Part shown: piece by piece, positions 1 through 64,000 of the stretch | How the letters are laid out: the number at the start of each line of letters is the position of its first letter | Numbering within the stretch: position 1 is the first letter of the stretch | DNA from: Thauera humireducens | Lineage (GTDB): Bacteria > Pseudomonadota > Gammaproteobacteria > Burkholderiales > Rhodocyclaceae | DNA length: 64,000 bases | Assembly: GCF_001051995.2 (NCBI RefSeq) | Contig: NZ_CP014646.1 | Span: forward strand, 1,736,001 to 1,800,000 | Direction: 5' to 3' | The notes under the pieces: model-generated | The model's input: only the letters and a program-made list of their open reading frames with translations | What the model was told of the DNA's origin: nothing | The model's database searches: none | Made by a program: the position numbers and the translations under genes

Positions 1-16
1 AACGCCCACCCTCGCG

Positions 17-769
17 ATGCCCCTCGCGGGCCGGCGCGCCCTCATCACCGGCGGCTCGCGCGGTATCGGGCTGGCCATTGCCGAGCGCTTCATCGAGGCG
101 GGCGCCGAAGTGGTCATCGTGTCGCGCAAGCAGGATCAGCTCGATGCCGTCGCCGCCCAGTTGCGCACGCGAGGCGGCAAGGCGCATGCGATCGCCGCCC
201 ATGTCGGCAAGCTCGACGAGATCCGCGCCCTGGTCGCCCGCCTGGACACCGAAGGCCTGGCCATCGACGTGCTGGTCAACAACGCCGGGATCAGCCCGCC
301 CCACGTCGAATCCATGGTCGACACCACCGAGGCGCTGTGGGACAAGGTGATGGACGTCAATCTGAAGGGCCCATTCTTCCTCACTGCCGAGATCGGCCGC
401 CGCATGGCCGCGCGCGGCGGCGGCAGCGTGGTCAACATCAGCACGACCTCGGCGCTGATGGCCCAGCCCGAGATCGCCGCCTACTGCATCTCGAAGGCCG
501 CGCTCAACGCCATGACCCGCTGCTTCGCCCGCGAACTCGGGCCCCAGGGCGTGCGGGTGAACGCGATCTCCTGCGGGGTGATCAAGACGGCGATGGGCGA
601 CCACACGCTGAACGATCCGCAGCGCTATGCCGACATGATGAAGATCAACCCGCTCAAACGCGTCGGCTACCCGGAGGAAGTCGCGGCCACCGCGCTCTAC
701 CTGGCGAGCGATGCATCGAGCTACAGCACGGGCATCATCCTGCAGGTCGACGGCGGCGTTCTGGCCTGA
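17..769 (+). CDS. SDR family oxidoreductase (possibly 5' partial)
   Basis: Classical short-chain dehydrogenase/reductase of 250 residues, a normal length for the family. The nucleotide-binding motif GGSRGIG lies near residues 12-18, NNAG near 90, and the catalytic Ser...YCISK (Tyr-x-x-x-Lys) near 142-160. The C-terminus has the usual VDGG. It should oxidise or reduce a hydroxyl/keto group with NAD(P)(H) in the cytoplasm; the substrate cannot be read from sequence. No Shine-Dalgarno is visible before the ATG, and the frame stays open to the window edge, so the true start may lie upstream. The FadD17-like ligase begins 10 bp downstream, which suggests a shared transcript and a role on a steroid or fatty-acyl intermediate. 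Confidence 0.85.
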   Translation: MPLAGRRALITGGSRGIGLAIAERFIEAGAEVVIVSRKQDQLDAVAAQLRTRGGKAHAIAAHVGKLDEIRALVARLDTEGLAIDVLVNNAGISPPHVESMVDTTEALWDKVMDVNLKGPFFLTAEIGRRMAARGGGSVVNISTTSALMAQPEIAAYCISKAALNAMTRCFARELGPQGVRVNAISCGVIKTAMGDHTLNDPQRYADMMKINPLKRVGYPEEVAATALYLASDASSYSTGIILQVDGGVLA

Positions 770-779
770 GGCTGGCGCG

Positions 780-2417
780 ATGAACACCATTGCCGAGTTC
801 GTGCGCGCACGCGCCAACGACGACAACATCGGACTGCTGTACGGCGACGAGCGCTGGTCGTATCGCGAGTTCGTCGCCCTGTGCGCCCAGCGCGCGGCCT
901 GGCTGCTCAGCAATCGGCGCGAAGGCCCCTTCCACGTCGGCATCCTGCTCGACAACGTGCCCGAGTTCCCGTTCTGGATCGGCGCCTGCGCACTCGCCGG
1001 CGCGACCATGGTCGGGATCAATGCGACCCGCCGCGGCGCAGACCTCGCGCGCGACATCAACCATACCGACTGCCAGCTGCTCATCACGCAGGACGCCTGG
1101 CTGCCCGCGCTCGCCGGCCTGGCGCTGGACTGCGGCATCGAGCGCATCCTCAACGTCGACAGCACGGCCGGTCGTGCCGCCCTCGCCGCCCATACGGGCG
1201 CGGCGCTGCCCACGGTGCAGGTCCGCCCCGAAGACATCTTCATGCTGATCTTCACCTCCGGCTCGAGTGGCGCGCCGAAGGCCTGCATCTGCTCGCACGA
1301 CCGCATCGCGACGCTGACGCGAACCGTCGCGCAGCACTGCGGGCACGGGCCGGACACGGTCAGCTACGTGACCATGCCCTGGTTCCACGCCGCCGCGATC
1401 AACACCGGCTGGCTGCCCGCACTCAGCGCCGGCTCGGCGACCGTGATCCGCAAGTTCTCGGTGTCGGCCTTCCTGCCCGACGTACGCCGCTACGGGGTGA
1501 CCCACTTCAACTATGTGGGCAAGCCGCTCGCCTACCTGCTCACCGCGCCCGAGAGGCCCGACGACGCCAACAACCCGCTGCGGGTCGTGCTCGGCAACGA
1601 AGGGGCGATCGACGACGTCGAACGCTTCGCACGGCGCTTCGGCTGCACCGTGATCGATGGCTATGGCTCGACCGAAGGCGGGATCTCGATCTCGCGCCGC
1701 CCCGGGATGCCGCGCGGCTGCCTGGGCCTGCCCAACCAGGACGGCGTCGCGGTCTTCGACCCGGCCACCGGCGCCGAATGCCCACGCGCGCGCTTCGGCC
1801 CCGAGGGTCAGCTGCTCAACCCCAACGAGGCCATCGGCGAACTCGTCAACACCCGTGGCGCAGCAGGCTTCGAGGGCTACTGGAACAACCCGGACGCCAG
1901 CCACAAGCGGGTGCGCAACGGCATCTTCTGGAGCGGTGACCTCGCCTACCGTGACGAGCAGGGCTACTTCTGGTTCGCCGGGCGCGACGACGACTGGTTG
2001 CGCGTGGACGGCGAGAACATCGCCTCGGCACAGATCGAGGAAGTCCTCATCCGCCACCCCGACGTGGTGCTTGCAGGCATCTATGCGGTGCCGGATCCCG
2101 CCGTCGGCGACCGCGTGATGGCCGCAATCGAGCTGCGCGAAGAGGCTGTTTTCGACCCCGCCGCATTCGAGGACTTCCTCGCCCGACAGCCCGACTTCGG
2201 GACCAAGTGGATGCCGAGCTTCATCCGCGTCTCGCCGAGCATGCCGATGACCGCCACCTCCAAGGTCCTGCGCCGGCAGCTGCGTATGGAGCGCTGGCAC
2301 ACGGCAGACCCGGTGTGGTGGAAGCCCGCGCACGACCAGGCCTACCGCCCGCTCGACGCCGAAGCCATCGCCGCCTACGAGGCCGGCTTCACGCCCGGCG
2401 CATTGCAGCGACTGTGA
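780..2417 (+). CDS. FadD17-like acyl-CoA ligase (AMP-forming)
   Basis: ANL-superfamily acyl-CoA synthetase of 545 residues. Seen: the phosphate-binding loop IFTSGSSGAPK, the adenine motif YGSTEGG, the hinge-side motif GRDDDWLRVDGEN, and a C-terminal TSKVLRRQL that supplies the adenylation lysine. The long stretch around RKFSVSAFLPDVRRYGVTH and NYVGKPLAYLL closely resembles what I remember of mycobacterial FadD17, a ligase for steroid side-chain carboxylates, so I infer activation of a steroid or terpenoid carboxylic acid with ATP and CoA. An upstream in-frame ATG at 711 lies inside the preceding SDR and is rejected; the ATG at 780 gives a family-like N-terminus (MNTIAEFVRAR). It lies in the same run as the sulfatase genes. 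Confidence 0.85.
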   Translation: MNTIAEFVRARANDDNIGLLYGDERWSYREFVALCAQRAAWLLSNRREGPFHVGILLDNVPEFPFWIGACALAGATMVGINATRRGADLARDINHTDCQLLITQDAWLPALAGLALDCGIERILNVDSTAGRAALAAHTGAALPTVQVRPEDIFMLIFTSGSSGAPKACICSHDRIATLTRTVAQHCGHGPDTVSYVTMPWFHAAAINTGWLPALSAGSATVIRKFSVSAFLPDVRRYGVTHFNYVGKPLAYLLTAPERPDDANNPLRVVLGNEGAIDDVERFARRFGCTVIDGYGSTEGGISISRRPGMPRGCLGLPNQDGVAVFDPATGAECPRARFGPEGQLLNPNEAIGELVNTRGAAGFEGYWNNPDASHKRVRNGIFWSGDLAYRDEQGYFWFAGRDDDWLRVDGENIASAQIEEVLIRHPDVVLAGIYAVPDPAVGDRVMAAIELREEAVFDPAAFEDFLARQPDFGTKWMPSFIRVSPSMPMTATSKVLRRQLRMERWHTADPVWWKPAHDQAYRPLDAEAIAAYEAGFTPGALQRL

Positions 2418-2472
2418 ACACTCAACCGGCGGCGGCGCAACGGCGGCCGGCCGCCAACACGGGAGACACCCC

Positions 2473-3627
2473 ATGAACGGAGGCAGCATCGGGCCGCTAC
2501 TGGCGGCCGACGAGGGCTTCACGCATCAGATCGTCGACACCTTCGCCAGCGTCGCCCACACCGACCCCGCCTGGACAGAGAAGGTGTGCGGCATGGCGGC
2601 TGCACGCGACGGCTCGCTGCAGGTGGGCTTCGGCTTCGGCAAGTATGTGAACCGCAACGTGGTCGATGCTTACGGCGGCGTCTCGCGCGGGGTCGCGCAG
2701 TGGGCGGTGCAGGCCAGCCGCGAACTGTCCCACGCGCCCGACAGCATCGGCGTCGGCCCGCTGCACTATGAGGTCATCGAGCCGCTCAGGCGCATCCGCG
2801 TGCGGCTGGACGCGACCGACGTGCAGCCGATCGCCTTCGACCTCGAGCTCGAAGGCATCGTGCCCTGCTTCGTCGAGGCGCGCGAGGACCGTCGTGGCCT
2901 CACCGGCTACCGCCGTACCGCGGACCAGATCCGCTACCACCAGACCGGCCACGCCCGCGGCTGGGTCGAGCTCGAGGGCCGGCGCACCGAAGTGACGCCC
3001 GACACCTGGATCATGACCCGCGACCACTCCTGGGGCATCCGCCCGGCGGTCGGCCAGCCACTCACCGACCTCGCGCCCGAGCCGGTGGATTCCGCGCACA
3101 TACGCGTGCTCGCGATCTGGAACCCGCTCTATTTCCAGGCAGCCGACGGCAGCACCTACGCCTATCACCAGTACTACCTGCACTACGCGGCGCCCGGCTT
3201 CGAACAGAAGCAGGTGCAGGGCCACTTCGAATACGCCGACGGGCGCCGGGTGCCGGTCGCGGCGATCGAGCCCGCGCTGCGGTTCGACCCGCGCAACCGC
3301 CGTCTGCTCGGAGGCGTCTTTCATCTGCGCATGGCCGACGGCAGCACGCGCGAACTGCGCGCCCGCCCGCTGGGCGATACCGGCTTCCACCTTGGCGGCG
3401 GCGGCTACCACCGGCTCGACGGCAAGAACCATGGGAGCTACCGCGGTCCGCTGCACGTCGAGGGCGAGCACTTCGCCGACTGTTCGCAGCCCGAAGCGGT
3501 CGCCATCCTCAACCAGTTCCGCGACTGCATGATCGAGGTCGTCGACAGCGGCACGGGCGCCACCGGCTGGGGCAACTGCCAGACCTACGTGTCCGGCGCC
3601 TGGCCCGAGCTTGGCCTGCCCGCATGA
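2473..3627 (+). CDS. Conserved protein, lipocalin-like (CrtC/AttH-like or DUF7064-type)
   Basis: A 384-residue protein with no signal peptide or membrane segment. It is rich in beta-strand-forming sequence and appears to hold two related halves, roughly residues 10-190 and 200-370. The motif RDHSWGIRP near 180 recalls the D-H-x-W-G motif of CrtC/AttH-type lipocalin-like hydratases, and proteins of this kind occur in steroid and terpenoid gene clusters. The function is not known to me; binding or hydration of a hydrophobic ring substrate is only a guess. The next gene (sulfatase maturase) starts inside its stop codon (ATGA overlap), so the two are translationally coupled. A Shine-Dalgarno-like GGGAGA precedes the ATG. 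Confidence 0.6.
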   Translation: MNGGSIGPLLAADEGFTHQIVDTFASVAHTDPAWTEKVCGMAAARDGSLQVGFGFGKYVNRNVVDAYGGVSRGVAQWAVQASRELSHAPDSIGVGPLHYEVIEPLRRIRVRLDATDVQPIAFDLELEGIVPCFVEAREDRRGLTGYRRTADQIRYHQTGHARGWVELEGRRTEVTPDTWIMTRDHSWGIRPAVGQPLTDLAPEPVDSAHIRVLAIWNPLYFQAADGSTYAYHQYYLHYAAPGFEQKQVQGHFEYADGRRVPVAAIEPALRFDPRNRRLLGGVFHLRMADGSTRELRARPLGDTGFHLGGGGYHRLDGKNHGSYRGPLHVEGEHFADCSQPEAVAILNQFRDCMIEVVDSGTGATGWGNCQTYVSGAWPELGLPA

Positions 3628-4886
3628 GCACGCCCGCCGAAAGCGCTGCCCCGCGCTGCAACCTGCCGCCCCTGCCGCCGGGGCGGCACTACCGTTACCA
3701 CGTGATGGTCAAGCCGGCCGGCGCGCTGTGCAACCTCGACTGTCCGTACTGTTTCTACCTGCACAAGACCGACCTGCTGCAGCACGGCCGCAACGCGCGC
3801 ATGGACGAGGGGCTGCTGGAAACCCACATCCGCCAGTACATCGAGGCCCAGACCGGCGACGAGGTGGTGTTCTCCTGGCAGGGCGGCGAGCCCACGGTGA
3901 TGGGGCTGGACTTCTTCCGCCGCGTGGTCGAACTGCAGGCACGCCATCGCAAGCCCGGCCAGCGCATCGAGAACGACCTGCAGACCAACGGCCTGCTGCT
4001 CGACGACGAATGGGTCACCTTCCTGAAGGCGCACGGCTTCGTCGTCGGCCTCAGCGTGGACGGCACCCGCGAGCTGCACGACCGCTACCGCCCGACCAAG
4101 GGCGGCGAGCCGACCTACGACCGCGTCATCGCCGCGGCCAACCGGCTGGCGGCGGCCGAGGTGCCCTTCTCCCTGCTGTGCGTGGTCAATCGCGACGTGG
4201 CACGGGCACCGCTCGAGGTCTATCGCAACCTGCGCGCGATCCCGGGCAGCTTCCGCATCCAGTTCACGCCCTGCGTCGAGACGCGCGACTTCAAGCTGCG
4301 CGCCCCCGGCCTCGCCAGGCCGGCCGACATGCCGCTGCTCGGCACCCCGCGCACGCGGCCCGATCACCCGCTGTCCATCGTCACCGAGTGGTCGGTCGAT
4401 GCCCGCGACTATGGCGACTTCCTGTGTGCGGTGTGGGCGGAATGGCTGGCGCAGGACTTCGGCCGCCTGCACATCAACGTGTTCGAGACCGCCGTGGCGC
4501 AGTCGCTCGGCCTGCCCGCGCAGATGTGCACCAGCGCGCCGGTGTGCGGCAAGGCCATGGCGCTGGAGCACGACGGCGAGCTCTATGCCTGCGACCACTT
4601 CGTCTATCCGGAATACCGTCTCGGCAACATCCGCGAGGCCCACCAGGGCGACCTCGCCTTCGCCGACAAGCAGGTCCGGTTCGGCGTCGCCAAGCACGAC
4701 AGCCTGCCCGGCCACTGCCGGCGCTGCCCGCACCTGCAGCTGTGCTGGGGCGAATGCCCGAAGAACCGGCTGCTGCGTGCGCCCGACGGCGAGACCGGCC
4801 TCAACTACCTGTGCGAAGGCCTCGCCCACTTCTATGAACAGGTCCGCAGGGACATGCCCGCCATCCGGCGACGCCTCGGCCGGTAA
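3624..4886 (+). CDS. Anaerobic sulfatase-maturating enzyme (radical SAM, SPASM)
   Basis: Radical S-adenosylmethionine enzyme of 420 residues. The CX3CX2C cluster motif is C36-x3-C40-x2-C43 (PAGALCNLDCPYCFYL), followed by QGGEPT. The C-terminal SPASM region carries the further cysteines expected for two auxiliary 4Fe-4S clusters (CTSAPVCGKAM, YACDHF, CRRCPHLQLCWGECPK). Family knowledge: anSMEs oxidise the active-site Cys or Ser of a sulfatase to formylglycine without oxygen, in the cytoplasm before export. The client is presumably the sulfatase encoded 34 bp downstream, whose active-site residue is a serine. Oxygen-independent maturation fits a facultative denitrifier. It overlaps the preceding gene by 4 bp. 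Confidence 0.93.
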   Translation: MSTPAESAAPRCNLPPLPPGRHYRYHVMVKPAGALCNLDCPYCFYLHKTDLLQHGRNARMDEGLLETHIRQYIEAQTGDEVVFSWQGGEPTVMGLDFFRRVVELQARHRKPGQRIENDLQTNGLLLDDEWVTFLKAHGFVVGLSVDGTRELHDRYRPTKGGEPTYDRVIAAANRLAAAEVPFSLLCVVNRDVARAPLEVYRNLRAIPGSFRIQFTPCVETRDFKLRAPGLARPADMPLLGTPRTRPDHPLSIVTEWSVDARDYGDFLCAVWAEWLAQDFGRLHINVFETAVAQSLGLPAQMCTSAPVCGKAMALEHDGELYACDHFVYPEYRLGNIREAHQGDLAFADKQVRFGVAKHDSLPGHCRRCPHLQLCWGECPKNRLLRAPDGETGLNYLCEGLAHFYEQVRRDMPAIRRRLGR

Positions 4887-4920
4887 GCCCCCACGACCCC
4901 AACCCGAGAGAGGAGACCTC

Positions 4921-6456
4921 ATGAAATATCCCCAACGTCGCTGGCAACACCTGGCCCTCGCCGCCGCCATCGCCGGCTTCGGCAGCGCGCAGGCGCAGGC
5001 ACAATCGCAAGCGCCCAAGCGGCCGAACATCCTCGTGATCATGGGCGACGACATCGGCTACTCGAACGTCGGCCTCTACAGCCACGGGATGATGGTGCCC
5101 ACCCCCAACATCGACCGCATCGGACGCGAAGGCATCCTGTTCACCGATCATTACGCCCACCCGAGTTCGACCGCCGGGCGCGCGGCCTTCATCACCGGCC
5201 AACTGCCGATCCGCACCGGCCTGACCACGGTCGGCATGCCCGGCTCGCCGGTCGGGCTCGACGCGCGCGATCCGACGCTGGCCGAACTGCTCAAGGAGCT
5301 GGGCTATCGCACCGGGCAGTTCGGCAAGAACCACCTCGGCGACCGCAACGAGCACCTGCCCACGGTGCACGGATTCGACGAGTTCTACGGCAACCTTTAC
5401 CACCTCAATGCCGAGGAAGAGCCGGAACTGCGCATGTGGCGCAAGGACCCCGGCTTCAACGCCCGCTACCGGCCGCGCGGCGTGATCGACAGCGTGGCGA
5501 CCAAGGAGGACGACGCGACCGTCGACCCTCGTTTCGGCAAGGTCGGCAAGCAGAAGGTCCGCGACACCGGCCCGCTCACCACCGAGCGCATGGAAACCGT
5601 GGACGAAGAGTTCCTGGAGCGCACCAAGCGCTTCATCACCCAATCCACGCAGGCGGGCGAGCCCTTCTTCGCCTGGCTGAACACCACCCGGATGCACATC
5701 TACACGCACCTGAAGCCCGAGTCGCGTCACCTCGCCAGCGACCTCTCCAGCGAGTTCGACATCTACGGCAGCGGGCTCATCGAGCATGACGGCCACGTCG
5801 GCCAGCTGCTCGACCTGCTCGACAAGCTGAAGATCGCCGACAACACGATCGTGGTCTACACCACCGACAACGGCGCGATGGTCGCCTGGTGGCCCGACGC
5901 CGGCGCAACGCCTTTCCGCGGCGAGAAGGCCACCACCTGGGAAGGCGGCGTACGCGTGCCGATGCTGGTGCGCTGGCCGGCGAAGATCCCTGCCGGCAAG
6001 GTCTCGAACGGCATCCAGACCCATGAGGACATGTTCACCACGCTGGCCCGCGCCGCCGGCCACGACAAGGTCGCGGCCAAGCTCAAGGAGCGTGACGGCG
6101 TCTGCATCGACGGTGTCGACAATCTGGCGCACTGGACGGGCAATGCCCCCTCGGCGCGCAACGTGGTCCACTACTACGACGAGAGCAAGTACACGGCGAT
6201 CCGCATCGGCGCGTGGAAGAGCCACTACCAGACGCGCGAGGGCTTCTTCGACAGCCACAAGCCGAGCTCGCTGGTGTTCAACCTGCGCATGGACCCGTAC
6301 GAGCGACATGGCGGACAGAAGAGCAACGATCTCGCCATGAAGATGGGCATCGGTTTCGGCGGCCAGGTCGCGGACGCCGTCGGCGCCCACATGGCCAGTT
6401 TCCAGGCCTGTCCGCCGCGGCAGAAGGGAGGCTCCCTGCGGATGGGAGGCCAATGA
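4921..6456 (+). CDS. Exported serine-type sulfatase
   Basis: Sulfatase of 511 residues with an N-terminal signal peptide (MKYPQRRWQHLALAAAIAGF..., likely cleavage near residues 25-29), so a periplasmic enzyme. Metal-binding DD is at 43-44. The formylglycine signature reads S83-T-A-G-R87, fitting the core pattern [CS]-x-[PA]-x-R with serine as the residue to be oxidised. A later TTDNGA contributes further metal ligands. A serine-type sulfatase needs an anSME, and one is encoded immediately upstream. The substrate is unknown; neighbouring steroid ligase genes suggest a sulfated steroid or bile acid, but this is inference. The start at 4921 follows a good GAGAGGAG; the longer upstream frame lies within the maturase gene. 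The stop overlaps the MoxR start (ATGA). Confidence 0.9.
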   Translation: MKYPQRRWQHLALAAAIAGFGSAQAQAQSQAPKRPNILVIMGDDIGYSNVGLYSHGMMVPTPNIDRIGREGILFTDHYAHPSSTAGRAAFITGQLPIRTGLTTVGMPGSPVGLDARDPTLAELLKELGYRTGQFGKNHLGDRNEHLPTVHGFDEFYGNLYHLNAEEEPELRMWRKDPGFNARYRPRGVIDSVATKEDDATVDPRFGKVGKQKVRDTGPLTTERMETVDEEFLERTKRFITQSTQAGEPFFAWLNTTRMHIYTHLKPESRHLASDLSSEFDIYGSGLIEHDGHVGQLLDLLDKLKIADNTIVVYTTDNGAMVAWWPDAGATPFRGEKATTWEGGVRVPMLVRWPAKIPAGKVSNGIQTHEDMFTTLARAAGHDKVAAKLKERDGVCIDGVDNLAHWTGNAPSARNVVHYYDESKYTAIRIGAWKSHYQTREGFFDSHKPSSLVFNLRMDPYERHGGQKSNDLAMKMGIGFGGQVADAVGAHMASFQACPPRQKGGSLRMGGQ

Positions 6457-7523
6457 GCGAGACCGCGCACGCTGCCTTCGCACGCCTGCGCGGGCAGCTC
6501 GACCAGGCGATCGTCGGTCAGCCGGCGCTGATCGACGCGCTGCTGATCGCCCTGCTCGCCGACGGTCACCTGTTGCTCGAGGGCTTGCCCGGGCTGGCCA
6601 AGACGCGCGCGATCAAGGCGCTCGGGCAGGCTCTCAGCCTACGCCTGTCGCGCATCCAGTTCACCCCCGACCTGCTGCCATCGGACCTCATCGGTGCCGA
6701 GGTCTATCACCAGACCGAGCCGGGCCAGGGGCGCTTCGTCTTCGAGGCGGGCCCGGTGTTCGCCCCGCTGGTGCTGGCCGATGAGATCAATCGTGCGCCG
6801 GCGAAGGTGCAGTCCGCGCTGCTGGAGGCGATGGAGGAACGTCAGGTGACCGTCGCCGGGAAGACCCATCCCCTGCCCTGGCCCTTCCTCGTGATGGCGA
6901 CGCAGAATCCGATCGAGCACGAGGGCACCTATCCCCTGCCCGAGGCGCAGACGGACCGCTTCCTGATGAAGACCCGGGTCGGCTATCCGGATTTCGATGC
7001 CGAACGCGACATCCTGCACCTGGTACGCGAGGAAGAAGGCCGGCGGCTCGCCGTGGCGCAGAGCCACCCCGACACGGCTTCCGGCGGCCTCGCTGAACCG
7101 CCCGCTGAACCCATCACAGCCTTCCTTCGCGAGCCCGACGCCGCGCGGACGCAGCCCGAACACACGCCCGTGGCGTGGCTGGCCGACGCCCGGCGGGCGG
7201 TCCATGCCGTACATGTGTCGACCGCCATCGACACCTATCTGGTCGATCTGATCCAGGCCACGCGTACGCCCGAGCGCCTCAGCCCGGAGGTGGCGCGCTG
7301 GATCGAGGCAGGCGCCAGTCCGCGCGGCACGATCGCGCTCGACCGCTGCGCACGCGCTCATGCCTGGCTGCGCGGGCGCGACTTCGTCGGCCCCGACGAC
7401 GTGCTCGCGGTGCTCCACCCCTGCCTCCGGCACCGGCTGGTACTCAGCCACGAAGCCCTGGCCGCGGGGGTGGAGGCCGACGCGATCATCGATCGCATTG
7501 CAGCGCTGGTTGCCGCGCCATGA
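6453..7523 (+). CDS. MoxR-family AAA+ ATPase
   Basis: AAA+ ATPase of 356 residues. Walker A is G44-LPGLAK-T51, Walker B ends in D110-E111 (LVLADEINRAP), and the MoxR-typical EAMEERQVT and ATQNP follow. Family knowledge: MoxR ATPases work with vWA-domain partners as chaperones for maturation or metal insertion of client proteins, often exported ones. Here the ATG overlaps the sulfatase stop, and the downstream DUF58 gene overlaps this one (ATGA), so synthesis is coupled to both. The immediate client may therefore be the sulfatase; this is inference from position only. Confidence 0.92.
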   Translation: MSETAHAAFARLRGQLDQAIVGQPALIDALLIALLADGHLLLEGLPGLAKTRAIKALGQALSLRLSRIQFTPDLLPSDLIGAEVYHQTEPGQGRFVFEAGPVFAPLVLADEINRAPAKVQSALLEAMEERQVTVAGKTHPLPWPFLVMATQNPIEHEGTYPLPEAQTDRFLMKTRVGYPDFDAERDILHLVREEEGRRLAVAQSHPDTASGGLAEPPAEPITAFLREPDAARTQPEHTPVAWLADARRAVHAVHVSTAIDTYLVDLIQATRTPERLSPEVARWIEAGASPRGTIALDRCARAHAWLRGRDFVGPDDVLAVLHPCLRHRLVLSHEALAAGVEADAIIDRIAALVAAP

Positions 7524-8560
7524 CGCCGCTCCAGCGCCTGCTGCCCGGCGGCCGGTGGCCATGGTCGCGCCGCACCACCGCGTCCGCCGCGCGCGCGGCG
7601 CCGACGCCCGGCGCAGTGCCGACGCCCGGCGTCTACCTCGGGCTGGGCGATCTGCTGGCGCTGGAACATCCCGTCCGCCGGCTGCGCTGGCCCGCGCGCG
7701 GCGCGCCGGTCCACAGCCAGCTGGCCGGCCGCCATCGCGCCCGCGTGCGCGGCCGCGGCCTGGACTTCATCGAGCTGCGCCAGTACCTGCCGGGCGACGA
7801 CACCCGCAGCATCGACTGGCGAGCAAGCGTCCGCACCGGCAAGACCCAGCTCAGGGTGTATGGCGAGGAGCGGGAACACCCCACCTGGCTGGTGGTGGAC
7901 CAGCGCATCTCGATGTTCTTCGCCCGGCGCGGCGCGCTGCGCTCGGTGGTGGCGGGCGAAGCCGCAGCCGTCTGGGGCTGGCGTGCGCTCGCTTCGGGTG
8001 ACCGCGTCGGCGGGCTCGTGTTCGGCGACGACGGCATCGACGCCATCACGCCGGGTCGCGGTCGGCGTTCGCTGCTGCGCCTGCTCGACCGCCTGGTTGC
8101 CCGCAATCACCGGCTGCGCGCCGACACCGCCTGTCCGGCTCGCCCTGCGCAGTTCGATGCCGCCCTGACGCAACTGCTCGCCCGGGCGCCGCGCGATGCC
8201 GTCATCGTCGTGCTGTCCGACTTCGATGGCATGGGCGCGCACAGCCGCGAGCAGCTCATCGCACTCGCCCGTCACAACGACCTGGTTCTGCTGCCGATCC
8301 GCGACGATCCCGGCACCACGCGCCCGGCCCGCCTGGTCGTCACCGACGGCAGCCTCCAGCTTCCGATCGATCACACCGACGAGCTCGTGCGCAGCCGCCT
8401 GGCCGAGATCGCGCATGCGCGCATGGAAGGCCTGCTCGCGCTGCGCAGGGAGATCGGCTGCGTCGTCTTCCCGCTCAGCACCAGCGAACCGGCGCTGCTG
8501 CAGCTGGCACGCGGCATGGCCAGCCCGGCCCCACGTGCGCCGCGTCCGCGTGGCGGCTGA
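7520..8560 (+). CDS. DUF58 / vWA-like protein of the MoxR module
   Basis: DUF58 protein of 346 residues. The family hallmark around residues 70-105 is clear (GRGLDFIELRQYLPGDD, RSIDWRAS), followed by a degenerate vWA fold (WLVVDQRISM, VIVVLSDFDG). The N-terminal ~40 residues are low-complexity Ala/Pro/Arg. DUF58 proteins are usual partners of MoxR ATPases and are often membrane-associated; no obvious transmembrane segment is seen here. Start at 7520 overlaps the MoxR stop by 4 bp. The DUF4381 gene begins 7 bp after its stop. Confidence 0.88.
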   Translation: MTPLQRLLPGGRWPWSRRTTASAARAAPTPGAVPTPGVYLGLGDLLALEHPVRRLRWPARGAPVHSQLAGRHRARVRGRGLDFIELRQYLPGDDTRSIDWRASVRTGKTQLRVYGEEREHPTWLVVDQRISMFFARRGALRSVVAGEAAAVWGWRALASGDRVGGLVFGDDGIDAITPGRGRRSLLRLLDRLVARNHRLRADTACPARPAQFDAALTQLLARAPRDAVIVVLSDFDGMGAHSREQLIALARHNDLVLLPIRDDPGTTRPARLVVTDGSLQLPIDHTDELVRSRLAEIAHARMEGLLALRREIGCVVFPLSTSEPALLQLARGMASPAPRAPRPRGG

Positions 8561-8567
8561 ACGATCG

Positions 8568-9158
8568 ATGCAGACCCTCGACGCGCCGCGCCTGCTGCCC
8601 CACGAGGCGGCGGACATGCCGCCCACGATCAACGCCCAGGCGGTGCTCGACCAGCTTCACCCGCTGCAGGTCCCGCCCGCTCCGGCCTGGTCGCCCCAGG
8701 CGCCGGGCTGGATGGTGCTTGCCGCCGTCGCGCTGACGGCATTGGCCGTGCTTGCATGGCGAACCTTCCGGCGCTGGCGGGCCGGCCGGCACCGACGCGC
8801 GGCCCTTGCGGAGCTTCAGCGTCTGCGCGCATCCATGCGGGACCCCGCCCTTCGGCTCGCGGCAGCCCGGGCGATCCCTGCGCTGGTGCGCCGGCTGGCC
8901 CTCGCCCATGCGCCGCGCGCCGAGGTCGCCGCCCTGCACGGCGCGGACTGGCATGCCTGGCTGGACCGCAGCCTGGGCGACCCCGCCCAGCCGTTCTCGA
9001 GTGGCGTGGGCTGGGGCCAGGGACTGGGCGATTGGGCCTATCGCCCCGCCGAAACCCTGCCCTGGGAACGGCTCGAGCCGAGCCTGGACCTGGTGGAGCG
9101 CTGGATCCGCACGCATCGCGTCGAGCACGACGCAGGCGGCCCGGGGAGGCGCAGATGA
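8568..9158 (+). CDS. DUF4381 membrane protein of the MoxR module
   Basis: Small protein of 196 residues with one clear transmembrane helix near residues 47-65 (WMVLAAVALTALAVLAW), followed by a basic cytoplasmic segment (RTFRRWRAGRHRR) and a helical domain. LDQLHPLQVPP before the helix and the whole layout match DUF4381, regularly found between DUF58 and vWA genes in Bat-type operons. Exact function is unknown; it probably helps anchor the MoxR/vWA complex to the inner membrane. The ATG at 8568 was chosen because it sits just after the DUF58 stop; a second Met (residue 17) is possible. The stop overlaps the next vWA gene (ATGA). Confidence 0.8.
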   Translation: MQTLDAPRLLPHEAADMPPTINAQAVLDQLHPLQVPPAPAWSPQAPGWMVLAAVALTALAVLAWRTFRRWRAGRHRRAALAELQRLRASMRDPALRLAAARAIPALVRRLALAHAPRAEVAALHGADWHAWLDRSLGDPAQPFSSGVGWGQGLGDWAYRPAETLPWERLEPSLDLVERWIRTHRVEHDAGGPGRRR

Positions 9159-10198
9159 GCGCGTGGCCGGGGGCGCACTGGCTGGCCAACGTCGACTGGG
9201 CACATCCCTGGGCGGCCCTGCTGTGGCCGCTCGCCCTGTTGTGGGTCGCCCTCCCACCGCACCGCGAGCGGCGTACCGCGCTGCGCGTGCCCTTCTTCGC
9301 GCTCGCGGTCGCCGGCAGCGGGGAGCGCCCGCGTGCCGGCGCCATCGTCCGCGCGCACGGCGCATGGGGCTGGCTGATGCTCGGCCTGGCGTGGAGCGCC
9401 GGCGTGCTCGCGGTGATGCAGCCCCATTGGCTGGAGCCGCCGGTCCCGCGCGTGCAGTCCGCACGCGACTGGCTGCTGGCCATCGACCTGTCGCCTTCCA
9501 TGCAGGCCACCGATTTCAAGGATGCCGATGGCCGTCCGGTGGACCGCCTGAGCGTCGTGCGCGGCGTGCTCGACGAGTTTCTCGCGCGGCGGGCGCACGA
9601 CCGTATCGGCCTGCTGGTCTTCGCCGAGCAGGCCCATGTGCAGGCGCCCTTCACCCGCGACCACGGGGCGGTGAGCGCGCTGCTGGCCGAAGCGCAGATC
9701 GGCATGGCCGGCTCACGCACGATGATCGGCGACGCGATTGGCATGGCCATCAAGGTCTTCGAGCAGTCGGCGGCGCCGCAGCGCACCCTGGTGCTGCTGA
9801 CCGACGGGGTCGACACCGGCAGCCGCATCCCGCCGGCCAAGGCGGCAGAGATCGCCGCCCGGCGCGGCGTACGCATCCACACCGTCGCCATCGGCACCGC
9901 CAGCGCAGCGGCCGGCGAGCAGCCGGATCTCGAGGCACTGCGAGCCTGGGCCGCCATCACCGGCGGGCGCGCATTCAGCGCCGACGACCGCGACGGCCTG
10001 GCTGACATCTACCGCGAACTGGACGCCCTCGAAGGGCGCGACCAGGCGCTCGCAGCCGAGCGCCCGCGGCGCCCGCTCTTTCACTGGTTCGTGGCAACGG
10101 CGCTGGCGCTGATCATCGTCCACCAGGCCGCTGCCGCGCTGCGCGGCGGGCGGGCAGCGCACGCCGTGGTCCGACACGGGTCCAGCCGCGATGAGTGA
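9155..10198 (+). CDS. Membrane vWA-domain protein (BatA-like)
   Basis: vWA protein of 347 residues. Two N-terminal hydrophobic segments lie near residues 18-34 and 70-88, then a vWA domain from about 105 to 290 and a C-terminal hydrophobic helix (WFVATALALIIVHQAAAAL). The metal-ion-dependent adhesion site is intact: D111-x-S113-x-S115, a downstream Thr (GSRTMIGD) and Asp (LLTDGVDTGS). Family knowledge: BatA/BatB-type proteins are membrane partners of MoxR ATPases, with the vWA domain facing the periplasm or membrane surface. It overlaps the following vWA gene by 8 bp. Confidence 0.87.
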   Translation: MSAWPGAHWLANVDWAHPWAALLWPLALLWVALPPHRERRTALRVPFFALAVAGSGERPRAGAIVRAHGAWGWLMLGLAWSAGVLAVMQPHWLEPPVPRVQSARDWLLAIDLSPSMQATDFKDADGRPVDRLSVVRGVLDEFLARRAHDRIGLLVFAEQAHVQAPFTRDHGAVSALLAEAQIGMAGSRTMIGDAIGMAIKVFEQSAAPQRTLVLLTDGVDTGSRIPPAKAAEIAARRGVRIHTVAIGTASAAAGEQPDLEALRAWAAITGGRAFSADDRDGLADIYRELDALEGRDQALAAERPRRPLFHWFVATALALIIVHQAAAALRGGRAAHAVVRHGSSRDE

Positions 10199-11846
10199 AT
10201 GGTTCGACGCCCTCCTGCCCGCGCACTGGCTGCGTCCGTGGGCGCTCGGCGGGCTGATCCTGGCGCTCTTGCTGGTCGTCCTTGGACGCCGTCGCAACGA
10301 GATGCGTGCGCTGCGCGAAGTCATCGATCCGCAGCTGCTTCCGCACCTGCTCGTGCATGGCGGCCCCCGACGCGGGGTGCAGCCCGCCGACACGCTCGCT
10401 GTGGCGGTGGCCTGCTTCAGCATCGCGCTCGCAGGCCCGGCCTGGGAACGCGAGCCTCCTCCACTCGCGCGCGAACAGGCCGCGCTCATGGTGGTGGTCG
10501 ACCTGTCGAGCGCAATGGATGCGACCGACCTGCCGCCCAGCCGGCTGGCCTGGGCGCGCTCGAAGCTGCACGCCCTGCTGGCGCGCCGCGGTGACGCACC
10601 CACCGGCCTGATCGTGTATGCCGGCAGCGCCCACCTGGTGTTGCCTCCCACCGACGACCGCCAGCTCCTCGCGTCCTACGTCGACGTCCTGTCCACCACA
10701 CTGATGCCCGCCGACGGCGCGCGTCCCGCCGCTGCCCTGGCGCTCGCGCATGCCTGGCTGGCGCGGACCGGGTTGCCCGGCACCGTGCTGTTCCTGACCA
10801 CCGCCTGGCCGCAGGCGGAACAGACCGGTGCCGAGCGCGAGACTGCCACCTCCCGCCACCGCCTGATCGTGTGGGCGATCGGCACCGAGCGCGGCGGCCC
10901 GATCCGGAACCCGGAGACGCGTGCCACTCCCGAGGCGAGCGGAACGCTGCGCCACGCCCGCCTCGAAGTCACCGAATTGCGCAGCCTGCGCGCGCGCAGC
11001 GGCGCAAACCTGGTGAGCGTGACTGCGGACGAAGGCGACCTGGAACGTATCCAGGCGCTCATCACCCGCCAGCAGGCCGAGGCCTCGGCCGCAGCGGCCG
11101 ACACGCGCTGGCGTGATCGCGGCGCGGACTGGGTCTGGCCCGGCCTGCTGGCGCTGTTGATGTCCTTCCGCCGTGGCTGGGTCGTCCCCTGGCGCGCCTT
11201 CTGCGGCCCGGTGCTCGCCAGCATGGTCGTCCTGTCACTGCTTTCGATGCCCTCGCCCGCCCAGGCCGGCGATGACGATGCGGGCTGGACGAATCGCCTG
11301 TCACAGCGCTTCGTCGACCTCTGGCTCACCCGCGACCAGCAGGGCCGCCTGTGGCTGGAACGCGGCGACCCGGCGCGCGCCGCGGACCTCTTCGACGACC
11401 CGCTCTGGCGCGGCATCGCCGCAGCCCGCGCCGGGCGCTGGCAGGCTGCGGCCGACGCCTTCGCGCAGGCGGACTCGGGGGCGGCCTGGTTCAACCAGGC
11501 GCAGGCGCTCGCCCGCCTCGGCCGCTACGCCGAAGCGCTGGCCGCGTATGACCAGGCCCTGATCCGTGTGCCGGGCTGGCCCGAGGCGCTCGCCGACCGT
11601 GCGCGCGTGCGCAACCTGCTGTCCGCGCGCACGGTCGCAGACGAGGGCGAACCCGCCACCGCCCCCGGCGAGGGCGACGAGCAGGGCGAGGACGGCGAGC
11701 GCAACACCCAGCCACCTGCCGAGGCCGAGGCGGCCGACGCCTGGCTGCGCCGCCTCGACACCAGCCCGGCCGCCTTCCTGCGACGCAAGTTCGCCCTGCA
11801 GGCGCAGCCGTCTGCCGCCAAGCACCCAGGATCTGCAAACCGATGA
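10191..11846 (+). CDS. vWA-TPR fusion protein (BatB/BatC-like) with degenerate MIDAS
   Basis: Protein of 551 residues combining an N-terminal membrane region (helix near 18-32, second near 68-83), a vWA domain (about 98-290), another hydrophobic stretch (about 340-360) and C-terminal TPR-like repeats (WRGIAAARAGRWQAAADAF; AAWFNQAQALARLGRYAEAL). It ends in an acidic low-complexity tail. The MIDAS is altered: D104-x-S106-x-A108 instead of DxSxS, and the later Asp position reads FLTTAW. It may therefore not bind a metal normally and may act as a scaffold, while the preceding BatA-like protein keeps an intact site. It resembles a BatB-BatC fusion. Confidence 0.82.
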   Translation: MSEWFDALLPAHWLRPWALGGLILALLLVVLGRRRNEMRALREVIDPQLLPHLLVHGGPRRGVQPADTLAVAVACFSIALAGPAWEREPPPLAREQAALMVVVDLSSAMDATDLPPSRLAWARSKLHALLARRGDAPTGLIVYAGSAHLVLPPTDDRQLLASYVDVLSTTLMPADGARPAAALALAHAWLARTGLPGTVLFLTTAWPQAEQTGAERETATSRHRLIVWAIGTERGGPIRNPETRATPEASGTLRHARLEVTELRSLRARSGANLVSVTADEGDLERIQALITRQQAEASAAAADTRWRDRGADWVWPGLLALLMSFRRGWVVPWRAFCGPVLASMVVLSLLSMPSPAQAGDDDAGWTNRLSQRFVDLWLTRDQQGRLWLERGDPARAADLFDDPLWRGIAAARAGRWQAAADAFAQADSGAAWFNQAQALARLGRYAEALAAYDQALIRVPGWPEALADRARVRNLLSARTVADEGEPATAPGEGDEQGEDGERNTQPPAEAEAADAWLRRLDTSPAAFLRRKFALQAQPSAAKHPGSANR

Positions 11847-13279
11847 ATATGCGCCCGATCCGACCCGACGCCCGGCGCCGCCAGTTGCTGCGCATGACCG
11901 CACTGCTCGCGGCGGCCGCCGCAGTCCCGGGGCGCAGCTTCGCCGGCGACCGCGCCGCCCCCGAGGCGCGCCTGCGCTGGGCCGTCGATACGGCGGGGCG
12001 GAACGATGACGCGGCATTCGAGCTCGGCGAGCCGATCATCATTCGGCTGGAGGTCTGGGTCAGCACCTGGTTCCAGGCCCCGGTCGATTTCCCCGCCACG
12101 CTGGCGACCGAGTCTGCCATCGTCGAGGAGATCGGCGGTTCGCCCGAAGCGGGGTTCGATGACATCGACGGCCGGCGGTGGACCGGGCTGATCCGCCGTT
12201 ACCGCGTCCATCCACTGCAACCCGGCGAGCTCGTCCTCGCACCGCCCGCAGCGCTCGAGATCCTGCCCGGACGCGGCGATGGCCGACCCTTGCGCGCGTC
12301 GTCGCCGGCGCCGCTCCGCCTGGCCGTGCGCGTGCCGAAGGGCGCCGAGGGGCTGAAGCCCTTCGTTGCCGCGCGCGCGCTCGCGCTGCAGCAGCAGTGG
12401 GAGCCCGCGCCCGACCCGGACCAGGGCTGGCAGGTCGGCGACATGCTGCTGCGCCGGATCACGCTCGTCACCGACGCCCCTTCCCCGCTGCCGCCGACCG
12501 TGCCAGCGCTGGCGAGTGTCGAGGGCACCGAGTTGCAGCGCCACAGCGCGCCCACCCGCACCGCGGAAGCGGACTCCGCCCGGACCGTCCAGGAGCACGT
12601 CGCGACGTACGTGCTGAAGGCGCCCGGCGAGCTGCATCTGCCTGCCGTCGAGCTGGCCTGGTGGGATCTCGACCAGCGCAAGGTGCGCATCAGCCAGCTG
12701 CCCGGCCGGACGGTGAAGGTCTCGGCGGCATCGATGCCCGCGGACCCGTTCGCCGAACCCGGCAGCGGGCTGGAGGCCGAGGTGCCGGACGACTCGCATC
12801 GGGCCGTCACCGCGCAGGCCTGGCGCTGGATACCGACGGGCGCACTCGCGCTCGCGCTCGCCCCATTGGCCTGGCGACACCGCAGCGCGCTCGCCGCGGC
12901 GATCCGCCGTCCGCTCCAGCGTTTGCACGCCAGCGAGACGACGGCACGCTGGCGCCTGCGTCGTGCCTGCCTGCAAAGCCGGCCGGCGCAGGCCGCCGCC
13001 GCGTTGCGCGTCTGGTTGCAGACCCTGGATCCAGCCTTGCGAAGGCGCATTCGCGCCGACACTGCCTGCGCCGAGGCCATGGAGGCGCTGGTGCGCCATC
13101 TGCACGGCCCGCAGGCGCCACAACGCCCGGCGCACTGGAACGGACCGGCGCTGTGGCACGCGGTGCAGCGCGCGCGTGCGGCCTTACCGAAGACGCAGGA
13201 TCTGGACGCCGCACTCCCCGAGCTCAATCCCCGCATGCAGGGCGACGCAAAGCTTCCCCACCCGGCGTCACGCAGATGA
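11843..13279 (+). CDS. BatD-like exported membrane protein
   Basis: Protein of 478 residues with an N-terminal signal sequence that includes a twin-arginine-like RRRQLLRM and a hydrophobic core (TALLAAAAAVPG). A large beta-rich region follows, then one transmembrane helix near residues 330-348 (WIPTGALALALAPLAW) and a basic C-terminal tail. This layout (signal, periplasmic Ig-like domains, helix, cytoplasmic tail) is that of BatD, the last member of aerotolerance-type MoxR operons. Primary-sequence similarity to BatD is weak by eye, so the call rests partly on position. It overlaps the vWA-TPR gene by 4 bp. Confidence 0.68.
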   Translation: MNMRPIRPDARRRQLLRMTALLAAAAAVPGRSFAGDRAAPEARLRWAVDTAGRNDDAAFELGEPIIIRLEVWVSTWFQAPVDFPATLATESAIVEEIGGSPEAGFDDIDGRRWTGLIRRYRVHPLQPGELVLAPPAALEILPGRGDGRPLRASSPAPLRLAVRVPKGAEGLKPFVAARALALQQQWEPAPDPDQGWQVGDMLLRRITLVTDAPSPLPPTVPALASVEGTELQRHSAPTRTAEADSARTVQEHVATYVLKAPGELHLPAVELAWWDLDQRKVRISQLPGRTVKVSAASMPADPFAEPGSGLEAEVPDDSHRAVTAQAWRWIPTGALALALAPLAWRHRSALAAAIRRPLQRLHASETTARWRLRRACLQSRPAQAAAALRVWLQTLDPALRRRIRADTACAEAMEALVRHLHGPQAPQRPAHWNGPALWHAVQRARAALPKTQDLDAALPELNPRMQGDAKLPHPASRR

Positions 13280-13362
13280 CGCCACCCACGGCACGGGCAG
13301 CCCGCGCAAGACCGGGCCCGTCGCCATCCACCAACCTAGAAAATGGAATCCCAGGCGCTCGC

Positions 13363-14259
13363 ATGATGAATACCAAGCTTGTCCTGAAACGTAGCGCGAT
13401 CTTCACCCTCGTCATCCTGATGCTGCTGCTTGCAGGTCTGGGGGTGATTCTCCGGGACCGCCCGGCGGAGCCCGCCGCCGGCGAGCGGGTCGTGACCACC
13501 GGCCCGGGCGGCGCCCTGGTCTACCACCGCCTTGGTCAAGGCGAGGCAGTGGTGCTGTTGCCCAGCTTCGCCCGCTCGGCGGCCGACTTCAACCGCCTGG
13601 CCCAGGCGCTGGCGGATGCCGGCTATCGCAGCCTGGCCGTTCAGCCACGGGGCATCGAGGGTTCGGCGTTCGGCACCCTGGACGTGAGCCTGGCTGACTA
13701 CGCCGCCGACGTCGCCGCCGTGCTCGACGCCGAGGGCGTCGCCACCGCGCACGCGGTGATCGGCCACGCTTACGGAAACCGGGTGGCCCGGGTGTTCGCC
13801 GTCAAGCATCCGGAAAGAGTGCGCAAGCTCGTCCTGCTCGCCGCGGGGGGCGGCAAGCCGCCACCGCCCGAGATCAACGCGGCGATCCGCAAGGCCGTGT
13901 TCGGTTTCGACGGCGCGGCGCGGGAAGCGGCGATCGCGCTCGCCTTCTTCGCGGGCGAAACCGTGCCCGCGGCCTGGGTCACCGGCTGGTATCCGCTCGC
14001 GGCACTGCACCAGACGCGCGCGACCACCGCGCAGGCCTATTCGAGCTGGAGCCATGGTGGCTCGGCCCCGATGCTGATCCTGCAGCCGGCTGACGACACG
14101 GCCGCCGCGCCCGCAGACTCGGAGAAGCTTGCGGCACAGCTCGGCGCGCGGGCGACCCGCCATGTGATCGCCAACGCCGGCCACGCCCTGCTGCCGGAGC
14201 AGCCCGAAGCGGTCGCCTCGCACATCCTGCGCTACCTGGACCCGCCCGGGAAACAGTGA
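13363..14259 (+). CDS. Membrane-anchored alpha/beta-hydrolase fold protein lacking the nucleophile Ser
   Basis: Alpha/beta-hydrolase fold protein of 298 residues with an N-terminal membrane anchor or signal (residues 7-30, LVLKRSAIFTLVILMLLLAG). The nucleophile elbow should read G-x-S-x-G but reads G134-H-A136-Y-G138, so alanine replaces the catalytic serine. The acid (LQPADD) and a C-terminal histidine (NAGHALLPE, H274) are present. It may be a non-hydrolytic member (pseudoenzyme, binding protein or lyase-like) or use another chemistry. It starts 84 bp after the BatD-like gene, so it may not belong to the same unit. The upstream extension of the frame lies within the BatD gene and is rejected. 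Confidence 0.8.
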   Translation: MMNTKLVLKRSAIFTLVILMLLLAGLGVILRDRPAEPAAGERVVTTGPGGALVYHRLGQGEAVVLLPSFARSAADFNRLAQALADAGYRSLAVQPRGIEGSAFGTLDVSLADYAADVAAVLDAEGVATAHAVIGHAYGNRVARVFAVKHPERVRKLVLLAAGGGKPPPPEINAAIRKAVFGFDGAAREAAIALAFFAGETVPAAWVTGWYPLAALHQTRATTAQAYSSWSHGGSAPMLILQPADDTAAAPADSEKLAAQLGARATRHVIANAGHALLPEQPEAVASHILRYLDPPGKQ

Positions 14260-14283
14260 TGCCCGTGCCGCGCGGTCCGCGGC

Positions 14284-14324
14284 CACCCACCGGCGGAGCT
14301 GCCGTTCAGGGCCGCCGGTGGGTG
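14284..14324. terminator. Bidirectional hairpin terminator candidate
   Basis: Perfect 13-bp inverted repeat: CACCCACCGGCGG at 14284-14296 and its complement at 14312-14324, with a 15-nt loop. It lies between the convergent alpha/beta-hydrolase (+) and EthD-like (-) genes and overlaps the last codons of the latter. There is no strong T-run, so termination efficiency is uncertain. Confidence 0.6.
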
Positions 14325-14983
14325 ATCCGGGTGAACATGCACACTGATCCGGCGGTGTCGACAGCGTCTGCCAGGGCCGGCGGCAGCCAGTGCCACACCG
14401 GCGGGCCGGCGAACGCGGCGGCCACGGCATCGACCGATTCGTACCAGGCCTCGACGATCGCGTCGTACTCGTAGCCAGGCGGTCGCCCGCCCGCCACCTC
14501 GTTCCAGACCAGGCGCGTCGCGGCCGACCACGGCGCGGCAGGGGCGCTGGCGAGATCAAGCGAACGCACGCGCTGCCCCGGCAGCGCGCGCAGGAACAGC
14601 ACGAGACACACACCGGTCTCCGCGCCATCGACCAGCACCTGCTCACTTGCGACCAGGGTGAAGTCGCGCACGTAGGTCGAGAACACCCGCGGCTCGTCGG
14701 GCCGCATGATGCGCAGGGTCTCCTCGTCGTTCCAGATGTCGTCGGCGGCCTCGCGGTCACGCAGCGACAGCAGGTTGACGCCGTCGTAGTCGACGCTGAC
14801 GCCGTTCGGCACGCCCGGGCGGTCGAGCACCCGCGAGCACTGGCGCACCGCCTTGACCTTGTCCTGCACGTTGCGGCACTCGCGGCCGAGCGCGGAGTGC
14901 TCGCGCCAGGCCTGGGGGAAATCCTCGGGCGCCAGCGCGGGGTTGCGCCGGGCGAGGTAGATCATCTTCCATTGCACGCTCAT
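14306..14983 (-). CDS. EthD-domain protein
   Basis: Protein of 225 residues with two ferredoxin-like halves of the EthD / dimeric alpha-beta barrel type. Seen: WKMIYLARRNPALAPEDFPQAW at the N-terminus, with the typical W-x(n)-H-S pattern (AWREHSALG), and a second unit with EVAGGRPPGYEYDAIVEAWY. Family knowledge: EthD-type proteins accompany oxygenase and degradation gene clusters, including steroid clusters, with poorly defined roles. Its start overlaps the stop of the nitronate-monooxygenase-like gene by 4 bp, so they are coupled. It is the last gene of the minus-strand steroid unit that begins near 20.9 kb. Confidence 0.75.
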   Translation of the reverse strand: MSVQWKMIYLARRNPALAPEDFPQAWREHSALGRECRNVQDKVKAVRQCSRVLDRPGVPNGVSVDYDGVNLLSLRDREAADDIWNDEETLRIMRPDEPRVFSTYVRDFTLVASEQVLVDGAETGVCLVLFLRALPGQRVRSLDLASAPAAPWSAATRLVWNEVAGGRPPGYEYDAIVEAWYESVDAVAAAFAGPPVWHWLPPALADAVDTAGSVCMFTRITHRRP

Positions 14984-15996
14984 GCCAACGCTCCTGCCGA
15001 CGACCCTGTCGATATCCGGGCCGCTTCGGCAAAGGTGGCCGGTTGCACGGCTGCCTCCGTGTATTCACGCTTCATGCGCGCCACCAGTTCGGCCACGGCG
15101 GGCACGTCATGGATGCTGCCGATCCCCTGTCCGGCCGACCACACGTCCTTCCACGCCTTGGGCTTGCTGTCGAGACTGGCAAAAAGGTCGTCCTTGCCGC
15201 CGTCCTGGCGGCCCTTGAGCGCGTCGGGGTCGATTCCCGCCGCGCGCACGCTGTTCTTCAGGTAATTGGCCCAGATGCCGCTGAACACCGGGGTGTAGAC
15301 GATGTCTGCCGCGCCGTCGCGCACGATCATGTCCTTGTGGCCGGCGTCGGCCGCCGCCTCGCGGGTGGCGATGAAGCGCGTGCCCATGTAGCCCAGGTCG
15401 GCGCCCATGACCTCGGCCGCCCGCAGCGCGCGCCCGCTGGACAGGGCGCCGGCGAGCACCAGCGGACCGTCCCAGAACGCGCGCACCTCGGCGACCAGCG
15501 CGAAGGGCGAAAGATCGCCGCCATGTCCCCCAGCCCCGGCGCACACCAGGATCAGCCCATCGACGCCACTGGCCGCTGCCTTGCGCGCGTGGTCGACACT
15601 GATCACGTCATGGAACACCAGCCCGCCATAGTCATGTACCCGCTCGACCACCGCATCCGGCCGGCCCACCGAGGTGATCACGAAGGGCACGCGGTGCCTG
15701 ACCACGCACTCGAGGTCCGGCTCGCGCCGCGGGTTGGACTTGTGCAGGATCAGGTTGGCACCGAACGGTGCGGACCGACGGTCCGGGTGCGCGATGTCCC
15801 ACTGCGCAAGTTCGGCCGCGATGCGCGCCAGCCACTGGTCGAGCAACTCGGGCGTGCGCGCATTGAGCGTCGGGAAGCTCCCGGCGACACCCGCCTTGCA
15901 CTGCGCCAGCACCAGCTCCTGGCCGCTGGCAAGGAACATCGGCGAACCGATCAGCGGCAGCGTCAGCCGGCCACGAAATATCTCGGGAATGGGCAT
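14980..15996 (-). CDS. Nitronate monooxygenase-family flavoprotein
   Basis: FMN-binding TIM-barrel protein of 338 residues. Seen: the N-terminal LPLIGSPMFLASG, the central GLILVCAGAGGHGG phosphate/flavin segment, LVLAGALSSGRAL and GADLGYMGTRFIAT. These are the features of the NMO/2-nitropropane dioxygenase family, which also includes IpdC, the reductase or dehydrogenase of steroid C-ring degradation. This protein differs from the clearer IpdC-like one at 52723-53865, so it may act on another steroid acyl-CoA intermediate. True nitronate oxidation is the alternative. It is followed with a 4-bp overlap by the EthD-like gene. Confidence 0.82.
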   Translation of the reverse strand: MPIPEIFRGRLTLPLIGSPMFLASGQELVLAQCKAGVAGSFPTLNARTPELLDQWLARIAAELAQWDIAHPDRRSAPFGANLILHKSNPRREPDLECVVRHRVPFVITSVGRPDAVVERVHDYGGLVFHDVISVDHARKAAASGVDGLILVCAGAGGHGGDLSPFALVAEVRAFWDGPLVLAGALSSGRALRAAEVMGADLGYMGTRFIATREAAADAGHKDMIVRDGAADIVYTPVFSGIWANYLKNSVRAAGIDPDALKGRQDGGKDDLFASLDSKPKAWKDVWSAGQGIGSIHDVPAVAELVARMKREYTEAAVQPATFAEAARISTGSSAGALA

Positions 15997-16044
15997 CCCG
16001 TCACCTCCATGTAGTACCCGCTCGCTGGCCGCCGGGCCCGCCGC

Positions 16045-17208
16045 TCAGCCGCGCGGCATGCCCAGCCCGCGCTCGGCGATGATGTTGAGCTGGATCTCGT
16101 TGGTGCCGGCGTAGATGGTGTCGGCGCGCGAGAAGAAGAACACCTGCTGCAGGCGGCGCACCGCGTCGTCGTCCGAGCGCACGTCGCCCGCCACGCCGAT
16201 CACGTCCATCGCCAGCTGGCCGAGCTCGCGGTGCCAGTTCGACCACGCGTACTTGTAGATCAGCGCTTCGGGCCGGACCTTGGTCGAGCCGGTGTCTTCT
16301 TCCAGCATGCGCAGGCCGTTGTAGCGCAGGCCCTGCAGACCCACCCAGGCGTCGGCGATGCGCTGGCGGATCGCCGGGTCGCGCGCCGCGCCGTTGGCGC
16401 GGGCGACGTCGATCACCAGCTGCAGCTCGTGGATGAAGTGCATCTGCTGGCCGAGGGTCGAAACGCCGCGCTCGAAGCCGAGCAGCGCCATCGCCACCTT
16501 CCAGCCCTCACCCGGCTTGCCGACGATGCAGTCGGCCTCGGTCACCGCGCCATCGAAGAACACCGAGTTGAACTCGGCCTCGCCGGTCATCTGGCGGATG
16601 GGGTGGATCTCGATGCCGGGCTGGTCGAGCGGCACCAGCAGGAAGGACAGCCCCTCGCGCCCCACCGAACCCGGCGTGCTGCGCGCGACGACGAAGATCC
16701 ATTCGGATTCGTGCGCGAGCGAGGTCCACACCTTCTGCCCCTGCAGCCGCCAGCGGCCGTCCTCGCCCGGCCAGCAGCGCGTGGTGATGGCGGCGAGGTC
16801 GGAACCGGCACCCGGCTCGGAGTAGCCCTGCGCCCAGTATTCACGCCCCTCACGGATGCCCGGCAGGAAGCGGCGCTGCTGCTCGGGCGTGCCGAGCGCG
16901 ATCAGGGTCGGCGCCATCAGCGTCTCGCCGATATGGCCGATGCGGCCCGGACCGCCGGCGCGCACGTATTCCTCGTGGAAGGCGAGCTGCAGCGCCAGCG
17001 GCAGGTCGCGCCCGCCGTGCGCCTTGGGCCAGCCCAGGCCAACCCAGCCCCCGGCGGCCAGTTCCTGCTCCCATTCCTTGCGCAGCGCCGGGAAGGCTTC
17101 CTCGTCGCCGGGGCCGCCGCGGTGCTTCAGGCAGGCGAAGCGGCCGACCAGATGGGTCGCCATCCAGTCGGCGACCTCCTGGCGAAACTCCTGTTCGTTC
17201 ATGCTCAT
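16045..17208 (-). CDS. fadE30: FadE30-like acyl-CoA dehydrogenase
   Basis: Acyl-CoA dehydrogenase of 387 residues. Seen: the FAD-contact signature YSEPGAGSDLA near residue 132, then GQKVWTS, GEAEFNSVFFD, FERGVSTLGQQ and a C-terminal YAGTNEIQLNIIAERGLG. The N-terminal run EFRQEVADWMATHL...LKHRGGPGDEEAF and the FERGVSTLGQQ motif match my memory of mycobacterial FadE30, which acts on the propionyl side chain of HIP-CoA. Predicted reaction: alpha,beta-dehydrogenation of a steroid-ring acyl-CoA. It lies 18 bp downstream of a smaller dehydrogenase gene, with FadA-, MaoC- and IpdF-like genes further upstream in the same unit. Confidence 0.85.
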   Translation of the reverse strand: MSMNEQEFRQEVADWMATHLVGRFACLKHRGGPGDEEAFPALRKEWEQELAAGGWVGLGWPKAHGGRDLPLALQLAFHEEYVRAGGPGRIGHIGETLMAPTLIALGTPEQQRRFLPGIREGREYWAQGYSEPGAGSDLAAITTRCWPGEDGRWRLQGQKVWTSLAHESEWIFVVARSTPGSVGREGLSFLLVPLDQPGIEIHPIRQMTGEAEFNSVFFDGAVTEADCIVGKPGEGWKVAMALLGFERGVSTLGQQMHFIHELQLVIDVARANGAARDPAIRQRIADAWVGLQGLRYNGLRMLEEDTGSTKVRPEALIYKYAWSNWHRELGQLAMDVIGVAGDVRSDDDAVRRLQQVFFFSRADTIYAGTNEIQLNIIAERGLGMPRG

Positions 17209-17226
17209 CGGTCCTTGTCGGTCCTG

Positions 17227-18351
17227 TCAGGCGGCGTCGAGCAGATGGGCGGCGAGCGCCTCGCGCCAGTCGCGGGTGGGGCCGAACCACTGGCTCGCCC
17301 ACTGCGCGCGCTTGAAGTGCATCTGCGGGTCGTATTCCCAGGTGAAGCCCACCCCGCCGTGGAGCTGGATGGCTTCCTGCGCGCAGTAGCGGTAGGCCTC
17401 GCTGGCCTGCACGCGCGCGGCGGCGATCTCCGCCGCCAGCGCGGCATCGTCGAGTCCGCTCCCCTGCGCGCCCTGCGCCACCCGCGACGCAACGCCGAGC
17501 ACGGTGGAACGCGCGGTTTCCATGCGCACCATCATCTCGGCGACGCGATGCTTGACCGCCTGGAAGCTCGCCACCGGCTTGCCGAACTGCACCCGCTCCT
17601 TGGTGTAATCGACGGCCAGTTGCAGGCACTGCGCCGCACCGCCGACCTGCTCCGCCGCCAGTTGCAGCGCCGCCAGCACGCGGGTGCGCGCCAGGCCGGC
17701 CAGCACCCGCGCCGGATCATCGACGCGCGCATCGGCCGTCAGCCGGACTTCATCGAAGCACCAGCGCGCCTGCGGCCGGGTGAGGTCCCACACCTCGAGC
17801 GGCGTGCGCGACAGCCCGGCGGCGTCCACCGCCAGCTCGAACAGCGCAACGCCCGGCGCCTCCTCGATGCGCGCCGCCACGTAGGCGTGGGTCAGCAGCC
17901 CGTCGTCGAGCACCTGCGCGGCCTCGCCGGCCAGAACCCAGCCGTCGCCGTCGCGACGCGCCTTGACGGTCAGCGACGCCGGCTCGGCGTCCAGGCCCGG
18001 ACCGAGGATCAGCGTGGCAGTGCGCTCGCCATAGGCCAGCGCCGTCAGCGCGCGCTGCTGCGCCTCCGCGCTGGCGGCCTGCAGCAGCGCGGTCTGCGCC
18101 AGCACCACGTTGGCCAGGAAGGGCGTGCGCGCGAGGCGCCGGCCCATCTCCTCCATCAGCAGCACCAGCTCGACCGGCCCCAGACCGAGGCCGTCGAGGT
18201 CTTCCGGCACCTGCACCGCCGCCCAGCCGAGTTCGACGATGCGCGACCACAGCTCGGCGTCGGCATCCGTTTCCTTGCGCGCATTGGTATGGGCGGCGAG
18301 AAAGTCGGCCGCCGTTTCCTGCAGCGCACGCTGTTCGTCGGACAGCTTCAT
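17227..18351 (-). CDS. Acyl-CoA dehydrogenase, small-subunit type
   Basis: Acyl-CoA dehydrogenase-like protein of 374 residues. The N-terminal helical domain (LSDEQRALQETAADFL), the shortened middle domain and the C-terminal QFGKPVASFQAVKHRVAEM and QLHGGVGFTWEYD are seen. It has the divergent middle region typical of one partner of heteromeric steroid dehydrogenases (FadE27/29/32/33 type). It could pair with the adjacent FadE30-like protein or with another FadE of the window. The start codon overlaps the stop of the upstream thiolase gene (TGATG), so the two are coupled. The long upstream extension of this frame is spurious. Confidence 0.82.
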   Translation of the reverse strand: MKLSDEQRALQETAADFLAAHTNARKETDADAELWSRIVELGWAAVQVPEDLDGLGLGPVELVLLMEEMGRRLARTPFLANVVLAQTALLQAASAEAQQRALTALAYGERTATLILGPGLDAEPASLTVKARRDGDGWVLAGEAAQVLDDGLLTHAYVAARIEEAPGVALFELAVDAAGLSRTPLEVWDLTRPQARWCFDEVRLTADARVDDPARVLAGLARTRVLAALQLAAEQVGGAAQCLQLAVDYTKERVQFGKPVASFQAVKHRVAEMMVRMETARSTVLGVASRVAQGAQGSGLDDAALAAEIAAARVQASEAYRYCAQEAIQLHGGVGFTWEYDPQMHFKRAQWASQWFGPTRDWREALAAHLLDAA

Positions 18352-19553
18352 CACAGCACCTCGAACAGGCCCGCCGCGCCCATGCCGCCGCCGATGCACA
18401 TCGACACCACCACGTAGCGCACGCCACGGCGACGGCCCTCGATCAGCGCGTGGCCCACCATGCGCGCGCCCGACATGCCGAAGGGGTGGCCGATGGCGAT
18501 CGCGCCGCCGTTCACGTTCAGGCGGTCGTTGGGGATGCCGAGCTTGTCGCGGCTGTAGAGCACCTGGCAGGCAAAGGCCTCGTTGATCTCCCACAGGCCG
18601 ATGTCGCCGACCTTGAGGTTGAAGCGCTCGAGCAGCTTGGGAATGGCGAACACCGGGCCGATGCCCATCTCGTCCGGTGCGCAGCCGGCCACCGCGATGC
18701 CGCGATATACGCCCAGCGGCGCGATGCCGCGGCGCTCGGCCTCGTCCCGGCTCATCACCAGCGCGGCCGAGGCGCCATCGGACAGCTGCGAGGCATTGCC
18801 GGCGGTGACGAACTCGCCCTGCTTCACCCACTGGCCATCCTTCACCACCGGATTCAGCTTGGCGAGATCCGCCAGCGTGGTCGAGGCGCGGTTGCACTCG
18901 TCGCGCGTGGCGATCACGTCCTCGTGGCCGACCGGCTTGCCTTCCTTGTCGAACACCAGCTTCCGCGCCGCCAGCGGCACGATCTCGGCGTCGAACAGGC
19001 CGGCGGCCTGCGCGGCGGCGGTACGTTGCTGGCTCTGCAGCGAGAACTCGTCCTGCGCGGCGCGCGAAATGCCGTAGCGCGCCGACACGATCTCGGCCGT
19101 TTCCAGCATCGGGATGTAGGCCGCGGGCACGATCGCCTTCACCGCTTCGGACTGCGCGCGGTAGGTGTTCTTGTGCTTGGTCTGGGTCAGCGACAGCGAC
19201 TCGACGCCGCCCGCCACCGCGATCTTCATCTCGCCGGCCAGGATGTTCTTGGCGGCGACGCCGATCGTCATCAGGCCCGACGCGCACATGCGGTCGAGCG
19301 CCATGCCCGGCACCGTGTCCGGCAGGCCGCCGGTGTAGGCGCACAGGCGGCCGATGTTGTAGGCCTGGGTGCCCTGCTGCACGGCGGCGCCCATGATCAC
19401 GTCCTCGACCGCTGCCGGCTCGATGCCGGCACGCTCGACGACGGCGCGCACCACATGGCCGCCCAGCACCGGCGCCTCGGTGTCGTTGAAGGACCCGCGG
19501 AAGGACTTGGTGAGCGCGGTGCGCGCGGTGGAAACGATGACGGCTTCGGTCAT
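18351..19553 (-). CDS. Acetyl-CoA acetyltransferase (thiolase)
   Basis: Thiolase of 400 residues, normal length. The acylated cysteine is C90 (LDRMCASG). Also seen are NEAFAC, the active-site histidine in [12 protein letters not shown], and the second cysteine in [11 protein letters not shown]. It cleaves 3-ketoacyl-CoA with CoA, releasing acetyl-CoA, as the last step of a beta-oxidation round. It looks like a general FadA-type enzyme and differs from the FadA6-like thiolase at 48516-49673, so the two probably act at different pathway stages. It is coupled to the downstream dehydrogenase gene; the MaoC-like gene lies 57 bp upstream. Confidence 0.92.
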
Positions 19554-19610
19554 GGCGATGTTCTCTCTGGCAGTTCGGATGTCGGGACGGAAATGACGGG
19601 CGCGCTGCGC

Positions 19611-20072
19611 TCAGTCGTTGAAGGTGTAGCGGCTGATGGTGTCGACCACGCAGCCCGGGCGCTCGCTGCCCTCGATCTCGATGGTCACGCGCACGGTGGA
19701 TTGCACTGCGTCCTTGATGCGCTCGACCTTGAGGATCTCGCCGCGGCCGCGGATGCGCGAACCGACCTTGACCGGCGCCGGAAAGCGCACGCGGTCGCAG
19801 CCGACGTTCACGCCCATCTTCAGGTTGTCGGCGCGGATCAGCTGCGGCAGGAACAGGTTGGCGAGCGCCAGCGTCAGGTAGCCGTGCGCGATGCAGGCGC
19901 CAAACGGCCCGTCCTTGGCGCGCTCGGGGTCGACGTGGATCCACTGGTGGTCGTCGGTGGCATCGGCAAACTGGTCGATGCGGTCCTGGCGAATCTCGAT
20001 CCAGTCGGTCGTGCCCAGGTCCTGGCCTTCGGCTGCAACCAGCTGCTCGGCGCTGGAGAAAACCATGGTCAT
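19611..20072 (-). CDS. MaoC-family (R)-specific enoyl-CoA hydratase
   Basis: Hot-dog fold hydratase of 153 residues. Seen: the hydratase-2 motif with catalytic Asp and His (FADATDDHQWIHVDPERA, then GACIAHGYLTLAL) and the C-terminal VRVTIEIEGSERPGC. It should hydrate a trans-2-enoyl-CoA to a 3R-hydroxyacyl-CoA in the same pathway as the neighbouring dehydrogenase and thiolase. The start at 20072 (MTMVFSSAEQL) was preferred because the 35-residue upstream extension is arginine-rich, unlike the family, and overlaps the IpdF-like gene; the chosen start lies 11 bp after that gene's stop. Confidence 0.88.
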   Translation of the reverse strand: MTMVFSSAEQLVAAEGQDLGTTDWIEIRQDRIDQFADATDDHQWIHVDPERAKDGPFGACIAHGYLTLALANLFLPQLIRADNLKMGVNVGCDRVRFPAPVKVGSRIRGRGEILKVERIKDAVQSTVRVTIEIEGSERPGCVVDTISRYTFND

Positions 20073-20083
20073 GGCCACGCCCC

Positions 20084-20902
20084 TCAAGCGTGCTGCGAAC
20101 TGACCGACAGCACTTCGCCGGTCATGTACGACGCATAGTCGCTGGCGAGGAAGACCATCACGTTGGCCACCTCCCACACCTCAGCGGCACGGCCGAAGGC
20201 CTCGCGGCTGGCGAGCTGGGCGAGCAGCTCCTCGCTCGACGCCTTCTTCAGGAACTCGTGCAGCGCGATCGACGGCGACACCGCGTTGATGCGCACGCCG
20301 TGCTCGGCCGCCTCCACCGCAGAGCAGCGCGTCAGCGCCATCACGCCGGCCTTGGCCGCGGCGTAGTGGGCCTGGCCCTTCTGCGCACGCCAGCCCAGCA
20401 CCGAGGCGTTGTTCACAATCGCGCCGCGACCACGCGTCTCCATGTGCGGCAGCATCGCGCGCGTCATGCGGAAGGTGCCGGTGAGGGTGATGTCGAGCAC
20501 CCGGCTCCATTCGTCGTCGGTCATCTCGGTGACGCGCTTCTCGCCGCCCAGACCGGCGTTGTTGATCAGCACGTCGACGCCGCCGAGCTTGTCCTCGGCC
20601 GCAGCGACCAGGGCCTGCACTTCCTCTTCATTGGTGACGTTGCACAGCTGACCCCAGACGTTCTGCAGCCCGGTGTCGGCCTTGAGCTTGGCGACCGCCT
20701 CTTCCAGGCGGCGCGGATGAATGTCGGAGATCATCAGCGCGCGGCAGCCCTCCTCGGCGCACTTGCGCGCGGCGGCAAAGCCGATGCCGGCACCCGCAGC
20801 GGCGGTGATCAGGACGGACTTGCCGGCCAGCAACTGGTGACCGGGAACGTAGGAAGGCGCTTCTTTCACGGCGTGAACCTCGAAGGGTGGAGATGCCGTC
20901 AT
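20084..20902 (-). CDS. ipdF: IpdF-like short-chain dehydrogenase/reductase
   Basis: SDR of up to 272 residues. The nucleotide-binding motif TAAAGAGIG is unusual in having AAAG in place of the common TGxxxGIG, and matches my memory of IpdF, the reductase of 5-hydroxy-HIC-CoA in steroid C/D-ring breakdown. NNAG (about 112), the Ser of NNASVLG and YAAAK follow. No Shine-Dalgarno precedes the ATG at 20902 (only C-rich sequence). A GTG at 20869, with CGAGG upstream and giving VKEAPSYVPG as N-terminus, is a credible alternative. First gene of the minus-strand steroid unit 14306-20902. Confidence 0.8.
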   Translation of the reverse strand: MTASPPFEVHAVKEAPSYVPGHQLLAGKSVLITAAAGAGIGFAAARKCAEEGCRALMISDIHPRRLEEAVAKLKADTGLQNVWGQLCNVTNEEEVQALVAAAEDKLGGVDVLINNAGLGGEKRVTEMTDDEWSRVLDITLTGTFRMTRAMLPHMETRGRGAIVNNASVLGWRAQKGQAHYAAAKAGVMALTRCSAVEAAEHGVRINAVSPSIALHEFLKKASSEELLAQLASREAFGRAAEVWEVANVMVFLASDYASYMTGEVLSVSSQHA

Positions 20903-20996
20903 TTATAGGGGGGGCGCCGGCGGGCAGCATCGTCAAAACGGACGGTGCCCGACGGGATTTCGCGGCGCGCCTGATGGCAAGCGCGCCGAGGACGGA

Positions 20997-21173
20997 TCAG
21001 GCATCGACCACTGCGACAGCCGAGATCTCCACCAGAATGTCCGGACTGGCGAGGGATTGCACACCGACCATCGAGAACGCATGGGGCGGAAACGGCACGC
21101 CATCGAGCGCGACGCCCAGCGCCCGCATGAATTGCTCCCCCACGGCCGATTCATCAGCTTTCTCGTATAAGCG
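20997..21173 (-). pseudogene. RidA/YjgF-family gene remnant (C-terminal part)
   Basis: A minus-strand frame of about 58 codons reads like the C-terminal half of a Rid-family protein (YEKADESAVGEQFMRALG; PFPPHAFSMVGVQSLA; DILVEISAVAVVDA, then TGA). It has no start codon and is interrupted upstream by TAG, so only the tail of an ancestral gene of about 130 codons survives. The rest of the gap 20903-21313 holds an AT-rich motif near 21167 and the leader of the universal stress protein gene. The remnant sits exactly where the steroid genes give way to the purine region, hinting at past rearrangement. Confidence 0.55.
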
Positions 21174-21179
21174 CTATCA
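21167..21179 (+). promoter_or_regulatory. Recurrent ATAAGC motif, copy 1
   Basis: ATAAGCGCTATCA at 21167-21179, identical to a copy (opposite orientation) at 34306-34318 and similar to sites at 28937 and 36282. It overlaps the 5' end of the RidA remnant and lies about 135 bp before the universal stress protein start. Possibly an operator for a regulator of the purine region; function inferred only from recurrence. Confidence 0.4.
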
Positions 21180-21313
21180 AGGACGCACCGGAGGCGTGTG
21201 GCGCAATTCCAATAGACTCCGCACGGTGGCGCCAAAACCTTATCCCCGTGGTCCCGTGACCCGTTCCGGCGCCCTTACACCAAGAGCCGTGCCACACCTT
21301 TCGGGAGACACTC

Positions 21314-21787
21314 ATGAGCTACGAGATCCGCTCGATTCTTTACGCCTCGGACCTGACGCCGCGTTCGCCGGCCGTATTCCGTCACGCGGTCGGACTGGCA
21401 ATGAAGTTCAATGCGCGACTGCATGCCGTCACGGTCACCCTGCCGTCGTCCAGCCTGCCGTACGAGGAGTTCATCAGCGAAGAAAAGATGGATGAAATCA
21501 AGCTGGCTGGCCACAAGAAGGCCGAGGCCCTGCTGCGTCATCGCATCGAAGTGTTTGCCGAAGCCAACCCGGATCTGGATGTGAAAAGTGTGCTCGCCAG
21601 CGTGCGCGCGCTCGAGGGAGATGCCTCCCGCCGCATCCTGGACGTCGCCAAGCACGTTCTCGCCGACGTGATCGTCATGGGCTCGCGCGGCCACAGCACC
21701 ATCGGCGAGCTGCTGCTCGGCTCGGTGGCGCACAAGGTCACGATGAAGGCCGACGTGCCCGTGATTCTGGTTCCGATCGATCGTTGA
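21314..21787 (+). CDS. Universal stress protein (UspA family)
   Basis: UspA-fold protein of 157 residues, single domain. The N-terminal SILYASDLTPRS and the ATP-binding C-terminal motif G-x2-G-x9-G-S (GSRGHSTIGELLLGS) are intact, so it probably binds ATP. Role: general stress or starvation response in the cytoplasm. It stands alone on the plus strand between a RidA remnant and the convergent LysR gene, with GGGAGA 9 bp before its ATG. Its base usage is slightly less GC-rich than its neighbours. No link to purine or steroid metabolism can be read. Confidence 0.9.
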   Translation: MSYEIRSILYASDLTPRSPAVFRHAVGLAMKFNARLHAVTVTLPSSSLPYEEFISEEKMDEIKLAGHKKAEALLRHRIEVFAEANPDLDVKSVLASVRALEGDASRRILDVAKHVLADVIVMGSRGHSTIGELLLGSVAHKVTMKADVPVILVPIDR

Positions 21788-21811
21788 GCGTCAACCGGCA
21801 GTCGGCCCGGC

Positions 21812-22750
21812 TCAGGCGGCGACCGGGACGATTTGCCGCCCCGAGTCGGACAGCAGGCGACGAAGCCAGCGATGGCTGGGCGAATGGTGATTGCGTTCGT
21901 GCCAAAGCTGGTAGAAGCGCATCGCCGGAAAGACGATCGGTGACGGGATGATCGCCAGGGGCAGCAGGTTGGCATAGAACTGTGCGAAGTGCCGTGTCGT
22001 GGTGAACACCAGGTCGGTGCCCTGCAGCAGGTAGGGCGCGGCCGTGAAGGACTGCACTACCACGCGCTCCTCCCGGTTGATGCGCATCGAGGCCAGCACG
22101 CCGTCGATGACGCCGCGCTGGCTGATCGAGTAAGGCATCGGCACCACGTGGGCGGCACGCATGTAGTCCTCGGTCGTCATCCCCTTCCGCGCACACGGAT
22201 GGCTGGCCGCCACCAGGCACACGATCTCGTCCTCGAGCAGCATCGACAGGTGCATGCGGTGCGGCGGCTCGGGCCAGTTGCCGATCACCACGTCCAGATC
22301 CCCTTCCGCGAGCGAACGCTCGAAGTCGAAGTTCGGCCCCAGCGCATGCAGGGTCAGGCGTGCCTGCGGCGCCTCGCGGCGGAAGCGCTCGGCCACGCCG
22401 GCGACGAACACCGGCGCGAGATAGTCGGGCGCACCGACACGGAACTCGTGGCGCGTGGTGTGCGGCTCGAACGACTCCGGCCCGTCCACCATGCGGTCGA
22501 TCTCGGCCAGCGCCCCCTTCGCATGCGACATCAGCGCCAGCGCACGCTCGGTCGGCACCATGCCGCCCTTCTCCCGTACCAGCAGCGGATCGCCGAGGAT
22601 CTCGCGCAAGCGCTTCAAGGCCGCGCTGACGGCCGGCTGCGACTGGTTCATGCGCAAGGCCGTGCGCGATACGCTGCGTTCGGTGATCAGCAGCACGAAA
22701 ATGCGCAACAGATAGGTATCGAGCGGGTCGTCGCTGCGCCGCAGGGTCAT
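21812..22750 (-). CDS. LysR-family regulator, divergent from the urate operon
   Basis: LysR-type regulator of 312 residues. The N-terminal winged HTH (LLRIFVLLITERSVSRTALR, QSQPAVSAALKRLRE) spans roughly 12-70. A substrate-binding domain follows (FRVGAPDYLAPVF; DLDVVIGNWPEPP). The start at 22750 has GGAGAC about 8 bp upstream and a family-like N-terminus; the 29-residue longer version is hydrophobic and unlikely. It is transcribed away from uraH across a 181-bp gap that contains an AT-rich inverted sequence, the usual arrangement for a LysR regulator controlling the neighbouring operon and itself. The co-inducer may be urate or a ureide (inference). Confidence 0.88.
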   Translation of the reverse strand: MTLRRSDDPLDTYLLRIFVLLITERSVSRTALRMNQSQPAVSAALKRLREILGDPLLVREKGGMVPTERALALMSHAKGALAEIDRMVDGPESFEPHTTRHEFRVGAPDYLAPVFVAGVAERFRREAPQARLTLHALGPNFDFERSLAEGDLDVVIGNWPEPPHRMHLSMLLEDEIVCLVAASHPCARKGMTTEDYMRAAHVVPMPYSISQRGVIDGVLASMRINREERVVVQSFTAAPYLLQGTDLVFTTTRHFAQFYANLLPLAIIPSPIVFPAMRFYQLWHERNHHSPSHRWLRRLLSDSGRQIVPVAA

Positions 22751-22827
22751 GATGGGTCTCCACGCTTCTATCGTTCTGGACGCTTGCGCCGGCACGAAGC
22801 GATACGGCAACAAAAGATACGCGAGAG

Positions 22828-22852
22828 CATATATCACTTATAAGAACATATG
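22828..22852. promoter_or_regulatory. AT-rich operator/promoter candidate upstream of uraH
   Basis: The stretch CATATATCACTTATAAGAAC... at 22828-22852 has a perfect 8-bp palindrome CTTATAAG at 22837-22844 and near-symmetrical flanks. It lies in the divergent lysR-uraH gap, in very GC-rich surroundings. It is a likely LysR binding site and/or promoter -10 region. It shares ATAAG with other gaps of the purine region. Confidence 0.45.
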
Positions 22853-22931
22853 CGATCCGTTAACACGGTAGCGGCTTACACTGCGCTTCACACGCTCCCC
22901 GCATAGCCTAACAAGATCAGGAGACCGCAGC

Positions 22932-23282
22932 ATGGGACGCCTCACCACTCACGTACTCGACACCGCCAACGGCAAGCCCGGCGTGGGCATCGCGGTCACG
23001 GTCTATCGCCTCGACGGTGAGCGCCGCGAGATCGCGCACACCGTCACCAACCACGACGGCCGCTGCGACAAGCCGCTGCTCGAGGGCGCCGCGCTCGAAG
23101 CCGGCAAGTACGAGATCGTCTTCGCCGCCGGCGACTACTTCCGCGCCATGGGCCTGAACCTGCCCGAGCCGCTCTTCGTCGACGAAGTCGCGCTGCGCTT
23201 CGGCATCGCCAATGTAGACCAGCACTACCACGTGCCCCTGCTGGTGTCGCCGTGGAGCTACTCCACCTACCGCGGCAGCTGA
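22932..23282 (+). CDS. uraH: 5-hydroxyisourate hydrolase
   Basis: Transthyretin-related protein of 116 residues, normal length. It begins with GRLTTHVLDTANGKPG and ends with the diagnostic YRGS; the catalytic His (THVLD), Arg and the C-terminal HYHVPLLVSPWSYSTYRGS are present. It hydrolyses 5-hydroxyisourate to OHCU, the second step of urate oxidation, in the cytoplasm. First gene of the run uraH-puuD-uraD-puuE-alc-allA, which follows the biochemical order closely. An AGGAGA sits 8 bp before the ATG. Confidence 0.95.
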   Translation: MGRLTTHVLDTANGKPGVGIAVTVYRLDGERREIAHTVTNHDGRCDKPLLEGAALEAGKYEIVFAAGDYFRAMGLNLPEPLFVDEVALRFGIANVDQHYHVPLLVSPWSYSTYRGS

Positions 23283-23322
23283 GCCCGCCGCTTCCCCCCG
23301 ACACCGACAAAGAGAACAGATC

Positions 23323-24516
23323 ATGGAAGCCTATCTGCTCGACTGGGCCAACCTGCTCGTCCGCTGGCTGCACCTGATCGCAGGCATCGCCTGGATCGGC
23401 GCGTCCTTCTACTTCGTGATGCTCGACAACTCGCTGAAGCCGCCCAAGAAGCCGGAGGACGCCAAGCGCGGCGTGTTCGGCGAGTTGTGGGCAGTGCACG
23501 GCGGCGGCTTCTACCACAGCCAGAAATACCTCACCGGCCCCAAGGGCGAGCCGCTCACCCAGGATCTGCACTGGTCGAAGTGGGAGGCCTACACCACCTG
23601 GCTGTCAGGCATGGGCATGCTCGCGATCGTGTACTGGATCGGTGCCTCGAGCTACCTGATCGACAGCAATGTGATGGCGCTGTCGCCGGCCGCCGCCGTC
23701 GGCATCTCGATCGCCTTCCTGGTCGTGGGCTGGGTGTTCTACGACGTCCTGTGCCGCAACATGGTCGGCAAGGACGGTCTGCTGGCGGCGATCGTGTTCG
23801 TGTTCGTGATGGTGGCGAACTACGTGCTGCACCAGGTGTTCTCAGCCCGCGGCGCCTACATCCACGTCGGCGCCATGCTCGGCACGATGATGGCGGCGAA
23901 CGTGTTCTTCCACATCATTCCCGGCCAGAAGAAGATGGTCGAGCAGATCCGCCGCGGCGAGCCGGTCCACACGATGCCCGGCATCGTCGGCAAGCAGCGC
24001 TCGGTGCACAACACCTACTTCACGCTGCCGGTGCTGTTCATCATGATCAGCAACCACTACCCGATGACCTACGCCAATGCCAACGGCTGGCTGGTGCTCG
24101 GCGTGCTGATGGTGGCGGGTGTGCTGATCCGCCAGTTCTTCGTGCTGCGCCACCGCGGCCAGGTCAAGTGGTGGCTACCGGCGGCCGGCGTGGCGCTGAT
24201 CGCGCTGATGATGGTGCTGATGGCACCCAAGCAGGTCGATGCCAGCGGCGACAAGGTCAGCTTCTCCACCGTCCAGTCGATCATGGCCCAGCGCTGCGTC
24301 ACCTGCCATGCCGAGAAGCCCACCCACGAGGGCTTCGCCCAGCCGCCCAAGGGCGTGATGCTGCAGACCCCCGAGCAGATCGCCGCCAACGCGGTGATGA
24401 GCGCACAGACCGTGGCGAGCGGCTACATGCCGCTCGGCAACCTCACCGGCATCACCGAGGAGGAGCGCGCGAAGATCGCGATCTGGTTCGCCCAGGGCGC
24501 CCGCACCGCGGACTGA
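23323..24516 (+). CDS. puuD: Membrane-bound urate oxidase with fused cytochrome c domain
   Basis: PuuD-type urate hydroxylase of 397 residues. The N-terminal two-thirds has about eight hydrophobic helices (for example LLVRWLHLIAGIAWIGASFYFV; AAVGISIAFLVVGWVFYDVL) and the family hallmark GELWAVHGGGFYHSQKY. The C-terminal part is a cytochrome c domain with a haem-binding C325-V-T-C328-H329. Family knowledge: PuuD oxidises urate to 5-hydroxyisourate without producing H2O2, passing electrons through the haem to the respiratory chain. It lies between uraH and uraD in the inner membrane. Confidence 0.95.
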   Translation: MEAYLLDWANLLVRWLHLIAGIAWIGASFYFVMLDNSLKPPKKPEDAKRGVFGELWAVHGGGFYHSQKYLTGPKGEPLTQDLHWSKWEAYTTWLSGMGMLAIVYWIGASSYLIDSNVMALSPAAAVGISIAFLVVGWVFYDVLCRNMVGKDGLLAAIVFVFVMVANYVLHQVFSARGAYIHVGAMLGTMMAANVFFHIIPGQKKMVEQIRRGEPVHTMPGIVGKQRSVHNTYFTLPVLFIMISNHYPMTYANANGWLVLGVLMVAGVLIRQFFVLRHRGQVKWWLPAAGVALIALMMVLMAPKQVDASGDKVSFSTVQSIMAQRCVTCHAEKPTHEGFAQPPKGVMLQTPEQIAANAVMSAQTVASGYMPLGNLTGITEEERAKIAIWFAQGARTAD

Positions 24517-24565
24517 AGACGCCGACACAGGACTCAGCACAAAGAACAGGACAGGAAGAGACACC

Positions 24566-25144
24566 ATGAGCACCCAGACTGCCACCGCACGCACCGGCGC
24601 CACGCCCGTCACCGTTCCGGACGGCACGACCGCCGCCCTTGCCGCGCTCTCGAAGCTGCCGCAGGACGCCTTCGTCGCCCGCCTCGAAGGCATCTTCGAA
24701 CATTCGCCATGGATCGCCGAGCGCGCCTGGAGCGCCGGCCCCTTCAACAGCATCGACGCGCTGCACGCCGCGATGTGCCTGACGGTGGACACCGCCGCCC
24801 CCAGCGAGCAGCTCGGCCTCATCTGCGCCCACCCGGAACTGGCCGGAAAGGAAGCCGAGGAAGGCACACTGACCACCGCCTCCACCGGCGAGCAACGCGG
24901 CGCCGGGCTCGACCAGTGCAGCAAGCAAGAGCTGGAGCGGCTGCGCCAGCTCAACAAGGACTATCGTGCCCGCTTCGGCTTTCCCTTCGTGGTCGCGGTC
25001 AAGGGGCTCACCCGCCACCAGATCATGGACCGCGTCGAGGCCCGCCTGGCCAATGATCGCGACACCGAGTTCCGCACCTGCCTGAACGAGATCGGCAAGA
25101 TCGCCCGCTTCCGGCTCGACGCGATGTTCGTCGAAACCGCGTGA
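24566..25144 (+). CDS. uraD: OHCU decarboxylase
   Basis: 2-oxo-4-hydroxy-4-carboxy-5-ureidoimidazoline decarboxylase of 192 residues. The signature CAHPELAGKEAEEGTLTTAS gives the catalytic His (here AHPELAG) and substrate contacts; FGFPFVVAVKGLTRHQI, near the C-terminus, is also diagnostic. It produces S-allantoin after UraH. The N-terminal about 20 residues are Thr/Ala-rich and divergent. An AGGAAGAG precedes the ATG. Same operon as puuD (49 bp upstream) and puuE (34 bp downstream). Confidence 0.94.
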   Translation: MSTQTATARTGATPVTVPDGTTAALAALSKLPQDAFVARLEGIFEHSPWIAERAWSAGPFNSIDALHAAMCLTVDTAAPSEQLGLICAHPELAGKEAEEGTLTTASTGEQRGAGLDQCSKQELERLRQLNKDYRARFGFPFVVAVKGLTRHQIMDRVEARLANDRDTEFRTCLNEIGKIARFRLDAMFVETA

Positions 25145-25178
25145 TCCACCGTCCGACCCGACCTCACGGAGCGACATC

Positions 25179-26111
25179 ATGACTCTGAGCAAAGCCTACC
25201 CCCGCGACCTGATCGGCTACGGCAGGACCCCGCCGCAGGCCAACTGGCCCGGCCGCGCCCGCATCGCGGTGCAGTTCGTCCTCAACTACGAGGAAGGCGG
25301 CGAGAACTGCGTGCTGCACGGCGATGCCGGCAGCGAGCAGTTCCTGTCCGAACTGTTCAACGCCGCCAGCTACCCCGAGCGCCATCTGTCGATGGAAGGC
25401 ATCTACGAGTACGGCTCGCGCGTGGGCGTGTGGCGCTTCCTACGCGAGTTCGAACGCCGCGGCCTGCCGATGACCATCTTCGGCGTGTCAATGGCGCTCG
25501 AGCGCCACCCCGAGCTGACCGCCGCCTTCCGCGAGCTCGGCCACGAGATCGCCTGCCACGGCTGGCGCTGGATCCACTACCAGAACGTGCCCGAGGAGAT
25601 CGAGCGCGAGCACATGCGGATCGGCATGGAGATCATCGAGCGCCTCACCGGCGAGCGCGCGCTGGGCTGGTACACCGGGCGCGACTCGCCCAACACCCGG
25701 CGGCTGGTCGCCGACTACGGCGGCTTCCTGTACGACTCGGACTACTACGGCGACGATCTGCCGTTCTGGACCGCGGTGCAGAAGACCGACGGCGAGACGG
25801 TGTCGCATCTGGTCGTGCCCTACACGCTCGACACCAACGACATGCGCTTCGCGCTGCCGCAGGGCTTCTCGCACGGCGACGAGTTCTTCGAGTACCTGCG
25901 CGATGCCTTCGACGTGATGTACGCCGAGGGCGAGGAGCGTCCGGCGATGATGTCGATCGGCATGCACTGCCGCCTGCTCGGCCGCCCGGGGCGCTTCCGT
26001 GCGCTGCAGCGCTTCCTCGATCACATCGAGAAGCACGACCGCGTGTGGGTGTGCCGCCGCGTCGATGTCGCGCGGCACTGGATCGAACACCACCCCTACA
26101 ATCCTTCATAA
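25179..26111 (+). CDS. puuE: Allantoinase, PuuE (polysaccharide-deacetylase-like) type
   Basis: PuuE-type allantoinase of 310 residues with a NodB-like fold. Seen: [19 protein letters not shown] near the N-terminus, [14 protein letters not shown], the HGWRWIHYQ region and [14 protein letters not shown]. This family hydrolyses allantoin to allantoate and is unrelated to the amidohydrolase-type AllB. It is cytoplasmic and in order after uraD. A purine-rich Shine-Dalgarno (ACGGAGCG) is present. The allantoicase gene begins 64 bp later. Confidence 0.94.
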
Positions 26112-26175
26112 GCCTTCAACGCAGGCCGGCCGGTCATACCCGGCGCCGGCCACCCGACCCCAAAGGAGAACCCCC

Positions 26176-27225
26176 ATGGCCAGCCACACTCCCGGCGCCC
26201 CCGTCTTCGCCCCGCCCGCCGAACTGCCCGACTGGGCACTGCGCTCGGTCGACCTCGCCAACCCGCGCCTGGGCGCAAAGGCGCTTGCCGCCTCCGACGA
26301 CTTCTTCGCCGAAGTCGCCCGCATGCTCAACCCCGAACCCGCCCAGTTCGTCCCTGGCAAGTTCGACACCAACGGCAAGTGGATGGACGGCTGGGAGTCC
26401 CGACGCAAGCGCGTCGCCGGCCACGACTGGGCGCTCGTCAAGCTCGGCGTCAAGGGCGTGATCCGCGGCTTCGACGTCGACACCTCCCACTTCACCGGCA
26501 ACTACCCCCCGGCCGTCTCCATCGAGGCCTGCGTGGCCGAGACCGATGACGTGGCCGCGCTCCAGGCCGCGACCTGGACCGAGATCCTCCCCGCCACCCC
26601 CATGGGCCCCAACAGCCACCACCTCCTCGAGTGCGCCAGCACCGCGGCCTGGACCCACCTGCGCGTGAACATGTACCCGGACGGCGGCATCGCCCGCCTG
26701 CGCGTCTATGGACGCCCGGTCGGCACCCTGGCCGCCAAGGCCGCCTCGGGCGAACTCGTCGATCTGGTGGCCATGGAGAACGGCGGCCGCGCCGTGTCGT
26801 GGAACGACGCCAGCTTCGGCTCGTCCGCCGCCGCCCTGCTGCTGCCCGGACGCGGCCTGAACATGGGCGACGGCTGGGAGACCCGCCGCCGCCGCGAGCC
26901 CGGCAACGACTGGTGCGTGCTCGAACTGGGCGCCCCCGGCACGGTCGAGAAGATCGAAGTCGATACCGCCTACTTCAAGGGCAACTACCCCGACCGCTGC
27001 TCGATCCAGGCCGCCTACGTGACCGGCGGCACCGACCGCTCGATCACCACCCAGTCGATGTTCTGGCAGACCCTGCTGCCCGAGCAGAAGCTCGAGATGC
27101 ACGCCATCCACACCTTCACCGAGCAGCTCGCCACGCTCGGGCCCATCACCCACGTGCGCTTCAACATCTTCCCCGACGGCGGCGTCTCGCGCCTGCGCCT
27201 GTGGGGCAAACTCGAGGCCAAGTAA
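26176..27225 (+). CDS. alc: Allantoicase
   Basis: Allantoicase of 349 residues made of two homologous jelly-roll repeats. Each carries WESRRKR/WETRRRR, a short D-W-x-LV/VLELG segment, DT..F.GNYP and FP/YPDGG..RLR. Repeat 1 spans about 25-180 and repeat 2 about 195-345. It splits allantoate to ureidoglycolate and urea. The chosen start (MASHTPGAP) has AAGGAG 8 bp upstream; a longer frame into puuE is spurious. Using allantoicase (rather than AllC amidohydrolase) means nitrogen leaves as urea, so a urease should exist elsewhere. Confidence 0.95.
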
Positions 27226-27307
27226 GACCGGCAGCACCCGGGCGCACCGCAGCGCCCGGGTGACTGAGACTTGCGTGTCGCCCCCCTTCCCCACACGAGA
27301 GCACACC

Positions 27308-27823
27308 ATGACCGCGCAACCCGCCCTCACCCTCGAGATCCAGCCCCTCACCCGCGAGGCCTTCGCCCCTTTCGGCGAGCTCATCGAGGCCAGCGACGCC
27401 GTCCAGCACTTCACCATCAACGCCGGCAACACCGAGCGCTACCACGATCTCGCCCGCATCGAGCCCGGACCCGATGGCCGCGTCATCGTCTCCATCTTCC
27501 GCGGCCAGCCCCGCACCCTGCCCTTCACCGTGCAGATGATGGAGCGCCACCCCAAGGCCTCCCAGGCCTTCATCCCCATGTCGGGCAAGCCCTACCTCGT
27601 CGTCGTCGCCCCCGCCGGCAATCCGCCCGCGGCACAAGACCTCAAGGTCTTCCTCGCCCGCGGCGACCAGGGCGTCAACTACGCCACCGGCGTCTGGCAC
27701 CACCCCCTGCTCGCCCTCGAGACCGTCTCCGACTTCATCGTCATCGATCGCAGCGGGCCCGGGCACAACTGCGACGAGGTGCAGCTCGACACACCGGGGC
27801 TGATCCCCGCCCTGCGCAGCTGA
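27308..27823 (+). CDS. allA: Ureidoglycolate lyase
   Basis: Cupin-like AllA of 171 residues. Seen: [17 protein letters not shown], the [13 protein letters not shown] metal/substrate segment and the [10 protein letters not shown] motif. It releases urea from ureidoglycolate, giving glyoxylate, the end point of the ureide pathway and the substrate of the gcl operon located 8.6 kb downstream. Start MTAQPALT chosen from the position after CGAGAGCAC; the 16-residue longer form lacks support. Sixth gene of the urate operon. Confidence 0.93.
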
Positions 27824-27870
27824 GGCGCAGCGGCGGTACGATGACGACGTGACCCACGACGGCCTCGACC

Positions 27871-28635
27871 ATGCTGCCCCTCGACCCCTACGCCGCGCGC
27901 CCTGACACCCTCGGCGCCGAGGAATGGCGCGCGCGCGTCGATCTCGCCGCCGCCTACCGCCTGGCCGCACGCCGCGGCTGGAGCGATCTCATCTACACCC
28001 ACCTCTCGCTTCGCCTGCCCGGCCGCGACGACGCCTTCCTGATCAACGCCTTCGGCCAGACCTTCAACGAGATCACCGCCTCGAGCCTGCTCACCATCGA
28101 CGTCGAGGGCCGCGTCATCGACGGCAGCGACCGCATCGCCAATCCGAGCGGCTTCGCCATCCATGGCGCAGTGCATCGCGCGCGACCGGACGCGCATTGC
28201 GTGATCCATCTCCACACCGACGCCGGCATCGCGGTCTCGGCCCTGCAGGACGGCTTGCTGCCGCTGTCGCAGCACGCGATGCGCTTCTGGCGCGACATCG
28301 GCTATCACGACTACCAGGGGCTCGCCTTCGGCCCCGAGGAGCAGGTGCGGCTGGTCGCCGAACTCGGTACGCACCGCGCGATGATCCTGAAAAACCACGG
28401 CACGCTGACCTGCGGTCGCACCGTGGCCGAGGCCTTCGTGCTGATGGACACGCTGGAGAAGGCCTGCCGCATCCAGCTCGCCGCGATGGCGGCCGGCCCG
28501 GTGACGATGCCGCCCGAGGGCGTGCTCGCCCGGACCCACGCCCAGCTCACCGCCGACCCCGAGCCCGAAGGCGCCCTCGAATGGCCCGCGCTGCTGCGCG
28601 GCCTGATGCGCAGCGAACCCGATTTCGCGCGCTGA
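27871..28635 (+). CDS. Class II aldolase/adducin-domain protein
   Basis: Class II aldolase/adducin-fold protein of 254 residues. Zinc-site histidines are visible in CVIHLHTDAG (two His) and ILKNHG (third His); NPSGFAIHGAVH precedes them. The family includes fuculose-phosphate aldolase and several decarboxylases and lyases, and the exact substrate cannot be told. Its place between allA and a tautomerase at the end of the urate operon suggests it handles a purine-derived or dicarbonyl compound, or a side reaction of glyoxylate metabolism. It begins 47 bp after allA. Confidence 0.8.
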   Translation: MLPLDPYAARPDTLGAEEWRARVDLAAAYRLAARRGWSDLIYTHLSLRLPGRDDAFLINAFGQTFNEITASSLLTIDVEGRVIDGSDRIANPSGFAIHGAVHRARPDAHCVIHLHTDAGIAVSALQDGLLPLSQHAMRFWRDIGYHDYQGLAFGPEEQVRLVAELGTHRAMILKNHGTLTCGRTVAEAFVLMDTLEKACRIQLAAMAAGPVTMPPEGVLARTHAQLTADPEPEGALEWPALLRGLMRSEPDFAR

Positions 28636-28693
28636 ATCCGTCCTGCCGCATCCCGCAAGACGCCACCTCAACACCCATTATCTGGAGCAAAGC

Positions 28694-28882
28694 ATGCCCA
28701 CCTTCCATATCGAACTCTTCGAAGGCCGCAGTCCGGAGAAAAAACGCGAACTCGTCGAGGCGCTGACGCGCGAAACCTGTCGCGTCCTCGACTGCGAGGC
28801 CGGCGCTGTCGACATCATCCTGGTCGAGGTCAAGCGCGAGCACTGGGCGACGGGCGGCGTGCTCTGGTCCGAGCGCGCTTGA
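28694..28882 (+). CDS. 4-oxalocrotonate tautomerase-family protein
   Basis: Small protein of 62 residues. The residue after Met is proline (MPTFHIELFEGRS), which after Met removal becomes the N-terminal catalytic Pro1 of the tautomerase superfamily. EKKRELVEALTRET and VDIILVEVKREHWATGG fit the fold. It catalyses keto-enol type isomerisation or a related reaction of an unknown substrate. It follows the aldolase by 58 bp and may process the same compound. It is the last gene before the permease, from which it is separated by 133 bp of AT-richer DNA. Confidence 0.85.
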   Translation: MPTFHIELFEGRSPEKKRELVEALTRETCRVLDCEAGAVDIILVEVKREHWATGGVLWSERA

Positions 28883-28936
28883 GAGCCACGCACAGGCGGC
28901 GGAAACGCTGCCCATACGGATTGGCTGATTTCTTCT

Positions 28937-28949
28937 ATAAGCCGATAAG
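28937..28949 (+). promoter_or_regulatory. Recurrent ATAAGC motif, copy upstream of the purine permease
   Basis: ATAAGCCGATAAG at 28937-28949, about 66 bp before the NCS2 permease start, within an AT-rich patch (TTCTTCTATAAG...GGCTTTTTATATTG). It contains two ATAAG half-sites 8 bp apart as direct repeats. It may be an operator next to the promoter of the permease gene. Confidence 0.4.
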
Positions 28950-29015
28950 GCTTTTTATATTGCTGCGCAATCTTAGACTGGACTCATCGGCTCATAACGA
29001 CAAGGAGACACCACG

Positions 29016-30416
29016 ATGTCCGATCAAACCCGCACAAGCAGCCCGATCGAGCTCGACCCTGTAGACCAGTGCCCGCCTGGCGGACGCCTGTTCACCCTCG
29101 CCCTGCAGCACGTGCTGGTGATGTACGCGGGCGCAATCGCGGTCCCGCTGATCGTCGGCGGCGCCCTCGGGCTGCCCAAGGACCAGATCGCCTTCCTGAT
29201 CAACGCCGACCTGCTGTGCTGTGGCCTGGTCACCATCATCCAGGCGCTCGGCGTCGGCCGCTTCGGCATCCGCCTGCCGGTCATGATGGGCGTGACCTTC
29301 GCTGCCGTCGGGCCGATGGTGGCCATGGCCACCAACCCCGAGCTCGGCATCAACGCCATCCTCGGCTCGGGCATCGCCGCGGGGCTGTTCGGCATCCTGT
29401 TCGCGCCGCTGGTATCGCGCGCGCTACCGCTGTTCCCGCCGGTGGTGACGGGTTCGATCATCGCGGTGATCGGCATCTCGCTGATACCGGTGGCGATCAA
29501 CTGGTCGGCCGGCGGCCAGCCCAGTATCCGGAACGCGACGACCGGACTGATGGTGGACAACCCTGCCTACGGCTCGCCCGAATATCTCGCCATCGCCGCC
29601 ATCGTGCTGGTCGTGGTGCTCGCGATCACCCGCTACGGCCGCGGCTTCCTTTCCAACGTCGCGGTGCTGCTCGGCATGGGCGTGGGCTTCGCGATCGCGA
29701 TCGCGCTGGGCAAGGTCAGCTTCGACGGCCTGAGCGATGTGCCCTGGGTGGCCGTGGTGACGCCGCTGCACTTCGGCATGCCGATCTTCGATCCGATCTC
29801 GATCGCCACCATGTGCCTGGTGATGGTGGTGGTGATGGTCGAGTCGCTCGGCATGTTCCTTGCGCTCGGCGAGCTCACCGGCCGCCAACTCAGCCGTGAC
29901 GACCTCACCCGCGGGCTGCGCACGGACGGCCTCGGCACCCTCATCGGCGGCTTCCTCAACACCTTCCCGCACACCAGCTTCTCGCAGAACGTGGGCCTCG
30001 TAGGCGTCACAGGCGTCAAGAGCCGCTGGGTGTGCGTGGCCGGCGGCGCAATCCTGATGGCCTTCGGCCTGTTTCCGAAAATGGCGCTGATCATCGCTTC
30101 CGTGCCGCAGTACGTACTTGGCGGCGCGGGCCTGGTGATGTTCGGCATGGTCGCCGCGACCGGCATCAAGATCCTGCTCGCGGCCGATCTGCGCAACAAC
30201 CGCTTCAACCTCTACATCGTCGCGCTTTCGGTAGGCGCCGGGATGATCCCGATGGTGGCACCGCGGTTCTTCCAGCAGATGCCGCATGCCCTGGAGCCCC
30301 TGCTGCATAGCGGGATCCTGCTGTCCGCGATCACGGCGATCACGCTCAACCTGTTCCTCAACGGGGGTCGCCGCACCCCTGGCAGCGACGCGATCGAGCC
30401 GGCGATGGCGCACTAG
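29016..30416 (+). CDS. NCS2-family nucleobase (urate/xanthine) permease
   Basis: Nucleobase:cation symporter-2 of 466 residues with about 12-14 hydrophobic segments. Seen: the N-terminal LALQHVLVMYAGAIAVPLIVGGAL and the family signature SFSQNVGLVGVTGVKSRWV near 320-340. It moves a purine base or urate into the cell with a cation. Context beside the urate operon favours urate or xanthine (UacT/XanQ-like). AAGGAGA is 8 bp before the ATG. It probably has its own promoter in the 133-bp upstream gap and ends at a strong hairpin region. Confidence 0.93.
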   Translation: MSDQTRTSSPIELDPVDQCPPGGRLFTLALQHVLVMYAGAIAVPLIVGGALGLPKDQIAFLINADLLCCGLVTIIQALGVGRFGIRLPVMMGVTFAAVGPMVAMATNPELGINAILGSGIAAGLFGILFAPLVSRALPLFPPVVTGSIIAVIGISLIPVAINWSAGGQPSIRNATTGLMVDNPAYGSPEYLAIAAIVLVVVLAITRYGRGFLSNVAVLLGMGVGFAIAIALGKVSFDGLSDVPWVAVVTPLHFGMPIFDPISIATMCLVMVVVMVESLGMFLALGELTGRQLSRDDLTRGLRTDGLGTLIGGFLNTFPHTSFSQNVGLVGVTGVKSRWVCVAGGAILMAFGLFPKMALIIASVPQYVLGGAGLVMFGMVAATGIKILLAADLRNNRFNLYIVALSVGAGMIPMVAPRFFQQMPHALEPLLHSGILLSAITAITLNLFLNGGRRTPGSDAIEPAMAH

Positions 30417-30427
30417 GCGCATCATCG

Positions 30428-30515
30428 CCCGGGGCCTCGCGCCCCGGGTCGATCGGCCGGCCTGCAGGATCGGACGGATTCTTGGCGCTCGAATCCGCCT
30501 GACGCCTGCAGGCCG
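30428..30515. terminator. Tandem/nested hairpins between convergent genes
   Basis: Hairpin 1: CCCGGGGC at 30428-30435 pairs with GCCCCGGG at 30441-30448 (5-nt loop). Hairpin 2: CGGCCTGCAGG at 30458-30468 pairs perfectly with its complement at 30505-30515, and inside it CGGATTC (30475-30481) pairs with GAATCCG (30491-30497). They lie just after the permease stop and before the convergent GlcG-like gene, so a bidirectional terminator is likely; no T-tract is present. Confidence 0.6.
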
Positions 30516-30523
30516 CTCTGGCC

Positions 30524-31012
30524 TTACTTGAGCAGCTCAGCCGACGCTGCGACGGCCGCCAATGCGCACTGCTCGTCGAGATGGCCGCCGGGCGCACCGC
30601 CAATACCGATCGCACCGATCACCTCGTCGCCGACCCGGACCGGCACGCCGCCGCCGAGCAGGAGGAAGCCGGGGATGTCGGTGAGGTTGGCGGCGCCCGG
30701 GTTCTTCTGCGCCGCCTCCATCATCGCCTGGGTGGCGTTGCGTGCCGATGCGGACGTGAAGGCCTTCTGCTGGCTGGCCGCCAGCGTGTGCGGACCGGCG
30801 TTGTCGGCTCGCTGCACCGCCCGCACGATCCCCGCGCGGTCGACCACGGTGGCACTGACGGCATACCCCTTTTCCGCGCAAGCCTGGACCGCATCGGCGG
30901 CGAGACGGTTGGCAAGCTCAAGCCCCAAGGTACGCTGGCTGAGGACCTGGGCCTGGGCAGCGCCGGCGGTGGTCAGGACGAAGGTGGCGGCAAGGATGGA
31001 CAGCTTGTTCAT
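30524..31012 (-). CDS. Secreted GlcG/HbpS-like heme-binding family protein
   Basis: GlcG/HbpS (DUF336) protein of 162 residues with a signal peptide (MNKLSILAATFVLTTAGAAQAQ, cleavage probably after AQA at 21). Seen: GYAVSATVVDRAGIVRAVQRAD, KAFTSASARNAT, IPGFLLLGGGVPVR and VIGAIGIGGAPGGHLDEQCA. Members bind haem or small ligands, and some are extracytoplasmic sensors linked to two-component systems, as HbpS is in Streptomyces. The gene lies 113 bp from a response-regulator/kinase pair on the same strand, which makes a sensing role plausible but unproven. Confidence 0.85.
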   Translation of the reverse strand: MNKLSILAATFVLTTAGAAQAQVLSQRTLGLELANRLAADAVQACAEKGYAVSATVVDRAGIVRAVQRADNAGPHTLAASQQKAFTSASARNATQAMMEAAQKNPGAANLTDIPGFLLLGGGVPVRVGDEVIGAIGIGGAPGGHLDEQCALAAVAASAELLK

Positions 31013-31125
31013 GGCATTCTCCAGTGAGGATCGGCCTCTCCGATCCATGGAAGCAGTCTAGGGAGCCCGCCGCCCCCTGCCCATCCGGCCGGCTACCCGC
31101 CGCAGCGCGCCCGGCCTCCGTACAA

Positions 31126-31758
31126 CTACGGACCGCCCGCCTCCACCAGGCATGCGTAGTGGCGGATCAGTTGCGCGAGCGACGCCGCTTCGAGCTTCGC
31201 GAACAGATTGGCACGATGCGTCTCCACCGTACGCGGCGACAGCGCCAGCGCGCGGCCGATCTCCTTGTTGGTCAGCCCTTCGACGATCAGGCCGAGAACC
31301 TCCCGCTCGCGCCCAGACAGCTGCGCATAGCGCTGGCGCGCGGCGCGGTCTGCGGTGACGCGCGCGCGGGAGGCGACATGCCGGCGCAGCGCCTGCTGCA
31401 GCGTGTCGATCAGGATGTCATCGTCGACCGGCTTCTCGAGGAACTCCGCTGCGCCCGACTTGAAGGCGCGCCGGCACAGATCCACCGTACCGTGGCCGGT
31501 AAGCATGATGACCGGCATGTCCACCCCGCGCGCAATCAGGGTCTCGAGCACGGCGAGGCCACTGATGCCCGGCATGCGCACGTCGAGCACCACCGCCCCC
31601 ACGCCCTCGGGATCGAAGCCGGCGAGAAAGCCCTCGGGCGTCGGCCAGGTCTGTGCGCGAAGGCCGACGGTCCCGATCAACAAGGCGAGGCTGCTGCGCA
31701 CGGCCTCGTCGTCATCGACGACATGGATCAGCGGAGAGAGCGGGATCGTGTCATGCAT
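31126..31758 (-). CDS. FixJ/NarL-type response regulator
   Basis: Two-component response regulator of 210 residues. The receiver domain (about 10-125) has acidic residues VVDDDE at 14-18, phosphoacceptor D59 (VVLDVRMPG) and K109 (FLEKP). A LuxR-type HTH (about 145-205) follows (LSGREREVLGLIVEGLTNKE). FixJ-like by layout. The ATG at 31758 with GGAG upstream is preferred over a TTG at 31785, which would overlap the kinase stop. It is transcribed with the histidine kinase 23 bp upstream. Target genes are unknown. Confidence 0.9.
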   Translation of the reverse strand: MHDTIPLSPLIHVVDDDEAVRSSLALLIGTVGLRAQTWPTPEGFLAGFDPEGVGAVVLDVRMPGISGLAVLETLIARGVDMPVIMLTGHGTVDLCRRAFKSGAAEFLEKPVDDDILIDTLQQALRRHVASRARVTADRAARQRYAQLSGREREVLGLIVEGLTNKEIGRALALSPRTVETHRANLFAKLEAASLAQLIRHYACLVEAGGP

Positions 31759-31781
31759 GGCGGAATTCTGACTCCGGGAAA

Positions 31782-33254
31782 TCAAGCGCGCATTCCCTGT
31801 CCCGAAACACGCGGCAGGCTGAGGCGGAACGCCGCACCACGCCCGGAAGCTTCAAGCAACTCGAGCTGCCCATCCATGGACGCCGCCAGGGTCTCGCACA
31901 GACTCAACCCCAATCCGAGCCCTTCCGCACGCGTCGTGTAGAAGGGCGCGAACACCCGCGGACGCTGTGCGGCAGGAATGCCGGGACCGCTGTCGGTCAC
32001 GGTCAGGCTGGCGCGGGCACCGTCGTTCGCGAGGCGCAATGTCAGCCGTCGCTCCGTCGCGGGCACCCGCAGCAGGGCCTGCAAGGCATTGGTCAGCAGA
32101 TTGTGGACGATCTGCTCGAGCGCGATGGGGTCGGCCTGGACCCGGAAGTCGCCCGCTCCCTCGAGCCCGACGCGCACGCCGGCCTCGCGCAAGCGCGGCT
32201 CGAGCAGATGCAGGACGGCCTCGGCCGCCGCGCGCAGGTCGACGACCTGCACCCGCTCGGCGCCGCCCGGACGTTCGACGCTGCGCCGCAAACGGCCAAG
32301 CACGTCGGCGGCACGCCGGGCCTGGCCTGCGGCCGCTTCCATCGCGGTGCGTGCGGTCTCGGTGTCGGGCGGCTCGTCACGCAACAGACGAACTGCCGCA
32401 CCCGTATTGGCGAGGATCGCGGTAAGCGGCTGGTTGAGTTCATGCGCCATGCCGGCGGCGAGCTCCCCCATGGCGTTGAGCCGCCCCACCTGCCCCAGAC
32501 GCAGCAGCTCCTCGGCGCGGCGACGGGCAATGCGTTGCTGAGCCAGCGCCGCCGCCCCCGCCATCAGTCCGATGAGCACGGCGCTGCTCGCCAGCATCTG
32601 CGCCCACGGCAATTCGTCCCACCCGACACTGCGCTCCGCCACGACATCGAAGGGCTGACTGCGGACGTCGAGTGGACGGTTGAAACCGAAACGCCATCCC
32701 CCGGCCTCGTCGGCGCCCGAATGGATGCGCCAACGATGCCCGCCGTGCATGAGATCGATCCGCACGGGGGCATCGATGGCGAAGGGCCATTCGGCATCGG
32801 TGACCAAGCCGGCCAGATCGATCTCGAGTGCGTGGCTCGCGGCCTCGCCCGCGAGCACCAGCCACAGACGCCCCTGTTCCATCCCCGACACGAGCCCCCA
32901 GGCGCGTCCCGCACTGCGCGACGACGCCTCGGCCCGCGAGAGCTCCATCCCGAGCGTTCCGTGCGCCCACGTCTGCGTCCGCTCGGTGCGAAGGACGGTG
33001 ACGATCCGCGGGTAGATGGCCGGCAGGCGATGCGCGGCCTCTGCCGTGGCCGGCGTGTCGAGCAGGGCCAGCGTGGCCAGAATGGCTTCGTGCTCGACTG
33101 CGCGCAGGCTCAACACCCGGTGGACGATGCCGGCCTGGGTCTCGAACTCACGCCTTGCGCGCTGCAACTCCGCATGCACCAGCCAGGCGGAAGAGATCAG
33201 GCAGAGGATCAGTGCCCCGGCGATCCAGCGCATATGCGCACGCACGAAGGTCAT
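31782..33254 (-). CDS. Membrane sensor histidine kinase
   Basis: Sensor kinase of 490 residues. A first membrane helix is at about 8-26 (MRWIAGALILCLISSAWLV), a periplasmic sensor region at about 27-220, and a second helix at about 222-240 (MLASSAVLIGLMAGAAAL). The HisKA box has H271 (GMAHELNQPL), then a HATPase with N-box (VHNLLTNALQAL), G1 (DSGPGIP) and G2 (GLGLGLSLC). It resembles DctB/FixL-type kinases that pair with FixJ- or DctD-like regulators. It is co-transcribed with the response regulator. The signal is unknown; the nearby secreted GlcG-like protein and purine genes are candidates for context. Confidence 0.9.
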   Translation of the reverse strand: MTFVRAHMRWIAGALILCLISSAWLVHAELQRARREFETQAGIVHRVLSLRAVEHEAILATLALLDTPATAEAAHRLPAIYPRIVTVLRTERTQTWAHGTLGMELSRAEASSRSAGRAWGLVSGMEQGRLWLVLAGEAASHALEIDLAGLVTDAEWPFAIDAPVRIDLMHGGHRWRIHSGADEAGGWRFGFNRPLDVRSQPFDVVAERSVGWDELPWAQMLASSAVLIGLMAGAAALAQQRIARRRAEELLRLGQVGRLNAMGELAAGMAHELNQPLTAILANTGAAVRLLRDEPPDTETARTAMEAAAGQARRAADVLGRLRRSVERPGGAERVQVVDLRAAAEAVLHLLEPRLREAGVRVGLEGAGDFRVQADPIALEQIVHNLLTNALQALLRVPATERRLTLRLANDGARASLTVTDSGPGIPAAQRPRVFAPFYTTRAEGLGLGLSLCETLAASMDGQLELLEASGRGAAFRLSLPRVSGQGMRA

Positions 33255-33272
33255 CTCACCCCCTCGACGCCC

Positions 33273-34169
33273 TCATCCGCCGAGGCGGCGGGTCTGCAAC
33301 AGTTGCCACATGCTCATCATCGCCAGCGCGCCGACGATCAATGCCATGCCGGCCAGCTCGACCGTATTCGGCAGCTCGCCGAGTTCGATCCAGCCCGCGA
33401 GCGCGCCGATGAGCGGAATGCCCAGCGCCGACAGCCCGGCCATGCCCGCCGACAGCCGCTGCAGCACGTACAGCCACAACAGCCACGCCAGCCCGGTGGC
33501 GAACACCGCGTTGAAAAACAGGGCGCCGAAGAAGTACGGCGTCGGATCGATCGGCCGCGACGGATGCAGCAACGCGACCACGCACAGCGCAAGCGCGCCG
33601 AACAGCATCTGCCAGGCCGTCAGCGCCAGAAGATCGAAGGCGTGGTTCTGGCGCATGCGCTTGGCAAGCACGGCCGAAGCGGCCCAGGTGATGCCCGCCA
33701 CCACCGCGAGGAGATTGCTGAAGCCGCTGCCCCCCATCGCCCAGGGCTGGAGCACGAGCACCAGACCGCCCCCGGCGATCGCGATCGACGCCCACTGGAG
33801 ACCGCGCACCCGCTCGCCCAGTGCCCACCACGCCATCGGGATGACCCAGAACGGCATCGTATAGACCAGGACGGCCGTCTTGCCCGCACCACCGGCCACC
33901 AGCGCCCATTGGATCAAGGCGGTAAAGGCGGCCGTCTGCAGCAAGCCGAGCAGCACCACCTGGCGAACCGCCCCCACTCGCATCGGCCGGCGCAACAGGA
34001 CGAGCACGAGGAACAAGGTCGCTGCGCCGAGTGCGGCACGAATGGCGGAAAAGTCAAAGGGATCCACGTACTGGATCACCTGCTTCATGACGACCCAGTT
34101 GTAGCCCCAGATCAGCGACAACAGGCCGAGGGCAAAGAGAGCGAGACGGGGCGTACCGGATGCGGACAT
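33273..34169 (-). CDS. EamA/DMT-superfamily transporter
   Basis: Drug/metabolite transporter-type protein of 298 residues with ten hydrophobic helices in two EamA repeats (1-140 and 150-290). Seen: SLIWGYNWVVMKQ in helix 1, FWVIPMAWWALGERV closing repeat 1, and GIPLIGALAGWIELGE in repeat 2. Usually an exporter of small metabolites such as amino acids or nucleobase-like compounds; the substrate cannot be assigned. It lies 18 bp upstream of the histidine kinase on the same strand and may be the first gene of that unit, with a recurrent ATAAGC motif about 140 bp upstream of its start. Confidence 0.88.
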   Translation of the reverse strand: MSASGTPRLALFALGLLSLIWGYNWVVMKQVIQYVDPFDFSAIRAALGAATLFLVLVLLRRPMRVGAVRQVVLLGLLQTAAFTALIQWALVAGGAGKTAVLVYTMPFWVIPMAWWALGERVRGLQWASIAIAGGGLVLVLQPWAMGGSGFSNLLAVVAGITWAASAVLAKRMRQNHAFDLLALTAWQMLFGALALCVVALLHPSRPIDPTPYFFGALFFNAVFATGLAWLLWLYVLQRLSAGMAGLSALGIPLIGALAGWIELGELPNTVELAGMALIVGALAMMSMWQLLQTRRLGG

Positions 34170-34305
34170 CGGACCTCCAAAAAGAAAACGCCGCGGCGCC
34201 CCAGGTGGGGGCCGCGGTCGAAGGGCTGCCGCCGGAGAGACGGCGGCGATTCACGGTGCGAGGTGCATTATGCACAGCAAGAGGCGTGCTGACATAAGGT
34301 CTCGC

Positions 34306-34318
34306 TGATAGCGCTTAT
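34306..34318 (-). promoter_or_regulatory. Recurrent ATAAGC motif, copy upstream of the EamA transporter
   Basis: Minus-strand ATAAGCGCTATCA (34318 to 34306), 13 of 13 bases identical to the copy at 21167-21179. It lies in the 516-bp gap 34170-34685, whose only other content I could recognise is a possible gene remnant at 34381-34659. Likely an operator or part of a promoter for the EamA-kinase-regulator unit. Confidence 0.42.
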
Positions 34319-34380
34319 CGGCTCGGCGGCAACGGGCAGCGGATCTCGCCCGCCACGCGGCCTACCCACCGGCGCCCGAC

Positions 34381-34659
34381 TCACATCGGCTGCGCCGCAA
34401 CGACCGGCGCCTTGCGGCTCATCAGGCCGAGATGCAGGAGTGCGCCGAGCAACGGGAGCCCCTGAAGCACCTCGAGCCAACCTTGCGACTCGATGACGAC
34501 GAGGAGCAGTTCGATCTCGAGTCTGTGTTCGAGGCTCTGCTCAGGGCCTGAACGGCGGGCGAGCGCTTGCTGGTCGTGAATCCGACGCTGAAGTTCGATG
34601 TACCCGGATTCCTCGACCTCGGTCTCCTGCTTGGCAAGGAACGGAAGCGCTGTGACCTC
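34381..34659 (-). pseudogene. Possible gene remnant, coiled-coil plus hydrophobic C-terminus
   Basis: A minus-strand frame of 92 residues reads protein-like in the 516-bp gap between the EamA and LysR genes. It has a charged, helix-rich part (FLAKQETEVEESGYIELQRR, SLEHRLEIEL) followed by a hydrophobic stretch (VLQGLPLLGALLHLGLM) and a TGA. No start codon or ribosome site lies at a sensible place; further upstream the frame only shadows the LysR gene. It may be the tail of a lost membrane-protein gene. I do not recognise the family. It could equally be chance in high-GC DNA. Confidence 0.35.
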
Positions 34660-34685
34660 CGCTCGCCGGCCTGCGCGAGCGCTGC

Positions 34686-35597
34686 CTAGATCCCGCCCGC
34701 CCAGTAACCGGGCTGGTTGTAGGCCGTCTTGAGATAGTCGATGAAGTGGCGCACCTTCGCCGGCAGATGGCGCTGCTGCGGATACACGGCCTGGATGTCG
34801 TAGCTCGGCACGGCAAACTCGTCGAGGACGGTGACCAGCTCGCCCCGCTTCAGCTCGGCCTGGATCTCCCAGGTCGAACGCCAGCCGACGCCCAGCCCTT
34901 GTCTGACCCATCCGTAGAGCAGCTCGCCATCATTGCAGGCGAGATCGCCCTCGACGCGTACCGCAAACAGACGGCCATCGCGCAGGAAGGTCCAGCCACG
35001 CTGCTGGCCGCCAGCCAGGTTGAAGGCCAGGCAATTGTGACGAGCGAGCTCCTCCGGCTGCCGCGGAACACCATGGCGCTCAAAATAGGCCGGCGTCCCG
35101 CACACCACGCGGCGGTTCGCGAAGAGCCGCACCGCGACGTAGTTGGGATCGGTCACTTCGCCGATGCGTATCGCCATGTCGTAACCTTCGCGCACGAGGT
35201 CGACCACGCTGTCGGTAAAGTTGAACGACATCCGCAGATCGGGGTGCAGCGCCTTGAACGCGGTCGCGTGCGGCGCAACATGACGCCTGCCAAAGGCCGC
35301 AGGGGCCGATACCACCAGGTGGCCGCGCACTGCGTTACGACCCGAGCTGATGCCGCGCTCGATTTCGTCGAAATCCCTTAGCAGCTGACGCGACTGGTCG
35401 AGAAACTGCTCGCCCAGGTCTGTCAGGCGCAGCCCGCGCGTCGAACGGTGCATGAGCTTCACGCCGAGCCGGGCTTCGAGCCCATCCAGGCGGCGCCCCA
35501 GAACGACCGGTGTCACCCCCTCGATCAGTGCGGCCGCCGCAAAGCTGCCCTTCTCGGCCACGAGGACGAAGCTGCGTATTTCCGTATACCGATCCAT
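34686..35597 (-). CDS. LysR-family regulator (CrgA/DsdC-like group)
   Basis: LysR-type regulator of 303 residues. The HTH is at about 1-60 (FVLVAEKGSFAAAALIEGVT, VVLGRRLDGLEARLG), with the linker HRSTRGLRLTDLGE, then an effector domain (GHLVVSAPAAFGRRHV; DMAIRIGEVTDPNYVAVRLFANRR; GLGVGWRSTWEIQAELKRGEL). The R-x-T-R...TDLG pattern is typical of the large subgroup to which CrgA-like proteins belong. Start MDRYTEIRSF chosen on family fit. It lies on the same strand as the deaminase gene (102 bp upstream), so it may regulate that gene or the divergent gcl operon; the target is not readable. Confidence 0.88.
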   Translation of the reverse strand: MDRYTEIRSFVLVAEKGSFAAAALIEGVTPVVLGRRLDGLEARLGVKLMHRSTRGLRLTDLGEQFLDQSRQLLRDFDEIERGISSGRNAVRGHLVVSAPAAFGRRHVAPHATAFKALHPDLRMSFNFTDSVVDLVREGYDMAIRIGEVTDPNYVAVRLFANRRVVCGTPAYFERHGVPRQPEELARHNCLAFNLAGGQQRGWTFLRDGRLFAVRVEGDLACNDGELLYGWVRQGLGVGWRSTWEIQAELKRGELVTVLDEFAVPSYDIQAVYPQQRHLPAKVRHFIDYLKTAYNQPGYWAGGI

Positions 35598-35699
35598 GCC
35601 CTGCCCTCCCATGGGTGCGAGCCGGCGTGCTGCCGACGATCGGCTGCGGCGCCGACGCAAGGGCGGGTCCAGCCTCGGCGGCGGCCCGCCAAGGTCCGC

Positions 35700-36167
35700 T
35701 CAGTCGCGGAACACTTGCTCGGCCTCGTCCTCGAGCGCCGGTCCATCCACCACCACGCCCCGCCGGCCGCGCGCCAGCACCTCACGGCAGCCCAGATGCA
35801 GCTCGTTCTCGGTGCGTGGCAGCGCGCCATAGTTGCGTTCGCTGCTGAGCGCATACACCAGTCGCCGAACACCGCTCCAGAATACGGCGCCTGCGCACAT
35901 GGCGCACGGTTCGGCGCTCGCGTAGACGGTGGCCCCTGCCAGGGTCCTGTCATCGAAGCGACCGCCGGCAATCCGCAGCAGGTTCATCTCGGCGTGACCA
36001 GTCACGTCATGACCGCTGGCCTGATCGTTCTCGGCTTCGGCCAGCACCGCCCCGTCAGCACCCACAAGCACGGCGCCGTAGGCCCCGTTGCCCTTGGCCT
36101 TGGCTGCGCGCGACAGCTCGATAGCTCTACGCAGATATCGAATATCGTCCTGATCGAGCGTCACCAT
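35700..36167 (-). CDS. Cytidine/guanine deaminase-family enzyme (guanine deaminase likely)
   Basis: Zinc deaminase of 155 residues of the CDA superfamily. The zinc site is H58-A-E60 (GHAEMNLL) and P-C88-x2-C91 (AEPCAMCAG). The length and the HAEMNLLR/EPCAMCAGA combination fit small guanine deaminases of the B. subtilis GuaD type or related nucleoside deaminases, rather than tRNA-adenosine deaminase. It would convert guanine to xanthine, feeding urate formation, which fits the surrounding purine genes. Start at 36167 has GAGGGTGAGG upstream. Divergent from gcl across about 290 bp of AT-richer DNA. Confidence 0.8.
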   Translation of the reverse strand: MVTLDQDDIRYLRRAIELSRAAKAKGNGAYGAVLVGADGAVLAEAENDQASGHDVTGHAEMNLLRIAGGRFDDRTLAGATVYASAEPCAMCAGAVFWSGVRRLVYALSSERNYGALPRTENELHLGCREVLARGRRGVVVDGPALEDEAEQVFRD

Positions 36168-36281
36168 ATCCTCACCCTCCTGATCGACGGCAAGCACGTC
36201 CGCCTACGAGCACGCCGCTCCACCGCACGTCTTGGCCAATAAATGGACGAAATTTTACGCGCTTACACGGCCGGCACCATT

Positions 36282-36294
36282 TGAGATCGCTTAT
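36282..36294 (-). promoter_or_regulatory. Recurrent ATAAGC motif, copy in the guaD-gcl gap
   Basis: Minus-strand ATAAGCGATCTCA (36294 to 36282), close to the two identical copies at 21167 and 34306. It lies in the divergent gap 36168-36460 between the deaminase and gcl genes. The same gap has another AT-rich patch at about 36353-36390 (ATACTATTTGTATCGATAG) that may hold the gcl promoter. Confidence 0.38.
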
Positions 36295-36460
36295 ACCGGA
36301 CATCATCCAGAACCAGGCGGCGGGCCTGTCCGTCTCCCGGTCGCTCGGGCATTCAATACTATTTGTATCGATAGAAGCGACGAATAGTGGGATTCAAGAA
36401 TGGCTAGCGACTCCCTAAGCTTTCGCCATCCCCCAACCAAAAATGGCAATGGAGAGACAG

Positions 36461-38236
<1,776 letters not shown>

Positions 38237-38298
38237 GCCCCTTTGCCGGGGGCGGTCCGTTCCGCGCCCGGCTGCAACCGATTACCGGAGACGAAGAA

Positions 38299-39078
38299 AT
38301 GCCGAAGTTCAACGCCAACCTGACGATGTTGTTCAACGAAGTGCCCTTCATCGACCGCTTCCAGGCAGCGGCGGAAGCCGGCTTCAAGGGCGTGGAGTTT
38401 CTCTTCCCCTACGCGTTCGACAAGCACGAACTCGCCGAGCGCCTCGACAAGCATGGCCTGGTCCAGGTGCTGCACAACCTGCCGGCCGGCAACTGGGAAG
38501 CCGGCGAACGGGGCATTGCCTGCCACCCGGATCGCGTTGGCGAGTTCCAGGACGGCGTCGGCCGCGCGATCGAGTACGCGACCGCGCTCGGCTGCAAGCA
38601 GGTTAACTGCCTGGCCGGCATCGCCCCCGCTGGCGTCGCCCCCGACACGCTTCACGAGACTTTCGTCGGCAACCTGCGCTTCGCGGCCGACAAGCTCGAA
38701 GCCGCCGGCATCCGCCTGCTGATCGAGCCGATCAACACCTTCGACATTCCGAGCTTCTACCTCAATCGCACGGCGCAGGCGATCGCGCTGATCGACACGG
38801 TCGGCTCCGGCAATCTCTACCTGCAGCACGACATCTATCACATGCAGCGGATGGAAGGCGAACTCGCCAACACCATCGCCAGGCACCTGCCCAGGATCGC
38901 CCACATGCAGATCGCCGACAACCCCGGGCGTAACGAACCCGGCACCGGAGAAATCAACTACGCCTGGCTGTTCCGCCACATCGACCAGCTGGGCTACGAC
39001 GGCTGGATCGGCTGCGAGTACAAGCCGGCCGCCGGCACCCGCGAGGGGCTGGGCTGGGTCACGGCGCTCGCGGGTTGA
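38299..39078 (+). CDS. hyi: Hydroxypyruvate isomerase
   Basis: TIM-barrel isomerase of 259 residues, the usual length for Hyi. Seen: KFNANLTMLFNEVPFIDRFQAAAEAGFKG at the N-terminus (split here by family motifs), HNLPAGNWEAGERGIAC, LLIEPINTFDIPSFYLN, LQHDIYHMQ and HMQIADNPGRNEPGTGEINY. It interconverts hydroxypyruvate and tartronate semialdehyde. It follows gcl with a 62-bp gap and has GGAGACG 8 bp before the ATG. Upstream frame extension into gcl is spurious. Confidence 0.94.
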   Translation: MPKFNANLTMLFNEVPFIDRFQAAAEAGFKGVEFLFPYAFDKHELAERLDKHGLVQVLHNLPAGNWEAGERGIACHPDRVGEFQDGVGRAIEYATALGCKQVNCLAGIAPAGVAPDTLHETFVGNLRFAADKLEAAGIRLLIEPINTFDIPSFYLNRTAQAIALIDTVGSGNLYLQHDIYHMQRMEGELANTIARHLPRIAHMQIADNPGRNEPGTGEINYAWLFRHIDQLGYDGWIGCEYKPAAGTREGLGWVTALAG

Positions 39079-39116
39079 GCCGCACAGCGACAGCTTCGAC
39101 AACAGGAGAAACGACA

Positions 39117-40001
39117 ATGACAAGCATCGGATTCATCGGCCTCGGCATCATGGGCACCCCCATGGCGGGACATCTGCTCGCAGCCGGCCACGCGGTCCAC
39201 ACCTACACCCGCGGCGACACGCCGAAGGCCCTGCTCGAGGCCGGCGCAAAACCCTGCGCCAACGGCGCGGAGGTCGCGCGCAACGCCGACATCATCATCA
39301 CCATGGTGCCCGACACGCCGCACGTCGAAGACGCCCTGTTCAACCCCGAGGGTGTCGCGGCCGGCCTGTCGAAGGGCAAGATCGTGGTCGACATGAGCTC
39401 GATCTCGCCGGTGGCCACCAAGGAGTTCGCCCGCCGCATCAACGCGCTCGGCTGCGAATACCTGGATGCCCCCGTCTCCGGTGGCGAGGTCGGCGCCAAG
39501 GCGGCCAGCCTCACCATCATGGTGGGCGGCAGCGAGGCAGCCTTCGACAGGGTCAAGCCGATCTTCGAGCTGATGGGCAAGAACATCACCCTGGTCGGCG
39601 GCAACGGCGACGGCCAGATCACCAAGGTCGCCAACCAGATCATCGTCGCCCTCAACATCGAGGCCGTGGGCGAGGCCCTGCTGCTCGCGGCCAAGGCCGG
39701 CGCGGACCCGGCAAAGGTCCGCCAGGCGCTGATGGGCGGCTTCGCCAACTCGCGCATCCTCGAGGTGCACGGCGAACGCATGGTCAAGCGCAGCTTCGAT
39801 CCGGGGTTCCGCATCGAACTGCACCAGAAGGACCTGAACCTGGCGCTCACCACCGCACGCCAGCTCGGCGTGTCGCTGCCGAACACGGCCACGGCGCAAG
39901 AGCTCTTCAATGCCTGCGCCGCGCATGGCGGTGCCAAGTGGGACCACTCGGCAATGGTGCGGGCGCTGGAGAAGATGGCCAACTACGAGATCGGCCAGTA
40001 A
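39117..40001 (+). CDS. glxR: Tartronate semialdehyde reductase
   Basis: Beta-hydroxyacid dehydrogenase of 294 residues. The NAD-binding motif IGFIGLGIMGTPMAGHL is at the N-terminus. The substrate motif DAPVSGGEVGAKAASLTIMVGG is near 120-140, and the catalytic lysine lies in GNGDGQITKVANQI (near 170). It reduces tartronate semialdehyde to D-glycerate. Start MTSIGFIGLG follows ACAGGAGAAA. Third gene of the glyoxylate operon, 38 bp after hyi. Two strong hairpins follow it. Confidence 0.95.
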   Translation: MTSIGFIGLGIMGTPMAGHLLAAGHAVHTYTRGDTPKALLEAGAKPCANGAEVARNADIIITMVPDTPHVEDALFNPEGVAAGLSKGKIVVDMSSISPVATKEFARRINALGCEYLDAPVSGGEVGAKAASLTIMVGGSEAAFDRVKPIFELMGKNITLVGGNGDGQITKVANQIIVALNIEAVGEALLLAAKAGADPAKVRQALMGGFANSRILEVHGERMVKRSFDPGFRIELHQKDLNLALTTARQLGVSLPNTATAQELFNACAAHGGAKWDHSAMVRALEKMANYEIGQ

Positions 40002-40014
40002 GCGGCCTTGCACC

Positions 40015-40128
40015 GGCGGGCGTCCCGGCTGCACGAGCGGCACGCCCGCCCCTGCCACCCATGGGGTATGAGACGCCGGCACCGACCGGCGTCCCCCCGG
40101 GCGGCACGCGCTCCCCGGCGTGCCGCCC
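40015..40128. terminator. Two tandem hairpins after glxR
   Basis: GGCGGGCGT (40015-40023) pairs perfectly with ACGCCCGCC (40042-40050), and GGGCGGCACGC (40099-40109) pairs perfectly with GCGTGCCGCCC (40118-40128, 8-nt loop). They lie in the 147-bp gap between glxR and the DUF3830 gene. No T-run follows. They may attenuate read-through or stabilise the upstream transcript, so the four downstream genes may be expressed less than gcl-hyi-glxR. Confidence 0.5.
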
Positions 40129-40148
40129 ACCTACTCAAGGAGATTCCG

Positions 40149-40571
40149 ATGCGTCACCTCGCCATCGATGTCGGTTCGTTCCGCTTCGTCGCCCGTATGG
40201 AGGAAAGCGCCGCGCCGAAGACCTGCGCCGCCTTTCTGGAACTGCTGCCCTTCTCCAACCAGGTGATCCACTCGCGCTGGAGCGGCGAGGCGGTGTGGGT
40301 GCCGCTCGGCGAGTTCGACACCGGGCTGGGCTTCGAGAACCACACCAGCCACCCCTCGCGCGGCGACATCCTCCTCTACCCGGGCGGATTTTCCGAGACA
40401 GAAATCCTCTTCGCATATGGCAGCAGCTGCTTCGCCAGCAAGATGGGGCAACTCGCGGGGAATCACTTCCTCACCGTGGTCGAGGGCGTCGACCAGCTCT
40501 ACGAAATGGGCCGGACCGTACTCTGGAAGGGCGCGCAAGCGAATCGCTTCTCCGACCTCGGCGCGCGCTGA
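40149..40571 (+). CDS. DUF3830 (cyclophilin-like fold) protein
   Basis: Protein of 140 residues that fits DUF3830, a cyclophilin-like fold family of unknown function. Seen: GSFRFVARMEESAAPKTCAAF, IHSRWSGEAVWVPLG, SHPSRGDILLYPGG, ILFAYGSSCFASKMGQLAGN. No peptidyl-prolyl isomerase catalytic set is obvious. It sits between glxR and glycerate kinase, so a role in glyoxylate, hydroxypyruvate or purine-derived metabolism is likely, but the reaction is unknown. AAGGAG precedes the ATG at 40149; the longer frame upstream crosses the two hairpins and is rejected. Confidence 0.8.
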   Translation: MRHLAIDVGSFRFVARMEESAAPKTCAAFLELLPFSNQVIHSRWSGEAVWVPLGEFDTGLGFENHTSHPSRGDILLYPGGFSETEILFAYGSSCFASKMGQLAGNHFLTVVEGVDQLYEMGRTVLWKGAQANRFSDLGAR

Positions 40572-40649
40572 CGCAGCGCGCGGCACCGCCCACGTGCGTC
40601 AGCGACGTCGACGCACCGCAGTCATTAGGCTCAAAGCACAGGATCCAGC

Positions 40650-41912
40650 ATGAACACCTCACCGCGCGAACTGCTCGCCGCCATGTTCAACGCGGCCGTC
40701 CAGGCAGCCCAGCCCGCACACTGCATCCCCCGGTTTCTTCCGGCGCCCCCCAAGGGCCGCACGCTGGTGATCGGCGCCGGCAAGGCCTCCGCCGCCATGG
40801 CGCAGGCACTCGAGCGGGCCTGGACCGGCCCGCTCTCCGGTCTCGTCGTCACCCGCTACGGCTACGCCGTGCCCTGCGAACGCATCGAGATCGTCGAGGC
40901 GTCCCACCCGGTTCCCGACGCCGCCGGCCTCGGTGCCGCCCGGCGCATGCTTGAACAGGTGCGTGGCCTGACCGAGGACGATCTCGTGATCTGCCTGATC
41001 TCCGGTGGCGGCTCCGCCCTGCTGCCCCTTCCGGGAGAAGGCATCGAGCTCGCCGACAAGCAGGCGATCAACCGCGCACTGCTTCGGTCCGGCGCCACGA
41101 TCTCGGAGATGAATTGCGTCCGCCGCCACCTCTCCGGCATCAAGGGCGGGCGTCTGGCCGCCGCCTGCCACCCGGCGCGGGTGGTCAATCTCCTGATCTC
41201 GGATGTTCCCGGCGACGATCCGGTCGATATCGCATCCGGCCCCACCGTGGCCGATCCGACCACCTGTGCGGACGCGCTCGATATCGTCCGCCGCTACGGC
41301 ATCGAACTTCCGCCCGGCGCGTGGCGGCTGCTGGAAAGCGGCGCGGGCGAGACCGTCAAGCCCGGCGATGACCGGCTCGCCCGCGTCGTCACCCACCTGA
41401 TCGCGACACCCCAGATGGCGCTCAAGGCCGCCGCCAAGGTCGCCGCGCTCGAAGGCGTGACGCCCGTCCTGCTCGGCGACAGCATCGAAGGCGAAGCGCG
41501 CGAGGTGGGCAAGGTGATGGCCGGCATCGCGCTCCAGACCCGACACCAGCGGCAGCCCGTACCCCCGCCGTGCGTACTGCTCTCGGGCGGCGAGACCACC
41601 GTGACCGTGCGCGGCGCGGGCCGCGGCGGACGCAACGTCGAGTTCCTGCTCTCGCTGGCGCTCGCGCTCGACGGCACCCCCGGCGTCCATGCCGTCGCCG
41701 GCGACACCGACGGCGTGGACGGTCTAGAGGAGATCGCCGGCGCCTTCGTCGCCCCCGACACGCTGTCGCGGGCCTGGGCAAAGGGCATTCGCCCGCGTGA
41801 CAGACTGGACGACAACGATGGCCATGGCTTTTTCGAGGCGCTCGGCGACTCGCTCGTCACCGGGCCGACCCTGACCAACGTGAATGACTTCCGCGCCATC
41901 CTGATTACGTGA
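40650..41912 (+). CDS. Glycerate kinase, MOFRL (TtuD/GckA) type
   Basis: MOFRL-family glycerate kinase of 420 residues. Seen: LVIGAGKASAAMAQALE, CLISGGGSALLPLPGEGI, MNCVRRHLSGIKGGRLA, LLISDVPGDDPVDIASGPT, and the C-terminal MOFRL domain (LSGGETTVTVRGAGRGGRN, AGDTDGVDG). It phosphorylates D-glycerate, typically to 2-phosphoglycerate, the step after GlxR. The substrate for pyruvate kinase encoded in the same run is reached through enolase, which is not in the window. It begins 78 bp after the DUF3830 gene. Confidence 0.94.
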   Translation: MNTSPRELLAAMFNAAVQAAQPAHCIPRFLPAPPKGRTLVIGAGKASAAMAQALERAWTGPLSGLVVTRYGYAVPCERIEIVEASHPVPDAAGLGAARRMLEQVRGLTEDDLVICLISGGGSALLPLPGEGIELADKQAINRALLRSGATISEMNCVRRHLSGIKGGRLAAACHPARVVNLLISDVPGDDPVDIASGPTVADPTTCADALDIVRRYGIELPPGAWRLLESGAGETVKPGDDRLARVVTHLIATPQMALKAAAKVAALEGVTPVLLGDSIEGEAREVGKVMAGIALQTRHQRQPVPPPCVLLSGGETTVTVRGAGRGGRNVEFLLSLALALDGTPGVHAVAGDTDGVDGLEEIAGAFVAPDTLSRAWAKGIRPRDRLDDNDGHGFFEALGDSLVTGPTLTNVNDFRAILIT

Positions 41913-41947
41913 CTGCCGATTCATCAGAACCAAGGAGGAGACACCCC

Positions 41948-42364
41948 ATGAGAAGCACGAAACTGCTGACGCTGGACGACGTGAAGCGCATCGCGGCCGC
42001 GGCGGAATCCGAAGCGCGCAGCAACAACTGGGCCGTCAGCATCGCCGTGTGCGATGCCGGCGGGCATCCGCTCTGGCTGCAGCGCCTGGACGACGCGCCG
42101 CCGATGAGTGCCTTGGTGGTGCCGGAGAAGGCACGCACCTGCGTGCTGAGCGGCAAGCCCAGCCGCACCTACGAGGACATGGTCAACAACGGTCGCTTCG
42201 CTGCGCTGAAGATGCCGGTCGTGCCGCTCGAAGGCGGCGAGCCCATCATCGTCGAGGGCACGGTGATCGGGGCCGTGGGGGTATCCGGTGTCCGCTCGGG
42301 CGAGGACGCCCAGGTCGCACGTGCCGGGATCGCTGCCCTCACCACAGTCAAGGAGGCCACATGA
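41948..42364 (+). CDS. Cytoplasmic GlcG/HbpS-like protein
   Basis: GlcG (DUF336) protein of 138 residues without a signal peptide, unlike its paralogue at 30524-31012. Seen: LTLDDVKRIAAAAESEA, VSIAVCDAGGHPLWLQRLDDAPP, VPEKARTCVLSGKPS and VIGAVGVSGVRSGEDAQVA. GlcG proteins often lie in glycolate/glyoxylate operons and their function is unknown. It shares a 4-bp ATGA overlap with the pyruvate kinase gene, so they are translationally coupled. AAGGAGGAGA precedes the ATG. Confidence 0.88.
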   Translation: MRSTKLLTLDDVKRIAAAAESEARSNNWAVSIAVCDAGGHPLWLQRLDDAPPMSALVVPEKARTCVLSGKPSRTYEDMVNNGRFAALKMPVVPLEGGEPIIVEGTVIGAVGVSGVRSGEDAQVARAGIAALTTVKEAT

Positions 42365-43779
42365 AACGCGAACGACGTGCCCGGATCCTCGCCACCCTGG
42401 GTCCTGCCAGTTCCTCCCTCGAGAGCATCCGCGCCTTGGCCGAGGCCGGCGCCGACGTCTTTCGCCTGAACTTCAGCCATGGCTCGCACGCGGACCACGC
42501 CGAGCGCCTTCAGCTGATCCGCCGGGTCGAGCAGGAACTCGAACGCCCGATCGGCGTGCTGATGGATCTCCAGGGCCCGAAGCTGCGTGTCGGCCGCTTT
42601 GCCGACGGCAAGGTCACGTTGAAGGCGGGCACGTCCTTCCGCCTCGACCTGTCGCCCGAAGACGGCAACGAGACGCGTGTCAGCCTGCCGCATCCCGAGA
42701 TTTTCGCCGCCCTGGAACGCGGCACCGAACTGCTGCTCGACGACGGCAAGCTGCGCCTGCGGGTGGAGTCCTTCGGCCCGGACTTTGCCGAGACCGTGGT
42801 GATCGTGGGCGGCGTCCTGTCCGATCGCAAGGGCGTCAACGTGCCGGGGGTGGTGCTCCCCATTTCGCCGCTCACCGCCAAGGACCGTGCCGACCTCGCG
42901 TTCGGGCTGTCGCTGGGCGTCGACTGGGTCGCCCTGTCCTTCGTCCAACGCCCGGAGGACATCCGCGAGACACGCGAACTCGTGGGCGACCGTGCCTGGA
43001 TCATGGCCAAGCTCGAAAAACCCGCCGCGATCGACCAGCTCGAGCCCATCGTGGCCCTCGCCGACGGCATCATGGTGGCGCGCGGCGACCTTGGCGTCGA
43101 GCTGCCGCCGCAGCAGGTACCCGTGCTGCAGCGGCGCATCGTGCGGGCGGCGCGTGCAGCCGGCCGGCCGGTGGTCGTCGCCACGCAGATGCTCGAATCG
43201 ATGATCAGCGCGCCCGTCCCCACCCGTGCCGAAGCCTCCGATGTCGCCACGGCCGTCTACGATGGTGCCGACGCCGTAATGCTCTCGGCCGAGTCGGCCT
43301 CGGGCCAGTATCCGGTCGAAGCGGTCAGCATCATGCACCGCATCATCTGCGAGGTCGAAAAGGATCCGGCTTACCGGGAGGGGCTCGAGGCAAGCCACAG
43401 CCCCGCCGCCGCCAACACGCCGGACGCCATCTGCTGCGCGCTGCGGCGCGTGGCGGACCTGCTCGAGCCGGCCGCGACCGTGACCTACACGACCTCGGGG
43501 TTCTCCTGCCTGCGCGCCAGCCGGGAGCGCCCGAAGGCGCCCATCCTTGCACTGACGCCGCATGTGGGTACCGCGCGCCGGCTCTCGCTTGTCTGGGGCG
43601 TCCATCCGGTTCCGTTCGAGGAAGTCCACGATGTCGCCGAGATGGTCGAACATGCCGGGGCCGCGGCGGTCCGTCAGGCGTTCGCCAATCCCGGCGACGT
43701 CGTTGTCGTGATCGCCGGGATTCCCTTCGGACACAGCGGCAGCACGAACCTGCTGCACGTGTTGCGGATTCCCGCCTGA
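42361..43779 (+). CDS. Pyruvate kinase (TtuE-like)
   Basis: Pyruvate kinase of 472 residues. Seen: RARILATLGPASSS, FRLNFSHGSHADH, GVLMDLQGPKLRVG, the active-site signature WIMAKLEKPAAIDQLEPIVALADGIMVARGDLGVELP (shown here as its well-known parts: MAKLEKP, MVARGDLG), VVVATQMLESMI and VMLSAESASGQYPVEAV. It makes pyruvate and ATP from phosphoenolpyruvate, closing the glyoxylate-to-pyruvate route. Analogous to TtuE of tartrate and GlxR pathways and probably a pathway-specific isozyme. The start overlaps the GlcG stop. Last gene of the operon. Confidence 0.95.
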   Translation: MKRERRARILATLGPASSSLESIRALAEAGADVFRLNFSHGSHADHAERLQLIRRVEQELERPIGVLMDLQGPKLRVGRFADGKVTLKAGTSFRLDLSPEDGNETRVSLPHPEIFAALERGTELLLDDGKLRLRVESFGPDFAETVVIVGGVLSDRKGVNVPGVVLPISPLTAKDRADLAFGLSLGVDWVALSFVQRPEDIRETRELVGDRAWIMAKLEKPAAIDQLEPIVALADGIMVARGDLGVELPPQQVPVLQRRIVRAARAAGRPVVVATQMLESMISAPVPTRAEASDVATAVYDGADAVMLSAESASGQYPVEAVSIMHRIICEVEKDPAYREGLEASHSPAAANTPDAICCALRRVADLLEPAATVTYTTSGFSCLRASRERPKAPILALTPHVGTARRLSLVWGVHPVPFEEVHDVAEMVEHAGAAAVRQAFANPGDVVVVIAGIPFGHSGSTNLLHVLRIPA

Positions 43780-43803
43780 ACCGGCGCCACCGCGCCTGAC
43801 GCG

Positions 43804-44262
43804 CTACGCGGGCCGCGAACTCGCTTCATCGCGGCCCAGAACGGATGAGAGTATCCGCGACCGCGTCGCCACGATCCTCCAGGCGCCGTCGATGCGGCGG
43901 TACTCGTCGTCGTACATCACGCCCAGCCGGCGGGTCGCACCGGATTCGGCGTCGAGGTTGAAGTAGGCCAGCGACCAGCGACCGCGCGCGTGGTCGTCTG
44001 AAAGCAGCTCGATCTCGGGATTGGCACCGTGGTGGCTGTCGCGCACGCGCGGGTGGCAGGCGAGCGACTGGTAGAGGGCGACGAAGCTGTCGCGGTCCTC
44101 GAAGCGGCCGACGGCCTCGTAGTCGACGACGATCAGGCCGGTGGCGAAACAGTCGCGGATCGTCTCGACTTCCTTGAGGTCGCAGGCGTTGAGGTAGCGG
44201 TGCTTGAGCTGGCGGATGGCTTCCAGCGCCTCGAGCCGCGCGATGCGTTGTTCAAGCGTCAT
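43804..44262 (-). CDS. SnoaL-like / NTF2-fold protein
   Basis: Protein of 152 residues with the NTF2/SnoaL fold. Seen: IARLEALEAIRQLKHRYLNACD, the central VVDYEAVGRFEDRDSFVALYQS and RLGVMYDDEYRRIDGAWRIVATR. Members act as polyketide or steroid cyclases, ketosteroid isomerase-like enzymes or ring dehydratases; in steroid clusters they may hydrate, dehydrate or isomerise intermediates. The exact function is unknown. It is the last gene of the minus-strand steroid unit and lies 10 bp after the SDR gene; convergent with pyruvate kinase. Confidence 0.78.
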   Translation of the reverse strand: MTLEQRIARLEALEAIRQLKHRYLNACDLKEVETIRDCFATGLIVVDYEAVGRFEDRDSFVALYQSLACHPRVRDSHHGANPEIELLSDDHARGRWSLAYFNLDAESGATRRLGVMYDDEYRRIDGAWRIVATRSRILSSVLGRDEASSRPA

Positions 44263-44272
44263 CGCACGCTCC

Positions 44273-45154
44273 TCAGCTCACTCGCGCCGGATGGAAGGCG
44301 CACGGCGCGCCGAGGATGTTGCGCCAGGTCGGCGGCTCGCGGCCGTCCTCGTCGCGCACGCCGTAACGCTGCGCGAGTTCGGCGACGATCTGCGTGCGGC
44401 CGGACAGCTCGGAAAGTCCGGGGTCGCGCCACAGCGCATGGATGACCCGCCCGACGAACTGCGGGCTCTCGCTGCGCGCCATGAAGTCGCCATAGGCATC
44501 GCCACGCAGGCGGGCGGCGATCTCGGTGCGTTCGGTGCGCTGCACGCCCAGCCAGAGCGAGACCGCCGCCACGCCGCTGCCTTCGAAATCCACCGCCATG
44601 TCGGCCGCCATCTTGTCGCAGCCGGCCTTCTGCGCACCATAGGCGGGACCGTGCATGTAGCAGCCGGCGCCGTACGAGGACGTGAAGGCGACGAGCCCCC
44701 GCCCGGCGGCGATCAGCAGCGGTGCCGCATGCCAGGCGGCGACGTAGTTCGAGCGCAGGCCGACGCCGAACATGTCGGCCTGGGCGAGCGGTTTGGTCCA
44801 GAACGGGCCGGGCTCGATCAGGCTGTCGTCGATGCAGAGCGCGTTGTTGACCAGGATGTCGAGCCGGCCGTGCTCGTTCGCGATGCGCGCGAACAGCGCC
44901 TTCACCTGCGCGTCGTCGGCATGGTCGCATGGCACCGCGATGCCCTGCCCGCCCGCGGCGGTAACCGCAGCGGCGGCGTCGTGGATGGTGCCGTGCAGCG
45001 GCGTGTCGCCGATGCGGGAGGCGCCTTCGGTGGTGCTGCGTCCGGTCAGGTAGACCGTCATGCCGGCCGCGCCGAGCGCTTCGGCCACGCCCCGGCCCAC
45101 ACCGCGGCTGGCGCCGGTAACGAGGGCGACGCCCTGAGAGGCGGATGTATTCAT
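44273..45154 (-). CDS. Short-chain dehydrogenase, long variant
   Basis: SDR of 293 residues. The cofactor motif is TGASRGVGRG (near 13-22). NNAL replaces the usual NNAG (near 98), and the active-site region has SSYGAGCYMHGPAYGAQKAG with Tyr-x-x-x-Lys. The C-terminal 40 residues (RDPGLSELSGRTQIV...FHPARVS) are longer than usual and resemble DHRS1-like SDRs. Substrate unknown, possibly a steroid hydroxyl or keto group. Start MNTSASQ is favoured since the upstream extension is Arg-rich and overlaps the gap. Between a SnoaL-like and another SDR gene. Confidence 0.85.
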   Translation of the reverse strand: MNTSASQGVALVTGASRGVGRGVAEALGAAGMTVYLTGRSTTEGASRIGDTPLHGTIHDAAAAVTAAGGQGIAVPCDHADDAQVKALFARIANEHGRLDILVNNALCIDDSLIEPGPFWTKPLAQADMFGVGLRSNYVAAWHAAPLLIAAGRGLVAFTSSYGAGCYMHGPAYGAQKAGCDKMAADMAVDFEGSGVAAVSLWLGVQRTERTEIAARLRGDAYGDFMARSESPQFVGRVIHALWRDPGLSELSGRTQIVAELAQRYGVRDEDGREPPTWRNILGAPCAFHPARVS

Positions 45155-45206
45155 CGATTCTCCATCGGAACGAGATCGGGGCATGCGGCGCCCCGGTGCC
45201 AGCCCG

Positions 45207-46031
45207 CTATCGCCCGGCGACCTGCCCGCCATCCACGCTGTAGAGCTGGCCGCTGATCCACGCACCCTGCGTGCTGCAGAGATAGACCACCATGCTGCCG
45301 ATCTCTGCAGGGGCGCCCGCGCGTTTCAAGGGCACATAGGTGTTGATGATGGCGTCCCACTGCTCGGACGAGAGATCGTCCAGCCGCGACGTGGAGACGA
45401 TGCCCGGACAGATCGCATTGACGCGGATGCCGTATCGCCCCACCTCGCCCGCCATCGCCGCGGTCAAGGCATGCAGCCCCGCCTTGCTGGCGGCGTAGGC
45501 GGCCGTGTTGGGCGCCATCAGTTTGCCGCCCACGGACGAGATGTTGATGATGGTGCCGCCCTCGCCCTGCGCGATCAGCTGGCGGCCGAACACCTGGCTC
45601 ATGTAGAAGCTGCCGTTCAGGTTGACGTCGATGACCTTGCGCCAGGCGGCCGGATCGACATCGACCACCGGGACGCGGTCACCCGCGCGCGCGGCGCCGG
45701 CGTTATTGATGACGAAATCCACCCGGCCGAACTCGCGCACCACCGTGTCGGCCAGCGCCGCGACGGCGTCCGGGTCAGCGACGTTGCTGACCACCGGCAA
45801 CGCGCGCCGGCCCAGGGCGCGGATTTCCTCCGCGACGGACTCGATGTCGCGCCAACCGGCCTGCTTCTCGTCCGCCGGGAATGCGTCCGGCGAGCGACCG
45901 CTGCCGGTGATGACGACGTCGCAGCCGGCCCGGGCGAGCTCGACCGCAATCGAGCGACCGATGCTGCGCATCCGCCCCGCACCGGTGACGACGGCGACCT
46001 TGCCTTCCAGCCCTGTGAGTGCATAGCTCAT
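45207..46031 (-). CDS. Short-chain dehydrogenase/reductase
   Basis: SDR of 274 residues. Seen: VTGAGRMRSIGRSIAVELA with an insert in the glycine-rich loop, NNAGAARAGDRVP, ISSVGGKLMAPNTAAYAASKAG (catalytic Ser, Tyr, Lys) and VDGGQVAGR at the end. It resembles the FabG-like clan SDRs of steroid clusters. Substrate unknown. It lies 18 bp downstream of the amidase gene and 52 bp upstream of the next SDR on the same strand, consistent with one operon. Confidence 0.86.
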   Translation of the reverse strand: MSYALTGLEGKVAVVTGAGRMRSIGRSIAVELARAGCDVVITGSGRSPDAFPADEKQAGWRDIESVAEEIRALGRRALPVVSNVADPDAVAALADTVVREFGRVDFVINNAGAARAGDRVPVVDVDPAAWRKVIDVNLNGSFYMSQVFGRQLIAQGEGGTIINISSVGGKLMAPNTAAYAASKAGLHALTAAMAGEVGRYGIRVNAICPGIVSTSRLDDLSSEQWDAIINTYVPLKRAGAPAEIGSMVVYLCSTQGAWISGQLYSVDGGQVAGR

Positions 46032-46049
46032 CTGCGATGCCCTCGTCGA

Positions 46050-47624
46050 TCAGCCCAGCCGCGGCGGCCGGCGATCCGCCCACGGCGCGGCCTTCTCCAG
46101 TTGCGCGGCCAGCGCGATCAGGCGCGCCTCGCCGCCGTAGGGCGCGGCGAACTGCACGCCGATCGGCAATCCTTCCGCGCTCCAGTGCAGCGGCACCGAC
46201 ATCGCCGGCAGGCCGGTCATGTTGAACATCGAGGTAAACGCCGAGGCCTGAACCGCATTGCGTGCAAACGCCTCGAAGGGCTGGTCGAGCGAGAGCGCCC
46301 CCAGCTTCGGCGGCAAGGCCGCGGTGGTCGGCGACAGGATGAGGTCGTAGCGCGCGAACAGTTCGTCCAGCACGCGGCCGCCGCGATCGAACACGCTGCG
46401 CGCCTTGAGGATCTGCTCGGCAGTGTAGGACTTGGCCTTCTGCAGGCTTTGCCAGTCGATCGGCTCGAATTCGTCCTCGCGCGCCTCGCGGCCGATCGCC
46501 TTCTCACGCTCGCGCACGGTGTAGAGCATGCCGCTGGCGGTGACGACGCCCATGCTGCCCGCCATCTCCAGGAAAGGCAGGGCCGACAGGTCGATCGGCT
46601 CGACGTGGTGGCCCAGACCGGCGCACAGCGTGGCGGCCTTGCTGGACGCTTCCAGGCATTCCGCATGCACGCCGGCGCCGAACAGGTTGGTCTGGAACAG
46701 GCCGATCTTCAGCCCGCGCGGCGCCTGCTCCAGCGCCGCGAGCAGGTCGCTGGTCGGCGGCAAGGTGCGCGCACCCGCCTCCGCGCCCTGGCTGAGCTGC
46801 ATCAGCAGCGCGGTGTCGCGCACGCTGCGGCTGATCACGTTGTGCGCCGACAGGCCGAGCCAGCCTTCGAGCGACTTCGGCCCCATCGGGATCAATCCGC
46901 GGCTCGGCTTGAGACCGAACAGGCCGCAGTGCGAAGCCGGAATGCGGATCGAGCCGCCGCCATCGCTGGCATGCGCCACCGGCAGCACGCCGGCAGCCAC
47001 CGCCGCCGAGGCGCCGCCCGACGAACCGCCGGAACTGCGTTCGAGATCCCACGGGTTGCGGGTAGCACCAAACAGGCGCGACTCGGTGGTGCCGGTCTGG
47101 CCGAACTCGGGCGAGGCGAGCTTGGCGAAGATGTTGAGGCCCGCCGCCTGGTAGCGCTGCACCAGGGTGGAGTCGTGATCGGCGACGGCGTCCTTGAAGA
47201 AGGCGCAGCCGTTGGTGGTCACCGTGCCCTTGAGCGCGATGCCGAGGTCCTTCAGCGCGAACGGCACGCCGGACAGTACCGGACGCGCCTCGCGCTCGGC
47301 CTGAGCGGCGCCGTCGAGCGCGCGCGCCGCCTCGCGCGCCATGTCGAAGTGCGGCACGGTGACGGCATTGATCGCCGCATAGGCCTCGGCACGGGCGATC
47401 GCCGCCTCGAGCACCTCGCTCGGCTTGACGTCGCCGCGGTGGATGCGCAGCGCGATCTCGGTCGCGTCCCACTGCTCGTAGTCGGGCAGCGGCAGGGCCG
47501 TGGCGGCCGCAGCCGCAGCAGTACCCGGCATCGCCCCACCCAGCCCCACTGCCGCCGCGCCGCCGAGCGCCGCACCCGTCTTCAGGAAATCACGACGCCC
47601 CTGCGCCACCGCCCGCTCGCTCAT
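46050..47624 (-). CDS. Tat-exported amidase-signature enzyme
   Basis: Amidase-signature family enzyme of 524 residues. A twin-arginine signal (GRRDFLKTGAALGGAAAVGLGG) implies export folded to the periplasm. The catalytic set is complete: K125 (FALKDLG), the cis-Ser in SSGGSSGG (201-202) and nucleophile S225 (DGGGSIRIPAS). It should hydrolyse an amide bond. Placed between steroid SDR genes, it might cleave conjugated (amidated) steroids or bile acids outside the cytoplasm; substrate specificity is inference. A housekeeping GatA role is unlikely because of the signal peptide. Confidence 0.87.
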   Translation of the reverse strand: MSERAVAQGRRDFLKTGAALGGAAAVGLGGAMPGTAAAAAATALPLPDYEQWDATEIALRIHRGDVKPSEVLEAAIARAEAYAAINAVTVPHFDMAREAARALDGAAQAEREARPVLSGVPFALKDLGIALKGTVTTNGCAFFKDAVADHDSTLVQRYQAAGLNIFAKLASPEFGQTGTTESRLFGATRNPWDLERSSGGSSGGASAAVAAGVLPVAHASDGGGSIRIPASHCGLFGLKPSRGLIPMGPKSLEGWLGLSAHNVISRSVRDTALLMQLSQGAEAGARTLPPTSDLLAALEQAPRGLKIGLFQTNLFGAGVHAECLEASSKAATLCAGLGHHVEPIDLSALPFLEMAGSMGVVTASGMLYTVREREKAIGREAREDEFEPIDWQSLQKAKSYTAEQILKARSVFDRGGRVLDELFARYDLILSPTTAALPPKLGALSLDQPFEAFARNAVQASAFTSMFNMTGLPAMSVPLHWSAEGLPIGVQFAAPYGGEARLIALAAQLEKAAPWADRRPPRLG

Positions 47625-47625
47625 C

Positions 47626-48501
47626 TCAAGTCCCCCAGACCTTCTGCGCAGGCACGGCCTGCTTCATCAGCTCATCGACGTTGGCGCCGGCTTCCAGCGG
47701 CGTCAGGCGCGCGCCCTTGTCCTTCTGCGGGCCGGTGCGCCAGCCGTCGCACACCGAGATGCGCCCGCCCTGGCTCTCGAACACCTGACCGGTGACGTGC
47801 GAGGACAGCTCGCTGCCCAGCCACACCACCAGCGGGGCCACGTTCTCGGCCGCCCAGGCGTCGAAGCCGGTCTCGGGCGCCTTGACCACGTCGGGCATCG
47901 CGCTCTCGGTCATCGAGGTGCGCGCGGCCGGAGCCAGCGCGTTGGCGGTGACACCGTAGCGCGCCAGCTCGGCGGCCTGGACCAGGGTCAGCGCGGCAAT
48001 ACCGCCCTTGGCCGCGGAATAGTTCGACTGCCCGACCGAGCCCTGCAGGCCGGCGCCGGAGCTGGTGTTGATGATGCGCGCGGCGATCCTTTTGCCGGCC
48101 TTGGCCTGGTCGCGCCAGCGCTTGCCGAGGATGTTGGCGAGGCAGAAGTGGCCCTTCAGGTGCACCCGCATGACCTGGTCCCAGTCGTCCTCCGACAGGC
48201 TGATGAACATGCGGTCGCGCAGGATGCCGGCGTTGTTCACGACCACGTGCACCTCGCCGAAGGCCGCCACGGCGGCGTCGACGATCTGCTGCGCGGTCTC
48301 GATGCGGGTGATGTCGTCGGCGTTGGCGATCGCCTTGCCGCCCGCCGCGGCGATCTCGGCCACGACGGCGTCGGCCGCTTCCTTGCGGATGTCGTTGACC
48401 ACCACGTTGGCACCCTCGGCCGCGAAGGCGAGCGCATAGGCGCGGCCCAGGCCGCCGCCGGCGCCGGTGATGATGACGGTGCGTCCTTCACAAATTCCCA
48501 T
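47626..48501 (-). CDS. ChsB1/Hsd4A-like (3R)-hydroxyacyl-CoA dehydrogenase
   Basis: SDR of 291 residues resembling the hydroxyacyl-CoA dehydrogenase half of peroxisomal multifunctional enzyme 2. Seen: VIITGAGGGLGRAYALAFAAEGANVVVND (motif core TGAGGGLGRA), NNAGILRDRMF, and INTSSGAGLQGSVGQSNYSAAKGG. ChsB1/Hsd4A of mycobacteria, a steroid side-chain dehydrogenase, has the same motifs. It should oxidise a 3R-hydroxyacyl-CoA (as produced by MaoC hydratases) to 3-keto. It lies 14 bp downstream of the FadA6-like thiolase gene. Confidence 0.84.
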   Translation of the reverse strand: MGICEGRTVIITGAGGGLGRAYALAFAAEGANVVVNDIRKEAADAVVAEIAAAGGKAIANADDITRIETAQQIVDAAVAAFGEVHVVVNNAGILRDRMFISLSEDDWDQVMRVHLKGHFCLANILGKRWRDQAKAGKRIAARIINTSSGAGLQGSVGQSNYSAAKGGIAALTLVQAAELARYGVTANALAPAARTSMTESAMPDVVKAPETGFDAWAAENVAPLVVWLGSELSSHVTGQVFESQGGRISVCDGWRTGPQKDKGARLTPLEAGANVDELMKQAVPAQKVWGT

Positions 48502-48515
48502 GTCGATCCCTTCTC

Positions 48516-49669
<1,154 letters not shown>

Positions 49670-49673
<4 letters not shown>

Positions 49674-50728
49674 TCCTCGAAAGTGTGGCCGGGGCCGAGC
49701 GCGGCGCCGTCGGCCAGGATCGCGTCGGCGACGCGGGCCTTGTGGTAGCCGCGGTCACCCCAGGCGGCATCCAGCGCCCAGGCGCGCTTCATGAACATCT
49801 GCAGATCGACTTCCCAGGTGTAGCCCATCGCGCCATGCACCTGGATGCCGTGGCGCGCGGCCAGCCAGGCGGCCTCGCCGCAGGCGAGCTTGGCGTGCGA
49901 GACGCGGGCGTCGGCTCCGGCCTCGCCCTTCGCCAGCGCATAGGCGGCGCGGTACAACACCGGCTTGGCAAACTCGATCTGGGTCGCCACGTCGGCGAGA
50001 TGATGCTTGACGGCCTGGAAACTGCCGATCGGCTTGCCGAACTGCTTGCGCTGGGCGACGTAGTCGACCGACAGGTCGAGCATGCGCTGCGCCAGGCCAA
50101 GCAGCTGACCGGCCGTGGACAACGCGCCACGGTTGAGCGTCTGGGCCCACAGCCTGCGGCCGTCATCGCTGCCGGCAAGCCGCGTGGCGGCCGATGGCGT
50201 CCAGCGCACGCCGGCCAGGCGGCGCGACAGATCGATGCTGGGATTGGGCTCGATCTCGACCTGGCCGCGCGGCACCGCATGCACCTCGTCGCCGTGGGCG
50301 AGCAGCAGCAGGTCAGCCGGATTGGCATCGGCCACCAGCGGATTGACCGGATGGCCGACGGCGATGCGGATGCTGCCCTCGGCGATGCGGGCAAGCCAGT
50401 CCTCGCGCGCCGCGGTGCCGGCCGGCAGCGCCGTGATGAGTCCGGCAGCCACGTAGGCCGCGTCCGCAAGCGAATCCGGGATGGCGTAGTAGCCCAGTTC
50501 CTGGGTCATCAGCGCCCAGGCGACATCGTCCATGCCCAGGCCGCCGCAGTCCTCGGGTACCGACAGCGCGGTGAGGCCCTGCTCGGCGATGTTCTTGCGC
50601 AGCTCGGGCGAGCGCCCGGTGTCGGTTTCCCAGATCTCGCGCAGCATCTCGGGCGCGGCTTCGGTCATCAGGAAGCGGCTCACCGCCTCGCGGAAGGTGA
50701 GCTGGTCGTCGGTAAAGGTGAAGTCCAT
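49670..50728 (-). CDS. Acyl-CoA dehydrogenase, FadE32/33-like small subunit
   Basis: Acyl-CoA dehydrogenase-like protein of 352 residues. Seen: FTDDQLTFREAVSRFLM, LSVPEDCGGLGMDDVAWALM, RKQFGKPIGSFQAVKHHLADV and QVHGAMGYTWEVDLQMFMKRAW. The middle domain is compact and lacks the canonical substrate-loop signature, as in the small subunits of heteromeric steroid dehydrogenases. It probably pairs with the larger dehydrogenase encoded 12 bp upstream, like FadE31 with FadE32/33 of mycobacteria. It is translationally coupled to the FadA6-like gene. Confidence 0.85.
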
Positions 50729-50740
50729 GGCCGGCCCCTC

Positions 50741-51910
50741 TTACTTCGGCAGGCCGAGCATGCGCTCGGCGATGATGTTGCGCTGGATCTCGTTGGTACC
50801 GGCGTAGATCGGTCCGGCCTGCGCGAACAGGAAGCCGTCCAGCCAGCGCGCGGCCTCGACCGCCGCCGGCGCGTCGCCGGTCAGTTCGGCAAGCGGGCCG
50901 AGGATGCGCATCGCGGTTTCGTGCATCTTCAGGTCCAGCTCCGACCAGTAGATCTTGTTGGTGCTGGCTTCGGCGCCGATGCGGGCGCCTTTCGCCAGAC
51001 GGCCAACGGTGTGATAGGCGGCGAGCGCGTAGGCCTCGGTGCCGGTCCAGGCCTCGATGACCGCGTCGCGGATGCTGGGATCGCGGTCGGCGACCGCGCG
51101 GTTCGCCTTGTACAGCTCGACCAGGCGGCGTGCGGTGTACTGGAAGCGCGCCGGCGAGCGCAGCAGCAGGCCGCGCTCGAAACCGGCGGTGGCCATCGCC
51201 ACGTGCCAGCCCTGGCCTTCGTCGCCGATCCGGTTTTCCACCGGCACCTTGACGTCGTCGAAGAAGATCTCGGCGAAGGCCTGCTTGCCGTTGAGCGCCT
51301 GGATCGGGCGGATGGTCACGCCCTCGGCATCGAGCGGCACCGCCAGGTAGGACAGGCCGTGATGGCGGCTGGAAGCCGGATCGCTGCGGAACAGGCCGAA
51401 CAGCAGGTCGGCAAAGCTCGCCCGCGTCGACCAGGTCTTCTGGCCATTGACCACGTAATGCGTGCCGTCGGCGGACAGGATGGCCTTGCTGGTGATCGCC
51501 GCCATGTCGGAGCCGGCGTTGGGCTCGGACCAGCCCTGCGCCCACATGTCCTCGCTGGAGGCCATGCGCGGCAGGAAACGCGCCTTCTGTTCCTCGGTGC
51601 CGAACTCGATCAGCGTGGGGCCGAGCAGGAGCTGGCCGTTCTGGTTCACCCGCATCGGGGCGCCGGCGCCGTAGTACTCCTCCTCGAAGATCAGCCATTC
51701 GATGAGGTCGCAGCCACGGCCGCCCAGGGCTTCGGGCCAGATCACCATCGACAGGCGCGCGTCGAACAGCTTGCGCTCCCATTCGCGGTGCTGCTCGAAG
51801 CCCTCGCGGGTGTCGTAGCTGGCCAGTGGCTCGCGCGGCAGGTTGGCCGCGAGCCAGTCGCGCACTTCCTGGCGGAAGGCTTTCTGCCGGGGGGTATAGG
51901 CGAGATCCAT
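50741..51910 (-). CDS. Acyl-CoA dehydrogenase, FadE31-like large subunit
   Basis: Acyl-CoA dehydrogenase of 389 residues. Seen: LAYTPRQKAFRQEVRDWL, QGWSEPNAGSDMAAI (FAD/substrate contact), GQKTWSTRASFADL, GKQAFAEIFFDDVKVP, FERGLLLRSPARFQ and IYAGTNEIQRNIIAERMLGLPK. The C-terminal 'IYAGTNEIQ' segment carries residues for FAD and catalysis in large subunits. Best reading is the FadE31-like partner of the FadE32/33-like protein encoded immediately downstream. Predicted to oxidise a late steroid-ring acyl-CoA. The EchA20-like gene starts 10 bp before it in the same unit. Confidence 0.86.
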   Translation of the reverse strand: MDLAYTPRQKAFRQEVRDWLAANLPREPLASYDTREGFEQHREWERKLFDARLSMVIWPEALGGRGCDLIEWLIFEEEYYGAGAPMRVNQNGQLLLGPTLIEFGTEEQKARFLPRMASSEDMWAQGWSEPNAGSDMAAITSKAILSADGTHYVVNGQKTWSTRASFADLLFGLFRSDPASSRHHGLSYLAVPLDAEGVTIRPIQALNGKQAFAEIFFDDVKVPVENRIGDEGQGWHVAMATAGFERGLLLRSPARFQYTARRLVELYKANRAVADRDPSIRDAVIEAWTGTEAYALAAYHTVGRLAKGARIGAEASTNKIYWSELDLKMHETAMRILGPLAELTGDAPAAVEAARWLDGFLFAQAGPIYAGTNEIQRNIIAERMLGLPK

Positions 51911-51919
51911 GGGGTCCTC

Positions 51920-52672
51920 TCAGAACTTGGCTTCGCGTTTCTCGACAAAGGCGCGGCGAGTTTCCGCCGAATCCGGGCTGGTGTAGGCCTGCAGCGTGAA
52001 GCCCTGCTCCCAGCGGTACTTGTCTTCCAGGTTGCCGTCCTCGATGCCGTTCAGCGCCTCCTTGGCGATGCGGATCATGGCCGGGCTCTTGGCGGCAATC
52101 TTGCGGGCGATCTCGAACGCAGCCTCGCGCAGTTCGGCCTTGGGCACGATGCGCTCGATGAAGCCGTAGCGCTCGGCTTCTCTGGCGCCGATCTTCTCGC
52201 CGGTGAAGAACAGGTAGCGCACCTTCTGCACCGGGAACAGGCGCTGCAGGTGGGCGCCGCCGCCCATCGCACCGCGATCGACCTCGGGCAGCGCGAAGGT
52301 GGCGCAATCGGCGGCGAGGACGATGTCGGCCGCACCAGTGATGCCGATGCCGCCGCCGAGCACGAAGCCGTGCACCGCGACGATGACCGGCACTGGGTTG
52401 CGATGCACCGCCTTGAAGGTCGCGTAGTTGCCGCCGTTGACGGCGACGATGCGCTCGGGGTGGGCGTCGAGTTCCTTGATGTCCACGCCGGCGCAGAAGC
52501 CGCGCCCTTCGGCGCGGATCACGATCACGCGTACCTCGGGGTCGTGGCCGAGTTCGTCGATGCGGTGCGCCAGCGCGTACCACTCGCTGCTGTCGAGCGC
52601 GTTGACCGGGGGCTTGTTGATGACCAGTTCGGCGATGCCGTTGTCGATCGTTGTCTGGAATGCCTGGCTCAC
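51920..52672 (-). CDS. echA20: EchA20-like ring-opening hydrolase (crotonase family)
   Basis: Crotonase-fold protein of 250 residues. Seen: INKPPVNALDSSEWYALAHRI, AEGRGFCAGVDIKELDAHPER (oxyanion hole), GFVLGGGIGITGAADIVLA, LPEVDRGAMGGGAHLQRL and KSPAMIRIAKEALNGIED...YRWEQGFTLQ. It matches mycobacterial EchA20 in the GFxAGVDIKE motif and in EQGFT near the C-terminus. Family knowledge: EchA20 hydrolyses the D ring of HIEC-CoA-type intermediates in steroid degradation. The IpdC-like gene lies 50 bp upstream. Confidence 0.88.
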   Translation of the reverse strand: MSQAFQTTIDNGIAELVINKPPVNALDSSEWYALAHRIDELGHDPEVRVIVIRAEGRGFCAGVDIKELDAHPERIVAVNGGNYATFKAVHRNPVPVIVAVHGFVLGGGIGITGAADIVLAADCATFALPEVDRGAMGGGAHLQRLFPVQKVRYLFFTGEKIGAREAERYGFIERIVPKAELREAAFEIARKIAAKSPAMIRIAKEALNGIEDGNLEDKYRWEQGFTLQAYTSPDSAETRRAFVEKREAKF

Positions 52673-52722
52673 GTTATGGGGCTCCGTGGGATCTTGTCGT
52701 TTGTGTGGTTCGGGCAGTGCGC

Positions 52723-53865
52723 TCAGGCGACCGCCGCGGTCTCTTTGCAGGGTTCGGTGCAGGCCGCATCGCCCAGGCGTGAATACAGCGCGGCGAGGCA
52801 GGCCTCGGCTTCCGCCGCAATGCCGTGGATGACCTCTTCGCAGCTTTCAAGCTTGCCGATCGCCGCCGCCACCTGGCCGCTGGGCAGGATGCCCTCGTCG
52901 GGGTAGCCCTCGACCATCGAGCGCTGCAGCAGCACCGGCTGGTTGGCCGACATCACCGTCTGCGACACCGCGCCCGGGTCTTCCTTCACCGCCTGGCGGA
53001 ACACGCCGAGCATGTGGCCGAAGCTCATGCCGGTCTGCTGCTTCCACTGCCAGGCGCTCCTGAGCGCGATCATCAGGCGGCCCAGCGGGCTCGCAGCCTC
53101 GAGCCTGTTGATGAAGGGGTTCTCGATCATGCGGTGGCGCATGCCGTCGACCGCCAGCGTCACCCGAACCTTCTGCGGGTCGTCGACCTTGACGTAGCGG
53201 TCGAGCGTGGCCGGCGGCGTCGGCGAATCGGTGGTCATCAGGAAGCGCGTGCCCATCGCGATGCCGGCCGCACCGGCGGCCAGCGCCGCGGCCAAGCCGC
53301 GCCCGGTGGAATAGCCGCCAGCCGCGATCACCGGTACCTTCACCGCCGCCAGCACCTGCGGCAGCAGGATGGTCGTAGGCACGCCGCCGGTGTGGCCGCC
53401 GCCCTCGCCGCCCTGGATGGTGATCATGTCGGCGCCCAGTTCGACCGCCTTGATCGCGTGCTTCAACGCGCCCACGGTGGGAATGCACAGCACGCCGGCT
53501 TCCTTGAAGCGGGCGATGGTCTTCTTGTCCGGCCCGCGGCCGTAGCTCACCGCACGCAGCTTGTACTGGATCGCCAGGTCGACGCACTGCGCCGCGTTCT
53601 CCTGGAACATGTGGAAGTTGAGGCCGAAGTTGCTGCCGCCGGTGGCGGCGATCACCTTCTTGATCTCGCCTTCGATCTTGTCGGCGTCGATGGTGGCCCC
53701 GGCGAGGAAGCCGAAGCCGCCGGCCTTGGTCGTGGCGATCACCAGGTTCGCATCGGCCACCCAGCCCATCGCCGTCTGGATGATCGGGTAACGGCAGCCG
53801 AGGCGCTCGGTGAGCGGTGTGCGCAGCAGCGCCGAGAAATCGTGCTGGTCGGGGGTCTGGCTCAT
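52723..53865 (-). CDS. ipdC: IpdC-like flavin-dependent oxidoreductase
   Basis: NMO-family TIM-barrel protein of 380 residues. Seen: TERLGCRYPIIQTAMGWVADANL, TTKAGGFGFLAGATI, the glycine-rich MITIQGGEGGGHTGG, VIAAGGYSTGRGLAAALAAGAAG and GTRFLMTTDSPTPP. The start TAMGWVA and QGGEGGGHTG match what I recall of IpdC (Rv3553 type). IpdC dehydrogenates a 5-hydroxy intermediate in steroid C-ring opening. A Cys-rich tail (AACTEPCKET) is unusual. The start overlaps the stop of the upstream enoyl-CoA hydratase gene by 4 bp. Confidence 0.88.
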   Translation of the reverse strand: MSQTPDQHDFSALLRTPLTERLGCRYPIIQTAMGWVADANLVIATTKAGGFGFLAGATIDADKIEGEIKKVIAATGGSNFGLNFHMFQENAAQCVDLAIQYKLRAVSYGRGPDKKTIARFKEAGVLCIPTVGALKHAIKAVELGADMITIQGGEGGGHTGGVPTTILLPQVLAAVKVPVIAAGGYSTGRGLAAALAAGAAGIAMGTRFLMTTDSPTPPATLDRYVKVDDPQKVRVTLAVDGMRHRMIENPFINRLEAASPLGRLMIALRSAWQWKQQTGMSFGHMLGVFRQAVKEDPGAVSQTVMSANQPVLLQRSMVEGYPDEGILPSGQVAAAIGKLESCEEVIHGIAAEAEACLAALYSRLGDAACTEPCKETAAVA

Positions 53866-54773
53866 GCCTTGTTCTCGCGAGCGGCCTGCTTGTTGGCGCT
53901 GGCCATGGCTTTGGCGTCATAGCCGCCGAGCTTGTCGCCCGACAGCAGTTCGTTGTGCGTGTGGGCGAAGTGGTGCCAGGCGAACACCGCATCCATCGCC
54001 GTGCGCTTGCCCTGCAGGTCCTCGACGTGGTTGACCGCCTGCTTGGTCAGCGCCAGGCCCATGCGCGGCTGCTTGGCGATGCGGGCGGCGAGCGCGTAGG
54101 TCTCGGCCTCGAGCTGTTCGCGCGCCACCACGCGGTTGACCATGCCCATCTGGTACGCGCGCTCGGCACCCATGCGGTCGCCGGTCATCAGGAACTCCTT
54201 GGCGATGCGCGGGTTGAGCTCGTACGGATGCGCGAAGTACTCCACGCCGGGAATGCCCATGCGCACCACCGGGTCCTGGAAGAAGGCGTCGTCGCTGGCG
54301 ACGATCAGGTCGCACACCCAGGCCAGCATCAGCCCGCCGGCGACGCAGGCGCCCTGCACCATCGCGATGGTCGGCTTGGGCAGCTCGCGCCAGCGCCGGC
54401 ACATGTTCAGGTACACCTCCTGCTCGCGCACGTAGAGGTACTCGCCGCCGGGCTTGTTGGTGTGGTCCCACCACAGATGCACGCGGTCGAACGACTTGTT
54501 GATGTCGCGCCCCGGCGTACCGATGTCGTGGCCGGCGGAGAAGTGCTTGCCGTCGCCGCGCAGCACGATGACCTTGACCGCGTCGTCATCCACCGCACGG
54601 CGGAAGGCGGCGTCCAGCGCGTAGGTCATCTGCGAGTTCTGCGCATTGTTGAACTCGGTACGGCTCATCGTCACCGTAGCGATGCCGTCAGCCACGGCGT
54701 AATGCACCGGGCTGTCGGTCTCGTACACCGCGTTGTCGGGGCGGGTGACGAAGTTCTGGTCGGGGGCGCTCAT
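53862..54773 (-). CDS. Enoyl-CoA hydratase/isomerase family protein
   Basis: Crotonase-family protein of 303 residues, longer than EchA20. Seen: VTMSRTEFNNAQNSQMTYALD, GDGKHFSAGHDIGTPGRD, a long insert (KSFDRVHLWWDHTNKPGGEYLYVREQ in parts) and QGACVAGGLMLAWVCDLIVASDDAFFQDPVVRMG. The insert between the oxyanion hole and the GxxxxGG motif makes it distinct from house-keeping ECHs. Actinobacterial and proteobacterial steroid clusters have extra crotonases of this length; substrate unknown. Start MSAPDQNFVT chosen as the ATG 20 bp after ipdB's stop. Confidence 0.84.
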   Translation of the reverse strand: MSAPDQNFVTRPDNAVYETDSPVHYAVADGIATVTMSRTEFNNAQNSQMTYALDAAFRRAVDDDAVKVIVLRGDGKHFSAGHDIGTPGRDINKSFDRVHLWWDHTNKPGGEYLYVREQEVYLNMCRRWRELPKPTIAMVQGACVAGGLMLAWVCDLIVASDDAFFQDPVVRMGIPGVEYFAHPYELNPRIAKEFLMTGDRMGAERAYQMGMVNRVVAREQLEAETYALAARIAKQPRMGLALTKQAVNHVEDLQGKRTAMDAVFAWHHFAHTHNELLSGDKLGGYDAKAMASANKQAARENKA

Positions 54774-54793
54774 GTGCGTTTTCCTTGCCGGGT

Positions 54794-55594
54794 TCAGGCG
54801 GTGGCGCGGATGCCCGGCGGGTTGCCCTTGATCTGCGCACCGCGCAGGTCGTGGGGATCGAGGCGACGGATGATCGCGAGCTGCTCGGCGGTCGGATGCG
54901 GGGTTTCGCCCAGATCCGGCGCCTTCAGCAGCGGGAAGCCGGTCTTCTCCTGGACCTCGTCGAAGGACACGCCCGGGTGCAGCGAACGCACGCGGATGGC
55001 GTGGTCCGGCCCCTCGAAGTCCATCACGCACAGGTCGGTGACGATGCGGCGGATGTCCATGAAGTCCTGGCGCATGCCGGGCTCCCAGCGCGCGGGGTTA
55101 AAACCCACGCCGGACACCATGTCGACCTCGCCTTCGACGAACACCCGCTTGCTGTGGCCGGGCACGAAGAAGGAGTTGATGTGGTTGATGCTGTTGCCGG
55201 GCAGGCCGCGCACGCCGAGGATGGCGGCCTTGGGCTTCCTGTAGTCGCCCACCACCGACAGGTTGGTCTGGCCGAAGCGGTCGATCTGGGTCGGACCGAT
55301 CATGGCGTGACGACGACCACCCCACACGCACTCGAACACGCGCTCGAACGACATGCAGCCGGAGTACTTCGGCACGTAGTCGCCGCGCGGCCCGAGCGGG
55401 ACCGGCTCCTCGACCAGGAAGCACTCGCTGTCCGTCATCAACAGTTCGGGCGCGTAGGTGAGCTTGGCGAGGCTGGCACCCAGGCGCGGAATCACGCCGA
55501 TGCCGGAGGCCAGCACCTCGCCGTCGCCGCGCCACGCTTCCGAGGCCGCGACGATCATCAGCTCGGCAAGGGTGAATTCAGTGTTGTTGCTCAT
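54794..55594 (-). CDS. ipdB: IpdB-like COCHEA-CoA hydrolase beta subunit
   Basis: CoA-transferase-fold subunit of 266 residues. Seen: FTLAELMIVAASEAWRGDGEVLASGIG, MIGPTQIDRFGQTNLSVVGDY, LGVRGLPGNSINHINSFFVPGHS and FNPARWEPGMRQDFMDIRRIVTDLC. Family knowledge: IpdA and IpdB form a heteromeric hydrolase that opens the last (C) ring of steroids. The partner ipdA lies 14 bp upstream on the same strand. The ATG at 55594 is preceded by GGAGCGCG; an upstream extension into ipdA is spurious. Confidence 0.9.
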   Translation of the reverse strand: MSNNTEFTLAELMIVAASEAWRGDGEVLASGIGVIPRLGASLAKLTYAPELLMTDSECFLVEEPVPLGPRGDYVPKYSGCMSFERVFECVWGGRRHAMIGPTQIDRFGQTNLSVVGDYRKPKAAILGVRGLPGNSINHINSFFVPGHSKRVFVEGEVDMVSGVGFNPARWEPGMRQDFMDIRRIVTDLCVMDFEGPDHAIRVRSLHPGVSFDEVQEKTGFPLLKAPDLGETPHPTAEQLAIIRRLDPHDLRGAQIKGNPPGIRATA

Positions 55595-55608
55595 GCCGCT
55601 CGCGCTCC

Positions 55609-56484
55609 TCAAAACACCGGCAGGGGCAGCTTGCCCATGCGCTCGATACCACCGTTCTTGTCCTGGTAGGCCGCCTCGCCCGGCGTGACGAATTCGTCCA
55701 TGTAGGCCTGCCAGCCCCCGTCTTCCGCGGCGCTGGCGACGTAGCGCTTGAAGTGCGCCATGTCCCAGCCGTACTCCGGCGCGCACGTGGTCGGATGGGC
55801 GCCACAAGGCGCATGCACCACACCCTTCACCAGGTAGCGCTCGAAGGTGTTGAGGCGAGCCTGCTCGGCGGTCAGCGACAGCCGCTCCTCGACACGCTCG
55901 GCCGAGACGTAGCAGGCATCCGCCGCCCGTGCGACCAGGTGGTCGAAATACGGATCGCCGCCCTGGATCAGGGTGTTGCCGAGCTGGTCGGCAACGTTGA
56001 CGTGCACCAGCGCCACATCGAGCTTGAGTGCCGGCATCGCCAGCAGCACCTCGCCGTCGGCATAGGGCGACTGGATGGTCTTGAGCTCGGGATTGAGACG
56101 GGTGACGTCGGTCGCCAGACCGCAGCGCGTCGGCAGGAAGGGCACGCGCATGCCGGCGGCACGCAGGCCCCACTGCCACATACCCTCGTCGAGCTCCATC
56201 AGCTCGAGGCCACCGGCCTCACGCACCTTGCGATACCAGGGTTCGAGCGGAATGGCGTCCAGCGTGGCAAAGCCGAAGATCAGCTTCTTCACCTTGCCGG
56301 CAGCGCACAGCATGCCCACGTCCGGGCCGCCGTAAGACACCACGGTGAGATCCTTGACGTCCGAACGCAGGATCTCGCGCACGATCGCCATCGGCTTGCG
56401 CCGCGGACCCCAGCCACCGAAGCCGATGGTCATGCCATCGCGCAATTGGGCGACGACCTCGGCCGTCGTCATCAGTTTGTTCAT
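55609..56484 (-). CDS. ipdA: IpdA-like COCHEA-CoA hydrolase alpha subunit
   Basis: CoA-transferase family I-type subunit of 291 residues. Seen: VAQLRDGMTIGFGGWGPRRKPMAIV, LTVVSYGGPDVGMLCAAGKVKK, MELDEGMWQWGLRAAGMRVPFLPTR, VALVHVNVADQLGNTLIQGGDPYFD. The absence of the usual catalytic SENG motif of CoA-transferases agrees with an IpdA hydrolase role. It forms a complex with IpdB and acts on COCHEA-CoA. The start at 56484 (MNKLMTTAEVV) lies 26 bp after the HsaC-like gene's stop. Confidence 0.9.
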   Translation of the reverse strand: MNKLMTTAEVVAQLRDGMTIGFGGWGPRRKPMAIVREILRSDVKDLTVVSYGGPDVGMLCAAGKVKKLIFGFATLDAIPLEPWYRKVREAGGLELMELDEGMWQWGLRAAGMRVPFLPTRCGLATDVTRLNPELKTIQSPYADGEVLLAMPALKLDVALVHVNVADQLGNTLIQGGDPYFDHLVARAADACYVSAERVEERLSLTAEQARLNTFERYLVKGVVHAPCGAHPTTCAPEYGWDMAHFKRYVASAAEDGGWQAYMDEFVTPGEAAYQDKNGGIERMGKLPLPVF

Positions 56485-56510
56485 GGATGCTTTCCTGTTG
56501 CCGGCCGCGT

Positions 56511-57413
56511 TCAGGCGGCCTGTTCCTGCTGACCCACGCCGAAGTCGTGACCCCAGATGCTGACGCGGGTGAATTCGAAGGCGCTGTGGCGATCCCAGTC
56601 GCACTGCAGGCCACCGTAGCCATACTCGAGATCGAAGCCCGAAGGCGTCTTCATGTAGAAGGAGATCATGCGGTCGTTGAGGTGCTGACCCAGGGTGGCC
56701 GACAGCGGCACCTTGTGGGCGATGCGGCGGTCGTGCGCGCGCCCCACTTCGGTCATCGAGTCGACCTCGACCATCACATGCACGCAACCGCTCGGCACCG
56801 GATACTCGGCGATCGCCAGGCTGTGGTGGCGGGCGTTGTTGCAGTGCAGGAAGTGGATGCGCACCGGCGGCGCAGCGGGATCCGGACGGAAGTTGAAGAT
56901 GTCCGACAGCCCGAAACCCAGCACGTCGCGGAAGAAGGCCGCGGTGGCATCGAAGTTGGGGGCCGGCATCACGGTGTGCCCCAGGCCCATCTCGCCAGTG
57001 AGGAAACGCGGCACGCCCTGCGGCGAATTGAAGGGCTGGCAGTCCGACAGGTGGCCCCAGCACAGCTCGTGGCGGTTACCCGAAGGGTCGGTCACGACCG
57101 CGACGGCCTGCATGCCGCGCTGGGCGACGGTGGCGGCATCGGCCAGCTCGTAGCCCACGCCCTTGGCGTCGAGTTCAGCCAGCGCCGCCTTGAAGGCGCC
57201 CTCGCCCGCCAGCTCCCAGCCGGACGCGACATAGCGGCGCTCGGCGCCCTTCACCACCAGGATGCGGAAGGGACGCTCGTCCATCTTGATGTAGAGACCG
57301 CCGCCGGGCGCGGTCGAGGTCATCATGCCGAGCACGTTCTCGGCGTAATGCTTCCATTCGGCAAGGTCGTCGATCTGGGCGACGAAATAGGCCAAACCGC
57401 GAATGTCGATCAT
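56511..57413 (-). CDS. HsaC/TesB-like extradiol ring-cleavage dioxygenase
   Basis: Type I extradiol dioxygenase of 300 residues with two VOC modules. Fe(II) ligands are H146 (GLGHTVM), H197 (ARHHSLA) and E263 (FDLEYG). Seen also: RGLAYFVAQIDDLAEWKHYAENVLG, VPLSATLGQHLNDRMISFYMKTP and VSIWGHDFGVG. The last stretches resemble HsaC/TesB, which cleave the aromatised steroid A ring (3,4-DHSA). Aerobic step. Start MIDIRGL at 57413 with GGGGG upstream is preferred over ATG 57425. It shares a unit with IpdA and IpdB even though it acts earlier. Confidence 0.88.
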   Translation of the reverse strand: MIDIRGLAYFVAQIDDLAEWKHYAENVLGMMTSTAPGGGLYIKMDERPFRILVVKGAERRYVASGWELAGEGAFKAALAELDAKGVGYELADAATVAQRGMQAVAVVTDPSGNRHELCWGHLSDCQPFNSPQGVPRFLTGEMGLGHTVMPAPNFDATAAFFRDVLGFGLSDIFNFRPDPAAPPVRIHFLHCNNARHHSLAIAEYPVPSGCVHVMVEVDSMTEVGRAHDRRIAHKVPLSATLGQHLNDRMISFYMKTPSGFDLEYGYGGLQCDWDRHSAFEFTRVSIWGHDFGVGQQEQAA

Positions 57414-57477
57414 TGCTGCCCCCAAGGATTGGTCGGATACGTGGGGACATTGTGCGAAGAGGCGGCCGCGCCATCAT

Positions 57478-57504
57478 CGTCCGTTGAGACTACGAAAACG
57501 GACG
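57478..57504. terminator. Hairpin between SDR and HsaC-like genes
   Basis: CGTCCGTT (57478-57485) pairs perfectly with AACGGACG (57497-57504), 11-nt loop, in the 113-bp gap between the SDR gene (ending 57527) and the dioxygenase start (57413). No T-run follows on the minus strand. It could attenuate read-through or mark the end of the SDR transcript. Confidence 0.4.
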
Positions 57505-57526
57505 CCCGGCGACGGCCGCTGCGGGG

Positions 57527-58276
57527 TCAGAACGTGGCGTTGAAGCCGGCCAGCATGCCGCCGTCGATGGTGAACTCGCCGCCGGTGCAGTAGGACGCCT
57601 CGTCGGAGGCGAGGAAGGCGACCAGGCGGGCGACTTCCTGCGGCGTGCCGATGCGCGCGATCGGCTGATGCTGGTAGGCGTTGTTGAGCTCGCGGTCGGG
57701 GGTCTGCACCATCGGCGTGTCGATGCCGCCCGGATGCACCGAATTGACGCGGATGCCGTAGCGCCCGAATTCGAGGGCGGCGCACTTGCTCATGCCGCGC
57801 ACCGCGAACTTGCTCGCGGTGTAGGCGCTCGCCCCGCCGATGGCCATGATGCCCGCGGCGGAGCTGATATTGACGATCGCGCCGCCACCGGCCGCCTTCA
57901 GCGCCGGCAGCACCGCCTTCATGCCCAGCCAGCAGCCGGTCTGGTTGACCTGAATCACCTGCGTGTAGTCCTCGAGGCTCATGTCCTCGATGCGCCCCCA
58001 GCGCAGGATGCCGGCGTTGTTCACCAGCACGTCGAGGCGCCCGAAGCGGGCGAGCGTCGCGTCGACCGCCGCCGACCACTGCTGCGGATCAGACACGTCG
58101 AGATGGACAGCCAGCGCATTCGGGCCGAGCTGGTCCGCCAGCCGTGCCGCCTCCGCGTCGAGCACGTCAGCGATGACCACCCGGGCACCTTCGGCATGAA
58201 ACAGCCTTGCCTCGACCTCACCCTGTCCGCGTGCGGCGCCGGTGACCAGAACCACCCTGTTTTCAAAACGCTTCAT
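57527..58276 (-). CDS. 3alpha/20beta-hydroxysteroid-dehydrogenase-like SDR
   Basis: SDR of 249 residues. Seen: VVLVTGAARGQGEVEARLF, VHLDVSDPQQW, NNAGILRWGRIEDMSLEDYTQVI, VNISSAAGIMAIGGASAYTASKFA (Ser-Tyr-Lys) and FTIDGGMLAGF. TGAARGQG (rather than GxG) and GMSKCAALEFGRYGIRVN are common in 3alpha,20beta-HSD-like enzymes of actinobacteria. It probably oxidises a steroid hydroxyl, consistent with the neighbouring degradation genes; position specificity is not readable. Its own transcript may end at the hairpin 57478-57504. It lies 77 bp downstream of a LuxR-type regulator gene. Confidence 0.86.
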   Translation of the reverse strand: MKRFENRVVLVTGAARGQGEVEARLFHAEGARVVIADVLDAEAARLADQLGPNALAVHLDVSDPQQWSAAVDATLARFGRLDVLVNNAGILRWGRIEDMSLEDYTQVIQVNQTGCWLGMKAVLPALKAAGGGAIVNISSAAGIMAIGGASAYTASKFAVRGMSKCAALEFGRYGIRVNSVHPGGIDTPMVQTPDRELNNAYQHQPIARIGTPQEVARLVAFLASDEASYCTGGEFTIDGGMLAGFNATF

Positions 58277-58353
58277 GGACGACATCTCCTCCTGATAGGG
58301 ATGCTGCAGTGATCCGGCCCGACGGGTCCGGCTTGAAAAAGGGATCGCCGGAC

Positions 58354-59580
58354 TCAGGCCAGCGGCGCGACGCCGCTGAGCAGTACGCGCAGCAGTTCGG
58401 CCTGGCGCGTGACGCCCGTCTTGGCGAAGATGGCGCGAACCTGGCAGCGCGCCGTGTTGCGACTGACGCCGAGGTTCTGCGCCGCCTCGTCGACCGTGCG
58501 TCCCGACATCAGCTCGATGGCCAGGCCCGCCTCGGCATTGGTGAGGCCATACAGGCGCTTGAGCTGTTCGTCGGACGCGAGCAGGCGCGCGTCCGGGTCG
58601 CGGATGATGACCATGGCGGCTGGCCGGCTCGAAGGCTCGGACCATTCGGTCGGCGGCACCGCACGCACGGCGACCCCGAGCTGCGCCCCGCCAGAGGGCC
58701 GGCTGACCGACATGCCGTCGACGACTCCGGGTTCGTGGCGCACGCCCGCAACGACCGCCTGCTCGATCAAGCGGCGCAATGCGCGGCTCTCGCCATTGAG
58801 CGCGGCGGACAGGCTGCCGCCGACCACGCTCAGCCCGTCGCGGCGGCCCAGGATCTCGGACGCCGCCTGGTTCAGCCGCAGGATGCGCCCATTGCGATCG
58901 AGCAGCACGACACCGACCGACAGGCGGTCGAGCATGCCCACGTAGCAGTGGCGTTCGACCTCGGCGATGTCCAGGCTGGCGCGCAGCTGCACCGCCGCAT
59001 GCAGGTGGGGCAGCAGCAGGTTGCAGATCGCACGCTCGCGCTCGCCGAAGCGCTCGGCCCAGGGCGGGCGGGACACGCGCAGGCGGCAGCTCGGCTCGGA
59101 CTCCATGCCGATGTCCGCCCCCATGTGGTAACGCAGGTTCAGCGGCTCGTGGAAGCTGCGGTAATAGACGCCTGCCTGCCAGGCCGCTTCGTCGATGAGT
59201 TCATCGAGCATCACCATGCGGTCGCGCGGCAGGTTGACGAAAGGGTCGACCGCAGCCAGCTCCGCCTCGTAGGGCTGCACGATCGCCGGCCGCGCCTCGC
59301 CGGCGAAAACGACCTGCAGAGGCTGGCTTGCCCCCTGCGAGCGCAGGATCAGGGTGACGTAGTTCGCCCCGAGACGCGTGCTCAGCGTCTCCAGCAGTTG
59401 CACCCACGGCACGTCGTCCTGCGTGCCGCCATAAGCCATCGCGACCAGGCTGTCGTACTCGTCGAAATCCAGCCCGCTGCAGCGGAAGAGCGTGTTGCGA
59501 TCACCCGGCTCGAGCGCCCGCAAGGGCACCCGCAACCCGGACGGCCCGCGCGAGGCCGGATCGGCTGCATTGCTTGTCAT
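58354..59580 (-). CDS. LuxR-family regulator with PAS-like domain (TeiR-like)
   Basis: Regulator of 408 residues. A GAF/PAS-like sensory part spans about 1-200, a PAS-like segment about 210-330 (YVGMLDRLSVGVVLLDRNGRILRLN) and a C-terminal LuxR-type HTH about 340-400 (YGLTNAEAGLAIELMSGRTVDEAAQNLGVSRNT in parts). In Comamonas testosteroni, TeiR is a LuxR-type regulator of similar size next to steroid genes, so a steroid-responsive activator is likely. It is transcribed with the SDR that follows 77 bp later, and a possible GC hairpin in that gap may end its transcript. Confidence 0.8.
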   Translation of the reverse strand: MTSNAADPASRGPSGLRVPLRALEPGDRNTLFRCSGLDFDEYDSLVAMAYGGTQDDVPWVQLLETLSTRLGANYVTLILRSQGASQPLQVVFAGEARPAIVQPYEAELAAVDPFVNLPRDRMVMLDELIDEAAWQAGVYYRSFHEPLNLRYHMGADIGMESEPSCRLRVSRPPWAERFGERERAICNLLLPHLHAAVQLRASLDIAEVERHCYVGMLDRLSVGVVLLDRNGRILRLNQAASEILGRRDGLSVVGGSLSAALNGESRALRRLIEQAVVAGVRHEPGVVDGMSVSRPSGGAQLGVAVRAVPPTEWSEPSSRPAAMVIIRDPDARLLASDEQLKRLYGLTNAEAGLAIELMSGRTVDEAAQNLGVSRNTARCQVRAIFAKTGVTRQAELLRVLLSGVAPLA

Positions 59581-59721
59581 CGTTCTCTGTGTCGCCCTTG
59601 GGTGAGGGCCGCGACCTGAGCGACCTGCTCGTTCTTATATCCGCAGACTCTGTCACGCCGCGCCGGGCGGCTCATCACCAGAATGGATGATGCCGAGATG
59701 CGCCGCAGCCCTGTGCACACG

Positions 59722-61242
59722 CTATGGCCTTATGCCCGCCACGCAGCTCGGTGCCGGCGCCGCGGTGAAACGGCCCTCGCTGAGTTCGAGACCACGCAGG
59801 AGCGCATTGCGCAGGTCGCGCGGATCGATCACATCGTCATAGGCCATGCGGTCTGCGAGCCGGTAGGCGCCGCCCACCTGCTCCGCCTCGATCCTTGCGC
59901 GGGTCGCCGCGTCCAGCTTGGCCGAATCCGCACCGCCGGCCACCGGCAGGGACCCCAGCGTCACCGCGGGAAATGCAAGGCTGAGCGTCTGCCCATCGAA
60001 CGGATTCATGGCCATGACCGAGGAGCCGAAGCCGAACGCCTTCCGCAAGGTGACGTGGAGCTTCGGAACCTGGAGGCGGTGCTGTGCGACGAACATGCGG
60101 GCGGCGTGGCGCAGTGCGCCCGACTGTTCGGCCCGCGTCCCGCTCATCACGCCGGGGTTGTCGGCGAGGAAGATCATGGGCAAGTGGAAGGCACCGGCGA
60201 CGTCCATGAAGTGAGTGGCCTTGTCGGCGCCGTCAGCGTCGATGGTCCCGGCCATCACGCTGGGGTCATTGGCGACGATCCCCACGCTCCGGCCCCCGAG
60301 TCGGGCGAGCGCCACCACCACCGAGGCACCGAACTTCGGCTGCACCTCGAGCATGCTGCCCTCATCGACCAGCAGTTCGAGCACAGCCCGCATCCGATAC
60401 GGCTTGCGCGAATTGGGGCTGATCAGATCGAGAATCCCGTCCAGCCGGCGCTCGCCAGTGTCGCCGATGGCTATCCGGGGCGGCCGCTCCCACGCATTCG
60501 CCGGGAAATACGACAGGTAACGGCGCGCAAGACCGATCGCCGCCTCATCGTCCGCCACGAGATTGTGCGCAACGCCGGAGACGAGCACATGCACCTGGGG
60601 GCCGCCAAGCTGCTCCTTGGTCACCACCTCGCCCGTGGCGGCCTTGACCAGCGGAGGCCCCGCCGCAAACAGGGACGCGGCTTCGGTCATGACGACGAAA
60701 TCCGACATGGGCGCGGTCAGCGCGCCATGCCCGGCGGCGGCCCCCATGACCAGGCAGACGATCGGGACCTGGCCGGAGAGTTCGGCGAGACCCTGCAGGT
60801 CATTGGGGCGGCGGCCCGCATGGGTGTTGGTCAGGCGATGCCCTACGCCTTCGAGCATGAAGACCAGGGGCACACGCTCCTGCGCCGCAAGCTGGGTGAG
60901 CCGATAGCGCTTGTCTGCGGCACCATCGCCGATGGAGCCGCCCAGCACGGTGAAGTCCTCGGCCCCCGCCAGCACGGGCCGGCCATCGATCTTTCCGAAA
61001 CCGGCCACCAGCGCATCGGCCGGGACAGGCGCGCCGCCTTCGGTCGCCATGCCTCCAACAAATGCCCCCAGCTCCGTGAAGGTGCCGACATCGAACAGCT
61101 TCAGCAGGCGCTGGCGCGCATCCAGCTTGCCGGTCCCTCGATGGCGCAGGACCTTCTCTTCGCCGCCCATGGCCTCGGCCGCATCGCGGCGCTGCTGCAG
61201 GTCCCGAAGAATCGGACCCCATTCATGGTGTTCCGTCGTCAA
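59722..61242 (-). CDS. Acyl-CoA carboxylase carboxyltransferase subunit (propionyl-CoA type)
   Basis: Carboxyltransferase beta subunit-like protein of 506 residues with two crotonase-like halves (N-terminal about 1-245, C-terminal about 265-500). Seen: RGTGKLDARQRLLKLFDVGTF, FMLEGVGHRLTNTHAGRRPNDL, VMGAAAGHGALTAPMSDFVVM, FLADNPGVMSGT, LRKAFGFGSSVMAMNPF. It transfers CO2 to an acyl-CoA and needs a biotin carboxylase and a biotin carrier, neither encoded nearby. TTG start at 61242 (GGGAGA 8-13 bp upstream). Divergent from a TetR gene and likely under its control, with a palindromic operator in between. Substrate unknown. Confidence 0.87.
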   Translation of the reverse strand: MTTEHHEWGPILRDLQQRRDAAEAMGGEEKVLRHRGTGKLDARQRLLKLFDVGTFTELGAFVGGMATEGGAPVPADALVAGFGKIDGRPVLAGAEDFTVLGGSIGDGAADKRYRLTQLAAQERVPLVFMLEGVGHRLTNTHAGRRPNDLQGLAELSGQVPIVCLVMGAAAGHGALTAPMSDFVVMTEAASLFAAGPPLVKAATGEVVTKEQLGGPQVHVLVSGVAHNLVADDEAAIGLARRYLSYFPANAWERPPRIAIGDTGERRLDGILDLISPNSRKPYRMRAVLELLVDEGSMLEVQPKFGASVVVALARLGGRSVGIVANDPSVMAGTIDADGADKATHFMDVAGAFHLPMIFLADNPGVMSGTRAEQSGALRHAARMFVAQHRLQVPKLHVTLRKAFGFGSSVMAMNPFDGQTLSLAFPAVTLGSLPVAGGADSAKLDAATRARIEAEQVGGAYRLADRMAYDDVIDPRDLRNALLRGLELSEGRFTAAPAPSCVAGIRP

Positions 61243-61281
61243 TTGAATGTCTCCCTGGATTTTTCTCTATCCTTTCACCCC

Positions 61282-61316
61282 GCCCGGGAAGGTCGTTGGG
61301 AAACACCTTCCCGGGC
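61282..61316. repeat. Inverted repeat in the carboxyltransferase leader
   Basis: GCCCGGGAAGGT (61282-61293) and its exact complement ACCTTCCCGGGC (61305-61316) form a 12-bp stem with an 11-nt loop. It lies about 40 bp upstream of the TTG start of the carboxyltransferase gene, between that gene and the TetR operator. As RNA it may be an attenuator or stabilising leader hairpin; as DNA a second regulator site. No T-run is visible on either side that would clearly mark a terminator. Confidence 0.5.
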
Positions 61317-61339
61317 ATCGCAGCGTGGTGTGGCCACCA

Positions 61340-61360
61340 GCTGTAGTCACTGACTACAGC
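61340..61360. promoter_or_regulatory. Perfect 21-bp palindrome, TetR operator candidate
   Basis: GCTGTAGTCA-C-TGACTACAGC at 61340-61360, a perfect 10-1-10 inverted repeat. It lies in the 172-bp gap between the divergent carboxyltransferase (-) and TetR (+) genes, 54 bp before the latter. Typical TetR-family operators have this length and symmetry, so binding by the adjacent regulator is likely. CACTTTTATAG follows and may be a -10 region for tetR. Confidence 0.7.
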
Positions 61361-61414
61361 ACACTTTTATAGAGCACGCAGACGTGCGTCAAGCCAAATT
61401 CGAAGGAGCCGGCT

Positions 61415-62032
61415 TTGGACACCTCAGGGTCAGACTCACCCCGCACGGCCGCAAGGGACAAGCCTGCGGGCGCCGCGGCAGTGCGCGAATCCATTCTCGA
61501 CGCGGCCATCAGACTCATGGGCGAGCGCGGCAGCACGGATGTGGCCTTGCGCGAGATCGCCAGAGAGGCAAACGTCAATCACGGCCTGGTGCATCGTCAC
61601 TTCGGCACGCGACAGGACGTGCTCATCGCAGTGCTTCGGCGGCAATCCGAGGTCGGCGCCGATTTTCTGCGCGACGCGGAGAACATCCATGCGGCGATCG
61701 ACAGGCTCTGGGAACACCCGAAGATGGCCGAGAACTCGAAACTCGTTGCAAGCGCCTTGCTCGGCGGGGTCGAGCCTGAATCCATCGCGCCCGGACATGC
61801 CTTCCGACGGCTGGAGCAGTTGCTGGAAGCCGATGACTGCACCGACGAAGACAGGCGAGCCGCGACGGCCGTTGCCATTTCCTGCCTCATCCTGGGATGG
61901 GGGATCTTCGGCGAATACCTGACGGCGAATGCAGGCGCGAAGCACCCTGAACGATTACGGGCGCAGGTTCTCGAGATCCTGCATGGGCTGTCCCGCGACA
62001 GGCCGAACCGGCCGGGCGGGCAGGCCGTTTAA
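61415..62032 (+). CDS. TetR-family transcriptional regulator
   Basis: TetR-type regulator of 205 residues. The N-terminal HTH at about 25-70 reads ESILDAAIRLMGERGSTDVALREIA, VNHGLVHRHFGTRQDVLIAVL. The C-terminal ligand domain is unremarkable (RRATAVAISCLILGWGIFGEYL). TTG start at 61415 with GGAG 8 bp upstream. Divergent from the carboxyltransferase gene, with a perfect palindrome between. It presumably represses that gene and itself until an acyl-CoA or steroid-derived ligand binds. I cannot match it to KstR or KstR2. Confidence 0.88.
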   Translation: MDTSGSDSPRTAARDKPAGAAAVRESILDAAIRLMGERGSTDVALREIAREANVNHGLVHRHFGTRQDVLIAVLRRQSEVGADFLRDAENIHAAIDRLWEHPKMAENSKLVASALLGGVEPESIAPGHAFRRLEQLLEADDCTDEDRRAATAVAISCLILGWGIFGEYLTANAGAKHPERLRAQVLEILHGLSRDRPNRPGGQAV

Positions 62033-62113
62033 CCAGTTTGCACGATGACCGCCGGCGCGGCCCCCGAATAAGGTTTGCACCTGACTCCCGCAAACCAGGA
62101 CCGAGGACCCGCC

Positions 62114-63043
62114 GTGCTGCTAGACCCCCAAGCCCAGGCCATTGCCGACCAGTTCGCCCGCCTCCCTCGCCCCGACCTCGACACCCTCAACGCCGCCGAC
62201 TACCGCGCGGGCCTGACCGCGTTTGCGGCCTTGGCCCCTGCGCTCGACGCCGGCATCCGTACCGAACACATTGCACTTGACGGCCCCGCGGGCCCGATTG
62301 CGGCGCGGGTTTACCAGCCCGGCGGCGACGCGCCCCGGCCACTCGTGGTCTTCTTCCATGGCGGCGGCTTCGTCAGCTGCGGTCTCGACACCCATGACGG
62401 CCTGTGCAGCGGCCTCGCCGCGCGCACCGCAGCGATCGTGGTGTCCATCGACTACCGGCTGGCACCGGAGCATCCGTTCCCGGCCGCCGTCGACGACGCC
62501 GTGGCAGCGCTACACGCAGTCCATCGCAACGCCGCCGCACTGGGCGGCGACCCGGCACGCATCGCCGTCGCCGGAGACAGCGCGGGCGGCACGCTCGCCA
62601 CCGTCAGCGCGAGGCTGGTACGCAGCGCCGGGATGCGCCTCGCGCACCAGCTGCTGCTCTACCCGGTTACCGACAGCGCCTGCGACACGGCATCGCACCG
62701 CGAGCATGCGAACGCCCCGATTCTCGACAGCGGGCTCATGCGCTGGTTCTGGCGTCAGTACCTGCAGAACGCCGACCACGGGCGCGATCCGCGCGCCTCG
62801 CCGCTGCGTGCCGCGGACCTCGCGGCGATGCCCCCCGCCACGGTGATCACCGCCGGCGTCGACCCGCTGCGCGACGAAGGGGAGGCCTACGCGCTTGCGC
62901 TGGTCGCCGCTGGCGTGCCGGTCACGCTGCGGCGCTGGCCGGGCCAGTTCCACGGCTTCGCCAGCCTGATTGGCCAGCTCGACGCCGCGGACGAGGCCCT
63001 CGCCTTCGGGGCGGCGCAGCTTCGCGACGCGCTGACGCGCTGA
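62114..63043 (+). CDS. HSL-type alpha/beta-hydrolase (esterase/lipase)
   Basis: Alpha/beta-hydrolase of 309 residues of the hormone-sensitive-lipase group: oxyanion HGGG at 82-85 (FFHGGGFVS), nucleophile S156 in GDSAGG, catalytic Asp in DPLRDEGEAY and His in QFHGF. YRLAPEHPFPA is also typical. It hydrolyses short- or medium-chain esters or lactones in the cytoplasm. GTG start at 62114 preferred over TTG 62075 because the family begins near this point and CGAGGA lies upstream. It precedes a Baeyer-Villiger monooxygenase gene by 54 bp, so it may hydrolyse the ester or lactone that enzyme makes. Confidence 0.9.
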   Translation: MLLDPQAQAIADQFARLPRPDLDTLNAADYRAGLTAFAALAPALDAGIRTEHIALDGPAGPIAARVYQPGGDAPRPLVVFFHGGGFVSCGLDTHDGLCSGLAARTAAIVVSIDYRLAPEHPFPAAVDDAVAALHAVHRNAAALGGDPARIAVAGDSAGGTLATVSARLVRSAGMRLAHQLLLYPVTDSACDTASHREHANAPILDSGLMRWFWRQYLQNADHGRDPRASPLRAADLAAMPPATVITAGVDPLRDEGEAYALALVAAGVPVTLRRWPGQFHGFASLIGQLDAADEALAFGAAQLRDALTR

Positions 63044-63097
63044 ACCCTCTGACCACTCGCCCCCCTCTCGCCCCTACTCCCCCGGGAAGGATCATCC

Positions 63098-64000
63098 ATG
63101 TCCACCTCCGCCCAAACCCCCGCGCCCGGCGTCCCGCGCCGACTCCGCATCGCCGTCATCGGCGCCGGCATGGCGGGCATTCTCGCCGCCATCCGCCTGA
63201 AGGCATCCGCCGAACATGAGGTCGTCGTGTTCGAGAAGGCCGACCGCATCGGCGGCACCTGGCGAGAGAACACCTATCCCGGCCTCACCTGCGACGTGCC
63301 GGCGCACGCCTATACCTACTCCTTCGCCCCCAACCCGGACTGGAGCAGCTACCTGGCGCCGGGGCCGGAGATCCAGCGCTACTTCGAGGCCCTCGTCCGC
63401 CGCTACGGCATCGCGCCGCTGATCCGCTTCGGCTGCGCCATCGAGTCCTGCCGCTTCGACGACGAAGGGCGCCGGTGGACGATCACCGACAGCGCGGGCC
63501 GGCAGGACGACTTCGACGTCGTGATCGCAGCGACCGGTGTGCTCCATCACCCGAACACACCCGTGCTGCCGGGCCTGGACGATTTCGCCGGGGAGTGCTT
63601 CCACTCCGCGCGCTGGGACCATGGCGTCGCCCTCGACGGCCGTCGCATCGCGGTCATCGGCAGCGGCTCGACCGGCGTGCAGATCACCTCCGCCCTCGCC
63701 GGTCGCGCCGCGCGGCTGTATCACATCCAGCGCACGCCGCAATGGATCATGCCGATGCCCAACCAGCCCTATACCGACGCGCAGCGCGCGGCCTTCCGCG
63801 CCGACCCCGGGCTGATCGACGAGATCCGCTACGGCGATCACTACACCGGACTGGTGCGGCGCTTCACCCGCGCCATCATTGACGCGGACTCACCCGAAAT
63901 GCTCGAGATCGAGGCCATCGTCCGCGACAACCTCGAGCGCAGCGTACGCGACCCTGCGTTGCGCGAAGCCTTGCGGCCGAACTACCGCGCGGCATGCAAA
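63098..64000 (+). CDS. Baeyer-Villiger monooxygenase (3' truncated by window end)
   Basis: Flavoprotein, 301 residues visible, frame open to the window end. Seen: FAD-binding GAGMAG (22-27), the motif IGGTWRENTYPG at about 51-62, the BVMO fingerprint F163-x-G165-x3-H169-x3-W173-D and the NADPH-binding GSGSTG (188-193). This is the class B FMO signature with the BVMO-type Asp after Trp. It inserts oxygen next to a ketone using NADPH, giving an ester or lactone. The esterase gene directly upstream could open the product. Substrate unknown, a steroid or terpenoid ketone is possible. GGAAGG precedes the ATG. Confidence 0.9.
   Translation, partial: MSTSAQTPAPGVPRRLRIAVIGAGMAGILAAIRLKASAEHEVVVFEKADRIGGTWRENTYPGLTCDVPAHAYTYSFAPNPDWSSYLAPGPEIQRYFEALVRRYGIAPLIRFGCAIESCRFDDEGRRWTITDSAGRQDDFDVVIAATGVLHHPNTPVLPGLDDFAGECFHSARWDHGVALDGRRIAVIGSGSTGVQITSALAGRAARLYHIQRTPQWIMPMPNQPYTDAQRAAFRADPGLIDEIRYGDHYTGLVRRFTRAIIDADSPEMLEIEAIVRDNLERSVRDPALREALRPNYRAACK

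What the first reader, a model, noticed from the sequence alone, without database searches (positions are those of the whole stretch)
3624..13279. Sulfatase and its anaerobic maturase are built into a MoxR/vWA chaperone operon
Seen: anSME, a serine-type exported sulfatase, MoxR, DUF58, DUF4381, vWA, vWA-TPR and BatD-like genes run in one direction, with overlaps or gaps under 40 bp, and MoxR starts inside the sulfatase stop codon. MoxR/vWA systems are known chaperone-like devices whose clients are often unknown. This arrangement suggests that the client here is the periplasmic sulfatase: anSME makes formylglycine in the cytoplasm, then the MoxR/vWA complex helps membrane passage, folding or metal (Ca) insertion. 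I do not know of this coupling being described.
Basis: partly seen in the sequence, partly recalled or inferred. Interest (0 to 1): 0.7.

Follow-up and report, generated by a model that had tools for sequence, protein, structure and literature searches.

The report
Sulfatase-linked MoxR/vWA chaperone operon
A bacterial enzyme that strips sulfate groups outside the cytoplasm is encoded in one operon with its activating enzyme and an ATP-driven, membrane-spanning helper machine, and the same helper type recurs beside such enzymes in other bacteria, which points to a job for a machine whose purpose has been unclear.

Summary
Observation confirmed: window 3624-13279 holds anSME, a Ser-type sulfatase, MoxR, DUF58, DUF4381, vWA, vWA-TPR and BatD-like genes, co-directional, with gaps of 34 bp or less. 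The neighbourhood is not unique. The operon belongs to MoxR/vWA operons ("Bat2", my name) that lie outside the generic ones ("Bat1") on trees. I found 25 distinct Bat2 loci with a sulfatase of this family nearby, in two orders and four arrangements. In one order, 13 of 22 Bat2 loci had the sulfatase nearby against 0 of 22 Bat1 loci; all 29 Bat2 genomes recognised there encode the sulfatase, against 30 of 264 others. A sulfatase maturase lies in 10 of 26 linked rows: anSME in five, the unrelated FGE in five, once inside the operon. Best reading: Bat2 is an envelope device serving exported sulfatases after export. The evidence is comparative only; the step (folding, calcium loading, help to the maturase) is inferred. 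Against it: 14 of 21 members of one Bat2 subclade are not seen adjacent to a sulfatase, and many genomes have the sulfatase without Bat2. My open-access literature searches found no prior description.

The parts
3624..4886 (+). anSME, anaerobic (radical SAM/SPASM) sulfatase maturase
   Evidence: TIGR03942 451.6 bits over cut-off 349.45; PF04055, PF13186
4921..6456 (+). S1-type sulfatase, Ser at the formylglycine site (S83-T-A-G-R87), signal peptide read by eye
   Evidence: PF00884 182 bits; motif and metal-site positions invariant in 20 aligned sequences
6453..7523 (+). MoxR-type AAA+ ATPase; ATG overlaps the sulfatase stop
   Evidence: PF07726 205 bits, PF17863; best solved chain 2r44
7520..8560 (+). 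DUF58 protein, no hydrophobic segment found
   Evidence: PF01882 101.8 bits; hydropathy
8568..9158 (+). DUF4381 protein, one hydrophobic segment
   Evidence: PF14316 107.5 bits; hydropathy
9155..10198 (+). BatA-like vWA protein, MIDAS-type motif DLSPS present
   Evidence: PF00092 59.8 bits; NF047508 below its cut-off; motif
10191..11846 (+). BatB-like vWA protein fused to TPR, altered MIDAS (DLSSA), C-terminal tail shared with part of the Bat2 set
   Evidence: PF13519, PF07719; profile A2 matches BatB chains 3ibs and 4jdu; tail
11843..13279 (+). BatD-like protein, N-terminal signal read by eye, C-terminal DUF7939
   Evidence: PF25607; homologues at the same place in L060, L067, L093

Best explanation
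The eight genes form one module. anSME converts Ser83 of the sulfatase to formylglycine in the cytoplasm before export, and the MoxR/vWA (Bat2) complex then acts on the exported sulfatase. MoxR with DUF58 would be the cytoplasmic motor; DUF4381 and the two membrane-anchored vWA proteins would pass the force across the inner membrane; the vWA, TPR and BatD domains would face the periplasm and help the apo-sulfatase to fold, load calcium or settle around its formylglycine. Shown: gene content, recurrence, a subtype apart from the generic operons, co-occurrence. Inferred: topology (hydropathy, and charge read by eye), client identity, and the step performed. Client = sulfatase is the stronger half of the claim (about 0.75); folding or metal loading as the step, about 0.4.
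For: (1) Tight operon with overlapping genes. (2) Recurrence in 25 distinct loci. (3) Rearranged but kept together: directly upstream of moxR in 7, upstream with a gene or gap between in 7, downstream of the BatD end in 7, divergent in 4. (4) A subtype of its own: the tree branch with the window holds 19 rows, 18 sulfatase-linked and one (L349) on a contig that starts inside the operon; 12 of those 18 turned up in searches with the vWA-TPR protein or its profile, four of them also in a separate sulfatase search. (5) Control: 13 of 22 Bat2 against 0 of 22 Bat1 loci, Fisher 1.9e-5; 11 of 20 without the two seed loci. (6) Co-occurrence: 29 of 29 recognised Bat2 genomes have the sulfatase, 30 of 264 others. 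(7) Maturase swapped, Bat2 kept: anSME in 5 and FGE with the C-x4-C active-site pair (motif recalled) in 5 of 26 linked rows; neither in 16 unlinked Bat2 or 32 Bat1 rows; in L347 the FGE gene lies inside the operon between DUF4381 and vWA. (8) Linked sulfatases are scattered over the sulfatase tree: at least 10 label changes forced by starred branches of a quick tree, 136 rows, 23 labelled linked. (9) Related MoxR/vWA pairs act on dedicated client enzymes, as NorQD does (PMC13036017 abstract).
Against: Only 7 of 21 members of the second Bat2 subclade are seen sulfatase-adjacent (L295, L297 and L309 are on cut contigs), although all 21 genomes encode the sulfatase. Many sulfatases of the family lack Bat2: 75 of 80 loci show none in the flanks held, some of them short, and four of twelve genomes checked have no Bat-type match. 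Nine class-level genomes have both proteins and only the window's shows linkage in the rows listed (most of the others are fragmented drafts). In Burkholderiales, G409 has both on different contigs. Other genes also recur beside Bat2 (HAD, spermine-synthase/MFS, multihaem cytochrome-TPR). No expression, interaction or activity data.
Confidence: 0.65

Rival explanations
1. Bat2 serves general envelope stress or aerotolerance like other Bat operons, and sits beside sulfatases because both are expressed together when sulfated compounds are used.
For: Bat/MoxR operons are tied to stress phenotypes in other bacteria (PMC11834572 passages), though the Leptospira study found no protective role (PMC3557215 passages); many sulfatase genomes lack Bat2.
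Against: 20 of the 22 Bat1 controls come from genomes that also have Bat2, and no Bat1 control has the sulfatase nearby; linkage survives rearrangement and extends to maturase genes.
Confidence: 0.15
2. The client is another protein of the same catabolic loci (HAD hydrolase, spermine-synthase/MFS fusion or multihaem cytochrome-TPR), and the sulfatase is a bystander.
For: These genes lie beside Bat2 in 11, 8 and 11 of 26 linked rows and in 0 of 32 Bat1 rows; the cytochrome also in 2 of 16 unlinked Bat2 rows.
Against: None of the three was detected near the anSME-linked operons of the window, L060, L067 and L093.
Confidence: 0.1
3. Bat2 helps the maturase rather than the sulfatase, for example by loading metal into FGE or presenting the unfolded substrate to a membrane-anchored FGE.
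For: FGE genes lie in five linked loci, inside the operon in L347; three of the four FGEs checked have a clear N-terminal hydrophobic segment.
Against: The window locus has no FGE gene and its anSME is an unrelated, presumably cytoplasmic radical SAM enzyme; 16 of 26 linked rows show no maturase gene in the stretch held.
Confidence: 0.08

Closest known systems
Bat (Bacteroides aerotolerance) operons with MRP-type MoxR
   Same: Same kinds of components: MoxR, DUF58, vWA, vWA-TPR, BatD-like, here with DUF4381; the vWA-TPR profile matches BatB chains 3ibs and 4jdu.
   Different: Separate from a branch of 32 generic Bat1 rows; sulfatase and in 10 rows its maturase beside it; a C-terminal vWA-TPR tail in part of the set (14 of 24 linked, 1 of 16 other, 0 of 32 Bat1 by a strict pattern). 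The passages I read name no client of Bat operons.
NorQ/NorD, CbbQ/CbbO, RavA/ViaA, CoxD (MoxR AAA+ proteins, mostly with a vWA partner)
   Same: MoxR ATPase working with a vWA partner on a dedicated client; NorQD is needed for nitric oxide reductase activity and metal insertion (PMC13036017 abstract; PMC9976466 passages).
   Different: Here six proteins, three with hydrophobic segments by hydropathy and the BatD-like one with a signal by eye, and an exported hydrolase as proposed client.
Sulfatase-anSME and sulfatase-FGE gene pairs
   Same: anSME gene directly upstream of a Ser-type sulfatase (known pairs recalled), 5 of 6 Ser-type loci have anSME in the flanks against 4 of 74 others.
   Different: A MoxR/vWA operon is fused to the pair; I found no description of this in the papers searched.

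Membership tests
Formylglycine-dependent S1 sulfatase | [C/S]-x-[P/A]-x-R motif with conserved metal and catalytic residues (residue roles recalled) | tested here: met
   S83-T-A-G-R87; D43, D44, K136, H138, H259, D316, N317, K336 invariant in A1; PF00884
Formylglycine-dependent S1 sulfatase | Sulfatase activity, formylglycine present, calcium bound | not testable with these tools
   needs purified protein
anSME | TIGR03942 above curated cut-off; radical SAM plus SPASM domains | tested here: met
   451.6 against 349.45 bits; PF04055 and PF13186
FGE (for the PF03781 proteins of related loci) | C-x4-C active-site pair in the RGGS region (motif recalled) | tested here: met
   met in L199, L200, L201, L202 and L347; NOT met in L299, whose PF03781 lipoprotein is therefore not counted as a maturase
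MoxR/Bat operon | MoxR, DUF58, vWA, vWA-TPR and BatD-like genes in one operon | tested here: met
Generic Bat1 operon | Groups with generic Bat1 rows on a tree | tested here: not met
   window and all sulfatase-linked rows lie outside the Bat1 branch (SH-aLRT 100); one search agrees for vWA-TPR alone
Bat aerotolerance function | oxidative or heat stress phenotype on deletion | not testable with these tools
   no mutant data for Bat2
NorQD-like metal insertase | MoxR plus vWA inserting metal into a client | not testable with these tools
   works-like proposal only; vWA-TPR protein with an altered MIDAS (DLSSA), vWA protein with DLSPS

The most novel reading that the evidence does not exclude
Bat2 is an ATP-driven, trans-envelope maturation machine for formylglycine sulfatases: it works on the exported sulfatase after (anSME) or during (membrane-anchored FGE) formylglycine formation, and gives the first defined client for the Bat family, one that was recruited to several sulfatase lineages.
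Probability: 0.35. Interest if true: 0.9.

Novelty: new variant of a known kind. Interest (0 to 1): 0.72.

Why it matters
Bat-type operons are common (131 of 274 class-level genomes matched the vWA-TPR protein), yet a dedicated study still called Bat function elusive (PMC3557215 passage). A subtype tied to one enzyme family makes client and mechanism directly testable, and would add a maturation step for exported sulfatases. It also offers a practical idea: co-express Bat2 with such sulfatases when they are hard to obtain active.

Tried and rejected
Rv3169-like gene as part of the module: rejected, homology to L093 starts at window 3651. Linkage as a peculiarity of this genome: rejected. Linkage as a property of all sulfatases of the family or of all Bat operons: rejected (75 of 80 loci without in the flanks held; 0 of 22 Bat1 loci). 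Ser-type or anSME as the condition: rejected. The C-terminal tail as a clean marker of Bat2: rejected, it marks only part of the set, and G963 reaches the model end but groups with Bat1. The PF03781 protein of L299 as an FGE: rejected on a late check, it lacks the active-site cysteine pair; the papers show that PF03781-type domains also occur in other roles. Structure prediction of the BatD-like protein from one sequence: mean pLDDT 35.8, not used. Promoter and terminator scan: no promoter-like site, one terminator-like site at 3301-3316 against 3.7 expected; says nothing. Defence reading: not pursued.

Limits of the counts. Trees are quick searches and unrooted; whether the two Bat2 subclades are sisters is not settled. 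L210 is a long branch that moved. In one search only four candidates per genome were scored and rows weaker than about 1e-98 were not listed, so a genome with Bat2 alone and no sulfatase could have been missed; the 36 genomes with two or more matches were all inspected (29 Bat2; 7 not, of which G743 and G772 have the sulfatase). G620 and G621 entered through the sulfatase scan; without them the figures are 27 of 27 and 11 of 20. G621's vWA-TPR gene is cut by its contig end. L066 and L331 are one locus (so 26 rows are 25 loci), as are L090 and L330. One search used 53 of 64 rows (11 under 290 residues dropped; L170-L173, copies of L199-L202, left out before). The sulfatase tree does not hold the sulfatases of L347, L348, L353 and L354. 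P values ignore shared descent.
Full report
OBSERVATION. The sulfatase carries S83-T-A-G-R87; the residues that bind metal and the formylglycine in S1 sulfatases (recalled) are invariant in the 20 sequences aligned. Its best solved chain by sequence is 7aj0, deposited as arylsulfatase. The genome (4.17 Mb, one contig) is Thauera-like, judged from the name of the best protein match, 97% identical. It has one anSME above cut-off, and no vWA partner was detected within 16 kb of a second MoxR at 208 kb. In relative L093, homology starts at window 3651 and runs 12.8 kb at 95.5%, so the upstream Rv3169-family gene, though overlapping, is not part of the module.

FIRST SURVEY, BY SULFATASE. A scan of genome contigs kept the best 80 loci. 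Bat genes were found in the flanks in 5 of 80: L060 and L067 (Roseateles), L093 (a proteobacterial MAG), L066 (a Pseudomonadales MAG, Cys-type sulfatase, no anSME) and L090 (Microbulbifer agarilyticus, opposite strand, about 5 kb away; a second sulfatase there is co-directional). Some of the other 75 contigs are short. Of twelve genomes then checked whole, eight matched the vWA-TPR profile; those of L061, L063, L064 and L069 have the sulfatase and no match.

SECOND SURVEY, BURKHOLDERIALES. In 349 genomes of the window's order the sulfatase (E 1e-60) was found in 28 and the vWA-TPR protein (E 1e-15) in 30. Six genomes have both; in five, including the window's, the two lie within 10 kb, and in G409 they are on different contigs. 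In the other four linked genomes the sulfatase is Cys-type, an FGE gene and a spermine-synthase/MFS gene lie in each locus and a HAD gene in three; two loci are co-directional and two divergent. In 274 class-level genomes, 131 have the vWA-TPR protein and 18 the sulfatase; of nine with both, only the window's own shows linkage in the rows listed, and most others are fragmented.

THIRD SURVEY, PSEUDOMONADALES, SELECTED WITHOUT THE SULFATASE. A profile of eight linked vWA-TPR proteins (A2) matched 220 of 293 genomes. A further paralogue matching to the end of the model was recognised in 29 of the 36 genomes with two or more matches: 22 (in G621 the gene is cut by the contig) and 7. I fetched up to 20 kb round 22 of these and round 22 generic paralogues, 20 of them from Bat2 genomes. 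The sulfatase was present in 13 of 22 against 0 of 22 (Fisher 1.9e-5). Two of the 22 were seeds from the first survey; without them 11 of 20. Of the nine negatives, L295 and L309 lie on cut contigs and L297's contig ends at its BatD gene; L298 and L300-L304 are clear negatives. Fetching the other seven gave two more linked loci, L353 and L354, so 15 of 29. In the whole order 59 of 293 genomes have the sulfatase: all 29 Bat2 genomes and 30 of the other 264 (Fisher 6e-24, not corrected for descent). All 29 lie outside the Bat1 branch.

FOURTH SURVEY, OWN FAMILY. Of 106 genomes 7 matched A2. Besides the window, G988 and G998 scored strongly and both loci have the sulfatase (L347, L348). G936 is on a 7.7 kb contig that starts inside the operon (L349); the other three group with Bat1. 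In L347 the order is sulfatase, spermine-synthase/MFS, MoxR, DUF58, DUF4381, FGE, vWA, vWA-TPR, BatD-like: the maturase gene is inside the operon. In L299 (third survey) the order is sulfatase, a PF03781 lipoprotein, MoxR to BatD-like, then anSME, all in one direction. The two other genomes of the window's genus in this search have no match, so the module is patchy and probably mobile (inference).

TREES. A vWA-TPR tree puts all 10 linked rows then known in one branch (100/100) with one unlinked row, L176 of G409, apart from 42 others. With MoxR, DUF58, vWA and vWA-TPR joined (73 rows), 32 Bat1 rows form one branch (100). The branch with the window has 19 rows, 18 linked and L349. A second Bat2 branch has 21 rows, 7 linked. 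The linked sulfatases themselves are scattered: at least 10 changes of the linked label are forced on a quick tree of 136 sulfatases. So the helper subtype has been paired with several sulfatase lineages, which a single frozen arrangement would not give; losses, and unlinked rows on short contigs, could account for part of it.

ARRANGEMENTS. Of 25 distinct linked loci the sulfatase is directly upstream of moxR in 7 (window, L060, L067, L093, L331, L296, L308), upstream with a gene or gap between in 7 (L199, L200, L299, L306, L347, L348, L354), downstream of the BatD end in 7 (L290-L294, L330, L353) and divergent in 4 (L201, L202, L305, L307). Maturase genes lie in 10 of 26 linked rows (L066 counted beside its duplicate L331): anSME in window, L060, L067, L093 and L299; FGE with the C-x4-C pair (motif recalled) in L199-L202 and L347. 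One search also counted a PF03781 protein in L299, but it lacks the pair. Neither kind was found in 16 unlinked or truncated Bat2 rows or in 32 Bat1 rows.

HOW IT MOST LIKELY WORKS. Established for relatives: MoxR ATPases with vWA partners remodel a client or insert metal, with a vWA finger in the MoxR ring (PMC13036017 abstract; PMC9976466 passages). Inferred here: MoxR and DUF58 are cytoplasmic (only a marginal segment in MoxR, none in DUF58); DUF4381 and both vWA proteins have hydrophobic segments and the BatD-like protein a signal and a possible C-terminal segment by eye; an arginine-rich loop after the first segment and a conserved R[RK]GW loop of the vWA-TPR protein suggest that its vWA and TPR parts face the periplasm, where the sulfatase ends up. 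Since the maturase changes between loci and the sulfatase does not, the sulfatase is the likelier client. Folding or calcium loading after export fits both anSME loci (formylglycine made before export, recalled) and FGE loci, where three of the four FGEs checked have a clear N-terminal hydrophobic segment and L199 a weaker one by eye.

AGAINST. The sulfatase is often found without Bat2, so Bat2 is at most conditional. One Bat2 subclade is mostly unlinked; six of its members sit next to a gcvT-like gene (name from my reading). HAD, spermine-synthase/MFS and multihaem cytochrome-TPR genes recur as well. Trees are quick and unrooted, samples are related, and no experiment supports function.

LITERATURE. 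Full-text searches for MoxR with sulfatase (2 and 4 papers), arylsulfatase with AAA and vWA (5, none with arylsulfatase), vWA with sulfatase and AAA family (none), formylglycine with MoxR (4) and sulfatase with MoxR-like and gene cluster (10 of 19 listed) gave no such coupling. Passages seen in PMC7159879, PMC2997495, PMC12839542, PMC8195603, PMC9736018 and PMC10907252 use the words in other senses: conflict systems, molybdoenzymes, a table of genes. The library lacks most subscription papers, so priority cannot be claimed.

VERDICT. A real, recurrent and apparently undescribed coupling; new variant of a known kind; mechanism open but directly testable.

Noticed in passing
L347:7264-8478: FGE-type sulfatase maturase gene, with the C-x4-C pair, lies inside a Bat operon between DUF4381 and vWA genes.
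   Followed up: partly
L299:5063-5866: A PF03781 lipoprotein without the FGE cysteine pair sits between sulfatase and moxR, while anSME closes the same gene run; role unknown.
   Followed up: partly
L292:14728-17061, L296:163-2484, L348:12055-14358, L353:6302-8551: A multihaem cytochrome c/HEAT/TPR protein of about 770 residues recurs beside Bat2 (11 of 26 linked rows, 2 of 16 others, 0 of 32 Bat1); role unknown.
   Followed up: partly
L199:4438-5514, L090:13223-14260 and others: A HAD hydrolase (PF12710) and a spermine-synthase/MFS fusion recur beside linked sulfatases (11 and 8 of 26 rows).
   Followed up: partly
L298, L300-L304: One Bat2 group has no sulfatase beside it and sits next to gcvT-like and kinase-like genes (names by my reading), with an LssY_C-type gene in three; its genomes carry the sulfatase elsewhere.
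   Followed up: partly
window 711-3627: Acyl-CoA ligase closest to steroid-22-oyl-CoA synthetase (609 bits, below cut-off 900) and an Rv3169-family protein (376 bits, cut-off 150) just upstream: lipid or steroid catabolism setting.
   Followed up: no
window 4921-6456 against L093: Sulfatase is 88% identical to L093 while the Bat proteins are 94-99% and anSME 95%: faster change or recombination in the sulfatase.
   Followed up: no
loci: Ser-type sulfatases have anSME in the flanks in 5 of 6 loci, the others (two with the motif not read) in 4 of 74.
   Followed up: no
L210:13534-15111: A divergent Bat operon (G409) stands beside a DUF1254/DUF1214 gene rather than a sulfatase: possible other client.
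   Followed up: no
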